From assembly GCA_012934845.2 (NCBI GenBank), contig WNNJ02003471.1:1-64000 (forward strand): a DNA stretch of 64,000 bases. Reading direction: 5' to 3'. Every line of letters starts with the position of its first letter. The stretch's first letter is position 1. The notes under the pieces are model-generated. The model saw nothing but the letters and a program-made list of their open reading frames with translations. It ran no database searches and was not told the DNA's origin. Made by a program: the position numbers and the translations under genes. The stretch comes from Pomphorhynchus laevis (Eukaryota; Acanthocephala; Palaeacanthocephala; Echinorhynchida; Pomphorhynchidae). Of this stretch, positions 1 through 64,000 are shown one piece after another.

Positions 1-14
1 GATATATATATATA

Positions 15-67
<53 letters not shown>
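1..67. repeat. (TA)n microsatellite, left flank of satellite array
   Basis: Nearly pure TA dinucleotide run. It joins a satellite unit directly in the middle of that unit's sequence (just after the CTTAAA position), so the run seems to have replaced or grown from the unit rather than bounding it cleanly. Confidence 0.95.
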
Positions 68-70
<3 letters not shown>

Positions 71-1362
71 AGTAAGTGTTCGAATCGAGCATATTCTTCA
101 GTCTGCAAACTCTCGTCACTCCTAGACGGTCATGTAATAGCCGGCAGCCATCGTCAGTAATATGAACTATCACAAGCCGTTTCGGCTGCCTCTGTGACAT
201 TGTGAAAATGCATTTCCGACATCTAGCTTAAATTGGTGGTGGCGTTAGCTCTTAAATCCAACAATTTGCAATGCAGACCATCATAAACAACCAGATGATC
301 AAACTTTCGGATGCTTGACTGTAAGAAACCGAGATGGAGTGGATCAATTCTTTCTATGTAATCATAAAAGTTTCGTTTGAATCGGTATTGCTCGAGATTG
401 CGAATAGCAATTCTTTCCGTATCTTTAAGTAAGTGTTCGAATCGAACATATTCTTTAGTCTGCAAACTCTCGTCACTCCTAGACGGTCATGTGATAGCCG
501 GCAGCCATCGTCTATAAGATGAACTATCAAACGCCGTTTCGGCTGCTTCTGTGACATTGTGAAAATGCATTTCCGACATCTAGCTAAAATTGATGGTGGC
601 GTTAGCGCTTAAATCCAACAATTTGCAATGCAGATCATCATAAACAACCAGATGATCAAACTTTCGGATGTTTGAAAAGCATCTTACTGGCGATGGCTGC
701 CGGCTATCACATGACCGTCTAGGAGTGACAAGAGATTGCAAACTGAAGAATATGCTCGATTCGAACACTTACTTAAAGACACGCAAAGAATTGCTATTCG
801 CAATCTCGAGCTATACCGATTCAAACGAAACTCTTATGATTACACAGAAAGAATTGATCCACTCAATCTCGGTTTCTTATAGTCAAGCATCCGAAAGTTT
901 GATCCTCTGGTTGTTTATGATGGTCTGCATTGTAAATTGGATTTAAGAGCTAACGCCACCAATAATTTAAGCTAGATGTCGGAAATGCATTTTCACAATG
1001 TCACAGAGGCAGCCGAAACGGCGTGTGATAGTTCATCTTAATGACGATGGCTGCCGGCTATCACATGACCGTCTAGGAGTGATGAGAGTTTGCAGACTGA
1101 AGAATATGCTCGATTCGAACAGTTATTTAAAGATACGCAAATAATTGCTATTCGCAATCTCGAGCTATACCGATTCAAACGAAACTCTTATGATTACACA
1201 GAAAGAATTGATCTACTCAATCTCGGTTTCTTATAGTCAAGCATCCGAAAGTTTGATCCTCTGGTTGTTTATGATGGTCTGCATTGCAAATTGTGATTTA
1301 AGAGCTAACGCCACCAATAATTTAAGTTAGATGTCGGAAATGCATTTTCACAATGTCACAGA

Positions 1363-1433
1363 GGCAGCCGAAACGGCGTGTGATAGTTCATCTTACTGAC
1401 GATGGCTGCCGGCTATCACATGACCGTCTAGGA
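1363..1433 (+). ncRNA. Permuted hammerhead-ribozyme module, satellite unit A
   Basis: Three hammerhead segments occur in order. First is GGCAGCC-GAAAC (1363-1374) followed by a stem III strand (1375-1386). Second is TCTTA-CTGACGA-T-GGCTGCC (1391-1410). Third is CTATCACATG-ACC-GTC (1413-1428) followed by TAGGA (1429-1433). Stem II is GGCAGCC with GGCTGCC (7 bp). Stem III is about 14 bp with one bulged A and includes the canonical A-U and C-G pairs next to the GTC cleavage triplet. Stem I is TCTTA with TAGGA (one G-U). CTGACGA fits the CUGANGA core. Because the CTGACGA segment sits inside the stem III loop, the fold needs that segment from a neighbouring unit or another RNA. Cleavage activity is inferred only. 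Confidence 0.6.
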
Positions 1434-1717
1434 GTGACGAGATTTTGCAGACTGAGGAATATGCTCGATTCGAACGCTTACTTAAAGATACGGAAAGAAT
1501 TGCTATTCGCAATCTCGAGCAATACCGATTCAAACGAAACTATTATGATTACATAGAAAGAATTGATCCACTCAATCTCGGTTTCTTACAGTCAAGCATC
1601 CGAAAGTTTGATCCTCTGGTTGTTTATGATGGTCTGCATTGCAAATTGTGATTTAAGAGCTAACGCCACCAATAATTTAAGCTAGATGTCGGAAATGCAT
1701 TTTCACAATGTCACAGA

Positions 1718-1788
1718 GGCAGCCGAAACGGCGTGTGATAGTTCATCTTACTGACGATGGCTGCCGGCTATCACATGACCGTCTAGGA
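1718..1788 (+). ncRNA. Permuted hammerhead-ribozyme module, satellite unit B
   Basis: Same arrangement as the unit starting at 1363, with all three cores intact: GAAAC at 1725-1729, CTGACGA at 1751-1757 and GTC at 1781-1783. The CTGACGA segment of the preceding unit ends at 1410, about 307 nt upstream of this unit's GGCAGCC. A two-unit transcript could therefore close a type I hammerhead with a long stem II loop. Other units carry core changes: ATGACGA near 2105, CTGGCGA near 690 and TAGACGA on the minus strand near 512. Confidence 0.58.
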
Positions 1789-2614
1789 GTGACGAGAGTT
1801 TGCAGACTGAAGAATATGCTCGATTCGAACACTTACTTAAAGATACGCAAAGAATTGCTATTCGCAATCTCGAGCAATACCGATTCAAACGAAACTATTA
1901 TGATTACATAGAAAGAATTGATCCACTCAATCTCGGTTTCTTACAGTCAAGCATCCGAAAGTTTGATCCTCTGGTTGTTTATGATGGTCTGCATTGCAAA
2001 TTGTGATTTAAGAGCTAACGCCACCAATAATTTAAGCTAGATGTCGGAAATGCATTTTCACAATGTCACAGAGGCAGCCGAAACGGCGTGTGATAGTTCA
2101 TCTTAATGACGATGGCTGCCGGCTATCACATGACCGTCTAGGAGTGACGAGAGTTTGCAGACTGAAGAATATGCTCGATTCGAACACTTACTTAAAGATA
2201 CGCAAAGAATTGATATTCGCAATCTCGAGCAATACCGATTCAAACGAAACTCTTATGATTACATAGAAAGAATTGATCCACTCAATCTCGGTTTCTTTCA
2301 GTCAAGCATCCGAAAGTTTGATCCTCTGGTTGTTTATGATGGTCTGCATTGCAAATTGTTGGATTTAAGAGCTAACGCTACCACCAATTTAAGCTAGATG
2401 TCGGAAATGCATTTTCACAATGTCACAGAGGCAGCCGAAACGGCGTGTGATAGTTCATCTTAATGACGATGGCTGCCGGCTATCACATGACCGTCTAGGA
2501 GTGATGAGAGTTTGCAGACTGAAGAATATGCTCGATTCGAACACTTACTTAAAGATACGGAAAGAATTGCTATTCGCAATCTCGAGCAATACCGATTCAA
2601 ACGAAACTCTTATG

Positions 2615-2616
<2 letters not shown>

Positions 2617-2679
<63 letters not shown>
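2617..2679. repeat. (TA)n microsatellite, right flank of satellite array
   Basis: Pure TA run of about 60 bp that begins inside the last satellite unit, at its TATGATTA position. It mirrors the TA run at the left edge of the array. Confidence 0.95.
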
Positions 2680-2685
<6 letters not shown>

Positions 2686-2688
2686 AAA

Positions 2689-2746
2689 AGTAGTTTATTA
2701 AGCAGCTAAGAAAGTTTAAACTTTCTTTGCTGCTTAATAAACTACT
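2689..2746. repeat. Near-perfect 29-bp inverted repeat (hairpin)
   Basis: The left arm (2689-2717) and right arm (2718-2746) are reverse complements with almost no spacer, meeting at AGTTTAAACT. One base differs. The hairpin lies between the satellite array and the hammerhead palindrome. The following stretch, 2747-2910, has no convincing gene. Confidence 0.85.
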
Positions 2747-3098
2747 TACAATGCTGATGAAGGTTTAAGAACCGAAACGTTCGAATATTAAAACTTTTTG
2801 TTGATTGGTGTTAATAAGATACTTTTACAATATCTAAATGAACGATCCTACGAGGATCACACCCGAAAGTCCCATGCTAGATAACATATATATCACTATT
2901 TATTATATATAATTTGTTGTTACACCAGACCTGGAACAAACCGATGTAATCAAAAATCGCTGGTTTCCCCATAGGAAGGCATAAAACTGACAACATTATA
3001 TTTATCTTCATCACACCAAGAAATAGAACCGAATATTCTCGCAATATTCAAAGTCTCTACGTATGCCCAATCATCTTATGTGACGTATACTTAAACGG

Positions 3099-3138
3099 CA
3101 GCAGACGTGTTTCGCTCTAACTTAGCTCATCAGTACTG
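3099..3138 (-). ncRNA. Type I hammerhead ribozyme (copy 1)
   Basis: Read on the minus strand: CAGTA (stem I), CTGATGA core (3133-3127), stem II GCT...AGC, GAAAC core (3113-3109), AC, GTC cleavage triplet (3106-3104), then TGCTG (stem I). CAGTA pairs fully with TGCTG (four Watson-Crick pairs and one G-U). The canonical G10.1-C11.1 pair closes stem II. The two-base-pair stem III is typical of minimal hammerheads that work as dimers, as in newt satellite 2 and Penelope-like elements. All invariant core bases are present, so this copy may be active. Confidence 0.8.
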
Positions 3139-3546
3139 TGAGTACAATAATCATCCATAGGCACTTTTACACATGCTTAATCAATGTTCAAAGTCGAAAA
3201 GCAGAACTATCCTTAATCTGAATCCTCAGAGAGAATTTCGCACGCGTTTTGTGCATGGCAGTGCGTCTTGCACTTTAACCATGCATCAAACACTAAATTC
3301 CATGTAATAGAAATGGTATTTGCAAGGATACATTCAAATGTACAAATATAAAATATATAATTTGTTGTTACACCTGCCCGGCACCACCGGTGTACTCATA
3401 AATAAATAACGTTTTTCCATATAAGGAGCCCTAAACACCAGGCAGCATTCTATTTATCCTCAGCAGGCAAAGAAATATCATCGATTTTTCGCTACAGTCG
3501 CTACGCATGCCCAGTTATTATATGTGTAATAACAAACTTTAACAAC

Positions 3547-3585
3547 GGCATATAAGTTTCGATCTAATGGAGCTCATCAGTACCG
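3547..3585 (-). ncRNA. Degenerate hammerhead ribozyme (copy 2)
   Basis: CTGATGA (3580-3574) and CGAAAC (core 3560-3556) are present with a stem II, but the bases after GAAAC read TTATATGC, so the GTC triplet is lost. This copy is probably inactive and confirms the repeat relationship with copies 1 and 4. Confidence 0.65.
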
Positions 3586-3611
3586 TGGAAACAATATGAT
3601 TATTGTTGCCA

Positions 3612-3650
3612 CGATACTGATGACCTCCGTTAGATAGAAACGCATTAGCA
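3612..3650 (+). ncRNA. Degenerate hammerhead ribozyme (copy 3)
   Basis: CTGATGA at 3617-3623 and GAAAC at 3637-3641, followed by GCATTAGC where active copies have GCGTC. The cleavage triplet is lost. It is the inverted partner of copy 2 across the palindrome centre. Confidence 0.62.
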
Positions 3651-4040
3651 TATATGGGCATACGTAGCGACTTTAAATATTGAAAGAATAATTCGGTTCT
3701 AAATATTTTTCTGATGACGATATTTAGAATGCTGCCTGTTGATTGTCTCATTGTGTTGAAAACAGTGATGCATTTGAGTACACTGGTGTGTGTCCCAGGG
3801 AAGGTGTAAAAATAAATTATATTTTATATATTTGTACACTTGAATATACCCTTGTAAAACAGCATTTCTATTACAATAAATTTAGTGCCTGCTGCATGAT
3901 TAAACTGCAATACGCACTGCCATGCACAAAGCGCATTCTAAATTCTCTCCGATGATTCAGATTAAGGGCAGTTCTGCTTTTCAAGCTTTGAACACTGTTT
4001 AAGCGTGTGAAAAAGTGCCTATGGATGATTATTGTAGTCA

Positions 4041-4080
4041 CAGTACTGATGAGCTCCTTTCGAGAGAAACGCGTCTGCCG
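4041..4080 (+). ncRNA. Type I hammerhead ribozyme (copy 4)
   Basis: CAGTA (4041-4045), CTGATGA (4046-4052), stem II GCTC...GAG, GAAAC (4066-4070), GCGTC (4071-4075) and TGCCG. The string ACGCGT around stem III is self-complementary, the arrangement that lets two minimal hammerheads pair through a doubled stem III. Stem II ends in A instead of C before GAAAC, and stem I has one A-C mismatch, so activity may be lower than copy 1. Confidence 0.75.
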
Positions 4081-4210
4081 TTGTTGAAGTTTATTGTCAC
4101 ACATAAGATGACTGGACATATGTAGCGACTGAATATTGCAAGGATAATTGGCTTCTATTCCTTGGTTTGATTAGGATACATAGAATGCTGCCTGGTGTTT
4201 ATGCATCCTC

Positions 4211-5756
4211 GCGGGGAAAGCATTATAACTTGGTATATATTCACTAAACAAATTACTATAGTATCTTATTTGTTGGAGTAAAATTGAATACGATCATGTG
4301 CCATTGAGAAGATAACTTTGGATATAGATTTAATTGAATACATACAATTTTAGAAATTATTTATTTTAAAAGGAAATATCTTAGCATAGAATTTAACAGA
4401 ATAATTTATTGGTAACTTTCTATCATGAAATACATTGAAAGGGTCAAAAACAATGCTTGATAAAATGAAATTAGTTAGCACAAAGTAGCTTGCTCTCTAT
4501 TGGCTAAAATAAGTGTTTTTTTTAAAGAAAGTATATTCCTTTATTCACTATCCAAGTCTTGCAAAACAGATGGTTGAATGTTTATCAAATGTTTCGAGAA
4601 AATATCAAGATGCAATTATTCCGTTTGATCTAGAAAGATAGTACTTGATACAACCTTTCTAGATCAAATAGATTAAATGCTATCAAACAAAGTATTCGTT
4701 CTATAAAGTTGCAATTTTTGGATATATATCAGAATGTAATTTGCGCCAGTTAATGCTCAATGGATTTCTAAAAGCAAAACAAGTAGCGCTAAATGAACAT
4801 AGCGATGAAATCGAATAATTGAAAATTAGATAGGGAAATATCAATTGAGGAGTCGTAGAATTTAGAAAGTATCGATAAATGTGGTACTGGCATTTTATGA
4901 TAGCGAAATCGTATCGTACTAATTATTTGTTTAGCAAAGATGATAAGTGTGCCTAAACGGAATAATAGTTGTCAAAAATTGTTTTCGATTATACTGAAGA
5001 ATATACGCTAGTTTAGTTTCGATCAAAATTCCACCAAATATCATCTGAGGAGTCTCGCAGGCATTAGTTGTTGGATAGGAGATTAAAAGCTGAAAGAAGA
5101 CATTATGAGAATCAGACAATCAATAAAAATATCTCGACCAGATTACAGTTTTAAATTCAAAATGGATGTAATATACAACCATTTGTATCTCAATTGATAC
5201 TCTTTAAACATTTCTATACAACAAACGTAGCTAATGTACATGTCAGTATAGGCGAATTAAGTACCGAAATATAATCCAGTGGTTGTGCATTCATAAGCTA
5301 AGACAGAAGCAACATAAATTCAAGATTTGAAACTTTAGCCCGGTTGAGACGTTTTGAATGGATTCTGAGAATGATCTAAATCGGATATAGATCTTTCCAG
5401 TTCGAAGGATATTCTGTAATAAAATAAATGTAAAATACAACGTACTAAATATAAAGATAGCGTATGTCCGTATAAAATATATATCGCTGAATAATGGAAC
5501 AATAAAAAATCTAAAATGAGAAAGAAAACAATGTAAGATTTTAATTTAATTAATAATTATTAAATAATAATTAAATTTTATGTTTATAACATTTAAAATT
5601 TAATTTTTGATTATTATATAATAATATTATTACATTATAATAATATTATAATATTATTAATATAATATTATAATATTATTTTATTATAATATTATAATAT
5701 TACGATAATATTATTAATTTATATTATATTATATTATTTATTAAAAACGAAATTTT
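4211..5756. other. AT-rich stretch, no gene seen
   Basis: Only short chance open frames. The stretch 5520-5750 is very AT-rich, with overlapping TAATATTATAATA-type palindromes. I see no coding signature or recognisable element. Confidence 0.7.
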
Positions 5757-6385
5757 TTTAATATGGCAAATGCACACAGACTATTTGTTTACAAGCCCAC
5801 AAAAGCGAAACAAATTGGAAAAATATTTACTAGTTTAGAAGTATTGAACGTAGTTGCTTTTTGAAAAATCGGAGTGAGGATAAAAATCGACAGTGATAAA
5901 GTAGGGAATTCCCAAGTAGAGGAGCAGCGATATGTACAGATCGACGGCCGAAGTTGGTTTAGTGAATAGGTAAGTGTGGCAGGAAAGAAGCAAGTGAACG
6001 TAGGTGAGTAGAAAGAGAGCGAAATTCACTTAGAGTTTGCAGATAGAGACAAGAAGGATAATTACAATGGAGAAAGCGATAAGTTAGACGATAAAGCAGA
6101 CGAAAAAGAACGCGGTGTTCAATACTTAGTCATCCAAGTTTTGATAAATATGAGGAGATATGAACATATTTACGACTCGAAAGATGCTGATCACAACAGT
6201 GTTAATGAGGCGCTGAGTCACACTTAAGGGTGACTTTGAAGAGAAGACGATAAGGCTAAGACAGTAATCAATACGCGGGAAAAGAAGGGAGGAAATAAAG
6301 GATTCACATGAACTAAAATCTAGAGAATTTTTGAAGAGACGAATATCACGAAGAAGAATATTTGAAGATCGAGTTTTATCACGAA
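5757..6385 (-). mobile_element. LINE family B (CR1/L2-like) 3' fragment, 5'-truncated
   Basis: It ends at 5757 with the 3' terminus shared by all family B copies here (TTTGCCA..TTAAA on the minus strand). Upstream it encodes a degraded reverse-transcriptase tail with FIRDKTRSSNILLRDIR, followed by LISSLLF-type residues and FPRIDYCLSL. It is inserted in the same strand sense as, and directly abuts, the family C element, producing an artefactual 151-codon fusion frame (6126-6581). Confidence 0.8.
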
Positions 6386-8530
6386 TGAATGAAACAAGAT
6401 TAATGTCAACAAGGAACAAAAGTGGAGACAAGGGACAACCCTGACGAGGCCCAACGCCTATTGGAAATAATTCAGACTTCCTACCTAGAACACGAACACA
6501 ACTTATACTTTGTTCATACAGAAAAGCCACAGCTACCCGAAGATAGTGTTTTAATCCATACTCCCTTAGTACTTTCGACAACCTCTCTCACGGAACTCGG
6601 TCGAACACCTTCTCTAAATCTACAAAGCACATGCGGATTTGTTGAGCGAACACCCAAGACCGCTCGATGATACTTGATAGAGTAAAAATCTGATCCGTAG
6701 TTCTACGACCTGGACGAAAGCCGCATTGTTCCTCTTGAAACTGTCCCTTAACTATAGGCCGTATCCTTAACTCAAGAATCCTAGCAAATAGCTTACCAGT
6801 TTGGCTAATAGGAGTGATGCCCCGATTATTGGAGCACACTTTCCGGTCACCTTTATTAAGATCGGTACCACCACTTCGGTTCGTCACTCACTAGAAACCT
6901 TGCCCGACATCAATGCAACGTTGAAGATCTGTGTTAGTCACTTCATGCCAACAACGTCGAAATCCTTTAAAGCTTCAGGTCGAATATAGTCTACTCTAGA
7001 AGACTTGCTATTACCAAGTTTTTTTTAACAACAGCGGTGACCTCTTCCAAAGATATGAGCTCTTCCGTTGGTTCTAAATGCTCTACTTCTACAAGAGAAG
7101 ACAGATCCACCGGATTAAGAATACTCCTAAAATGCTCTTTCCAATAATCAAGAATTTCTAAAAATGTCAGTCATCACAGACCCCATCTTGTCATATACAG
7201 TTTGAAAGTTTCTGCTTTCAAACACGAAGGTTCCTAATCGTCTTCCAGAACATCTTCGAAGCTGACCTATAATCAAGTTCTAAGTGCTATCCAAACTTCT
7301 CCCAAGCCGCCTTCTTTGCTTCGTTAACTGCTCGAGCTGAAGATCTCTTTGCCTTTCGGTATTTGTCTACAGCCACCACTAATCTATCTGACAAAGTTGC
7401 CTTATAAGACAGCTTCCTCTGTTGGACAGAATCTCTAACTGTTGGTGTCCATCAAGCAGTTCGAGTAATTCCTCTGCGACGAGCACCTAAAAGCCTTCAA
7501 CCCATAATTTTTCACAGTTGCTTTAACAAGCAAGGATCTGAACATCTCCCATTTCTAATCAATGCTCTTTACCTCTTCTGGCAACCGAGAAAAGTCATCC
7601 CGGATGTAACAGAAAAACGTTCTTTGACAGACACATCTGCTAGATGCTCTCAGCACGCCCTCACACAACGTGTTCGTTTACCAGGCTTGTCTAGCATCTG
7701 ATTCTGCCATCAAAGTTTACTAACTACAAGATAGTGATTGGTTAACAGATCAATCCTCTCTTCGCACGAGTGTCAAGAACATAACGTCGCAGATCAGATA
7801 AAACACTTACAAAATCGATTTTCGAATAAGAGAATCCTGATGTCATGTACACCTATGGATCTCCTTATGTTCAACATTGTATTAGTTATGCACAAATTGT
7901 TAAGAGAACAAAAGTGCAATAATCCAACACCACTCGAATTCAGATCGGAGACTCCGTTCCTCCCCGACACTCCCTTCTAAGTGCTACTGTCGCTACCAAC
8001 ATGAGCATTGAAGTCATCCAATAGGACGAGGGAATCTCTCAAAAAAGTACTATCAAACAGGGCATGAAGATCTTCCACGAAGACTTTGTATTTCAAGATA
8101 ATGTCGTGAGCGTACGCACACACAACAATTATCTCACTTCACTCTTTGACTAAAAGTATCAAAGACGTCAGCCTTTCGTTCACTGGGTTAAACCTCTCTA
8201 CCACGAACGACTACCGGAGATATGTAAGTATTCCTAAACCCGCCCGCCATCGCTTTCAGTTGTTAACTACCGGAAAGTTCAAGGTCCAACCTTGATCTAA
8301 AAGTTTAGTTCCAGTTCCAAAATAGTGAAGTGAAGTCACTCCGACTATTTCAAGATCGAAGCGAGCCGTCTCTTAAAATAATTCTGGTTCGTTCCCAGCC
8401 TGCGAGATGACATTCCACGTTTCTACATGAAGGCTAGTCCGCTTCAGATGATTATGCTTCTTCGGCTGTCTCCGTAAAAACTGCCTGGTCACACGACATC
8501 AGACAATGAAAACTCCGGTCAGTGATGAAT
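6386..8530 (-). mobile_element. LINE family C 5' part (APE endonuclease + RT), decayed
   Basis: Minus-strand translation over several frames gives an APE-type endonuclease near the 5' end: VETWNV near 8420, VNERLTSL near 8185, VVCAYAHD near 8120, and a DFNAHVGS motif (usually GDFNAHVG) near 8010. A reverse transcriptase follows: NNRGITPIS, QEEQCGFRPGRRTTDQI, CFVDLEKVFDRVP (motif A, 6588-6640) and GVGPRQGCPLSPLLF (motif B, near 6440). Frameshifts and stops break it throughout, and the part after motif B is replaced by the family B fragment. The wording of the RT motifs is close to a LINE lineage widespread in fish and invertebrates. I do not assign a clade. Confidence 0.85.
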
Positions 8531-9051
8531 TGACCATTGTTCTTGGCACTTAATTTATATTTTGTAAATTTGTTGCTTCCTATTTTCATTGTCTTCGTTT
8601 ATTTGTTCGGCTATCTCCCGTTCCGATATCACGTGATGATCTCGCATCGCTACTGACGGAAACATGTGTTTGAGACTCTTTCGGCCTTTTCGTTCATTGT
8701 CTAATCTGCCGTTGGAATATTCGGAGTGATTTTGTTTGTTCGGCTATCTCCCGTTTTCGATATCTTTTGATTATCCAAAATCGCTACTATAAGAAAACAG
8801 GCCTCTGTGACTCTCTTCCGCTTTTTCGTCTATTGTCCAATCCGCGGTTGGAGTCATTGGAGGGATCTGAGATAGTCTATGAAGGACTATCCCTACGGCT
8901 AATGCAAGCTAGCTAATGCAAGCCGGCCAATTATTTAGCCGTTGATAGACGAATGTCGAACATCCGATGCCTGGACCGCTCCACGAAGAGGCTAATTGGC
9001 AATAGGTGTCAGTTTAATACTTACTCGAGTGGCACCTAGCGGTCCAGGAGA
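8376..9051 (-). repeat. Family C 5' region, duplicated copy 1
   Basis: About 680 bp that reappears at 9198-9896. Both start AATAATTCTGGTTC, carry the family C APE start (complement of ACATGAAGGCTAGTCCGCTTC) and end at GCACCTA(G/A)CGGTCC. The left end overlaps the 5' end of the family C coding fragment. It is probably the 5' untranslated region of family C. Confidence 0.8.
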
Positions 9052-9110
9052 CTGTATCTAGAACGGAGAATATATCTCCGTTCTAGATATATCTCCGTTC
9101 TAGATATTGG
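9052..9110. repeat. Short palindrome cluster between family C 5' copies
   Basis: TCTAGAACGGAGA and TCTCCGTTCTAGA alternate three times within 60 bp, giving stacked perfect inverted repeats. Confidence 0.75.
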
Positions 9111-9197
9111 AGACCATATATAGAACGTTTTAATGGATGCCATTCTCAAATTTTTTAATTATGGACACCGATTTTTTCATATTATTTTTTAATCTCT

Positions 9198-9896
9198 TCA
9201 AATAATTCTGGTTCCTTCCCCGTCAGCGAGATGACATTTCACGTTCCTACATGAAGGCTAGTCCGCTTCGGATGTTGATGCCTCTTTCGCTGTCTCCGTA
9301 CAACTGCCTGGTCACACGACACCCGACAATGAAAACTACTCCGGTCAGTAGTGAGTTGACCATTGTTCTTTGCATTTGATTTATATTTAATAAATTTCTT
9401 GCTTGTCATTTTCTTTGTTTGTTTGTCTTTGTCTTTGTTTGTTTGTTTTGTCTTTATTTGTTCGGTTATCTCCCGTTCCCGATATCCTTTGATGATCCAA
9501 CATCGCTACTGTAAGGATACAGGTCTCCGGGACTCTCTTTTGCCTTTTCGTCCATTGTCTAATCCGTCGTTGGAGTCATCGGAGTGATTTTGCTTGTTCG
9601 ACTATCTCCCGTTCCCAATATCCTTTGATCATCTAACATCGCTACTATAAGAAAACAGGCATCCGTGACTCTCTTTCGCCTTTTCGTCCATTGTCTAATC
9701 CGCCGTTGGAGTCATCGGAGGGATCTGAGATAGTCTATGAAAAGACTATCACTACGGGTGATGCAAGCCGGATAATTAAATAGCTATTGATCGACGAATG
9801 TCTAACATACGTTGCCTGGGCCGCTCCACGAAGAGGCTAATTGGCAATAGGTGTCAGTTTAATACTTACTCGACTGGCACCTAACGGTCCTAGGAG
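9198..9896 (-). repeat. Family C 5' region, duplicated copy 2
   Basis: Second copy of the ~690-bp block at 8376-9051, in the same orientation, with scattered substitutions and small indels (for example an expanded TTTG-rich run near 9420). There is no coding region of its own. The 74-codon frame in it is incidental. Confidence 0.8.
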
Positions 9897-10445
9897 CAAA
9901 GACTTGGTTACGATAAACGGAAGAGTTAAGTGCTGAAGATAGTCTGAGATAACGATGATATGTTCTGAAAGAACGATGCAGAAGGTGTTTTGAAGTCGCA
10001 CGCTAAGAGTCGAACCAAATAGCACGATAGTGACGTGATTGAGCATAACTTTTAAGGGTAAGAATTTCATCGAGGATAGAGTAAAATACATTGTTAAAGA
10101 GGGTACATAAGTAATTGTGCGAATTGGTAGATAGAAGAAGGATACATTAACGGAGCGCGGTTGATATGAGATCGAAGAAGGGAAACATCGAGCAATTTCC
10201 AAGAACGACATGAGATCATTTTTGCAGGAACATTGGTTTTAAGTAAAGGGAGAGAACATGTAACAAGTGGTCATATAGAGCAGGATCAGATGTGCACAAT
10301 GAAGAAGACAAGGCAAGACGCGAAGATAGGGCAACAATATCGAGGGTACCGCCAAGAATATAGGTAGCAGAAGAATAATGAGGAAACATGATTTGAAAAT
10401 CATGATCGTTAAATGTAGAAATCGTCTTTAGGGTATTGGAATCAC
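9897..10445 (-). mobile_element. LINE family B-like fragment (APE region)
   Basis: Minus-strand translation gives HYSSATYILGGTLDIV and TSDPALYDHLL, the counterpart of THILGGAFNI and ITDPASSDHFLVTL in the family B copy at 39.8-40.6 kb. An AIWFDS / FRTYHRYLR segment follows, like APWFDSDCSL / FRMYKRFLK in the copy at 50.8 kb. It is broken by stops and frameshifts, and no RT is present. Confidence 0.72.
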
Positions 10446-10504
10446 AAGGATGGTCTAAGCTACCCTTTATATCATCTAGTACAACGCAAGGTAAACCCCG
10501 AAGG

Positions 10505-11095
10505 AAGGATTTACTGGAGGATTTAAGGATTTACTGGAGGATTTACTGGAGGATTTACTGGAGGATTTACTGGAGGATTTACTGGAGGATTTACTGGAGG
10601 ATTTACTGGAGGATTTACTGGAGGATTTACTGGAGGATTTACTGGAGGATTTACTGGAGGATTTACTGGAGGATTTACTGGAGGATTTACTGGAGGATTT
10701 ACTGGAGGATTTACTGGAGGATTTACTGGAGGATTTACTGGAGGATTTACTGGAGGATTTACTGGAGGATTTACTGGAGGATTTACTGGAGGATTTACTG
10801 GAGGATTTACTGGAGGATTTACTGGAGGATTTACTGGAGGATTTACTGGAGGATTTACTGGAGGATTTACTGGAGGATTTACTGGAGGATTTACTGGAGG
10901 ATTTACTGGAGGATTTACTGGAGGATTTACTGGAGGATTTACTGGATGATTTACTGGAGGATTTACTGGAGGATTTACTGGATGATTTACTGGATGATTT
11001 ACTGGATGATTTACTGGAGGATTTACTGGAGGATTTACTGGAGGATTTACTGGAGGATTTACTGGAGGATTTACTAGATGATTTACTGGAGGATA
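10505..11095. repeat. 12-bp minisatellite (GGATTTACTGGA)n
   Basis: About 49 tandem copies of a 12-bp unit, with a few units carrying GGATGA instead of GGAGGA near the right end. Because 12 is a multiple of 3 and the unit has no stop in three of its frames, frames of 213-280 codons arise: repeats of IYWR on the plus strand, and SSSK and NPPV on the minus strand. These are by-products of the repeat. No signal peptide, splice context or non-repeat domain supports a protein. Confidence 0.95.
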
Positions 11096-13050
11096 TACTA
11101 AAAAACAAAGAACACACTTGCTATCAAAGAAAAAATAGTGGTCTTTTAGTATACGGTTAAAAATATTATTACTGTTATTTATTAAAGTTCTGGAACAATA
11201 CGGCTTAAAGGTGTATGAAAAATAAACAACATAGAGCATCCGGTTAATAAAAGAGGACGAATCATTTTGTAAGGTACTAGTGACATTAAGTATGCATCGC
11301 AATTGTATTGAATAGGAAGGATTCTTAAAAGGTAAGCGAAGATTTAAAAAAAATTTAACTTTCATAACGGAAAATATCCTTTCCTATTAAAAGTAGAAAT
11401 TTTGTTAGCTCGGCGATGTATCACTACATTTTGGAATGAGAAAATATAAACTACATTGTGTGAAGTTGTTATATGTTCTTGGTCGGATCATTCTGTTTGG
11501 CGTAAATCTGTTTTGGTCACAAATTTCATGGTACAATAATCAACTAAAAATTATTTCTAATTAAATGCTAAATTTTATATTCAATATCTTCAAATGATTG
11601 GACAACTCAGTATTTCCAATTAGGTTCGAGAAAGCTTACTGAGCTAGACATTTCTTGAGACAAGACAATTGAACCCATTTGCAATGTGGACAGATTATAT
11701 TAACAACATGCAAAAATCAAAAAATCTTTTAATGAAATGCATCAGGAAATATATTGTATCTTGATATCAAATTATATAAAGAGATATAAAGTATCAAGTT
11801 CAAGAGATACTGTTCCTTCGATGATGATTACTAACGGTTTGAAGTTTAGTAAAAAATATTTATTGTTATTTTATTTTATGATATCTAATGATGTACTGTT
11901 TCTTCAATAGATTAAAAATTGATATAGTTTCTTATATCAGCAAATAAAACAAGGAAAGCAATAAGGAATTTTATCATTTATAGTTTTGGATATCTCCTTT
12001 ATTCTGGATAATGGCGAAGGCAAATATGCACGTTGAACTATTTTCGATTTAAGAAATTAAAGTACAGAAGATTGAGGAGGGAATATTCTAACAGAGCACA
12101 CTTAGTTACTTCGGATACATGTCAAATACATATAAATGCATATAAATTCTAAATGACTTTAACATATTTTAATTCAAATTTAAACATAAATTAAAATTAT
12201 AATAAATTATAATTACATATTCAAATTATAAATGTAATTTCTTAAATAAATGTTAAATTCAAAAATATATACTCCGATTTCTAAATGTCGTTTTTATTAA
12301 TTATCACTGTTAACTGCAAATAAGATTTTTGAAGATTTTAAAAATTTTTCAAAATTTAGTAGTATTTTCAAAAAATTTAAAATGTAGAAAGATTTAATTA
12401 TTTTTAAAATTGCAATATTTTAGTGAATACTAAAACCATAATCAGATTACAAATTTGTATTAAAGACTAAAAATTTTAAATATTTTTGTTATTTTTCTTA
12501 TTTTGGTTACATGAACAAAATACTGCAAATTAAAAAATATGTTTAGTTACTTCTTAAAAGAATTATTAATTATATAAGTCTAATTATATTAAAAATATAA
12601 TTATATATTCATTACATTTAAAATTATATAAAGCTATTCTTAAATATTCTTATCAAAAAATCGCTTTCAAATGTCACTTTACTTAATGTAAAATTCAAAA
12701 TCTGTTTGTTTTGTTACTAGATATCAGTGTTCTCGTTACTGCACAGAAACAGGTAAACGAACTAAAATTATTTGTAATTTTCACGATATTTTATATTATA
12801 TAAGTATTTTTATATAATATTTTTATCATAATATATCACAAATATATTTTTTATAAATCCTTCATTTCATCAAGAATTTACATTTTATATTACAATAATG
12901 ATTATTTAATAATTAGTTAATTATTATTTTTTTAAAATCGTTTTCAAATATCACTTTTCTCAAAAATCAAAATAAGTGTTTTGTTACTAGATATCTAGTT
13001 TATTTAATATGTCGGTCAATGAATAGGCATGGCAATGAAAAATAGGTAAT
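11096..13050. other. AT-rich stretch, no gene seen
   Basis: No open frame of interest and no retroelement motif. Composition becomes strongly AT-rich after about 12,150. Confidence 0.7.
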
Positions 13051-13117
13051 CGTGAAGGTAATTCGGTACAGTATTGAAATGAAACCCATAATTACTATAT
13101 TGATTATAAATATTTTG

Positions 13118-13396
13118 TTGAGATATTTCCGGACCTCTTCGACTAACTTGTATTTTAGCTGGCTACATAATAGCTTCAGCTATCAGGTCGCATTACGACA
13201 GAAAGCATGCTGTCCAGACAACTCCACAGAGTGGGACTCATCAGTGGACGTCTCTGTATCATCGTTGTTTCGTCCCTCAGCATGCACTATATTGACGATA
13301 AACATGGTGGTCATCCATCAGATTGAAATAATGCATAGATATTTCCGGATCTCTTCGACTAACTCGTATTTTAGCTGGCTACATAATAGCTTCAGA
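13118..13396. repeat. Direct repeat of ~58 bp, 216 bp apart
   Basis: The block ATATTTCCGGACCTCTTCGA...GCTTCAG at 13,121 recurs at about 13,337 with two substitutions. A 133-codon frame (13,052-13,453) runs over both, but the duplication alone explains its repeated FRTSSTN/FRISSTN peptides. I find no family resemblance. Immediately downstream (13,404-13,490), TATATCTTCTACGAAGATA-type palindromes are repeated. Confidence 0.75.
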
Positions 13397-13490
13397 GATT
13401 TTCTATTTATATCTTCTACGAAGATAGAAGATATAAAAAATATTAAGGTATAAATATTTCTATTTATATCTTCTACGAAGATATAAATAG

Positions 13491-14700
13491 AAGATTAAAA
13501 TATAATATAAATAATATAATAAAACATATATTAATTTTATATATTAGATAAATTATATATTTATTTATAAATTAATTTATATTAATTTAATATAATTAAT
13601 ATAAATTTGAAAATATTTATATAATTGATTTGATTTATAAAATATTGATTTTCTTAAATGAATAAAAATTACTTTAAAGTAATTAAGTTATCGTACAATA
13701 TTGTATTACATTTTAAAAATCAAGTAGTTTCTTTTAATCAAAAATAAAAGTAATATCAGATCGCTCTGTTAGCGATAAAATCATCATTAATAATATAATT
13801 CATAATACAATAATAATGTAATTTCCAGGTAATAATATAGGGGTTTAACATTTCCGTAAATTTTCTACATCAGTAATTTAATATAGACGATAATGATAAA
13901 AAGCTACTTGATTTTTTAAAATCAAATGCAATTGTGCACAAATTAGTTCAAATTATTTTTTTATCGATTTAACAAAATCGATATTTCCAAATACAGCTCA
14001 ATAATGTGAAGAAGTTTAAATATATAAAAATTATATTTTCTTAATTATAATTCATTCAAACAAATTGTAATCTATTGATTATCATTTATTTATTAATTAT
14101 AAAATATAAACAAATTATAATTTATTTATAATTTATTTATTATATCCACGAGAGAATTTTATCGATCTTGCAACTTTCCGACTCGTGCAAGATTGGAGTT
14201 ATTGGCGTGCGAATAATTGCTCGATGAGGCTTCTGAATGAATATGAAAGTTGCAAAATCAAAATTATATTTCTCTGGAGCCAGATTGCTTAGTAAAGATA
14301 TATGTAATATATCGTTTTAATTTACAGATGACGTTACGATTAATACAATCGCAAATTGTGTAACAATTAAATGTCAAACTTTTCAAAGCAAAAAATTGCT
14401 TTTATTTATTGTAAACTGAATTCCACTTTATTGACACTTCGAGATGAGTACGGGTGAGTGATCGATCATTAGAAAATGCGGTAGAAGGCTGACAAGTTAA
14501 TGTAAAAGAACGAATACGCTAAATCGTTTATTGACTAACCCACACAAGTAAGAAATCATTTAGGTGCGACCATAAACATCGTGATTTTAAGCTACAGTCT
14601 TGCTAAGCAAAAATATATCAAATACTGCGCCGGTGAAAACTGAGTGCAAAGCTACTACTGATTTCGTGTAAAACTTGTTAATAATTAAATCACGAAAAAC
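13491..14700. other. AT-rich stretch, no gene seen
   Basis: AT-rich DNA with short palindromes and no coding motif. The less AT-rich piece at 14,150-14,650 has no recognisable product. Confidence 0.65.
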
Positions 14701-14750
14701 ATGTTTTCTTCTTCAAATACAGATTACCAGGTTAGTGCAGTTTCATCTTT

Positions 14751-15790
14751 TGAATTTCAGGGTGCGGGGGTACTTCCCATATGGTGGTGATTTCATTTCT
14801 GCAGCCAGTGGAGAGACAAAATCTCTCAATATGTTTTTTTAGACAATTCGCAGACAAATATGTCAACAGAGCTCTATTTAACTCGATTAAGTTATTCGAA
14901 ACTGAAATAAAAATTTCACTTGCAACAGCTGACATATTAAAAGAATACTTGTCATTCTTTGAAATGAATTTGAGGAATATATGTACCATTCAACCAAAAA
15001 CCATACTAGCCTCGATTAAAAGAGAATAATATTTGAGTGTTGAAGCAAGTTTACAAAATCTCCAACTTCAGATCAATATTGGGGAAAAGTGGCTTTCCCC
15101 TGCCAGTAGGCGTCTTCTCAGCCCCAGTTGAGCAATCTGAAATATCGGCCAAATCGGCTTTTAATCCTTTCTTAGAATATAACATGTGTTTAACTATCCT
15201 AAGTTTTGAAGATTTTACTTTTCCACACTGCAACAATTGCCACAAGTGGGGGCAGTAAGCTTCCAATTGCTCGTAAACTCAGAACTGTGGAGTATGTAGC
15301 TTGTCTCCCTGCCAAAGTCTGATGGCTGGTGTAAAATGCGGAGGTTCCCCACTTTGTTCAAATTGTGGGAGCCATCCATCTTGGTCCCAGAAATGCAAAT
15401 TCTCCTAGGACTACAAGAACTTTTTTACAAGACAAGTTCCGGACAAGAAGATTGATTCCTTCTTCGAAAAGGCCTCAAGAATGACTGATAGCGAAATCCT
15501 CAGAATCACGGATACGAAGATTAATTCTGCCATTAAGAGATTGGCGGAGATACTTTCTTCTATCGCTTCATTATTCTGTGCCAGCCCGGTTATACCTACG
15601 CAAATTGCCGTTCCTTAATATAAAAAGAGGGGGACTTGGCCAACACCGTTCCACATATCAAGATTGGTAAACTTTTAAAGGGTAAGGCTAAAGGAGTCGA
15701 TAAGGGAAATGAAGATAATGTCCGTGGGCAAGTGCCCACTCTGGATGGCGCAAGTAGCGGGAAAGGCAACCTTTCCGCCCCTAATTCTGT
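14751..15790 (+). pseudogene. Family A ORF1 (gag-like, zinc-knuckle) remnant
   Basis: Pieces in changing frames match ORF1 of the copy at 62.66 kb: PVERQNLSICFFRQFADKY (about 14,808), KIVKHM-equivalent text on the opposite strand ignored, then PHCNNCHKWGQ (15,224-15,255), where the first CX2CX4H knuckle starts but a stop follows. CSNCGSHPSWSQKCKF-like text follows near 15,360. At least three frame changes and two stops are visible. The protein would bind LINE RNA in the intact element. Confidence 0.75.
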
Positions 15791-15828
15791 CTAGAGATTA
15801 GGCGATCCCAACCAGCTGACCTAACACC

Positions 15829-18058
15829 ATGCAGAGTAATCGTGAGCCTTTTTCACTGAATATTCTTAAGTGGAATTCGGAAGGAGCTTCTGCCCTTAGG
15901 CTTCTATCTGGTAGAGATGCAGATGTTATAGTCTTTCAGGAGACGCGGTCTATCCGTCTCCCCCAGAACAGTACTCGATTCGTACCAAAACACATTTGTC
16001 CCCACTATACTCCGTACATAACCTTATCTAACTCCTCTTCACCTCAAGGTCTTTTAACATTGGTTATATGCTACTTAAGATCGTCCCTTCTACTCAACTA
16101 TTCTTGCCCAGTCCTTTCTTGTTTAGTAGTTTCACTATGTAAGAACGATAAACGCCTCAGTCTAGCCAATGTCTACATCCGTCCAGATGAGATTCACAAG
16201 AATCGTGACATCCTGGATATGATTAGATAACCGCTATAGATAGCGGTTGTGATATGGTACTTGGTGACTTTAACGACAAAAATGGTCGTTAGATTATTGC
16301 AGCACCCTGCAGAGCCAGGAACGGTTATCTTATTCACAAACCACGTCCCCCACCTTTCATTGCACATCAACGAATTCACTCCTTGACCTATTACTGCTCA
16401 ATAAGAGGTGGTTGTTGAAACCTCACTGTACGGATCAGTCGCAACAACATCTGTCCACCTATCATGACGTGATTCGTTGGCGGAAAGTAGAGGATATACT
16501 GCTTCGAAGGAGATTCCACTTTATCCTAGCAAAGTGGCTTTCTTTCAGGCAGCAATCCAACGCTTCCCCCGAATTGGTATTGAGAGTCTAACCAAATTTA
16601 ATTTCTACCTCTTTTTGCAAGCAACCGCGATACTTTCGACTACCTACAAAGGTCGTATTTACAGTCCCACTTCGACAAAACTCAAGACCTTAGCGTATAT
16701 GCTTCGTCTTCCCAAACTCTCTGCTTCTGCCAGGCAAGTTCTCTCGAAAGAATATTGGATCACTAGATATAGGTTCCAACTGTGTAAGGATAGGGCAAGC
16801 ATTGCTTCTCTTAATCCAGCCTAGTATTCCTTCTGGAAGATATTCAAGAAGGAGAAGTTTGTCTGTTGGAAGGATATAGCATTGGGCTGGATTATAAAAA
16901 TAGGTATTGACAGAGTTTTGGAGGAATCACTATCCCTACATAATTATGGAGCCACTCAATCACCTTAATCAATCCAGCCTTGGGGAAACTTTAGGAGTAG
17001 ATATCTATATGTTACAGATATTCTTAACTCCTGGGGCCACTTCCGGGCTCCTCCAAATCCGTCGCCCCACTTTCTTCTCGTTTCTGTTAGCTTTCGAAAA
17101 CCGAATAAAGAAGATAAGTGGCCTTCACAATGCTATTAACCGCCCATCTGATGTGGTCGGAATCAACATTAGTAGACGTATATTTTTACATAAGAAACAT
17201 CCGGTCTTATGTACTAAAGACCTGCGGCCGATATCGATTCAAAATTCCCTCGTATCAATCTACGAAAAAGTGCTGCTTGCGCGTAGAATTTGCGATCATC
17301 TGAGTAGGCGAAATTTAATCGCACCAGGTTTCCATGAGTTCGTCAAAGGTCACTCGGTCTATTCAGCTGTAGGTGAACTACATCAGTTTTGTCAGGAGAA
17401 TAAGTCATCAACTTGCTGTGGCTGTTTTCCTTGATTTTTCTGCTGCATTTGACCGCATCTCCATTCCATTTGTTATCTCTTCTCAGGTCCCTATGGTTAC
17501 CTGCGAGAATTGTTAACAGAGTGGAGATACTGCTGTACATCAAGCGATTCTATTATGAAGACGACCCTGATGCGCGTCAGTTCTACCCTATTACAGGTGT
17601 GCCTCAAGGATAACCCCGTTCTCCAATTTTATATCTTGCTGCATCTATTGAACTCTTTAAGATATTCAAACGCGTACAACGTTTAGTGGTATACACTGAT
17701 GATACCACAACCTTGTTCACTGGACACATGTGCAAAGACGTAGTCTCTGACATCAGCCGTTTCTTTTTAAGATTAAAAGATCAGTTACCCAAATCAAATC
17801 CTATTTTAAACTCCGCCAAATCGCAGGTGGTAGTCTTCCATGGCATCCCTGTAACAAAGCAAAAACTTAAGAGATTAGCACTCTCTACCCTCTCCTCAAT
17901 TTTGACTAATCAACAACTCTCTACCTTCACGAGTTTAGTAAAATACATGGGGTTCACCGTTACGGTGAACTGGTCAGCGAAAGCTGACCTGGATAGACTT
18001 AAACGTATCCTGAAGAGAGCTAGATGGGCCCTGAAACGGGCCGTAAAATTTGATTTTT
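15829..18058 (+). pseudogene. Family A ORF2 (APE endonuclease-RT) remnant
   Basis: Starts MQSNREPFSLNILKWNSEGA, as in the intact copy. Further pieces match in order: VIVFQETRSIRLP, LANVYIRPDEIHKN, YPSKVAFFQAAIQRFPRIG (about 16,530), RPISIQNSLVSIYEK (about 17,230), a motif A piece AAFDRI (about 17,445), GVPQG followed by a stop (17,595-17,613), and VVYTDDTTTLF (17,685-17,715), where the RT catalytic box reads YTDD rather than YADD. The pieces lie in several frames, so it is dead. Confidence 0.85.
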
Positions 18059-18059
18059 A

Positions 18060-20325
18060 AAAACTAAAAATCACAACCGTAAAATTTGTATCCAAAATAT
18101 GTCAACAGTATTTAAGAGATTTATAATGTTTTACATGTAAAATGTCCTTCTTATACCTTATAGACTACATTATTTATATGCAAATAGTTGCATTTTGCCG
18201 ACTAACTTTTCCACACACAAAATGATCAAACAATAAATAAAAATATTTGCAACGACATTAGAAATATTTGGTTTGACTCGCTAGCTACTTTTTCATCAAC
18301 CTTCACACAAAAGGTAATAGTTATCATTAGATACTATGATGTAAAGAAAAATGATATATCACTTGATTGAGTATGAAGCAAATCGTAACGCATGTCGGAA
18401 ATTCCTATTAATGACGTTCATGGTAATTTACCTACATCGTAAAAACAACACAACATCAACCTGCATAGACATGATATTTGAATAAATGATTGTTAACATA
18501 TTATTAATCGCCTTTATAAAAACACTAATATTGAAAATTTGAATTATGAGATATTATCAAAGAAAATACAAACTGAACCATTCAGGGTAAGGATTTAGTG
18601 AAAGCATATTGCGATCCAAAATGAAATTAATTTTAGCTGTGAAATATTCTTGGTTAATAAATTAGAAAGAACTTGAAGTATTAAGGAAATGTCAGAATTG
18701 TTTAAATTGATCATTTGAAATAAAATATTCCAATTCTAAAATTCGAAAGATCAAAAGCAGATACTTTCGGGATCAACAAAAAAAAAGAAATTATCAAAAT
18801 GTTGATATTCCTTAAGTAATTACTTGAGTAATTAATAATCACTCAAGTAAATGGGTGATTCTCATGGATAAAGGGCTGATTATTAAACATTTCAATTGCA
18901 AAAATCATTGAGTAAAATACATTTTCTAAGCAAAAAGTCAAAATAACTATATTAGTTGCTCTGGACACATTACATACGAACCCTCTTTGGGGTAAACATC
19001 TATACGTATTTGTATACATATATTATTATATAATACGTATATATGTTATTACATATTATATATTATATATTATATAATATAATAATTAATTATATTAATA
19101 TATATTAATATATTATATAATAATATATAATATATATAATTACTCTATATTATATATTCGAGTAATTTTCGAAATGAATTCCTTAGAAAACTTCACATAA
19201 AATTTATTATTTCTCAAATATCATAATGAAATATGACCTTTTTATAATTTATCATTTTGGTTTCCAGAAAAGATAATTTGGCATATTTATACGAAATATT
19301 CATTTATAAAAATATTAATTATTTATTAAATACTTAAGCTATACCTATGTAATTGTTTTATAGCTTTTGGAAATATCTATTAATAAACGCAAGTATTACG
19401 ATAAATATTATCGTATTACCAATATAATAATTTATATTATCGAATATTAATTGCGTATTAATATATTATGTGAACTTGTATATACTGAATTCGCAATTTC
19501 CAAAATATTGTTTATTGCGTGATTTGAAAGAGAAAACAACCGTAGTGTAATGATAAAAAAACTTCAAAAATTTAGATTATATAATGTTCTGGATATTCTC
19601 AATAACCATTCTCTTCATAGTGAAGGGATCAGCGTAGCAAGATTTTATATTTTGCAAACAAAACGTGATGGAGTAAAAGTGATGCTTAGATCAACATTTA
19701 AGTAGCACATCAGATGCCTTTAACAGCGTAATGTCGACGATGCTTGAGTAGCTACATTTGATATTAAATAGTAAATATGAAAGTATTAGCAAGATGAAGT
19801 TGAATCATTTATGACTGTTTAACTAATTTAAAAGGTATAAAGATACATTTTAAAATATAAGTTAACAATTATATTATAACATATAATAAGTGTAAATATA
19901 TTAGCATATTAAATATTATACATATTATATATCATATTATATATGATGTTATGTAATATAATATGATATTATATAATATATTGTTTCTTATGTAAACACA
20001 CTTGACTGACAAACGATAGTAATAAGACATATTATAAGTCAAAATATGTTTGTCACTTCTTAAAAAGATTACACTTTATCTTACTTTTATATAAATCAAA
20101 AAATAAAAATATCTAATGATATATATAAAATAAAAATCTATTTATTTAGTTAACTTAGTTAGGAACTGCATGAAAACAACGACGTAAATTTGATTGAATA
20201 AAAGTCAAAATAATAATGCATTTACTATAAATTAATAAAATAGAAATAAAGTGCGACAGTTATTAAATGTTAATTAATTCATCTAAATCATTCGAGTCAT
20301 AGATTAGCAAACACATCAAAAGCGG
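18060..20325. other. AT-rich stretch, no gene seen
   Basis: No coding motif. Dense TATATTA-type palindromes at 19,015-19,155 and 19,900-19,985. Confidence 0.65.
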
Positions 20326-20326
20326 T

Positions 20327-20458
20327 ATATATGAGAATGAATATTAGTGGTCAGTGAAAACAAACGACGTAAATGATTGACCTATATGACCTGTGTATAT
20401 GAGAATGAATATTAGTGGTCAGTGAAAACAAACGACGTAAATGATTGATCTAATGCTG
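20327..20458. repeat. 66-bp tandem duplication
   Basis: The segment starting TATATGAGAATGAATATTAG occurs twice back to back (about 20,327 and 20,393), nearly identical, which suggests a recent duplication. Nothing codes here. Confidence 0.85.
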
Positions 20459-21261
20459 GTCAATAAAGTATGATATAATATCAACGAACACGAAACTAAT
20501 AAAAGAAGTGTAAAAGTGATTTCAGTAAAACGTTCAATGAAGAACTATGCATGTGATGCACACAAGAGGGAAACTGTAACGCTGGAAGAAGCTAACAATC
20601 ACTTTGCTGCATATTACCATGATCTCCAAAATACTTTGATACTTTTTAAGTCGAAATCATATCTGATTTTTAATTAAATCAGCAATGACAGAGGAAAGTT
20701 TAATCACCCTGTCAAAGAATAGAATAAATTCAGGATATATAAATTTCGTGTATCCAAAGCAACAATATGAAATAACAGATAATGACGTTTTAGTCAATTG
20801 TAGGATATGTAATGATGTTACCTATTCTAAAATTTGACTTTTACTTGAAATTACAAGTAAAAGAAATCTGTTAGAAACGGATATTTAATACAAAAATTTG
20901 GCAAAATGAAATATATAACACAATTTATTATAATTATGAATAACTATTTTTAATTAAACATAGGATGTATCGTATTTCAATCGTATCAACAATAATTTTA
21001 AATATAATATTTACTTATTTAGTAGGCTGATCAAATCATCTGGAGGTAGTTTTATCAAGAAATGTGAAAGTTTACTGTAAGTTCACTGTTTTCATTAATA
21101 AACGTATATTCGTAGATTCATCGATTATTGAGATTAATGTTGTCAACAAAAACACCTCAAAAACTGAATCCAAACTGAAAAAAAGTAAATTCAATGAATC
21201 ATAGTATAATATATTTATAAACTTATTTAATAGCTTTATAAATAAGATATGGCATTAGAAG

Positions 21262-22575
21262 TCTATAAATCGGATCAGCTAATTGAATCTACGTATTTTA
21301 TACTATTTATAAATTAAAAATAATCTTAAATTAAATAAATAATTAATTATAAATAAAAAATAATTATTAATAATTAATAATTATATAAGATTTCATATAA
21401 TTTATATTCATAAAATTAAAATTTATAGTAAAAATTTAAAATAACGATAAATTTTTATGAATTGACTAATAAATAACAGATGATGTATACGAATAAAGAT
21501 AAGAGGTCATCAGGAGGAACTGCTATGCTATTAGGTTTTGGTCCTTTATTCCTCGATACAATATAGCAGAGGTGGCAAGTACGTGCTAATGACATATTTT
21601 CTCTGATGAAATTTGATTATCTAGTGTACCTTATTCTAATATAAAATATATTATTTATTATCCATAAAAATTTACAATTCAATAGTTTAAATTTAGTTTA
21701 ATAATATTGTGTTGATTTATATATTTTACTCTCTTTTATTTGATTTTAATTTTATAGTAACCTAGTTTAAAATATGCATCTATTAAATTAGGTAAATGAT
21801 TTTGAAAAAAGTCAATATTATTACATATTCTTAAAATAATTTTGAAATTTCATCATTTAATATAAAATAATATTCAGAATTTTATATATAATTTCATTAT
21901 TTAATACATAATTTAATTATTTAAATAATTTTATTACACTAGATAATTAAATTTCATCATAGGAAATACGTTATTAGCATGGTTTGGCCCCGCTGCTATG
22001 CTGGTTCGAGGAGTAGGGGCCAAAACTTGATAACATAACAGTTCTTCCTGATGAAATCTAATTCTTATTCTGATACATCGAATATCATTCATTAGGCAAT
22101 TCGTGAAAATTCAATTTAATCAGGGTTTACATGCCAGTATTAAGCAAATAATTCTGGTTTTCGAGTGATTATACCATATATCGCTGAATTGTTTTACTTG
22201 CGCCATTAAATTTGGAAAACTTTTGATATTCAAAAGTTATCATTCAACAATATGCTTTTATTAGAATAAAATACACTAGATAATCGAATTTCACCAGAGG
22301 AATACGTCATTCACATGTATTTGGCCCCGCTGCTATGTTGGGTCGAGGAATAAGAGCAGAAACCTGATAACATAGCAGTTCCTCACATATCGTCTGTTAT
22401 TTATTAGTCAATTCATAATAATTGATTCTTATTTTAAATTTTAATTATAATTTTTATCGTTATATAAATATAAATTGTATAAAATCTTATATAATTATTC
22501 GTTTTTATCTTTATTATTAATTTAATACAGTATAAAATACGTAGACCCATTAGCTGATCTATTCATTAAATACTT
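21262..22575. mobile_element. Non-coding element with long terminal inverted repeats
   Basis: The left end (GATCAGCTAA..TCTACGTATTTTATAC, about 21,275) reappears inverted at the right end (about 22,520-22,570). Inward of each end comes AATTGACTAATAAATAACAG, then a GC-richer core with CTGCTATG...TATTCCTCGA...CATAGCAG that can itself form a hairpin. A third core copy lies at 21,940-22,110. No transposase frame is present. Partial copies lie at 33.1-33.43 kb and 55.86-56.09 kb. Size, long inverted repeats and AT-rich body fit a MITE or foldback-type element; the class is inference. Confidence 0.72.
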
Positions 22576-23205
22576 GGAGCGATTTTTATTCTTTAAGACC
22601 TTCAATTCCAGGTTTCTTGTCATGAGAGTGAAGGAACTACTCAACGCATTCATTATCCAAATCTGCTTAGATAAAATTTACGTTACAGCGTTAGTAGAAA
22701 CGGTGAAGTTAATAAATCACATTTGCTTAATCCTCAGTGAATTTTGACACAAATTTCGAAATGATAACAAACAAGAAGGAATATAGTTGATTTATCATAA
22801 TGAACAGAAAGATCGTTACCGTTAATCCTGATACTTTTATTAGAATTCCTACATTGCTCTAATACTTGTACGAGTGTGATTCATCGACCTACGCTAGAAG
22901 AGCGTTTTAAAGTCCGGAAATTTAATTGAATATTTTCTCATATTCCGGGTAATATTGAGACTGCAAGTCAAATTGCCATTATAGCATTTAGCATAACATT
23001 CTTTGTAATAACAAAACGGCTAGTAAGTTAAAAGGGCAATGACTAAAATATGACAATTTACAATAGTTCAACATAAAAAATAAACGAAATATATTTTTTT
23101 ATTAATCTGCTTACATTGCAGATAAATTTGCAAAGGAAAGTCATTGTTACTCACGCGTCACTTTTTCGATGATTAGTCATTTCGGTCAAAGTTAAGATAA
23201 TAAAA
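22576..23205. other. Intergenic region upstream of the EF-hand gene
   Basis: No coding motif. A short frame starting ATGGAGCGACGACGG at about 23,206 ends at a stop within 15 codons, just before the EF-hand start, and could be an upstream ORF or a spliced 5' exon. Confidence 0.5.
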
Positions 23206-23277
23206 TATGGAGCGACGACGGATATTAAAATTGATACTACAGATTGGGTAAATTCCAATTTTAACTTGAAAGCTAAA

Positions 23278-23409
23278 ATGGGAATGTTATTAGGTAAAAC
23301 AGAAGTTCATCCACTGTCAGACAAATTAGTGCAAAGGCTAGAAATGGGAATGTTATTAGGTAAAACAGAAGTTCATCCACTGTCAGACAAATTAGTGCAA
23401 AGGCTAGCA
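23278..23409 (+). repeat. Exact 66-bp tandem duplication inside the EF-hand gene
   Basis: The unit beginning ATGGGAATGTTATTAGG occurs twice, 66 bp apart and in frame. I see only differences at the junction (CTAGAA versus CTAGCA). It duplicates the peptide MGMLLGKTEVHPLSDKLVQR. Confidence 0.95.
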
Positions 23410-23922
23410 TCGTCATCCGGCTTGCCCGAGAACACGATAAAAGAAAGCCATAAGCTATTCAATGAATTGTCATCAAATAGTGGACATTTATCTAAAACAA
23501 AATTTATAGATCAATTTAAGAAGTGTAATTCGTCAAACGCCGATCACATCGCGTGTATTCTGTTCGAGTACCTTGACTGCGATAATTCAGGATATCTCAC
23601 ATTTACTCAGTTTTTCTATGTATTCTCCTATTCTCAAATAGTAAGCCATTTAAATAAAATATTGTTTCTCTTCTGCATATGTGATTTAAACGAGGATAAC
23701 AAAATTACAAGAAGTGAGCTATTGCGATTAATAAAGGCATCATTAAGATTTAATAATTTGGACAAATACAAGATCAGATCAGAGGCGAACTCCGTAGTGG
23801 ATGACATATTTAAATATAGTCGTAACTCGTATAAAACTATCACAACGGATGAATTCGTTCAAGCCATTTGTGCCAATCCAAACATTGCTAACATTCTTGC
23901 ATTTAATTTTAAAATTAAATGA
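23278..23922 (+). CDS. EF-hand calcium-binding protein, neuronal-calcium-sensor-like, with duplicated N-terminus
   Basis: A single-exon frame of 214 codons from the ATG at 23,278. The protein begins MG (a possible N-myristoylation context) and has four EF-hand-like regions. EF1 (FNELSSNSGHLSKTKF) is degenerate. EF2 (DCDNSGYLTFTQ) has D-D-S-Y-T but Q at position 12. EF3 (DLNEDNKITRSE) is canonical. EF4 (SRNSYKTITTDE) is degenerate. Spacing and the C-terminal ANPNIANIL resemble NCS/KChIP/recoverin proteins, which sense calcium and regulate channels, kinases or cyclases. The first 22 codons are duplicated exactly in tandem (23,278-23,343 and 23,344-23,409 start), so either ATG-GGA could start the protein. 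The second gives a more usual ~192-residue length. Sub-family is unresolved. Confidence 0.82.
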   Translation: MGMLLGKTEVHPLSDKLVQRLEMGMLLGKTEVHPLSDKLVQRLASSSGLPENTIKESHKLFNELSSNSGHLSKTKFIDQFKKCNSSNADHIACILFEYLDCDNSGYLTFTQFFYVFSYSQIVSHLNKILFLFCICDLNEDNKITRSELLRLIKASLRFNNLDKYKIRSEANSVVDDIFKYSRNSYKTITTDEFVQAICANPNIANILAFNFKIK

Positions 23923-24595
23923 AAACATTCAATACACAAAAAATTTTATGAAAGTACAATTTATTCAAGTACTTAAAATTTGTAATTTTTAAGAATTTTT
24001 TAAAACATTAAGTTAAACTGTACTAATCTAGTATGCATTTAATTTCATATTTATTAGGATATAAGATATTATATTTTTATGACATATTATAACATTAATA
24101 GTACAATATTATAACATATAATATTTTTAATATAATTAGACATATAATGTTAAATATTATAATTTTAATAGAAAAAAACTCTAAAATGCTGCTAATGATA
24201 TAATAACATGGTATAATATTGATAATATAATGGTATAATATTAATTATATAATTTAATGTAAAATAAATTATATTTATATTGTAATATTTAATTTAAATA
24301 TTAAGATTAAATATATTATAAATATTTAAATTTAATAGAAAAAATGTTACAGAAAATTAAATACAAGTACATGAGAATGCATGAGAATAAAGAACAAAAG
24401 ATATCTTTTTTATGTCATATTATAACATTAATAGCACAATATTATATTAGAAATATTAAAACTTATAATATTATCAATATAATTAGACATACAATGTATA
24501 ATATTATAATTTAAATTTCTGCATTGTCAATTAATTATGAGAAAAAAGAACACAAAACGGCATTGTTTATGATTTCTCTCTCGTTTACCTAGCAT
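23923..24595. other. 3' flank of EF-hand gene, AT-rich, no gene
   Basis: AT-rich DNA without coding motifs. The block TTATAACATTAATAGCACAA is repeated with variation (about 24,085 and 24,420). Confidence 0.6.
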
Positions 24596-24599
24596 AGTT

Positions 24600-24740
24600 T
24601 GCCATTGGATTATTCGTGAGGGGGTGAAATACCCCGGGTGGCTCAGTCGGAAGGCGGGATGTTGGATTGGTTGAAGGGCTCAGATCCCACTGGACCTGAG
24701 GCCGTGAATTTTGGCGAAGACTAACAACGAAATTTTTTTG
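24600..24740 (+). mobile_element. LINE family A 3' terminal fragment
   Basis: Matches the last ~130 bp of the family A element at 58.6 kb (shared blocks ACCCCGGGTGG, CTGGATTGG or TTGGATTGG, GGGCTCAGATCCC). In frame it recalls the end of ORF2 (PGW, WIGW, RSP). It looks superficially like a tRNA or SINE head (GGTGGCTCAGTCGG) but lacks tRNA arms. This is a severely 5'-truncated insertion or the detached tail of the 14.7-18 kb copy. Confidence 0.75.
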
Positions 24741-25239
24741 TGGTCGCTGATCTGACTTGTTAAAGCTGTTTCTCTTTTACATGTTAACTCTATACCTTGT
24801 ATTATTTATTTTAAAAGAAACTTTATTTATTTATTTGATTATAATTTATGCATACTCATCAAGTTGTCAACGGATCGGAGCTATCAAGCGATTCAATTAT
24901 GCAGCAAATTCCAAAAAAGAATTAACAGAAGTTGATTCAAAGGTAAAAATTCAGTGATTAACTTAAATTCATTGAAGAATCAAGAGTAATGCATGGATTT
25001 CTAAACTTCTATTTGATGTGCAAAAAACACACTATTAAATATATTAATATATTAATATATTATTTTTTGCACTATTAAATAGTGCAAAAAACTTCTTTTT
25101 TGCACTATTTAATTAGTTATCATAAAATTTAGCCACTAATTAGTTAGTAAAACATTCATAAAGGTAGGAAGAATATAAAAACCTAGAACAAAAACTTTCT
25201 AGGTAGGAAGTCTGAATAATTTCCAGTAGGCGTTGAGCT

Positions 25240-26180
25240 TCGTAAGGGTTGTCCTTTGTATACACTTTTGTTCCTTGTTTACATGGACAAAATTTCGAGA
25301 CGGGCTGCTCTGACGGATGTCGGTCTTCAGTTCGGTTCTATCAGGATAGCATCTCTGATTTTTGCAGATGACGTTGTTTTGTTGGATTTTGTCCTTAGGA
25401 CTTGCAATGCCTATTAAATCGATTCACGATGGAATGCCAAGCGGCAGGGATGTTGGTTAGTACCTCCAAGACTGTCTCTATGTGCTCGTCTCGGATTCAG
25501 TTGCCAATGTCAATCCGGATTTAAAGAAAGGGTTCATCCTAATGTGGAGGATTTTAAGTATATTGGGGTATTGTTCTCGATGGACGGCAGGAACATCAAG
25601 GAGATTGAGAAGCAGATTTGGGCAGCTAACGCGGCAATGCTTTCTTTGTACAGGTCTGTCGTGGTGAAGCGTGAGTTGAGTCTTCGGCGGAGGCTTTAAG
25701 TTTACCATACAATCTTCGTTCCTATCCTAACATATGGATTTATGTTATGACCGAAAGGATAAAACCTTTATGTTATGACCGAAAGAATAAGATCTTGGAT
25801 GCAGGCGACCGAAATGAGGTTCCTTCGCGGTGTGGCCGATATTAGTTTTAGAGATACGCTTAAGAATTCGGTCATCCGGGATGGACTCGAAGTAAAGTCG
25901 TAGCTTCTCCACATCGAAGAAACTCAGTTGAGGTGGCTAGGACACGTTCCGATGATATCTAGAGATCACCTTCCTCAAAGGGTTTTCCAGTCCGGACTCT
26001 CTAATAAGAGACTTCGAGGTAGACCTCGATACCGGTGGAGATATCAAATTTCGAAACTGGCCGAATACCGCCCTGAGCTATCTAAAAGAAAACTCTTGTC
26101 TGTGGCTCAGGATCGCGATGTCTGGAGTAGTATGGTTCGTGGACTGCTTTCACGACCCGACACCCGGACCAATGGTTGAC
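25240..26180 (+). mobile_element. LINE family C 3' part (RT C-terminus), decayed
   Basis: Begins in the RT palm: KISRRAAL, FGSIRIASLIFADDVVLL (catalytic FADD box, about 25,370). Then come VSTSKT, SLYRSVVVKRELS (about 25,640), FVPILTYG, MTERIRSWMQATEMRFLRG, HIEETQLRWLGHVPMISRDH, GRPRYRWRYQISKLAE and DRDVWSSMVRGLL near the end. Several frameshifts and a short internal duplication (ATGTTATGACCGAAAG, twice at 25,741-25,790) break it. It supplies the half missing from the copy at 6.4-8.5 kb, but it is a separate insertion. Confidence 0.85.
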
Positions 26181-28195
26181 AGGAAAAATCTTGTGTTTTT
26201 TCTTGTCAAGAAATTGTTGTTGTTCGATTATGTCTTAATTTACAATTCACTCATACCTCAGAGTGAATCGTTGTTATAATCGTTGAATGTTGTTAAATTA
26301 ATTAAAGTCACACTAGCCGATGGAAAAGTCTAATTTCGATTTAAAATTGGAAATTAAGACTTTGGATTAAGACTTTTAAATATGTTTTGTGTTTAGTCTT
26401 TAGCATACATTACTAAAGACTATTGTTTTTCTTATTTTCTAGCTTTAAATATCTAAAAGAAATGTTTCGATAGCTCCTGCTATAATCTGTAGGAATATTA
26501 CGACAGTTTATTCAAACATTAAAGCATTAAGTTTACCATTTATACAATATCCTCAAAATTTTTAACATTTTTAACATTTGACGCAAACATTTATTAAATT
26601 TATTAATTACAAACAAATGGTAATTTGTTTGTAATTTTCAAGAAAATGAAGATATCGACATATTGTCATTTTCGGAATAGAACTAATTTCTTCGTTTCTG
26701 TAAATTATAAAACTAAAAGAAGAAATAAAAAGAAATTTTTACGGATAAGAAATATTTATAAAATGTATTTTTTTAATTAATATTTATATTTTTAAAAAAT
26801 AGTCAATTAATAATTAATTACTTTATCTTTGTGCTGTAGTATTTATTTATATAAATTTAAGACCATCTCACGTAATATTCAAATGGTCATATTTAAATAA
26901 ACAGTTAAATCCGTATATTAAAGAAAAAACATTTTATCAATAAAATTTGATAATAAATGCATTTGGAATAAAAAATTGATTATATTACCATGTTAGATGC
27001 ATTTAGAATTAAAAATTAATTTTAAACAAAATTAAAATAAAAGATTCTTGCTAAATTGTAACAGATTCATTTTAGCCATTATCCACCAACATAAAATACT
27101 AGAGAGTTCGATTGGTGATTGAACTTTCGAATGTTTTTTTTGATAAGTATTGACGCTTATAAACGATGTGATAATTCAAAATAAATCATTAAAAATTCGC
27201 TCTAATACAGTGTATATAATCCTTATAAATATACATTGGCAACGCATTTAAACAAGATACCAATTATATGACAGATAATTGTCAATCAATACAAAAAATA
27301 GTGCATTTGCTATAATATTTATCTAGACCAAAGTTAGCCAAATAATATTCAGACGGAAATGTTAGGTGAACAATCAATAACAATCATTAAATTATTATAC
27401 TTTATATAAAATACAAATTATTTATAATATATTAAGACTAATAAAACTGATTACAATTATTGAAACTGATACCGATTTGTTATCTAAACAGATCAGTATA
27501 TAACCTTAACATTACATGTTATTTAACCTTAACATTACATTTAAACTTAATAAAACCCGCCTTTATATGTTATAATTTATAAAACGAGCAATTTGGTGAC
27601 AAATTGCTCGTTTGGGGGATACATAAACAATCAAACACAACGTGAATTATAACCCTTCGAATATCAGTGACATCCTCGCCATGAACATGTTGTTTTTTCG
27701 CAATAAAAATGAACAGTAGATGGAATACTAAAAATGTCATATGTCACAAGAATCTAATAATGTCATAGTCTTAGTGTATACTGCTACTTATCTTTTACAA
27801 GCAGTTTATAAACGATGTTGTAGTGCGAAATGTATTTATAAACGCATTAGGCTAAAAAATATATTAATCTAAATCCAATATTAACGACATTATTTAAAAA
27901 AGTTGCATTGTAATTGCATTTTATAATTAATTATAGTATCTCCCATAATAAGAGATTAATTATTAATCTCCCATTTACTTTAATTTACTTTTAACTTTGA
28001 ATAAAGTTATAAATTTATATTTTATATAAAATAATAATTTTCCTTAGCTAATAAATCACATAAAAATGTTATGAAAATAAATGTTTTATAAAAATGTAAC
28101 AAACGATAAAAAAATATGTAATTTAAATAAAAACGTTAACATTAATAGCAAAAATCACAAATTACGTAATCGACTTTTATTATAATAGAAGAAGT
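26181..28195. other. Intergenic region, no gene seen
   Basis: AT-rich DNA without a convincing frame or repeat. At the right end, TTTATT near 28,196 reads AATAAA on the minus strand and is a likely polyadenylation signal for the LRWD1-like gene. Confidence 0.6.
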
Positions 28196-28253
28196 ATTTA
28201 TTAATTTCAATAAAACCTATACATTAAGAGTATACAATGAATATTTTAAATGG

Positions 28254-28633
28254 TTATTTAGGAGAATCATTTTCTAATTGCCAAATTAACACAAGATTGC
28301 AATCAGTTACAGAAACTAGCATTTGACCATTCGAAATGCATTTTATCAATTTTGGTAATTTATCAAGATTTTGACGATGTTCGCCATTCATCGTAAAACA
28401 ATTTGGCCATTCTATAATTACGTCCACAGGCCTTACTACTCCAGTTGGCTTCTGATCAAGATCAAGCTGTTTATGCATAAATATTGAACCATCATCGGAT
28501 CCTGTTATCAACGTTGAATTAACTAAAGAATAAATACGAAATGTGTATGAACAGCGACAAAACATTTGCTGATAAACATTAAAATTATTATATATTTCAA
28601 GAAAGATTTCACGTAGTAACTTCCTTGATATTT
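28254..28633 (-). CDS. LRWD1: LRWD1-like last exon (final WD blades and stop)
   Basis: Encodes STLITGSDDGSIFMHKQLD, VIIEWPNCF and LVSVTDCNLVLIWQLENDS, then TAA at 28,256-28,254. Two phase-compatible acceptors exist. CTAG before 28,633 keeps ~37 more residues and restores the FSL-x-x-x-D-x-G spacing of the family. TTCTTTAG before 28,522 has the better pyrimidine tract but would delete a strand. I prefer the longer form. Confidence 0.78.
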
Positions 28634-31600
28634 CTAGTAAACCACAAATATATTTTAAATACAAAAGTTTATATATTCAATTTATTTGCCGTTCTCAAAA
28701 TCGTTTCAAATAGGACATTTATACATTTCAAATTGAAAATATTCTCAAATTCTAATTTGAGAAGAATAGAATTTTGGGTTTTATAAAAATAAATATAAAA
28801 ACAAAGAAATTAAAAAAACACAAAACAATAAAATTTTTAATTAAAATTTTAATGAAATAAGATATTTGGTATATGTAATGTAATCAAAATAAAATTAAAA
28901 TTAAATCATATAGAATTTAAATTCTTAACTATTATAAATAAATAACGCAACACATCAACTCTTTATAAAAAACATCAGTTTGTTATATATCAATATATAA
29001 ATAAATATTTATGTTTTAAGATTATTTAAAAGTTTCTTAAAAGTTAAAAATGAATGATAATATTATCAAACATTTTGTAATCTAATAATTCTGAGAACAT
29101 TTAATAGAATTTACAAAAAAGTCATTATATAAGAGTTTTAAAAAAACGATTTATTTTAACGTGGCAAATGCATGCCAGCGCACGCTTACGTGACCACAAC
29201 AAAACAAGACTGCGAATCAGGTGTCGAGAAGGTGTGAACGGAGGAGGTGTTTGAATGTGATAAAGGATCAGATCGATGTACGTCAAGAGGGAGCTGATTC
29301 CAGGCGAGTGAGGCGGCGACGAGGAAGGATCGGAGACCGTAGTTGTTGGAGTAATTAGGAACGTGGAGTAAGAGGGTATGACAGGAACGAAGCGATAGCG
29401 AGGTGGGGCGAGTATCGTCTAAGAAAGGAAGGTTGATGAACGATGGGGAGCCGACAGCGATGAGACGAAAAGTAACGAGAAGAAGGCGGAGTTTGATGCG
29501 GATGTGGATGGTGGGCCAGGAGAGTTGGGCAAGATATGTGGATGTGTGGTCGAAGCGACGGAGACGAAAGAGCACTCGAACGGCGGTGTTGATTATTCGT
29601 TGTAGGGGTAGGATGATGGATTTTGGAGAATTGGCGAAAAGGCTAAGGCAGTAATCGATTTTAAGGAAAAGAAGCGATGAAAGAAGAGACATACAAGAAC
29701 GGAAGTCGATAAGGGGGCGGATACGGCGGATGTCACGGAGAATTAAGTTAGACGAGCGGACCTTGTCACGGACGAAGGGTTTAAGGGAAAGGTGATCATC
29801 GAAATGGAAGCCTAAGAAAGTAAGATTGTGGACTATAGGGATGATCGATGAGGCAAAAGAAACAATGGGAGGAGATATGTTTGGTTTACGGGGGAGGATC
29901 CACCGTAAAGAGTTTCTAAAATGATATGCTTGTATTCGGTAAAATATACTATTCTCCTGCAAACTGCCATTAAACTTCTTCATATGCGATGTTTATTTTT
30001 GAACCGTTCAATCTTAAAATAAAATGGACCAAAACGTTTATCATAACATTCAATATTATAATAATTAATAATTAGTACATGATCTCAAAAGGCAATTTAA
30101 GGGAAAATATTAAAAAAATAAACGATAATTCTTTATATAAAATTTCGGCCATTATTTTCTAATGTTATGGTACAAAACTAACATGCTGATTAAATCTGAA
30201 ATCAGAAATGATTTGTAAATTGAAAGACAATGAATCTAATTGTTAGTAAAAGCTGACGAATCGAGTGATTGTCAGTTAATATTAAATGTTCACCCAATTC
30301 TCACTTATTTCATTACCCTATAATTTCCAAAATTCCACTAAAACAAATCGATGTGATATCTGCCGGCCTTACATATAGCCTTGACTCCCAACAACTAAAA
30401 TCTTAGATATTGACTTTCGATGGTATCATTTAAAAGTAGCATCCCTACCCTTTGCCAAGAGGCTACAGTGGACATTATTAAATCCTTTTAGATTAGATTA
30501 GTTATATATTATATAAATACTTCTTTTCAAAAGTAGTCACCCTCCCCTTGCCGAGAGGCTACAGTGGACATTATTAAATCCTTTTAGATTTGATGAGTTA
30601 TATTTTATATAAATACTTTTTCAAAAGTGGTCACCCTCTCCTTGCCGAGAGGCTACAGTGGACATTAATAATTCCTTTTAGATTTGATGAGTTATAATTA
30701 TAAAAATTTTGCTATTTTTTCACTTCGCTTTTATCATTTTGTAAGCTGCGCCAAATACCACTTTGAAATTATAAAATTTTTAAATCCCCGAACCAGACTA
30801 ATTTTAAATTAAATTCTAATGATCGATATATTGACGTTTTACATATAGAAGACTGTAACAGTCAGCTTTATCACTGATTATCATCAACTCATCAGCTTAA
30901 TGTGTCTCTCGGAGAGACACAGTGGATCAATCAAAAAGCATCATAATACAGATGGCATTGTAACTCATATTTGCGATATACACGAATGAGATGATACATG
31001 CATAAAATACACAATCATAACAAGCAATCTTAGTGATCAGGCCACTAGGTTGAAAGCGGAGGCAATATTACAAAAGCACATCAGCTTAATGTGTCTCTCC
31101 GAGACGCTGATTTAATGTTAACTTAAAACGCCTACCTGAACTGTAAAATATGTGTGTATATCTTGATTTCCTGTGATTACACTCCAAAGCTCGTATGACT
31201 TGCAGTGAAATTGACTTGTTAAAATCCCCGTATAGCTTGCATAAATGAGCAAATTCCGAACCAAACGTTAATAATCCTATTGCATATAGAACAAATATAT
31301 AAAGTCAATGCGTTTAAAAATAAAATTTTTTAAAACAGATTAATAGCGTAGACTATCAATCTACAACTACAAAATATGTTCATCGTAATAATAATTTTTC
31401 AAATTCGAAGTATTTAGAATTCGAAGCTTATATATATTCAAATTAACATAACCAATTAATGTAATAAATCGGATTAAATAAGTTCAAATTTGAGTTTTAT
31501 ACAAGTTTATAATTTATACTAATCAAATCAATTTGATTATAAATTATATTTTATACATTTAGGTAATTAAACATTTGTATAAAGCGCACTGATTCGTCAT

Positions 31601-34600
31601 AGGTTGTTTTCATTAAAAGTTAAGCTAGCATTCTAGATTAATCCGTAAAAAATAATTTAAGATATTGGCAAACAACACAGAAATTATAAGTAAAAAGTAG
31701 TCGTATTCCTCTTTTGATTTTGTTTTTAGTAGACAACTTATGAAAACAGCTTGGCAATTGAAAAAAGGATATTTTTCAGTTTTTTAATTTATAAAAAAGC
31801 TTTTATATCCGTTACCACATCAAGTAATTTTCAGAAAATCTAAAAGACAAACGAAATGGATAAGTAAAATGCAATAGAAGAAAAGTGTTATGAAAGTTCA
31901 ACTATTCAGATTCACAACTATTCATTTAGAGTACATGCAGAGTTATTTGTGATAAGGTTTTGTCACAGTTTTAGTTCGAAACGTCGAACAGTAAAACTCT
32001 AAACCACAAATACGTCTAATACTTTGTAAACAACAATTCCTAGTGATACAATCATAGGCCTTCTTAAATTCTAAACTAAAAAGCATTTGCTACAAGACAA
32101 AGGCTGAGTTAGTGCTCATTTATTTTCTGTTATCGTACAATGAGGTTATGAACTAGTATTATCTAATATATAACTATATATATTACATAACTATTATACA
32201 AATTAACCCTGATCAGGTACTACGAGGTATCTTTCTTCATTAAGTTCATATAGTCTTAGAACTCAATTTATAATTGCTTAAACCAAAGTTCATCTATATA
32301 TTCAAATAAAGAATCAATTAGAATTCTTTTTATTCTTGTAACAAAAAGGTATACAAAAATTATCTTGAATATAGCAAACAACGGAAAATTGAATATAGTA
32401 AATAACAACAGATAAAAAAATAAGGATAAAGTTAATTGTAACGACCGGATTTGAAACAATTTGTAATGGTATCTAGTGCACAAAGTTACACTATGATTTT
32501 GCAAACAACATATGCATTATTTGATTTTTTGTCAGCATTTCTATAACATTGCGCGCATATGGTTTTATGATTTGTTGATGTCTTTGCCATTTTACTTCAT
32601 GCTCTTAAGCGTTACACCAAAGCTCTCAATTATTTGTCCGACTATTTGTTTAAGAATTTATGTTACTTTTAAATATCAACTTCTTACGGGGTCTTTTAAA
32701 CCCCAGTTTATATAAAGCCGCAATGAAGCCACAAAATGCAACTCCCATAAGTTTTAATTAAAACAGGTTTTAATGTATTTAACTTGTGATCAATTAAACC
32801 GCGTAGTGTCTGCTAAAGCTTAATCGAATTTAATTAACAAGTTAAGTTTAATTTGTTAACGCCACATATAAGCATTGTTTGAGGATAGATTAAATGTGTT
32901 CTCTTTCGCATGTTTACAAAATGAATAAAAGGCAATAACTAAAAGGCCAGAACACACAAACAAATCAGAAACAATGAACGTGTTTAGTTACAGTTTAGAT
33001 AATCAACAATATTGATGTTTTAATTAAAACAGTAATCATAGAAAATAACGTGCTAGTTTATGTATTTGGATTACATTGCACTTGACGCTTATTCCATTGC
33101 CTATTCCATTTTTGGCAAATTATTCCATAATCACGTATTATGTACTATATATAAATAAAGATAATTATAAATATTAAATAATTATATAAGATGTTATACA
33201 ATTTACATTTATATCAAGTTAAAATAAAAAATTGAAATTTAAAAAGTCAATTTTTATGAATTGACTAATATATAAAAGGTAATGTATAACAATAAGGATT
33301 AGAGGTGGAAACACTACTTTTAGTATCAGGTTACGGTTTCTATTCCTCGACCCAACGTGATAATGACGTATTTCCTCTGATTAAATTCGACATACACCCA
33401 GTGATTGAATTTTGGTCGTCAACAGGTTTATCTCATGTAGTTATTATATACATTATTTTAAAATGTTTTTATAAAAATCAATTATTTTGTTAAATTAACA
33501 AAAATAATAATTGCAATGTTACTATTTGAATTTAATATTTAACTTAATTATGATACAGATAGAACAAAGAATTAGATTAGATCATAATTTTAAATTAAAT
33601 TTCAATCCCTATCATTAATCATTATTAATTATTAATTAATAATAATTAATTAATAATTATTGGTAAGAATTAATTTGATTTAAAGTGGCTATTTGATTTT
33701 ACTATTTATGTCTTAGACAAATGAAAAATACAAGGTAAGTGCGTGACCATTTACGACTTGAATAGATCGTTATAATTGAATGGAAATTTTATCAAAATTT
33801 GATTTGTCGTAATATTTGTAAGGGATGTGCAAGGTTAAATATGCACTAAAAGATAAGTGCATAATTGTTATCAGGGTACATCACTATTTTTATTACATCT
33901 TTATAATACATCGTAAAGTTAACATGTTGGTTAAAGTAATCACTAATTTTTAACGAATAAGTTACAATAAACTCATATTATGCAAGAATTAAATACCGGA
34001 TATATCGGTAACGGATTAATGCGCTTTAAATATGTTGTGTAATTTATGTAAAAGTGCATATTATTAAAAGTACATTCATTATTTGTTTTTATGAAATTAT
34101 GCCAAAAAATAAAATTGATTTACAATAATTGATTGTAAATTAATGATCAATGATTTTATCAAGTCGGATTATGTACAATATACAGATTTGTAATATTATA
34201 ATTATTAATACTCGCAGTCCTCATGTGCAAGTTCATACAATCGTTGTATGATTACGTTATGATTACATAATACACAACTATCATAAATATATGATTGACT
34301 ATATTATATTATAACTTTAAATTTGTAAAGTTTATATCATGTGTCATTTACCAAATTTAGATTTAAATCAAAGCGATTCTTCAAATCGAGAAAAATTTTA
34401 AAATAATTTAAAATCAAATGTTGATAATCTTTAAATCAAAAATTAATTACGAAGGTTTCTAACTAAAAATACAAATTGATAAATTACCAATGATGTCGTT
34501 CTTCATAACTGCTATGCTATCGATTTTCAATGGAAGTGCTATTTTAGACGATTTCCACTTTATATTTATTAAGAAATTAGTCGATCTAAATGCTTGCAAT

Positions 34601-37600
34601 AACATACAACTAACTTATAACTTTAAAATCTATATATAAAAAATAAACAGCGTTAAAGACGGGCGATAACTTAAATTTTATTATTATGATATTAAAATGT
34701 GATATTATTGATATAGAATTATTGATTTAAAAATAATAATAAAGTATCAAAATATAATTATTTTTATATGATAATTGCAAAAATAAAATATTATTAATAA
34801 AATGACATGAAGAATTAAATTGAAACAGTCGAATGAAGTGGAAAATTATCATAAACAATAAATTTCTACAATCGATTATTTCCGATTGAATTATTCATTT
34901 GATTACTCATTTAATAATTTAATTGAAAAAAATTCAATTATTTCCAAAATCGAATTATTTATATTTGAAAATATCGAAATATTAAATGTTCACCGGATAA
35001 ACACTTCGGCTTTTAAATAATAGAAAAATAATATAAATAATTAAATTTTGATATATTTCATTAATAGGTTATAAGATAATTCATACTTTTGGCATAATTA
35101 GACTATAAACCGAACTGAGCTATACGGATGATAAATAGACAGATATTATCTAGCTGCCTACATGTTTAACCACACAGTCATCTAGATATATTAACAATGA
35201 TATTTTCATTGATATCTTCGTTTTGTTTCCATCCACTTAATTCTTAATCCCTTTCCATTAACTCAATCATTAATTTAGTTAAAAAGTTTAACTTTATTAT
35301 ATTATATGGAGAATTATTTTAAATTTTAATAAGATAAATCAAAAAAATTTCGAATTAGGTAACATACTATGTTCGCAATAAACTAACACATCTACATCGT
35401 ATAAAGATTACAAACTATGCAAATATTAATATTCACAAAAGTAATCCCAGAGTAGCATTAATGAAAACAACTCCATGAAACAATTCCATGGTGTTCCATA
35501 GTGTAGAAACTTACGCAAAAATATGGATATACACTTGTAGGAAAGAGTATATAGAAAAGACAGATAGGAAAGCTGGGTAATTATTATAACTAATTGTGAA
35601 AATTGGTGATAAAAAAGAACAATATATATGCATTATAATAAAAATATGTAGAAACTTACGCAAAAATATGGATATACACTTGTAGGAAAGAGTATATAGA
35701 AAAGACAGATAGGAAAGCTGGGTAATTATTAAAACTAATTGTGAAAATTGGTGATAAAAAAGAACAATATATATGCATTATAATAAAAATTTAAATTTAA
35801 ACGGCTACCTTTAATTTACACACTTGAATGTAGATCCAGTGCTACCTAAATCTCTTCATCAATTACTAAATCCTTTTTATTTACTGAATAATAAGTGGTA
35901 AGATAAAATTTATAATTTAAAATATTTAATATAAATAACTAATTAAATATTAAATATTTAATTAGTTATTAAACTTAGTTACTATTAAATTTATTATTAA
36001 TAAATAATAATTAAACAATTAACTACTAAAAAAATAAATGATAAAATAAAAAATTTAATAACTTTAATAAAATATTTCAATATAATTATTATTATTAGAT
36101 TATTAATTATTAATTTAATATTAATAATTAATATTTAATATAATATATTATTTATATTTCAAAAAAGTGTTAACACAAGTTATTCTTACAGAGACAATTC
36201 TGATTTGGTATCAACAAGTTTGCAAGCATAAAAGTTCTCTTCCGTTCCGATTAAAATTATATTTCGATTCACCAGAAATTCGAAGCACGTTAGAAAATCA
36301 TCAGAGTTTGGTAGTTTGATCTTACTCGTACTACAATAAAAAATAGTTTAAAATTTAGAGATTGCTTATTAATCGGCAATCAATATAACAAGAATAAACA
36401 AGAAACAATATGTAAAATATGCAGATTTTCTACATATGAAAATCCAAAAGTTGCTAAAAAATATTTATTTACATAAAACTGTGATATCAATGCAAAAAAA
36501 ACAAGCGCTTTGCTATTTAAAGATCAATAAGACAACATTCTATATGCACAAATATTATATAATTTTTGTATCTAGTGCAGCCTAGAAAATTTTATGTCAT
36601 TAGTATTTGGAGGTAATCGAAAACATTTAGGCTTAATTAATTCATTAATTGTATTAATTAATACATTCAGGCTTATCTAATGCGATTTGATATATTATAT
36701 AATATCTTATATATATTAATATATATATTATCATAATAATATATATTATTATAATATTATATATATTGGATAAACACATATAATATCTACTGTTGACATG
36801 TCTAGAAGTGACGATGTTCAAGCAACATTGTCACTTGACACGTGCCACTATCAAGCAACAACATTTAGTTGTATACTTCGTGATATTGTCTTCTGATCTT
36901 ACGTAATATTGTCCGGAGGAGTGACAAAGTAACTAAAAGTCGTAAATCGAAGTCTAGCAAGCAACTTTATTTTCTAGTAATGCTGTATTTCGTAAGAAAT
37001 CCTGGACAGTTGTCTACTCAGCACATCCGTGCACTACTATTATACATGACGTATCTATTAAGGATCCAACAAGTGCAGCGACAATTCAGCAACGACCTCT
37101 GCCTAGTGTTTAAGGATGGTCCGCACATCAATTCGATCTGGTTAAGAGCGAGATCCTCAGACAATTAAGCAAAGTGCCGGAAACGCCTTTATTCAAATAT
37201 CACACAGGTAACCGAAACGGCCAGTGAGAACTTCATTCTACTGATGAGTGTTGCCGGGTACTCATTGGTCGTCTAGAAGTGACATGGTGATTGAAAGTCG
37301 TGAATCGAAGTCCAGTCTATCAAGCAACACCATTTAGTATAAATGCCGTATTTCGTAAGAAATCCTGGACCGTTGTATACTCAGCACATCCGTGCACTAC
37401 TATTATACCTGCCGTATCCGTTAAGGATTGAACGAGTGCAGCGACAATTAAGCAACAACCTTTGCCTAGTGTTTAAGGATGGTCCGCACAGCAATTCGAT
37501 CTGGTAAACAGCGTAAGCATCAGTAAATTTAGCAAAGTGTGGGAAACGCCTTCATTCACAATGTCATACAGGCAACTGAAATGATTAGTTGATACTTCAT

Positions 37601-40600
37601 TCTACTGATGAGTGTTGCCGAGTACTCAATGATTTCTATGCAAACGTGGACGTTTAGAAGTGACATGGTGACTGAAAGTCGTGAATCTATAAAATGAATC
37701 AAAATAACGATAAACAAAAACAAACAAGTCCGGTATAAAATTTCATCATTTGCTATTTACAAGACTGTGAGAAGTTCACAACAACATGAGCAAAAGATTA
37801 AACGGCTTAAAAAATTAAAAAGTTTAAAATTAATAATTTTTTAAAATTATTAATTCCAAAAAATTAAAATTAATTTAAAAAATTTAAAAATTTAAATTTA
37901 AATTTAATTTAATAATTTAAAAATTTAAATTTAAATTTAATTTAATAATTTAAATTCGGAAAATTTAATTTATAATAATAAATTAATAAACTGTAAAACT
38001 TTTTTACTTTCTCATAAATGGAAAGATTAAAAGTATATTTAAGCAAAAAAATATTTTCAAAATGTCACCAACAATTTGAATTGTAAATTTAGAAATTTCC
38101 ATATTATATTTGGGATAGTAAACAATTAGGAAACAATAAAATTTACCAGTAAAATTCACACGAAATTTACCAAAACGGTTTGCTCGAAGTTTCTTTATTG
38201 GAGACCTCAATTGCTTCTAGATCCGGAATATACCATAGTCGAACGTATTTGTCATCACTTCCAGCTATGTAAATATAACAGTAATGTAAAAAGGATTAAA
38301 TTCAACTTTTTTGAAAATGACAACGTTCGTTTCGATCTTATTTAAACAGAGTCGAGGAAGAAAAAGCGCCCAAGACGCAATTCAGTACTTAAACTCTTGA
38401 AAATGTGTCACTTACTGAATAAAATATTCTGTCTTTTTGGGTGATGTTTAAGCACAGATATCTGAAGCTTTGATACTTCAAACACTACAGGACATATGTT
38501 CATTGAAGGATACATAATTTTCACATCTCCGTGAAGGCCTGAAATTAACAGACAAGTAATTAAATTGAAATATACAATATCATCATTAGAAGCTACTTAC
38601 CACCTGCACATAATCTGGTTATAGATTTGGTTTTGCTTTGACTCTCAGTTACAGACCAATCAATTGAATAAAAGAACTAAAATTAAAAACAAAGCTAAAT
38701 TTTAGATTAAATACGACAAGTAGATGAAGTGTTAAGAAGTTTAAAACGTTGGGAGAGTACCGAGGATGCATGTCGGAAAACGAATTTTAGGAGTGGAGGA
38801 CTGAGATGATTTAGTGGATTTGTTTAAACGGATAATAGATACAGGAGTGATATTAGTAAAGAGGGATGAATTATCAATAGGAAGAATTGTTGCTAGGATA
38901 GACTTGAAAGCAGATACATCATCTTCGATGGGAGATTGTGGAGTAGCAGATTTGTCATTCCCGTTTCTACCATCGAAGATGGTAGAAACGGGAATGACAG
39001 GAGTATCATTCTCACTTTTAATAGAGTCTCCTTAATCCGGTTGATATGCCTTCTTCTAAAGACAGATTAAACAGATTAAAACTGACATTTCATATTTAAT
39101 TTCAAAAATAGATGAATTAAAAACAGCCCCAAATTATAGATTATTCAACAAAACGTAATGCAATAGCCAATATATCAATATTATATGTAATAAATATTAT
39201 ATATATTATATACAATAAACTATTATATATTATAAATCAATATTATATATTATGTATCGACACATATTGTGCAAATCGATATCAGATATTTTTGAACAGC
39301 TAAAGTACACGTCAAGTATTTAATAATGTAACAATACCTTTCTGCTCACTTCGATTTAATATTTAATAACCAAGAACAACATTAACCCTGTTGACAAATT
39401 AAAACTGCTATAATCATCCTAATGTTAACAATTTTTAAAGAAATCAGATTTAAATATTAATTTTTAATAGTTAAATTTTAATCATTGTGTTTAACTCGGT
39501 TTTTAATATATATTAGTAAGAATACTCTATTTAGAATAGTATCAGTACGACGATTGATGATTTAATTTTATTACTTATGATTATTCGATATATTCGTATA
39601 AAATAATTAAGCTTATTCACAATAGTAAAGCAACATCTTCAGTAATTTTCCGAAAATGCTAACAGAAGTTAGCGAAATTTCAAAAATAATTTCGTCTTTT
39701 CTTTGATCCAGCTCCAACTGGATCCTTATTAACAATTTAAAATTTATAATTTGAGCTAAATTACGAAATAAATTTATTAATTTTTATCAGATATTATTCC
39801 TCTCTTGGAACGATATGTAAGAGTATCATTCTGACTTTGACCAGTAATAGTAAGAGTGACAAGGAAATGATCGGACGAAGCAGGATCAGTAATTGACAAT
39901 GAGGTATAGTTATTTAAGCAGTTGGGAACATCAATGATGTTGAAAGCACCGCCGAGAATATGAGTGGGGCTTGTCGACAGTAATTTATAGTTAAAATCAA
40001 AAAACAGATTAGTTAAAGTGATAGAGTTAGAGAGTTAGCCGAGCCATCAAGACGAATGTTAAAATCACTGAGAAAAAAGAAAGAATATAAGACAATGAAC
40101 AGTGCGAACGAAGATCTGCAACTCGCTAAATAAGATACGTGAGAGGGTAGCTGAGCCTGGACGGTATACAATAACAAGTTCGAGATGAAAAGGGTTTGAT
40201 AATCTGCACATGAGCAATTCGAACGAAGTGGAGAAGATGTTAGCGTTAATTTGACCTATAGACATTGGGTGATAAGCAATGGCAACATACCGCCGTGGCT
40301 AGAATCAGTAGATGTGGAAGAGACAATTGGAAGGACTAATTCAACTAGAAAGCAATCAAAGTGACATAGACGCCGAATAGCAATATCGTCAGAATCAGAG
40401 TGCCATTATTCGGTAATGCAGATAATATTGATAGATAATAGATCGAAGATATCAAGGAGCCGATCAGCTTTATGAAGAATGACGCGAGTGTTGAATAGAC
40501 TAAGACGAAAAGTATGCTTAGCAGCGAGATCGACTAGCAAGAAGATAAGTTGAAGACATGACGCCATCGGATTGTTTGCCTCGTGTGTACGACACGAAAA

Positions 40601-43600
40601 TTTCCGTTGATTTGACGGATTGAGAATGATGACTTGCCGTTTGTTTCATGTCGATGCTTTTCAATGAGAGCTGAATTAAGCTGGGCAATATCAGAAGGGA
40701 GCAGTCAGGAAATATACGACAAGTAGATGAAGTGTTAATAAGTTTAAAATGTTGGGAGAGTACCGAGGATGCATGTCGGAAAACGAATTTTAGGAGTGGA
40801 GGACTGAGATGATTTAGTGGATTTGTTTAAACGGATAATAGATACAGGAGTGACATTAGTAAAGAGGGATGAATTATCAACAGGAAGAATTGTTGCTAGG
40901 ATAGACTTAAAAGCAGATACATCATCATCGACGCGAGATTGTGGAGAAGCAGATTTGGAAATCTTTAAGTTAGATATGAATAATACAGCGATCGCCCAAA
41001 GGATAACGATTACGTGGAAGTGGTGGACGGACATAGCTGGTAGATGTGGAGGCAAAAGAGTAGGTAGAAGTGAAAATGACAGGAGTATCATTCCCACTTT
41101 TAATAGACTCCTTAATCCGGTGGATATGCCTTCTCTTGTGGAAGTAGAGCCTTTAAAACCAATAGAAGGTATTTTGTCGTTTGTTGATGGCCCATGTATG
41201 ACAGCAGTCAAAGTCGACTGAGAGACATCATCAATATCATTAATTGAACACAACTCTGTTTCGTCAACCTTCAGAACGTCTCCATCGTTTGAGTGATCAT
41301 GCTTCATGAGCTTACCTACAAGAGCAGCACAACAGAAGTCGCAGAGGAAATTCCGTCCTTAAACGTTGTCCCCGTCGGTGAACAGAATGACAACGTGAGT
41401 TTAAACATTGCAGTCTTTGTTTAGCATCCAATTTGATTTTCGATGTAAGTAACATTTCTGACGGACTTGAGTTGCTGGCCGACAATTTTGGTTAGCTTTC
41501 TCTTTGCCATAATAAGACGTCAATGAAAATGCGTTTTCATTGTCGTTAAAATTAGTTCTCGTTGTCGTTGAAACTCGTTGTAAGCTTTTGTAATCAGATA
41601 GAACAATAAATTTTTATACAACTATTAAATACAAATACATCAAGCGAGGCCTGATAGAACACATGTCTAGTATTTTAAGTCTTTTTGTGTAAGGAAAATG
41701 TGAAATTGTTTTTACATAACCATCACGCAAGTCTAATTATATTATCGAGTGAATTCAAGAATAAATACTCATCTTTAACAACCAAACCTTTCTGATTCAA
41801 TTATCTAACCAAGTTTATAAGTTATTCGTCAATTTCTTTACATGGAATACACCTTCCAGCTCTTCCCAATTTTCGACATTGTACTATGTTGTCGTTTTGT
41901 AAAGTTTCAAAGTTTTTCTTTTTGGTTAATCCAAGAACTTAAAATTTCGATTGTGATAAAATCAACTTAGCCGCTATTTCGGTTTCGATTTTACATGATC
42001 AATCTTCATTCTTAGATTCCTAATCCTTGATTATATTAAGTTTAACTCATTTTATGAGTTTTAACTCATAAAATGAGTTAAAGTGAGTTTTAGTAACTCA
42101 TTTTATGATCTTACATATTTTCAAACCTCAGAAGGTATAAAATTTACAAAGCACCTTGAAAATAAGATAATTCCCTCAAAATAAGATACAAACTGTCTTA
42201 TTTTCGAGTGAATTAAAAAAAGATTTATTTAACGTGGCAAATGCGTGCCAGCGCACGCTTACATGACCACAGCAAAACAAAAATGTAAATCATGTGTCGA
42301 GAAGGTGTGAGCGGAGGAGGTGTTTGAATGTGATAAAGGAAGGAGCGCGGCGGACGTCGAGAGGGAGTTGATTCCAGGCGAGTGAGGCGGCGACGAGGAA
42401 GGATCGGAGACAATAGTTGTTGGAGTAATTGGGAACATGGAGTAAGAGGGTATGACGGGAACGCATTGATAATGAGGTGGGGCGAGTGTCGTCTAAGAAA
42501 GGAAGGTTGATGAACGATGGGAAGCCGACAGCGATGAGACGAAAAGTAACGAGAAGAAGGCGGAGTTTGATGCGGATGTGGGTGGTGGGCCAGGGGAGTT
42601 GGGCAAGATATGTGGATGTGTGGTCGAAGCGACGGAGTCGAAAGAGCACTCGAACGGCGGAGTTAATTATTTGTTGTAGGGGTAGGATGATGGATTTTGG
42701 AGAATTGACGAAAAGGCTAAGGCAGAAATCGATTTTAGGGAAAGGAAGCGATGAAATAAGAGATATACAAGAACAGAAGTCGATAAGGGGGCGGATACGA
42801 CAGATGTAACGGAGAATTAAGTTAGATGAGCGGACCTTGTCACGGACCAAGGGTTTAAGGGAAAGGTGATCATCAAAATGGAATCCTAAGAAAGTGAGAT
42901 TGTGTACTATGGGGATGATCGATGAGGCAAAAAATACAGTGGAAGGAGATATGTTGGTTTACGGGGAGGATCTACATTATTTTAGACTTATCCGGGGTTA
43001 GAACGAGATTGAGATTGGAGAGACGTTCGTAGATAGAAGACAGTTGGATGCAGAAATGTCAATATCGTGCATGCGATGTGCGGGTGCATGAGCATAGATG
43101 AGGGTGTCATCGGCTTATTGCATGACGTTAAAGGAGAATTAGGAGCATTTGTTCCTAATTCACTAGGTGAATTAGTGTTATAATTTACCATCTGGATTAT
43201 TCTGCATTTGTTTAAAAAACTATTAAAGACATGGATGATCGAGAAGACGAGAAACGATTTATTGACAGATTTGCAGTGATTTGCAGTTATAGTAATATAA
43301 ATAAGCGATTGGCTAAATAGCAATCTTAAAATTATTCAAGAAAAAACGAATTGGCGAAGCCATAAAATACTAGAAATGCCACCGAGAACTAGCAACTTTA
43401 AAAATAAAAAAACAAGTTGGTTCACCTCACATTTATTGTTGTATTTACGCATTTCACGATATGACATCATAACTTTTTTGGTAGATACGTCGATAAAGCA
43501 TATTTTATCACCACCTGCAGTTGCAACCAAGTTAGTAAAGCTTCCTATATCGTAAAAATCAATTTTTGTCAAATAAGGAATACAGGAAAGAACGTATACC

Positions 43601-43723
43601 TGGATTTTCAGTATCTGGTTCAAATGCACAGTCGTACACGTGGGTTGAAAAATCATTAGGCCCGTCAGTATCGGAATGGCATTGCAATGCAGCAACCAAA
43701 AGCATTATACACCACAAGTTAAT
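28254..43723 (-). CDS. LRWD1: LRWD1/ORCA homologue, WD40 half reconstructed from 8 exons (5' part not found)
   Basis: LRWD1 (ORCA) binds the origin recognition complex and heterochromatin marks and helps load ORC on chromatin. It has an N-terminal LRR part and a C-terminal WD40 propeller. Minus-strand exons, in order: 43,723-43,600; 43,544-43,426; 38,676-38,601; 38,538-38,416; 38,264-38,171; 36,330-36,190; 34,585-34,488; 28,633-28,254. All have AG/GT borders and agree in phase. The joined protein (about 350 residues) follows the family order: CHSDTDGPND, VYDCAFEP, NLVATAGGDKICFID, FFYSIDW, LCAGGLHGDVKIM, FTGSDDKYVRLW, IDSIAVMKNDII, GSDDGSIF, IIEWP and a final VTDCNLVLIW blade. Introns are 55, 62 and 151 bp, or 1.6-5.9 kb with repeat insertions. 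The LRR-encoding 5' exons were not identified. Confidence 0.85.
29165..29965 (-). mobile_element. LINE family B 3' fragment in an LRWD1 intron
   Basis: A nearly open 265-codon frame holds the RT C-terminal region of family B (LTFLGFHFDDHLSLKPFVRD, KVRSSNLILRDIRRIRPLID, LFLKIDYCLSLFANSPKS, LPLQRIINTAVRVLFRLRRF, then a SLAWNQLPLD tail) and ends in the family 3' terminus at 29,165. The 5' part, including the catalytic YADD, is absent, so this is a 5'-truncated insertion in the sense strand of the host gene. Confidence 0.9.
29966..30454. other. Intron DNA of LRWD1-like gene, no feature seen
   Basis: Nothing beyond AT-rich intronic DNA. Confidence 0.6.
30455..30700. repeat. Three tandem ~103-bp units
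   Basis: The block CC(A/G)AGAGGCTACAGTGGACATTA plus about 80 bp recurs three times (block starts near 30,458, 30,552 and 30,647). It lies inside the longest LRWD1-like intron. At 30,898-30,918, the perfect palindrome GTGTCTCTCGGAGAGACAC lies 3' of TCAGCTTAAT, and the TCAGCTTAATGTGTCTCTC segment recurs at 31,082. Confidence 0.8.
31110..33119. other. Intron DNA of LRWD1-like gene, no gene seen
   Basis: AT-rich DNA. Short frames at 32,268-32,504 (minus) and 32,512-32,715 (plus) are hydrophobic, overlap no family, and lack splice context. I treat them as chance. Confidence 0.55.
33120..33430 (+). mobile_element. Partial copy of the 21.3-22.6 kb inverted-repeat element
   Basis: Carries ATGAATTGACTAATA, then AATAAGGATTAGAGG, TATTCCTCGACCCAACG and TGACGTATTTCCTCTGAT in the same order as one arm of the element at 21.26 kb. 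Only one arm is present. Confidence 0.7.
34488..34585 (-). CDS. LRWD1: LRWD1-like exon g
   Basis: Acceptor GCATTTAG before 34,585, donor GTAATT after 34,488. It encodes SKIALPLKIDSIAVMKNDII, matching the LRWD1 position usually written VDGLAFVNEDIV. Phases 2 in and 1 out fit both neighbours. Confidence 0.75.
35503..35792. repeat. 145-bp tandem duplication in LRWD1-like intron
   Basis: Two nearly identical copies starting GTAGAAACTTACGCAAAA at 35,503 and 35,648. I see one or two differences, so it is recent. Non-coding. Confidence 0.9.
36190..36330 (-). CDS. LRWD1: LRWD1-like exon f
   Basis: Acceptor TTTATTGTAG before 36,330, donor GTAAGA after 36,190. It encodes 46 whole codons including LTCFEFLVNRNIILIGTEEN and FYACKLVDTKSEL, enters in phase 2 as required by exon e, and leaves in phase 2. 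I found it by phase and pattern; the family match is weaker than in exons c-e. Confidence 0.75.
37207..37278 (+). ncRNA. Permuted hammerhead-ribozyme module, diverged satellite copy 1
   Basis: GGTAACC-GAAAC (37,207-37,218), stem III strand GGCCAGTGAGAAC (to 37,231), TTCTA-CTGATGA-GTGTTGCC (37,236-37,255), GTACTCATTGGTC-GTC (37,258-37,273), TAGAA (37,274-37,278). Stem III pairs 14 of 15 positions without a bulge, stem II has the canonical G10.1-C11.1 plus six pairs around one bulged U, and stem I is five Watson-Crick pairs. Many paired positions differ from the 355-bp satellite on both sides (at least five compensatory pairs in stem III), which is strong evidence that the structure has been selected. 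Confidence 0.65.
37571..37659 (+). ncRNA. Permuted hammerhead module, diverged satellite copy 2 (degenerate)
   Basis: GGCAACT with GTTGCC keeps stem II, TTGATAC with GTACTCAA keeps most of stem III around a bulged C, and CTGATGA (37,605-37,611) is intact. However, GAAAC has become GAAAT, and an insertion precedes GTT-TAGAA (37,652-37,659). Probably inactive. Confidence 0.5.
38171..38264 (-). CDS. LRWD1: LRWD1-like exon e (WD blade GSDDKYVRLW)
   Basis: Acceptor TTTACATAG before 38,264, donor GTAAAT after 38,171. It encodes GSDDKYVRLWYIPDLEAIEV, a clear WD-repeat D-x-x-x-R/K-LW strand, and ends in phase 2. Confidence 0.85.
38416..38538 (-). CDS. LRWD1: LRWD1-like exon d
   Basis: Acceptor TTAATTTCAG before 38,538, donor GTAAGT after 38,416. 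It encodes LHGDVKIMYPSMNICPVVF through HHPKRQNILF and ends in phase 1. The 62-bp intron before it is the typical short intron of this gene. Confidence 0.85.
38601..38676 (-). CDS. LRWD1: LRWD1-like exon c
   Basis: Acceptor AATTTTAG before 38,676, donor GTAAGT after 38,601. It encodes FFYSIDWSVTESQSK...LCAGG. The FFS-x-x-W and following AAG/CAGG positions are conserved in LRWD1. It ends in phase 1. Confidence 0.85.
38736..39060 (-). mobile_element. Fragment of family B 5' region in LRWD1-like intron
   Basis: Near-identical to 40,737-41,130 (shared landmark GGGAGAGTACCGAGGATGCA) with an internal deletion and a short inverted repeat, TACCATCGAAGATGGTA, near 38,980. It lies in the same 4.75-kb intron as its longer relative. 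Confidence 0.8.
39800..41310 (-). mobile_element. LINE family B 5' part (ORF1-like frame and APE endonuclease), decayed
   Basis: On the minus strand, a 187-codon frame (41,307-40,744; MKHDHSNDGDVLKVDE...) precedes an endonuclease region in broken frames: LFNTRVILHKADRLLDIFD, LSINIICITE, IVYRPGSATLSRILFSELQI (about 40,150), THILGGAFNI, SITDPASSDHFLVTLTI (about 39,850). These follow the order of CR1-type APE domains. The RT half is missing here. The first frame has two hydrophobic stretches and no zinc knuckle. Whether it is a true ORF1 is uncertain, since the plus strand is also open for 134 codons. Confidence 0.75.
42222..43145 (-). mobile_element. LINE family B 3' fragment in LRWD1-like intron
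   Basis: Starts (43,145) in the RT catalytic region with FNVMQ, stop, ADDTLIYAHAPAHRMHDI. It continues through VRDKVRSSNLILRYICRIRP, KIDFCLSLFVNSPKS and SLAWNQLPLDVRRAP to the shared 3' terminus at 42,222. It is ~95% similar by eye to the copy at 29.2 kb. 5'-truncated, sense to the host gene. Confidence 0.9.
43426..43544 (-). CDS. LRWD1: LRWD1-like exon b (blade with VATAGGDKICFID)
   Basis: Acceptor ACGATATAG before 43,544, donor GAG/GTGAAC at 43,426. It encodes GSFTNLVATAGGDKICFIDV and then STKKVMMSYRE, and exits in phase 0 into a 4.75-kb intron. Confidence 0.85.
43600..43723 (-). CDS. LRWD1: LRWD1-like exon a (start of WD40 region)
   Basis: Acceptor CATTTAG before 43,723, donor CCAG/GTATACG at 43,600. 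It encodes LQCHSDTDGPNDFSTHVYDC-type text characteristic of the LRWD1 region before the first blade, and exits in phase 1 into a 55-bp intron. The first ten codons are hydrophobic and not family-like, so the 5' border is less sure. Confidence 0.8.
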
Positions 43724-44404
43724 CTAAATGCTAAATTGAAGAAGTAAATTTGGATTTTTATTAATAAATTAACCGTAATTTTAAAATTTATACGAGAAAT
43801 GCTGATAATTTGAATTTTAAGATTTTTAGGATTTTACAGCAACTATTTAATAAATTTATTAGAATATTATAAAAACAATCATCTTTTTGGTATCCGCTTG
43901 ACTTGACCTCGTAGTCCAGGTCACTTATCCAACCCGGTTGTGTTGTAGAGGTTGTCTGCTCGTTCGATCAACTGATTTTGCTTGGAATTTTCATTCGTTA
44001 GATGACATACAAAGTACACGCGCTCGTCGATAACATGAGTATGCAGTTCGCTTTTGTAAAGGTATACGCTCTGCAACAAACGTCATTCGCTGGATTCAAT
44101 ACAATCATCCTCTTCATTGAACAAATCAATCCGAAACAGCCTCAGAATCGATACATTCCTCGGAATCTATTATGGATTTTAATAAAAATGGGAAAGAATC
44201 CTTGCAGTTTACCAAAGAACGCTCTGCTTTTGGCCAATGCTAAGAAACTCTAGTGTTGAGAGATATGTCGACATTGCTGGTCGTTAAAACGTTCAACGTT
44301 ACCCCTAACCAACAACATATCCTCATCTGGAATGTATTTCAAGAATGCTCTTGCGTTTCCTCTCATGGCCATCGAAATTCGCTGGAATAATTCTTCATCT
44401 ACTT
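43724..44404. other. No assignable gene
   Basis: The less AT-rich part 43,890-44,400 has medium frames on both strands (for example 44,441-44,250 minus, IPDEDMLLVRGNVERF). It may be the decayed 3' end of the Penelope-like element next to it. I could not find a GIY-YIG endonuclease motif. Confidence 0.4.
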
Positions 44405-45640
44405 TTAAAAAGGAACGTTCTGACAAGTAGTAAGATAGCATGGTAATTCTTTGTATTTTTTCTCGTTCTGGGCCAAAATCAACTTGTTTATCCTTTTTGG
44501 TACTTTTGTAGAAAGCCTTTTAAATTGCCCAAGATGGAAAACCGTTTTATCTAATAGAATTCTAATTATCTTATTATTTGTTTCAAGCTCATTTATATCG
44601 GGAACAACCATCTTACTTCGTAAAAACAAAGAATTGGCAGCAGATATTTTCCAAGATGTTTTCACATTGGTATTCCACGAAACAATATTTAAATTATTTA
44701 AATTTTTATAATAAACGGATGTTTTTTAAATATCATTTGATGTTCTACTAACGACGACATCTAAAAATGATAATCTGTAATCTAATTCTAATTATATTGT
44801 CCACTGAATATTTTCATCAAAACAATTTATTGCTCTTAATATTTTCTGTACATCAATTGTATTATCACAAATAGCAAACGTATCATCGACATATCTAATC
44901 CACATAACAATTCCATCCATCTTAGTGATCTTATTTAATTCCCAATTTCTCATATATAATTTACTAAGAAGGGTTTTAGAGGATCTCCCATTGCGAGACC
45001 ATCGTTTTGTTCATATACCTCTTCATTAAATTTAAAAATGGATTATTTGTGCATAAAACAAGTAATTCGGTCCACTCTTCAAAACAAAATTTAAAAGAGT
45101 CATCCGAATTTTCCTCTAATAGTTTGGCAGCTAGCTCAATAGCTTTGTGGGCACATTAGTGAACATCGAAACGATGTCAAAATTAATCATCGCTTTACCT
45201 TTTGCATTATAGTTACCGATCATTTGAGAGAAATGAATTCCATCCTTAACGTTAGAAAATGAGATAACGATTTTTATTTTCATCTAATAACGATTTTATT
45301 TTCTTCACAATTAGTTTTGATATGGTATATGCATATGACATGTATGATGCAATAATAGTTCTTACACAACGTTGCTTTTTATGAATTAAATAGAACCAGA
45401 TTTCGCATTTTTGATAAACAAGTTCTTTAAATATTATTATCTATTATTTTATTTTATTCATTTTTTTATTATTCAATACTGTCTGTCTTTTTAATGTATC
45501 GTCTGTTTAATTTATTAAATTTTGAATTGATAATAACAATCGTACTTAATTTTATGTATTCTACGTTATTCACTAAAACAAAACAATTATTTTTATCAGA
45601 TTTACAAATTACCAAGTCCTTTGTGCTAATTATTATTGAC
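44405..45640 (-). mobile_element. Penelope-like element, RT part (interrupted), decayed
   Basis: Minus-strand text across frames gives Penelope-type RT motifs in order: DLVICKSDKNNCFVLV (about 45,610), INFDIVSMFTNVP (about 45,190), YEQNDGLAMGDPL (about 45,000), WIRYVDDTFAICDN (catalytic YVDD, about 44,890), LSFLDVVVS (about 44,755) and WKISAANSLFLRSKMV (about 44,650). FTNVP, AMGDPL and YVDD are diagnostic of Penelope-like RT, related to telomerase. Several stops and frameshifts show it is dead. No GIY-YIG endonuclease was seen. Confidence 0.85.
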
Positions 45641-48424
45641 TGTTTCAGTGAGGATAAGAATCTATGGGAGTTCTTGGTATGTAATTAATTACTCATTCAG
45701 CATGAGGATAGGAACGTTATTATCAATATAGTAAGATACTCAAATGGAGAAGGAACTTGTAAGTGCTTAATAGTTGATCTTTTTATATATAGCCTCCACG
45801 TTTCATTGGGTGTTCTTTATCAAACACCCAAATCAGCCATTTTAGATGATGAGCTGATGCATATTTTAACTACAGCTTGTAGTAGGCGTGATCACTCGTT
45901 TATCTTAGTTGGTGATTTTAATCTACCGACCATGGTGATTGATCAAGATGGCACCAGTATTATTGGTAACTGTTTCAGTGAGGATAAGAATCTATGAGAG
46001 TTCTTGGTATGTAATCAATTACTCATTCAGCATGTATCTGCTCCTACTAGATTTGGAACTGATAGCGTACGCTCTATACTTGATCTTGTATTTTCTCAAA
46101 GAGATGGTCAAATATGTGACCTATCCCATAATCCTCCAATAGGAGGAAGTGATCACTGTGTTTTGGTGTTTAAGCTGACTATAGCTTCAGATATTCTTGC
46201 AATCGATGCCGAACCTTCATTGACGAAAAGATCATGGCATCATGTTGATGTTAAGATGCTACAACAGTTTGTGTCCTCGTTAAACTTTGAGTGTGGTGAT
46301 GTTGGAAGCCAGGAACGTTGGTATTTCATTCGAGATTTACTAATTCGTATATCTGATTATTTTGCTCCGCGTAGATTAATACGTAAAACTGCTCATAAGA
46401 AGCCTCCGTGGTTTGACAGTAGTCTACGTGAAGTTCTCAAAAGACGCAACAATTTGTTCAAAAAGTGTAGGCACAAAGGTAATTTGATTGGTCAATTCAA
46501 ACTTGCTCGCAATGCATATAAACGCCTCAGAATTAAGAAACTTATAAAGTATGAGGACCAAATTGTGCAATCTTTAAATAGCTCGCCCAAAAGCTTTTGG
46601 TCATATGTTCGTCAAAGTACGCGTACTTATTGTGCAATCACTAGATTATCATCAAACGGTAAGTTGCTTGATTCCCCTTCTTACGTTGCTAATGAGTTTG
46701 CTAATGCATTTGACCTACATAATGCTAGTTCGACTATAGAAGATAGTGTTCAGTCAGTCAATTTTCCTACATGCATTAGTGCTCCCACTGTATTCAATGT
46801 GGATGATGTGGCTTGGAGGTTATCACATTTGTCGTCTTCATCTTCTTCAGGTCCTGATGATATTCATCCGCATCTACTCAGGGTGTTGAGTCAACATTTG
46901 GCTCCTTCAGTCACTAGCTTGTTTCAGGCATCTGTGGATAGCGTGAAGGTATCGTCTGAATGGAAGAGTGCGATAGTGGTGCCGGTATTAAAAAAGGGTG
47001 ACTCGCGGTTAGCCGACAACTATCGAGCTATAAGTCTTACAACTCATTTGGGTAAGGTACTGGAAAGGATCATCCACGAACATATATTCAGACACTTGAG
47101 CATATCAGGTCAGCATAGCTTTATGCAACATGGCTTCAGAAAAGGACGTTCTTGCCTTACCAACCTTTTGTCTGTCCGTGAGCCTGAATTGGATCCATGT
47201 CTCAAGGAAAGGCAGTTGACGTTATTCTGTTCGATTTTAGTCGCGCGTTTGATCGTGTTCCCCATAGTCTCCACATTCAAAGAGTGGCCAGCCACGGCAT
47301 TAATAGCTCAGTTATAGGATTGATTAGAGATTTTCTATCTAACAGATCTTTCAGAGTACGAGTTGGTAGTACCCTATCCTCACCACATTTAATTACGTCT
47401 GGAGTTCCTCAGGGTTCTGTACTTGGACCATTATTGTTTAACATGTTAATGAACAGTTTACTCACACAGCTCCATTGTCCGTGTTTAACCTTTGTTGACG
47501 ACATCAAAATCTGGTGTGAGGTCATATCTGCATATGATTATATCCGCTTACGGCGTGACATTGACAGGGTTTATACATGAAGTGTTAATACTTGGGTATT
47601 ATTAAACATTTCTAAGTGCTCACACATTCGTCTCGGTAGGTCCAATGTGTCTTCCTTGTATAGTGTCGGGACATATAGTATCATTTCGACCAATCAGGTT
47701 CGTGATCTTGGCATACTTATACAATCGTCACTTAAAACTAGAATGGATGCTGAAAAACGTTCCAGTTCAGCAAGGAAGATGATTCATCTGATTAAAACGT
47801 GTTTCTTGTCAATAACTCCCCAGTGTTTTGCTCGAGTATATAATGCGTTTGTTCGTTCCCATATCGAATATGCTATCTAGGCATCATTCCCTTCTACAAG
47901 AGGTGAAATGAGGGATTTGGAGATAATTCTACGTCGTGGCAGAAAGCTCGTTCGAGGATGTAAAATGATGAGTCATAGCGAACGTTTAACTTCAATAGGT
48001 ATGATATCAGTGCAAGTCAGACTACTCGTTCTGGATCTGTTTGCGATGTGGTCTATAGTAAAGGGGATAGACGGTTACCCAATTGAATGTGTTGAATTGA
48101 ATGTCTGACAAAGTCGCAGGGGTCATTCTCTCACATTACGCGCAAGACAAATTGGAAAGTCGACAATGGTATCGCAATTGTCACGCAGAGTGAGAAAGTT
48201 GTGGAACGCATTGCCTCACGACATCATGACTGCGTCATCATTGAGCCAATTCAAAGCCATGGTCAACACTGTGATAAGACACGCTGATCAAGGCAACATT
48301 GGAAGTTCTTATCCTTGGTTTGGTTGTAATTGATATGTTTGTTTCATGTGTTGTAATGTACGATGAGCGGGCAAAACGGCCTTCTCGGTCAAAGCCCTGT
48401 ATATAATAATTTCGTTTTTAACAA
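45641..48424 (+). mobile_element. LINE family D (CR1-group-like), decayed, nested in Penelope-like element
   Basis: APE tail and RT on the plus strand: VGVLYQTPKSAILDDEL, FILVGDFNLPTMVID (GDFNLP, 45,906-45,950), APTRFGTDSVRSILDLVF, GGSDHCVLVF (SDH, 46,147), then RT pieces listed separately. The 3' end is near 48,420 (GCCCTGTATATAAT). It sits on the opposite strand within the Penelope-like element. A ~70-bp piece of its own sequence (GACTGTTTCAGTGAGGATAA) lies at 45,643-45,715, 324 bp before the matching main copy, a rearranged 5' end. Confidence 0.85.
46004..47580 (+). pseudogene. Family D ORF2 (endonuclease tail and RT), frameshifted
   Basis: The open stretch 46,004-47,200 covers the endonuclease end and first RT motifs (KKPPWFDSSLREVLKRRNNL, SSGPDDIHPHLLR, VVPVLKKGDSRLADNYRAIS, QHGFRKGRSCLTNLLS). 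At about 47,200 the frame shifts to VDVILFDFSRAFDRVPHS (motif A), ITSGVPQGSVLGPLLF (motif B) and LTFVDDIKIWCEV. The usual YADD/FADD box reads FVDD. A stop at 46,000 and further shifts after 47,580 (pieces at 47,647-47,880 and 47,908-48,108) confirm loss of function. Confidence 0.85.
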
Positions 48425-48645
48425 TTTTAATGTATTTGCATAATCCCTCTTGGTTTGAATCTGACTTTAAGAGTTTCTTAAAGTTTAAGCTTATGTATTT
48501 AGGTAAATTATTTATACAGTTTTTTGAATTAAAACAAGTTTTTTTGAATTCAGTGAAAATTTTTAGTTCTGAAAATGTTATCTTCGGTGTAAATTTAGGA
48601 CCCAAATTTAAGGCTTTAACTAAATGCTAAGAGACACAGTGCTTA
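48425..48645 (-). mobile_element. Penelope-like element, N-terminal part (displaced)
   Basis: HLVKALNLGPKFTPKITFSE followed by CINNLPKYISLNFKKLLKSD corresponds to the region just before the RT fingers in Penelope-like proteins (typically a LGxKFxP motif). It has the same strand as the RT part at 44.4-45.64 kb and is separated from it exactly by the family D LINE, so the two are halves of one element. Confidence 0.6.
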
Positions 48646-48814
48646 CATTAAATTAATCAAATTAATTCAGCTTATCTTGTATAAGAGTTGGTAGTCAGCC
48701 TTCTGACGAGCCCTTCTAACGATTCCTACAATTAGGTGGAAGAGGAAGTTCGTCAATATGTTCGGGGTCATGTACGAGTAATGATAGTTTTGACTGATCG
48801 GCGTTATTTAAACA
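48646..48814 (-). other. Short unassigned segment, coding-like on minus strand
   Basis: Minus-strand text SLLVHDPEHIDELPLPPN ends at a GT (48,740) and lies just outside the 3' end of the family B insertion. It could be host exon sequence split from the candidate exon at 51.1 kb, or the N-terminal part of the Penelope-like element. I cannot decide. Confidence 0.3.
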
Positions 48815-51108
48815 ACAAACAAATAGAAATTTATTTAATGTGGCAAATGAGTACAAGCTGTACGCTTACAAGTCCACAAACAAAAATGAAAAAGTAAAGC
48901 AGATAAATTGTTAAAATGGGATCGGATTTGTCGTTTGAAGCACTGCATGGAAGTTGATTGGCGTATATGAATGGGCAGATGATTCCATGATAGAGGAGCA
49001 GCCACCAGGAAGGAGCGGAGTCCAAAGGAGGTAGAGTAGTTTAGGACATGTAAAAGAAGGGAATTACAGGAACGCAAGGAACAGTAAACAGGACGAGAAT
49101 TATCAAGAAAAGGAAGATTGAGAAATGAAGGGGTATGAAAAGTTACAAGGCGGAAAGCAACGATAAGAAGACGAATTTGAACACGACCATAAATGGCAGG
49201 CCAATCAAGAGAAACAAGATGGTGGGATGTATGATCAAAACGACGAAGACGGAGGAGAATTCGGACGGCTGCGTTGACGATGCGTTGTAGGGGAAGAAGA
49301 GTGGATTTAGGTGAGTTGGAAAATAGACTAAGACAATAATCGAGTCTAGAAAAGAGGAGAGAAGATATTAGAGTCATACAAGAAGGGAAATCGATCAATT
49401 TATGAACTTGCCGGAGGTTGCGGAGTATCAAGGTAGATGAGCGTACTTTATCTCTAACGAAAGGTTTAAGTGAAAGTCGGTTGTCAAAATGGAAGCCTAG
49501 GCAAACGAGATTATCAACGATAGGAAGAATTGTAGAATTTAATGATACGGAGGGAGGTTCGAAGCCGAAACGTCGAGGTAGGATCCACATAATTTTGGAT
49601 TTATCAGGATTCAGAGAAAGGCGAAGGGAATAAAGATGATTGGAAATTGAGACAAGACAGTCCGAAGCGGAAACACTAAGATCGTGAATACGATAAACAG
49701 GTGCATGAGCATAGATGAGAATGTCATCAGCATATTGCATAACATGAAAGTTAAATTTATGAGAAATCGAAGACAAATCACCAAGAAGAAGAGAGAAAAG
49801 TATAGGGCCTAATACGGAGCCTTGTGGAACACCGGACGGAATGGACGAAGGATGAGAGAAAGAAGAGTTAGAATAGACGCGAAATGTACGGTTTGATAGA
49901 TATGAAGAAAACCATGATACAGTGGGTAAAGAGAAGCCATAATCATGACAAAGGCGATGGAGAAGAATCGAGTGATCGACGATGTCAAAAGCAGACGATA
50001 GATCAAGAGAAACTATGACACTACATAATTTATGATCGCGCGATATGAGTAAGTCGTTATAAACTTTAAGACATGCAATTTCGGTAGAGTAATTAGAGCG
50101 AAAAGCGGCTTGGAAGGGAGGAAATAAGTTAGAGGAATAGAGATATGTATTAACTTGCTTAAGAACGAGACGCTCAAGGAGTTTAGAGAGGGTTGGGAGA
50201 AGTGAAATAGGACGGTACGAAGATGGTAGTGAGGAGTCGAGAGATTGCTTTTTGATGAGAGGACGAACAGTGGCGCATTTCCAGATGGAAGGAAATGTAC
50301 GGCTACGGATGGACGAGTTGAACAATATGGTTAGAAAGGGTAAGATAAAGGAGCAGATATTTTTAAGCAAGTGAGTGGGAATTGGGTCATAAGGAGAGGT
50401 TTTATTAGGTAATGACATCAGAACCGAAGAAACTTCATCAGACGAAACGGGAAGAAGGTGGAATAGTTCTGGGAGGGAAGTATTTAAAGATAAGAGTGGG
50501 TACAAGGGGGCTATGGGTAGTAGGAAAAGTAAATTAGATAGCTTAGTTTGTAGATAAGAAGAAAATTCATCAGGATTTATATTACAAGGGGTAGATGATC
50601 GTGAAAGAATTGAGTTTAAGATTTTCCAATGAGATTTAGAGTTGGAAGATGACTCGAGTTGATTTCGCCAAAAGAGAGTACGTTTAGTACGTGTAAGAAT
50701 GATATGTGAACGGCGTTGAGAAAAGTAGGAATCACGAAGATTTGGAGGGAGTGAGTTGGGTGAACGTTTAAGAAAGCGTTTATACATACGAAAAGAGTGA
50801 CGGAGTCGACGCTTAGAAAGACTACAGTCAGAATCGAACCAGGGAGCATGGCGCAAGCGCTGGGAACGTCGAAGTCGACTAGTCAGAAGGTTATTGAGGA
50901 TCGACGTAAGTTCAGAATCAAACAGAATTCAGAGATCATCGGGAGAGAGATAGTTAAGAGGAAGTGAAAAGAGTGAAGAATTGAGTAAGGCTGTGCAGAG
51001 AACAGGGATATCGAGAAGCTTCCAGGGTCGACTTGGTGTAGATAAAGGTAAAGGCGGAGAAGGAGGATGGGGACGAGTAAGAGTAAGAGTGACAAGGAAA
51101 AGATCGGA
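48815..51108 (-). mobile_element. LINE family B, best-preserved copy (5'-truncated)
   Basis: From a 5'-truncated start near 51,108 (DLFLVTLTLTRPH, which matches DHFLVTLTITG of the copy at 39.8 kb) through the APE-RT linker and RT to the 3' terminus shared with the copies at 5.76, 29.17, 42.22 and 58.46 kb. Presence of many 3' ends and few 5' ends is the usual outcome of target-primed reverse transcription. Confidence 0.92.
48835..50856 (-). CDS. Family B reverse transcriptase, 673-codon open frame
   Basis: CR1/L2-type RT with all catalytic blocks: SSYRPISLLPTLSKLLERLV, FQAAFRSNYSTEIACLKV, SVIVSLDLSSAFDIVDHSIL (motif A), SGVPQGSVLGPILFSLLLGD (motif B), VMQYADDILIYAHA (motif C, YADD), followed by LRLSLNPDKSKIMW, LGFHFDNRLSLKPFVRDKV and the C-terminal SLDWPAIYGRVQIRLLIV region. 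The frame is open from residue RHAPWFDSDCSLSKRRLR to the stop at 48,835. The endonuclease is missing because of 5' truncation and a frameshift near 50,870, so it is not an autonomous element. Confidence 0.9.
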   Translation of the reverse strand: MRHAPWFDSDCSLSKRRLRHSFRMYKRFLKRSPNSLPPNLRDSYFSQRRSHIILTRTKRTLFWRNQLESSSNSKSHWKILNSILSRSSTPCNINPDEFSSYLQTKLSNLLFLLPIAPLYPLLSLNTSLPELFHLLPVSSDEVSSVLMSLPNKTSPYDPIPTHLLKNICSFILPFLTILFNSSIRSRTFPSIWKCATVRPLIKKQSLDSSLPSSYRPISLLPTLSKLLERLVLKQVNTYLYSSNLFPPFQAAFRSNYSTEIACLKVYNDLLISRDHKLCSVIVSLDLSSAFDIVDHSILLHRLCHDYGFSLPTVSWFSSYLSNRTFRVYSNSSFSHPSSIPSGVPQGSVLGPILFSLLLGDLSSISHKFNFHVMQYADDILIYAHAPVYRIHDLSVSASDCLVSISNHLYSLRLSLNPDKSKIMWILPRRFGFEPPSVSLNSTILPIVDNLVCLGFHFDNRLSLKPFVRDKVRSSTLILRNLRQVHKLIDFPSCMTLISSLLFSRLDYCLSLFSNSPKSTLLPLQRIVNAAVRILLRLRRFDHTSHHLVSLDWPAIYGRVQIRLLIVAFRLVTFHTPSFLNLPFLDNSRPVYCSLRSCNSLLLHVLNYSTSFGLRSFLVAAPLSWNHLPIHIRQSTSMQCFKRQIRSHFNNLSALLFHFCLWTCKRTACTHLPH

Positions 51109-51362
51109 AAAACTGTTATGGGATGATTTCATTGTTTTATAATTCATCGACAATTTACATGGTTCAAGGGATATAACTGAATATGGCGTTTCTCCGTCAT
51201 TCAAAGATTTGGATTGAAATTTGTCGTAAACGGGTAACAGGCCTTCAACAGCATCTAAATCGTCATTTGCGCATTTGGTATATCGCGTAATAGATGCATC
51301 ACAGTATTGGTATGTAGTTTCTACTGACACATTCTTGTTGAGACTAGCGTCTGGCTTGAATA
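51109..51362 (-). CDS. Candidate host exon abutting a retroelement insertion
   Basis: The minus-strand frame is open from an AG/TTAGAG acceptor (51,362) for about 84 codons, with varied, acidic, non-repetitive text: ASLNKNVSVETTYQYCDASI, CANDDLDAVEGLLPVYDKF, SLNDGETPYSVISLEP. It runs straight into the truncated 5' end of family B at about 51,108. The acceptor and exon start (ACTAATCTAGTT..GAA..CGCCTATTC) are duplicated 40 bp upstream. A GTAAGTAG donor follows a short open piece at 51,594-51,650. It is on the same strand as, and 7.4 kb 5' of, the LRWD1-like exons, so it may be an upstream exon of that gene, but phase with exon a does not fit simply. Function unknown. Confidence 0.4.
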
Positions 51363-52639
51363 GGCGTTCCTCTAACTAGATTAGTACTAGATTAGAATAG
51401 GCGTTTCTTCAACTAGATTAGTACTTAATTCTTAATTAGACCAATTGACAAATTTGTTGTTAATTCTGTTTGAGTCACCTTCATATGTTCTAACACTTTG
51501 ACAAATGTTGAAACAAATTTAGTGATTGATGTTGTAAACGATTATAAACTAAAAACTCAAAATTAATAGCAAAATTTAAAAGTTGCCTACTTACCTTTTT
51601 GAAAATGTTGAGTCGTTAAAATGTTTAATGCCGCAATTTTGAATTCGTAAATCTTGCACCTCGTGGAATTAAAGTATTTTCTTTAAGGCTCTTAAAAATA
51701 TAATGGTCATTTTACATTTCGATATATTTCGATTTTTCTAAGCTTCTAGATAGCTGCAGACCAGTGGCTCCATAGCACTCTCGAATGATTTTAAATAGTT
51801 GAAAATGATCCATAATTGATAAATATTTATTAGAGCTTAAAAAATTCTATATCTTATCCTATAAGTCCTACTTTATGTGTTACCCCCCATGTCACGTATG
51901 TAGAATAACGGTTAATATTTGTTGTGTGATTAACCATAATCTGTGATTCGGAAAATTATAACAAAAAAGTTACAATTAGCAAATGAATTTTCAAACGGGT
52001 CTAAACATTTTCAAAAAATGTACAGTCAAACCAATATATAATAAAGTCTAGTCCAATCAGATCACTTATTTACAATCAGATCACTTATTTACATGCTTTG
52101 TACATATTTAGAATGACTTGATGAAGTGTTAGAATTGTCCATGTTCAGTTTTCGCTGGTGACCTAAAGTTTTGTCTTCTGAATCCAATCACAATAGATGT
52201 GAATCGATTCAAAGGGACCTCGGCAGTTTATTACTTGGTTGATGATAATCGGTCTGGCTTTAAATATAATTAAATGTGCGTAAATAGGGATTATTGGAAA
52301 CGGATTCTTCGGTGACAAGATATAAGTTCAATCAAATGAGTTTGGGAACATTCTAATTTAGGTAAGATTATTTAGATTTTAAAAAAAACGGGTGTAAATA
52401 CTGAAACTGCTCTATCAAAAACTGCACCAGCGCGATATTATAAATTGAAAGCGTAAACAATTGAAAGCGATATTTTTAAAGTGGATCTTGTGGATATACA
52501 TCCGCGTACAAGTCCACTGAATTACAAATTAAGTTTTTACAACAAATAAAAAATGAAAACAAACAGAACGAAAGTGTAATCAATACCAATATGCTGATGT
52601 TTATGTGTGGGAGATTTTAAAAGTTTTTAAATAATTGAA
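51363..52639. other. Mostly non-coding, possible short exon at 51.6 kb
   Basis: Apart from the possible minus-strand exon near 51,594-51,660 (LRIQNCGIKHF, then GTAAGT), I see no gene. AATCAGATCACTTATTTACA is tandemly repeated at about 52,057-52,094. Confidence 0.45.
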
Positions 52640-53250
52640 TCAATAATTAAGTGACAAAAAACAGAGGAGACAATGTTTGAAGGATGGAAAGGTGACGGTT
52701 GAGCGGATGGCGTAAGGCAGTTTATTCCAGATAAGATGATGCGCAATAAAAGGAAAAAATAGCACAGTTTGAGGAAAATGATGGAACATAGAGAAGATAA
52801 TCACATCAGCAAAGGTTTATAGAGGTCAGGGGATTTAGTACGGGTAGAAATATGCAAATAAAAAGCGAGTTTGAGGAAATAATTCGAAAAGTGATACAAT
52901 GGATACTGAATAGAATGAGGTTTTTATAGTTGACCAATTTTGTTTTAAGTGGCAAGATGAGATGTGATCAAACCGGCGGAGACGGAAACAGATACGTACG
53001 GCGGAATTCAAAATGCGTTGGAGTAAAACGATTGAGTTTAGAGGATAAAAAAAGACTGAAGAAATAGTTGATTTTAGGAAACAATATACTAGAGATAAGA
53101 GAGTTACATAATTTCAAATCAAGTGAGCTCCTAAACGTTTTGATGTAGTCATCTGAGTATTGCTATGCGCAGGAGAATTTTCCGAAAACGAGGCGAGAGC
53201 TAATTGATTTGAAACTGGTTTTGAGAGACGGTTATGGACTACGTAATATA
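52640..53250 (-). mobile_element. Very decayed CR1-like LINE fragment
   Basis: Minus-strand pieces CNSLISSILFPKINYFFSLF and FEFRRTYLFPSPPV match the family B region LISSLLFSRLDYCLSLF and IVNAAVRILLRLRRF at low similarity. It is an older insertion than the other family B copies. Confidence 0.6.
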
Positions 53251-53479
53251 GGAATTTATGTGGAGACGAGCGTCTTTTTAGATTTTAAACACTAGATATT
53301 GTTTACTCTATCTTGATTTGAAGTATCATTTGCGTGTGTTTTAGTGATACAATGGTTTCCCACAGAAAGCAATGATAGTTCGCAACTCAAGTTTATAACG
53401 TTTATTCATTTAGCTTTTGTAATTTGATACATATGAACTGATTAGTCTGAGTGATGTCTACTCACATGGTGTAAATCCG

Positions 53480-55735
53480 ACGTCGTCTGTAAACCCATTC
53501 AGAACTGACTTTGCTCTAGTAAATAAATATCTCGTTGGGGTAAAGTGGTTGGATGCTTTTGATGTTGGCGTCGAATATTCATGGCAGTTTTTCAGGGATA
53601 CTCTGTACCACCTCCTTAATCGTTTCTCACCTCTTCAGAGTAAACACTGTTTGACATCGATCTCACCGCCTTGGTTTAATAGCGACATAAAACATGCTTT
53701 AAAGGTGAGACGTAAAGCCTTTAATGACTACCGTAAAGACAGAGCTAAGTTCAGTACTTAGAAGAAATGGCGAAACCTCGTTACGTCCATGAAGCGAACT
53801 GGTAGGCGATCTTTCGAAAAACATCTAAGTATAAACTGTCACCGTGATCCCCGCTGTTTATTTAGGTATGTAACTGCTAAGTATACGCGCTGTAAACCTA
53901 TAAATTGCATACAGCGTGACGATGGGAAATTCATAACTGATTCTTTGCAGATATCAAATATGTCTGGAAATCATTTCCATTCTTTGAATTTTGACCATAA
54001 GGATGTGACAATGGGTGATCCGTGTACATTTGAATCGCCCGGAGATGACACCAGCGACCTCTTCCGATGTGATGATGTTCTCCAAGAGCTTCGGAAACTT
54101 AAATGCAAAGCAGGTGCGGGTCCAGATGGCTTACCGCCCGTATATTTGCTCAACATCGCTGACATAATATGTCATCCGCTTTACAATATTTTCTCTGCGT
54201 CTGTTGCTTTTGGCGTTGTTCCTTCTGATTGGCAGAATTCCATCATCTGTCCTATTTATAAGAAAGGGGATAGTTCGTCCATTGACAATTATAGGCCTAT
54301 TAGTCTCACTTGCGTGTGTTGTCGTGTGCTAGAGAGATTGATTAAGCGACGAATAATAGAATTTCTAGATAGATTTTAAATTTTGAACCCAGCACAGCAT
54401 GGCTTCCGAAAAGGTTTTTCCACGACTCTAATCTTGTACATGTACGTGAAAATTGGTATCACTATTATGATCAAGGTAAACCAGTTGATGTCATTTTCTT
54501 TGATTTCTCAAAAGCGTTCGACTCAGTTAATCACACGCGTCTTATTGAGAAGTTGGAGCACATTCATCTTGATAAGAGGATCATAAACTAGATTCGTGCA
54601 TTCCTTTCCAACCGACAAAGTGTCGTGCGAGTAAGTGGGTTGCTGTCGAGTCCATTTCCAGTGTTGTTAGGTGTTCCACAGGGAAGTGTATTGGGTCCCA
54701 TCTTATTCAGTCTTTATATCAACGAGTTGATACCAAATATCAGTTCATTCAGTTTATTATATGCAGATGATCTTAAAGTTTGGCGACCTATTATTTCCGA
54801 TCTTGACAAACAGCATTTACAAAGCGAAGTCGACGTTATATCAAATTGGTCTATACGAAATCACTTGAGGATCAATTCCGCTAAATGTACATGTATGCGT
54901 ATATCACGAAGATCATGTGATCATCTTGGAGGTGAGTACCAGTTTGGTTCAATTAGTATCGAAAGAACCCACTCATATAAAGACTTGGGAGTTTGGGTTT
55001 GTGCTGACTTATCCACTCGAAAGCATTCAGACTACGTGTGTTGCATTACAAAACGCTTAATAGGACATACTCGTCGAGCTCTGATAGGCATAGATCCGTT
55101 ATGTTACCATACCTTAGCAAATGCGTTTTTCTTGAGCCATATCTTATACGCATCGCCAGCTTGTTATCCCGAAACTACTTATGAGCGTCGTGCATTGGAG
55201 AAAGTGTTCAGATCAACAACTAAATTAGTCTCAGGGCTGCATATTTTTGGCTACGGCAAACGCTTCCAAATATTAGATATGCCTTGTCTGCGATATATCC
55301 ATGACAAGCGAGATCTCTCTCTTGTTTGGAAAATTATGCATACTAAAGATCATTCACTGTCACATCTACTGCAACTGAGAAGTCAACCTTCTCTTCGCGG
55401 ACACCCCCTAATGCTGAAAACACAAAGGTACATGCATGCAGTTTCCTGCTTTGCCAAACGAGTCGTACAATCTTGGAATTCGCTTCAGAGTGCGCCCGTT
55501 TTGTCGTCTACTGTTTCAAGTTTTTGCGCCCTACTGGATGATGATCCTTCCTTCTCAAGACAACGGTAGGATTTTCAGTAGTTCATCTGATGAGGGAGAG
55601 ACAAATCGACTCTTATTTTTTTTATTTCTTGTGAAGCAACTTGTAAAGAGCCTCGGCTCAATTTGTTGTCAATTAATGATAATGAACCTCACACAATGGA
55701 ATAAGTGCATCGATGTGTTTTAGTTTTGTCATTTA
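53480..55735 (+). mobile_element. LINE family E (CR1-group-like), decayed
   Basis: Plus-strand APE-RT linker and RT in several frames, distinct from but related to family D. It starts near 53,480 without an endonuclease, so it is 5'-truncated, and its 3' end is about 55,735, where coding similarity and the AACTAATAAAGATTCAATC tail end. Confidence 0.85.
53549..55569 (+). pseudogene. Family E ORF2 (RT), three frame-disrupting changes
   Basis: PPWFNSDIKHALKVRRKAF (about 53,680), a stop at 53,759, DPRCLFRYVTAKYTRC, GAGPDGLPPVYLLN, IICPIYKKGDSSSIDNYRPI, a stop near 54,377, NPAQHGFRKGFSTT, VDVIFFDFSKAFDSVNHTRL (motif A, shifted frame, about 54,490), VLLGVPQGSVLGPILFSLYI (motif B, 54,661-54,720), FSLLYADDLKVWRP (YADD, 54,754-54,790). 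A 314-codon C-terminal frame then stays open to 55,569 (SYKDLGVWVCADL, HILYASPACYPETTY, VQSWNSLQSAPV). Confidence 0.88.
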
Positions 55736-55859
55736 ACTAATAAAGATTCAATCTCGTGATCGACTAAAATTTTATGGGTTATCTGTTTGTGCTAATAAAG
55801 TTAAATGGGAACATCCGGACAAGATATGCGAGCTGCGATAATTTTGATTATCCTTTGAA

Positions 55860-56090
55860 TCAAATCAGCTAACTGAGTCTACGTATTTAATATAATTATA
55901 AACTAAACAAAACATAATGCTAAATTAAAATTTAATAATTGAATAATAAAATTAATAATTGTTTTTAGATTTTCTATAATTTAAATCAAGTTAAAATAAA
56001 AAATTGAAATTTAAAATAAACGTCATTTTTATGAATTGACTAATAAATAACAGACGTTGTATCAGAATAAGAATTAGAGGATTTGCAATG
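55860..56090 (+). mobile_element. Partial copy of the 21.3-22.6 kb inverted-repeat element
   Basis: CAGCTAACTGAGTCTACGT, then ATGAATTGACTAATAAATAA, CAGACGTTGTATCAGAATAA and GAATTAGAGG repeat one arm of the element at 21.26 kb. The hairpin core is missing. Confidence 0.7.
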
Positions 56091-57005
56091 AATTTGCATT
56101 AAATATCATTTAATGATATTAAAGCAAATTATAAACTTTCTTTTCGTTTTCTTTCAACAATTAGCCAATGATTATAAATATAATTGTCAATGGTTATAAT
56201 AGCTAAAATTCAAAGGGAAAATACTATTTAACATTGTCGAATTTCTTCAACAACTTCTCTTTTACCAGAAAAAGTTGTGTAGTCAACACTAGCCTATATA
56301 TTTTCAAATCATTTTTCTTCCGTATTTAATCGTCATTTTTTCAAAAAACTCTGCTAGATTCTTCTGTGTCAACTTTGTATATATAAACTGTAAAAGCGGA
56401 GCCAAACCGATGTCAGGTAGATAAATTGGGATCGATGATTGATAAATATGAGCACTTGGTTATGATTTTATGATTACCGACCAATAATGAGATCCTGTTG
56501 TGTTTATAATCGATGATGACAATTCATGCATGGCTACGATTTACTGAAATGACTTGAGTGTCTGAGATAACTCAATTCGTGTGTATAAGTGATGATATCT
56601 TTCTAGGATGAACAATGATAAACCTAGAGGCTATATCTGATGTACTAGTCAATAACCATTTGATTATAGGCGAATGAGAAGTATTTACTAATAATTAAGA
56701 ATAATGAAAACTATCGGTTACTTATCAAAAATTGATCTTAGTATCATATGGGTAACTAATTTTAGTCTTGGAGTTCCAATAAATTACAATTTCTGCTCGC
56801 TTTGTGCACGGAATAATTTCAATTTGGTACGACAATAGCTAAATTAAAAGACGCTGCTTGTCGAATTGTTTATGTACTGATTAATGAATATACGATAGGC
56901 AATTTCGTAATGTGGCAATAAAAAAGTACTCAGTCTTCAAATTTTATCATCTGTGATTGGTATCGGTTACACCAGCCTGCACTGACGCACCACTTATTGA
57001 ACCAC
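56091..57005. other. No gene seen
   Basis: AT-rich DNA without recognisable motifs. Confidence 0.6.
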
Positions 57006-57377
57006 TCAGGTTTCACATAATCGCAATGCACGGTGGACAGTTGTCCCGACATGGTTCTTCAAAAACATTGCTCCCGGAGCGTACGAGAATAGAATTCCCG
57101 ACTGCTCAGTTACAATAGAGGCGCATTTGAGCACGCTCGCTATAACAGATGTTAAGCCCGTTTCAGGGTCTATCAATATGACAAGGTAAGCCATCTTCAG
57201 TTGCATTATGCAGTATTTATAACGGCCAGGCTTAAGTTCAAGATATGTTGAGCTTGTTGAAATTACGTTCGTACATATTGCAAAGCTTTGGGATGCTACA
57301 TACTTAGTCTGAATATAAATGAAATAATAAATTCCATCGATATAACGAAAAGGTGAGAGAAGATGCTTTACCTGCAC
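57006..57377 (-). CDS. Open frame of unknown nature (possible host exon)
   Basis: A 123-codon minus-strand frame without an ATG start; it begins beside a GTGCAG/GTAAAG string that could be a splice site. The text (STSSTYLELKPGRYKYCIM, VILIDPETGLTSVIASVL) is varied and not from any retroelement family here. I do not recognise a domain. Another frame of the same strand is also partly open, so chance cannot be excluded. Confidence 0.25.
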   Translation of the reverse strand: MQVKHLLSPFRYIDGIYYFIYIQTKYVASQSFAICTNVISTSSTYLELKPGRYKYCIMQLKMAYLVILIDPETGLTSVIASVLKCASIVTEQSGILFSYAPGAMFLKNHVGTTVHRALRLCET

Positions 57378-57599
57378 AACCTAAATAATCAATTTCATCA
57401 ATCCAAAAGTTTAACCTAAAATTTTATCTAGGTTCATATAAGCCTAAGCAGTGTATCAGGAAGTAATCCAATGGTATCTTAACTTGACTTAACTGAAATG
57501 TCAGTAATAAGTTTATATATACCCTTTTAATGGTTCTTATGCCACCTCAATACTAGCGGGTTACTCGGTAGTTTTGCAATCTGTTCTGCATAGCATAGA

Positions 57600-58465
57600 A
57601 TAATTTATTTAAAGTGGGAAATGCGTGCCAGCTGCTTCGAACTGTCATGTCTCAATTTCTAAGCATCGTTCTTCTCTTCGTCTTACTCTGAATCCTAATA
57701 AATCCAAAATAATGTGGATTCTTCCTTGACGCCCCGGATAGGAACCTTCTACCGTATCATTAAATTCTACAATTCTTCCTATCGTTGACAATCTCGTTTT
57801 CTTAGGCTTCCATTTCGACCACCGATGTCACTTAAACTTTTCGTCCGAGATAAAGTTCGCTCATCTACTTTGATTCCCCGCAACCTCCGTCAAGTTCGTA
57901 GATTGATCAATTTCCCTTTTTGTATGATTCTCATATCTTCTCTCCTTTTTTCTAGACTCGATTATTGTCTTAGTCTATTTTCCAACTCACCTAAATCCAA
58001 TCTTCTTCCCATACAACGCATCGTCAACACAGCCGCCCGAATTCTCCTCCGTCTTCGTCGTTTTGATCATACATCCCACCATCTTGCTTCTCTCGATTTG
58101 CTTACCATTTATTGTCGTGCTCAAATTAGTCTTGTTGCTTTTTGCCTTGTAACTGTTCATACTCCTTCATTTGTCAACCTTCCTTTCTCGATAATTCACG
58201 TCCTGATTACTGTTCTTTGCGTTCCCGTAATTCCATTCTTTTACATGCCCAAAACTACTATATCTCTGTTGCCTTCCACACCTTCCTTAAGACTGCTCCT
58301 CTATCGTGGAATCATCTTCTATTCATATACGCCAATCAACTTCCCTGCAGTGCTTCAAACGTCAAATCCGATCCCATTTTATCAATTTATCTGCTTGACT
58401 TTTTCATTTTTTGTTAGTGGACTTTTAAGCGTGCAGCTGGTGTGCATTTGCCACGTTAAATAGAT
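57600..58465 (+). mobile_element. LINE family B 3' fragment
   Basis: Plus-strand copy starting in the RT near LRLTLNPNKSKIMW (about 57,680), running through SLKLFVRDKVRSSTLIPRNL, FSRLDYCLSLFSNSPKS and LPIQRIVNTAARILLRLRRF, and ending at the family 3' terminus (GCATTTGCCACGTTAAATAG) at 58,460. A frameshift in the last third splits the frame (57,825-58,463 and 58,142-58,417). Confidence 0.9.
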
Positions 58466-58605
58466 TATTGTTATTATGTTATAGAAATGATTTACATATG
58501 ATAAACGTATTGTTTGTAAGCAATACTAATAATAAGACTTTATTAATAAAAATACAAATGGAAGTGTCGTTTAACAAGAAGTCCGTTAAAAAAATTAACA
58601 GTCAG

Positions 58606-61104
58606 TCAACAGAAAAAATAAATCAACAATTTCTTTGTCTTCTTCCTATTAAGGCCACAAATCAATGGGGATCTGAGCCCCCAACCAATCCAGCACGCCG
58701 CTTTCCGATTGAACCACCCGGGGTCTTTCACCTCCCGAAGAATCCAATCGGTGCGGACGATGTTGGGTAAACGAGAGACGAGGAGCTTAAGAAACCTTAG
58801 CCTTTGCTCTGGGGGACGTCCTCTTGAGAAGAAGACTAATCCCGAGATAGCCCAGGTACCCCAAAGGCGCACCTGGGTTTTCCCATTCAACGACAGATGC
58901 TGGGCCCGTTTCAGAGCCCACCTAGCTTTCTTCAGGATACGTTTGAGTCTATCCAGGTCGGCTTTCGCCGACCAGTTCACCGAAACGGTGAACCCCAGGT
59001 ATTTTACTCGACTTGTGAAGACAGGGGGTGGTTCGGATGCAAATATGGAGGAGAGCGTAGAGAGTGCTAGTCTCTTAAGTTTTTTCTTGGTTGCAGGGGA
59101 GCCATGAAAGACAACCACCTGCGATTTAGCGGAGTTTAGAATAAGGTTGGATCTAGGCAACTGGTCTTTTAATCTTAAAAAGAAGCGGCTGATGTCCGAG
59201 ACTACGTCTTTGCACCTGCGTCCAGTGAACAGGGATGTTGTGTCATCAGCGTACACTACTAGACGTTGTTCACGTTTAAATATTTTAAATAGAATAATTG
59301 AGGCAGCAAGATATAAGATTGGAGAAAGTGGTGAACCTTGAGACACACCCGTAATAGGGTAGAACTGACGCGCATCAGGGTCGTCATCATAATAAAATCG
59401 CTTGGTGTACAGCAGTATCTCCACCCTGTTAACAATTCTCGCAGGCAACCCGAGGGACCTGAGAGAAGAGATAACAAAGGGAATGGAGATGCGGTCAAAT
59501 GCAGCGGAAAAATCAAGGAAAACTGCCACAGCTAGCTGATGACTGTTCTGACAAAACTGATGCACTTCACCAACTGATGAATGGACCGAGCGACCTTTGA
59601 CAAACCCATGAAAACTCGGTGGGATCAAATTACGCCTACATAAATGAACGCGGATTCTACGCGCAAGCGCTTTTTCGTAGATCGATACGAGGGAATTTTG
59701 AATCGAAATGGGCCGCAGGTCTTTAGGACAAGAGACCGGAAACTTTTTTGGAATAAAAATTCTCTTGCTTATGTTGATGCCGGCCACATCAGATGGGGTG
59801 GCTAATTGCATTGTGATGGCCACCTCCCTTCTTTGATCGGTTGTCAAAAGCTGACAGACACGAGAAGAGAGTGGAGCGACGGTTTTGGAGGTGCTTGGAA
59901 GAGGCCCCCAGGCGTTGAGAATATCTGTGACAGATAAGTCTCTACTCCTGAAGTCTCCCCAAGGCGGGATTGGTTGCGGAGATTGAGTGGCTCCATAGTT
60001 GTGTAAGGCAAGTGACTCTTCTAAAACTTTATCAAGGCCAATTCTACCGATCCAACCCAAGGCCCTATCCCTCCAACAAGCAAACTTCTCCTTCTTGAAA
60101 ATCTTCCAAAAGGAAGACTGAGAAGGGTTAAGACGAGCAATGCTCGCCCTATCCCTACTCAGCTGGAACCAATATCTGGTGCGCCAGTATTCATTCGAGA
60201 GAGTCTGTCTGGCGGAAGAAGAGAGATTAGGGAGGTTCAGTAGTTTTGCTAGAACCTTGAGTTTCGTCGGAGTGGGATTGAAAATGCGACCTTTATAGGT
60301 TGTCGAAAGCAATGCGGTAGCTTGCGAAGAGAGGTAGGAATTAAATTCGGTTAAATTCTCATTACCAATTCGGGGGAAGCGTTGGATAGCAGCTTGGAAG
60401 AAAGCCACTCTGATCGGGTCAAAGTGGAATCTTCTCCGAAGCAGCGTATCCTCCTCTATCCGCCAGCGAATTAGATCATGAGATGTGGACAGATGCTGTC
60501 GCGACTGCTCCGTGCAGAAGGGTTTTAACAACCATCTCTCGTGGAGCAGTAATAAGTCGAGGAGTGAATTCGTTGATGTGCAATGAAATGTAGGGGACGG
60601 TGGTTTGTGAATAAGATAACCGTTCCTGGCTCTGCGGAGAGCAGCATTAATCCAACGATCAGTTCTGTCGTTGAAGTCACTTAGTACAATGTCATAGCCG
60701 CTATCGATAATACAATCCAGAAGGTCACGGTTCTTGTGAATCTCTCCTGGACGAATGTAGACGTTGGCTAGACTGAGGCGTTTACCGTTCTTAACGAGTG
60801 AAACTACTAGACAAGACAGGGCAGGACAAGAGTAATTTAGCAGGAGGGAGGACCTTAAAGAGCATTTAACTAGGGTCAAGAGTCCTTGAGATGAAGAGGA
60901 GTGAGGTGGGGTTATGTACGGAGTATAGTGGGAACAAATTTGCTTTGGGATAAATCGAGTAATGTCCTGGGGGAGACGGATATACCGCGTCTCCTGGAGG
61001 ACTATAACATCTGCGTCTCTACCAGATAAAAGTCTAAGGGCAGAAGCACCTCCCGAATTCCACTGAAGAATATTCAGTGAAAAAGGCTCAGGTTTACTCA
61101 CCAT
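58606..61104 (-). CDS. Family A ORF2: APE endonuclease-reverse transcriptase, 832 codons, uninterrupted
   Basis: Starts MVSKPEPFSLNILQWNSGGA. N-terminal APE endonuclease (residues ~1-220): NILQWN, VIVLQET, VYIRPGEI, IVLSDFNDRTDRW (usual GDFN is SDFN) and STSHDLIRW near the catalytic SDH position, which reads SHD. RT (residues ~400-650): CPKDLRPISIQNSLVSIYEK, VFLDFSAAFDRIS (motif A), ITGVSQGSPLSPILYL (motif B, S for the usual P), RLVVYADDTTSLFTG (motif C, YADD). A C-terminal region follows (WSAKADLDRLKRILKKARW). No RNase H or CCHC box was seen. The open frame suggests recent activity, but the altered endonuclease residues may weaken it. It copies LINE RNA into chromosomal DNA. Clade within the I/Jockey/R1 assemblage is not decided. 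Confidence 0.92.
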   Translation of the reverse strand: MVSKPEPFSLNILQWNSGGASALRLLSGRDADVIVLQETRYIRLPQDITRFIPKQICSHYTPYITPPHSSSSQGLLTLVKCSLRSSLLLNYSCPALSCLVVSLVKNGKRLSLANVYIRPGEIHKNRDLLDCIIDSGYDIVLSDFNDRTDRWINAALRRARNGYLIHKPPSPTFHCTSTNSLLDLLLLHERWLLKPFCTEQSRQHLSTSHDLIRWRIEEDTLLRRRFHFDPIRVAFFQAAIQRFPRIGNENLTEFNSYLSSQATALLSTTYKGRIFNPTPTKLKVLAKLLNLPNLSSSARQTLSNEYWRTRYWFQLSRDRASIARLNPSQSSFWKIFKKEKFACWRDRALGWIGRIGLDKVLEESLALHNYGATQSPQPIPPWGDFRSRDLSVTDILNAWGPLPSTSKTVAPLSSRVCQLLTTDQRREVAITMQLATPSDVAGINISKRIFIPKKFPVSCPKDLRPISIQNSLVSIYEKALARRIRVHLCRRNLIPPSFHGFVKGRSVHSSVGEVHQFCQNSHQLAVAVFLDFSAAFDRISIPFVISSLRSLGLPARIVNRVEILLYTKRFYYDDDPDARQFYPITGVSQGSPLSPILYLAASIILFKIFKREQRLVVYADDTTSLFTGRRCKDVVSDISRFFLRLKDQLPRSNLILNSAKSQVVVFHGSPATKKKLKRLALSTLSSIFASEPPPVFTSRVKYLGFTVSVNWSAKADLDRLKRILKKARWALKRAQHLSLNGKTQVRLWGTWAISGLVFFSRGRPPEQRLRFLKLLVSRLPNIVRTDWILREVKDPGWFNRKAACWIGWGLRSPLICGLNRKKTKKLLIYFFC

Positions 61105-61136
61105 TGGGCTAAATTAGTTGGAAGGGGGATGCCAAC

Positions 61137-62409
61137 CTAGACAGAGCTAGGTGCAGGAGGGTTACCCTCACTGCCACTAGCCCCGTCGCGGGTCGTACCC
61201 CCCAGGGCAATATCTTCATTTCCCAGAGAAGCCTTCTTATCCTTGATCATCTTCCCCACCTTGGGGGACTGTTCGGGTGGGACTGTTCTGGCCGAAGCCC
61301 CCTCTTCTTGGAGTGGGAGGTTTTAAGCTCGTTAGGCATGAGGGCAGCTGTTGTCCCTACAAAAGAGGATAGCAGAGGTCCAATCATTGTTTGAAATTGC
61401 GAAAAAATTACTCGTTTCTGGTTATCAAGAAGTTGAATGATGTCAGCGTTTGACATCCGGTCGGCTGGTGAACCAGCAGCAGAGGCGTAGTTGATCGGGG
61501 TTCTAGGCTTAACAAACAGTTGTTTATATTCTTTAAATATTCTGCAGCGCCTTGACCAGGCCGGATGTTCCCCTCCACAATTAGCGCAAGATGGGGAGGC
61601 CTGACATCTTTCCCCTTTTAAAGCATACTGACAATCCCCAGCACCTCAAACACCACATACCAAGGCCTTGCTGCATGTAGAGTACCAGTGGCCCCAGGCA
61701 CGGCACTTGTTACAGTGTGGGAAAGTGAGTCGGTCTTCGTCAATTAGAGTGAATCCTAAGTTAAAACCTAGGAAAGGATTCGCTGACGATTTAGAAAGAA
61801 GCAGACCGGAATCAAGATCTGTATTTGCAAAAGCCACTGGGAGGGGGTCGCCCCCTTACCTAGGACTTGCCTCACTGATTGGAGGCCATACAATTTTTTC
61901 AGAGTTATCAAATCTTCTTCTGTTAGAAACAATGGAAAATTAGATATTTTAACTGAGCACTGAAGGGGTTTCAACGTTATGGAACCAGAGTCCAAAAGGT
62001 GCTTGTCAAAATAATCTTTGTATTCCTTTAATAAAGAGGCATTCGGGAAGGAAACTCTTACAGTATTGTCCAAAATCTTCACTGAATTGAACAGCACCCT
62101 GTTTGGATGAATTGATACAAACTTTCGCAAAAAAGTTGAGAAGAGATTGTGTTTCTCTATTGGTTTTTTTGAATTGATAATGCACAGGTTAGCTAATTTT
62201 GGAATCGGGGGTAGCAGCCCCTTATCTGCATTTAATAAACACGAAACATCACTAACCTGATTAGAATTGTCTCCAGTAGACGAAAGAATTGAACCAGATC
62301 GTTCATTACTACCATATTTCATTGTAAAATCAAAAGTTGTAGAGCTTTTAAGCTCCGATAGCGTTTTAGCATTCATTTCACTTTTTCCAGAGCATAATTT
62401 TGTAAGCAA
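61137..62409 (-). pseudogene. Family A ORF1 (gag-like), one frameshift and one stop
   Basis: First part (62,409-61,840) holds LFSTFLRKFVSIHPNRVLFN and VRVSFPNASLLKEYKDYF. After a frameshift near 61,840 the text continues GLLLSKSSANPFLGFNLGF and PHCNKCRAWGHWYSTC, an intact CX2CX4HX4C knuckle. In the second knuckle a TGA (about 61,648) sits where a Cys is expected after VCGV. The third knuckle CANCGGEHPAWSRRC is intact. A further shift precedes the C-terminus (SPKVGKMIKDKKAS). ORF1 proteins of this type bind the LINE RNA. Confidence 0.82.
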
Positions 62410-62460
62410 TACAGTTTGATGTTAATGAATAGAAAATAGTTAGCAGAAAAAAGTTAGTAT

Positions 62461-62507
62461 GTTGGTTCCACAAATAGAACCAACATCGAGAAAATTTTTT
62501 TCGTCAA
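62461..62507. repeat. Short perfect inverted repeat between divergent LINEs
   Basis: GTTGGTTC and GAACCAAC around CACAAATA (about 62,461-62,484), exactly between the two head-to-head family A copies. Confidence 0.8.
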
Positions 62508-63712
62508 ATGAGTAAATTTAGCATGTCGGAGCGTTCAAAGAACTCAATGAAAACTAATTTTCCTGCCAATGCAATAAACGAGGTAAGTGGAGATTTAGGT
62601 TCTCTTGAATATATTCCGGAGGGTGAACTTCCCCGGTACCAAAATTATCCAACCTGGTGATTATCAGACTTTTGGTGCCTCTGGAAAGGCAGAACATGTT
62701 CAATGTTTTTATAAGAGGCTTTGCTCATCGATTTAAAAAAAGGATATTGTTCAATGCGATTAAATATTATGAATCTGAGATTAAAATCTCATTCTGCACT
62801 CCTGATCTCGCAATGTCGTACGTAGACTACTTTAAAAAAGAGCATTCGGAACAAGGCATAATTGCTTCCAAACCAATCCTGGCAACAATAAAGATAAATA
62901 ATATGCCCACATACATTTCAGAAGAAGATATATCAGTCCTAGAAACTGATTACAAAATCTCTAACGTGCGCTTTATAAAAGGGATTAAAGGCTTCCCCAT
63001 TCCCGTTGCGTTCTGCAATGCCCCGGTTGATGAAGCTCTAAAACTATCGATTTCAACATGCAATCCTTTTATGGGGTATAATTTGAGATTTTCAATAATC
63101 GAAACCGACTCACTAACGTACCCTCACTGCAACAATTGTCATCAGTGGGGGCATTGGTCCACTGGATGTTCTTTACCACATAAGTGCGGCGTGTGTGGTA
63201 CAACTGCTATACATCCTGAGAAGTGCGAAAGTAAGCCATTTTGCGCAAACTGCGGTGGTGAGCACCCCGCATGGTCAAAAAAATGTAAAATCTTTAAGGC
63301 GTACCAAAAGAGACACAGGGGTGTAACAGCAAAACCGACTAGCTTCGTGGAAGCTGTATCGTCTAACAAGAATGACGACAGGATGCCGGACACAGAAATT
63401 CTTAAACTTATTGAAATGCAGCATCAGGCATCAATGATTCAACTTGAAAAATTGGTCCAAAAATTGGTGGGTCAATTAGCGGAATCCTTCCGTTCTCCTC
63501 CTTCTGGGAAGACCAACAATATTAAGAAGCCACCAAAATCTAAGAAACGAAACGGGTCAGCGCTAAGCATAGCCGCTCTGAAGCTTGCTCGGAAGGATTC
63601 GATTTGGGCTATGGCTAACGAGGGAAATGAAGATATCGCCCGTGGGCAAGCGACTCCATTTGTCGTGACGGGAAGCGGTAAAGGCGACTTTTCCGCCTCT
63701 AGTTGCGACTAG
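62508..63712 (+). CDS. Family A ORF1 (gag-like, three zinc knuckles)
   Basis: The ATG at 62,508 opens MSKFSMSERSKNSMKTNF and runs to a TGA at 62,658. A one-base frame change there joins the long frame that is open for 351 codons (62,657-63,712), so the first 50 codons are probably cut off by a frameshift. Central text: LERQNMFNVFIRGFAHRFKK and FSIIETDSLTYPHCNNCHQW. Three knuckles follow: CNNCHQWGHWSTGC (CX2CX4HX4C), CGVCGTTAIHPEKC (CX2CX5HX3C) and CANCGGEHPAWSKKC (CX2CX3HX6C). The tail is basic (KPPKSKKRN). The last two spacings are typical of gag-like proteins of I/Jockey-group LINEs. Confidence 0.88.
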
Positions 63713-63746
63713 GTGGAGGGCGTCCCACTTCGGTAACACTTACGCA

Positions 63747-64000
63747 ATGGGAAGTAATCAAGGACCTTTTTCACTGAATATCCTTCAGTGGAATTCGGGA
63801 GGTGCTTCCGCCCTTAGCCTTCTATCTGGTAGAGATGCAGATGTTATAGTCCTTCAGGAGACGCGGTCTATCCGTCTCCCCCAGGATATTACTCGATTTA
63901 TCCCTAAGCACATATACACCCACTTTACTCCTTACATAACCCCCCTCACTCCTCTTCATCACAAGGTCTTTTAACCCTAGTAAAAAGCTCCTTAAGATCA
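63747..64000 (+). pseudogene. Family A ORF2 N-terminus, frameshifted, cut by window end
   Basis: MGSNQGPFSLNILQWNSGGA, VIVLQETRSIRLPQDITRFI match the APE start of the intact copy. At about 63,955 a base change shifts the frame to a stop at 63,974, while the matching LLTLVK text continues in the next frame. The rest is outside the window. Confidence 0.85.

Follow-up and report, generated by a model that had tools for sequence, protein, structure and literature searches.

The window analysed here (64,000 nucleotides of the Pomphorhynchus laevis genome, contig WNNJ02003471.1) begins with two oppositely oriented arrays of a 355-bp unit, each of which leads into (TA)n. The question raised by this locus is whether the hammerhead ribozyme blocks carried by the unit, whose linear order is not a circular permutation of the normal one, form a functional RNA, and how they might do so. 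In our view the repeats are rather probably retrozyme-like non-autonomous elements, whose type-GCS hammerhead RNA would dock between units and which would be inserted into (TA)n by a Penelope-type mechanism. The arrays are located as follows:

63–675, minus strand: inverted array of the 355-bp unit, facing the plus-strand array head to head (blastn)
680–2622, plus strand: tandem array with a period of 355 bp, 5.5 copies (Tandem Repeats Finder; blastn)
2617–2683, unstranded: (TA)n into which the plus-strand array runs at its 3′ end; for the minus-strand array, (TA)n is at 2–67

The unit (assigned below to subfamily A) contains an open frame of about 71 aa (window 1430–1645), for which no Pfam match above the cut-off was found. 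A protein origin of the unit was weighed for this frame and rejected, the single Pfam match lying below the cut-off. Elsewhere, the window carries a 12-bp minisatellite (10506–11099, approximately 50 copies), in which several frames are open on both strands, and two reverse-transcriptase frames (RVT_1) of 697 and 835 aa on the minus strand (48835–50928 and 58606–61113, respectively). It also has an EF-hand frame, to which two hypothetical P. laevis proteins were matched, one with 84% identity across the full query and the other with 99% across 77% of it.

The initial annotation had identified hammerhead blocks in a non-cyclic order, and this reading held: all of the segment positions that it gave, including GTC at 1426–1428, were correct. 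The order from 5′ to 3′ is GAAA (block G), CUGAnGA (block C) and the cleavage site (block S), and the whole set is repeated 355 bp further on. The parts of the motif are:

1355–1359, plus strand: helix IV, 5′ strand GTCAC (unit 1)
1363–1369, plus strand: stem II, 3′ strand GGCAGCC, block G (unit 1)
1370–1374, plus strand: GAAAC, i.e. G12, A13, A14 and the first two bases of stem III (unit 1)
1373–1386, plus strand: stem III, 5′ strand (unit 1)
1391–1395, plus strand: stem I, 3′ strand TCTTA (unit 1)
1396–1402, plus strand: CTGACGA core, block C (unit 1)
1404–1410, plus strand: stem II, 5′ strand GGCTGCC (unit 1)
1413–1427, plus strand: stem III, 3′ strand with one bulged A (unit 1)
1428, plus strand: predicted cleavage position C17, cut 3′ of the base, by analogy with the hammerhead core (unit 1)
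1429–1433, plus strand: stem I, 5′ strand TAGGA (unit 1)
1434–1438, plus strand: helix IV, 3′ strand GTGAC (unit 1)
1710–1793, plus strand: second unit with the full motif, +355 bp (GGCAGCC 1718–1724, CTGACGA 1751–1757, GGCTGCC 1759–1765, C17 at 1783)
109–203, minus strand: unit with CTGACGA intact, stems I and III altered; it fails the descriptor described below

Both strands of the window were searched with a descriptor comprising CTGAnGA and GAAA, a stem II of at least 6 bp and stems III and I of at least 4 bp each, all within 130 nt. It returned two assemblies, each with the blocks arranged as G-C-S; the five alternative orders were not represented. In 40 dinucleotide-preserving shuffles, G-C-S assemblies averaged 0.025 per shuffle and never exceeded 1. 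Rfam hammerhead models, which presuppose the normal block order, gave no match in the window at the gathering score, nor any in window 1–2700 at E up to 10, and the permuted motifs in four loci likewise remained unmatched at E up to 5. A genome search with RF00008 produced 0 matches, but so did its 14 controls, which deprives it of weight.

Hammerheads with normal block order were also observed. The sole hammerhead match in the four loci is located near permuted arrays (L042 7596–7673; Rfam HH9, E 0.0023, below the gathering score). Two pattern matches in the window (3104–3133, minus strand; 4046–4075, plus strand) have the normal order and a very short stem III, like the motifs reported from Penelope-like elements; 0 matches to this pattern were expected in 100 shuffles.

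Not all copies of the motif have retained an intact core. In the window, CUGAnGA was intact in three of eight segments (2/6 on the plus strand, 1/2 on the minus strand), and the five damaged cores comprised three reading AATGACGA, one CTGGCGA and one TAGACGA. Elsewhere, the intact core is frequent: of 125 motif copies collected from the window together with 20 loci, 75 share a single identical sequence with CTGACGA, a count that required recognisable G and S parts and hence omits badly decayed copies.

Analysis of the P. laevis genome, approximately 63% of which is repetitive (PMC7310846), revealed five related subfamilies of 355–380-bp repeats: A (355–357 bp), B (360 bp), C1 (about 363 bp), C2 (380 bp) and D (365 bp). 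The terms satellite, ribozyme and Penelope do not occur in the main text of the paper describing this genome (PMC7310846). Four whole-motif patterns gave 122, 18, 1425 and 1879 matches (3444 in all; controls 1, 0, 0 and 0); by eye, 8 of 100 listed among the 122 and 2 of the 18 were apparently unrelated, and for the 1425 and the 1879 we inspected 100 each among the matches listed. Subfamily A, represented by at least 265 genome matches to its unit, is mostly missing from this sum because its core reads CTGACGA. The G-C half of the motif gave 3402 matches (control 0). The diverged repeats, reached via weak matches, have mainly the ribozyme region in common: among the units of A, B, C2 and D, identical columns numbered 20 and 23 of 40 in the segments that surround blocks G and C, 14 of 40 in the segment that follows, and 5–9 of 40 through the body. 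The hammerhead core (CUGAnGA, GAAA and UH at the cleavage site) was present in all five subfamily representatives.

Viral contigs were considered as further carriers of the G-C-S order and rejected, none of their eight pattern matches showing, by eye, three helices in this order. Six of the eight (viral contigs L091–L095 and L098) look, by eye, like type II hammerheads of normal order with a GTCTA downstream by chance, and two of these six are identical. A long imperfect palindrome (L050 3071–3275) resembles microRNA precursor models, with scores below their gathering scores.

Covariation, which the initial annotation had named as a check on its reading, was detected in stems I, II and III across the subfamilies. 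In an alignment of the five representatives that was fitted by hand to the structure, and can thus favour it (each row was checked as genomic sequence), standard pairs occupied 159 of the 166 cells of stems I–III and helix IV (I 24/25, II 30/30, III 74/76, IV 31/35), compared with at most 85 of 166 when one strand was slid by 1–6 positions. Both partners had changed in twelve pairs, of which stem III accounts for nine and stems I, II and IV for one apiece (at most 4 such pairs in the slid control), so that covariation in stems I and II rests on one double-changed pair each, and further pair types numbered 23 (at most 11 in the slid control). An alignment of 169 copies scoring at least 70, lower-scoring ones having been dropped, yielded 69 distinct rows; position 4 of stem III is paired in all 68 readable rows, as A-T, G-C, T-A or G-T. 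This position adjoins the bulge of subfamilies A and B, and the bulged base of B is C or A.

With automatic alignment of 22 rows, 89.8% of the cells were paired (26–50% when slid) and 49 cells were changed on both sides (4–9 when slid). Compared with 500 shuffles, three of five measures exceeded all shuffles and two did not, namely pairs changed on both sides (7 vs 6.3) and further pair types (17 vs 21.3). Only nine pairs of stem III entered this 22-row count because MAFFT misplaces parts of the stem, i.e. its gap in A and B and its 3′ strand in D. In subfamily C2, an insertion of 16 nt interrupts the 3′ strand of stem III and, as judged by eye, might fold into a small TTCG-capped hairpin, in which the copy at C41:20219 has a matching change. 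We regard the structure and its selection as well supported and very probably real; self-cleavage of the motif RNA, judged from sequence, seems likely.

The block order, the core bases and the covarying stems I–III and helix IV are read directly from the sequence, and from these we infer the fold, the docking and the mode of insertion proposed below. Helix IV, which was overlooked in the initial annotation, as were the other subfamilies and the insertion pattern, is formed by complementary strands situated upstream of the 3′ strand of stem II and directly after the 5′ strand of stem I (ATGTCAC/GTGACAT in C, TATCAC/GTGATA in B, and GTCAC/GTGAC in A and D). Its 31 standard pairs among 35 cells include the one double-changed pair, and its place in the docked form is putative. 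Stem III measures 14–17 bp in A, B and C1; it is continuous in C1, and interrupted in C2 by the 16-nt insertion and in D by an internal loop. Folding prediction for monomers gave stem III and helix IV in A, B and C1, a mixed outcome in C2, and in D helix IV together with stem II, without stem III. The RNA would thus be a hairpin in which helix IV is followed by an internal loop, and stem III by an apical loop. GAA, the 3′ strand of stem II, the cleavage C and the 5′ strand of stem I would be located in the internal loop, and CUGAnGA and the strands that complete stems I and II would occupy the apical loop, which is partly self-paired in the folding prediction (mean unpaired 0.55–0.58 in A, B and C1).

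How could the two loops be brought together? The known hammerhead has stem II stacked coaxially on stem III, with stem I alongside stem II (PMC10085705). For a single unit of A, B or C1 to adopt this arrangement, the links of 3–4 nt and 1–2 nt between the distal end of stem III and those of stems I and II would have to span approximately 60 Å, as estimated from A-form geometry. Given the length of stem III and the shortness of these links in A, B and C1, the apical loop should be unable to reach the internal loop of its own unit, and would accordingly dock on that of another unit. Two claims of the initial annotation, that one unit cannot close on itself and that CUGAnGA of a neighbour restores normal connectivity, agree with this geometry, which is their only support and in the former case applies to A, B and C1; the argument against self-closure is weaker for C2 and D.

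The donor may be a unit of the same multimeric transcript or another RNA. In the docked pair, stem I would continue into helix IV without a linker and stem II into stem III of the donor via 1–2 nt, while the crossing strands would be 2–4 nt long and a four-way junction would keep stems I and II side by side. Docking with an upstream donor would produce the order CGS (type I) and with a downstream donor GSC (type II), both of which are normal circular orders. If docking takes place between units, cleavage would need two of them, and multimers would be cut into 355–380-nt monomers, whereas monomers or monomer circles would be spared. Docking between units is a hypothetical mechanism, although the one that we favour. 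The chances seem evenly divided on the stronger proposal that the ribozyme is topologically inactive within one unit and active only between units, so that the permutation would act as a switch and cleavage as a test for multimers. Were this true, the scrambled order, the long stem III and the four-way junction would protect monomer circles from self-cutting, and tandem repetition would be what lets such a block order arise and be undone.

According to a different explanation, the RNA is cut within each single unit, folded as a type-GCS pseudoknot of the monomer in which only the core-proximal pairs of stem III are formed and its distal part is open or links stems I and II. A pseudoknot of this kind has been proposed for the bacterial GCS-1 RNA, and the interrupted stem III of C2 and D makes the required bend conceivable. 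However, covariation extends to the distal portion of stem III, which has been retained and is continuous in C1, and with a full stem III the short links would again face the span estimated above. We consider this explanation unlikely, and retain inter-unit docking as the preferred one.

The ends of the arrays provide information on how the repeats may have spread. We analysed 34 array ends, all of subfamily A, from the window and 20 loci, dropping pieces below 85% identity. As many as 26 of the 34 3′ ends lie at unit position 33 or 98 (counted from window position 1458), and 20 of these 26 enter (TA)n of at least 10 nt; the remaining eight lie at other positions, and the 5′ ends are ragged. 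Five of eight head-to-head pairs have one end of each kind and three have other ends. None of the array ends coincides with the predicted cleavage site. A Penelope protein of Anolis cleaves AT-rich DNA and elongates the two strands; the pair of neighbouring internal sites from which it initiates agrees with ends seen in the genome (PMC11167929). Tandem copies, fixed internal 3′ ends and AT-rich targets, as in Penelope-like elements, were found in subfamily A, the one whose ends were analysed, and the unit does not encode a reverse transcriptase with a GIY-YIG endonuclease. A multimeric or circular RNA might be reverse-transcribed into (TA)n in the Penelope manner, which would leave arrays with fixed 3′ and ragged 5′ ends, with mobilisation in trans by a GIY-YIG/Penelope-type enzyme.

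GIY-YIG matches elsewhere in the P. laevis genome were reported 75 times. Contig C766 has two similar places, one of which was checked (L099 1–2930); here, two D motifs have a GIY-YIG fragment on the same strand approximately 2 kb away, and an RVT_1 fragment, just below the cut-off, adjoins these D motifs on the other strand. This neighbourhood hints at common machinery. No autonomous element with the motif was found, and the place checked on C766 contains no element with both.

The resemblance to Penelope insertion also bears on the idea that the hairpin was selected for another role (binding of reverse transcriptase or the start of reverse transcription), the core being an inactive relic of an older ribozyme. 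The Penelope protein initiates reverse transcription in a stem loop, and insertion in vitro needed no ribozyme cleavage in that system (PMC11167929); many copies, moreover, have damaged cores. Against this, the core bases and all three stems have been kept in five diverged subfamilies, and such a role has no need for stems I and II, which cross stem III. We judge this idea improbable, somewhat more so than the monomeric pseudoknot. That an inverted repeat and short motifs merely arose by chance and were multiplied by satellite amplification is barely credible, since, although a single tandem family can multiply any accident, the shuffles averaged only 0.025 and the diverged subfamilies display the same structure in different letters. 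An RNA that docks between units and is inserted in the Penelope manner remains our preferred reading.

Comparison with known systems altered one part of the initial annotation: the blocks, their non-cyclic order and the covariation stood, whereas the order, which that annotation did not know from elsewhere, corresponds to type GCS as defined by Eckert et al. 2023 (PMC10085705), the P. laevis motif having G, C and S from 5′ to 3′. Of the six block orders defined in that study, SGC was validated, with 583 sequences, and CSG comprised two (PMC10085705). GCS-1 of Caballeronia peredens, which shares the G-C-S order and the hammerhead core with the P. laevis motif, is described as one sequence without covariation that cleaves at 0.014 per min and whose significance was called unclear (PMC10085705). 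In contrast to this single bacterial sequence, P. laevis has thousands of pattern matches, five subfamilies, covariation and tandem repeats. Type-SGC and type-CSG ribozymes resemble the motif in their non-circular permutation and in an extra helix linking stems I and II, and differ in linear start and as single-copy RNAs of metatranscriptomes or metagenomes (PMC10085705). A tandem G-C-S array also includes S-G-C and C-S-G across unit borders, with the blocks approximately 300 nt apart.

A literature search extending to only a small part of the subscription papers revealed no other report of the G-C-S order and no paper on a hammerhead ribozyme in Acanthocephala. As the GCS order was already known, what seems new is a family with covariation, in an animal and in tandem repeats; within the literature searched, no type-GCS family with covariation and none from an animal appears to precede it.

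Dimeric hammerheads of Penelope-like elements were reportedly described by Luense et al. in 2017. Penelope-like hammerheads cleave as dimers, which they need because their stem III is very short, while the P. laevis units would, we infer, need dimers because stem III is long and the order permuted. Penelope-like elements are likewise tandem retroelements with hammerheads, AT-rich targets and two internal 3′ ends, but their block order is normal (PMC11167929), whereas that of P. laevis is permuted and its unit lacks a reverse transcriptase. Metazoan non-LTR retrozymes are widespread tandem repeats of approximately 150–450 bp with one hammerhead per unit (PMC7229834), a range that can be compared with the 355–380 bp of P. 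laevis; they carry the normal type I (CGS) ribozyme and their circles have been shown (PMC7229834), whereas the order within the P. laevis unit is GCS and its circles are putative. The relevance of GCS was left unclear by Eckert et al. 2023 (PMC10085705), and a family in a sequenced animal genome makes the question directly testable. The P. laevis repeats suggest both a use for the permuted order, in that only multimers would be cut, and a reason for its tolerance, in that tandem copies would restore the normal one.
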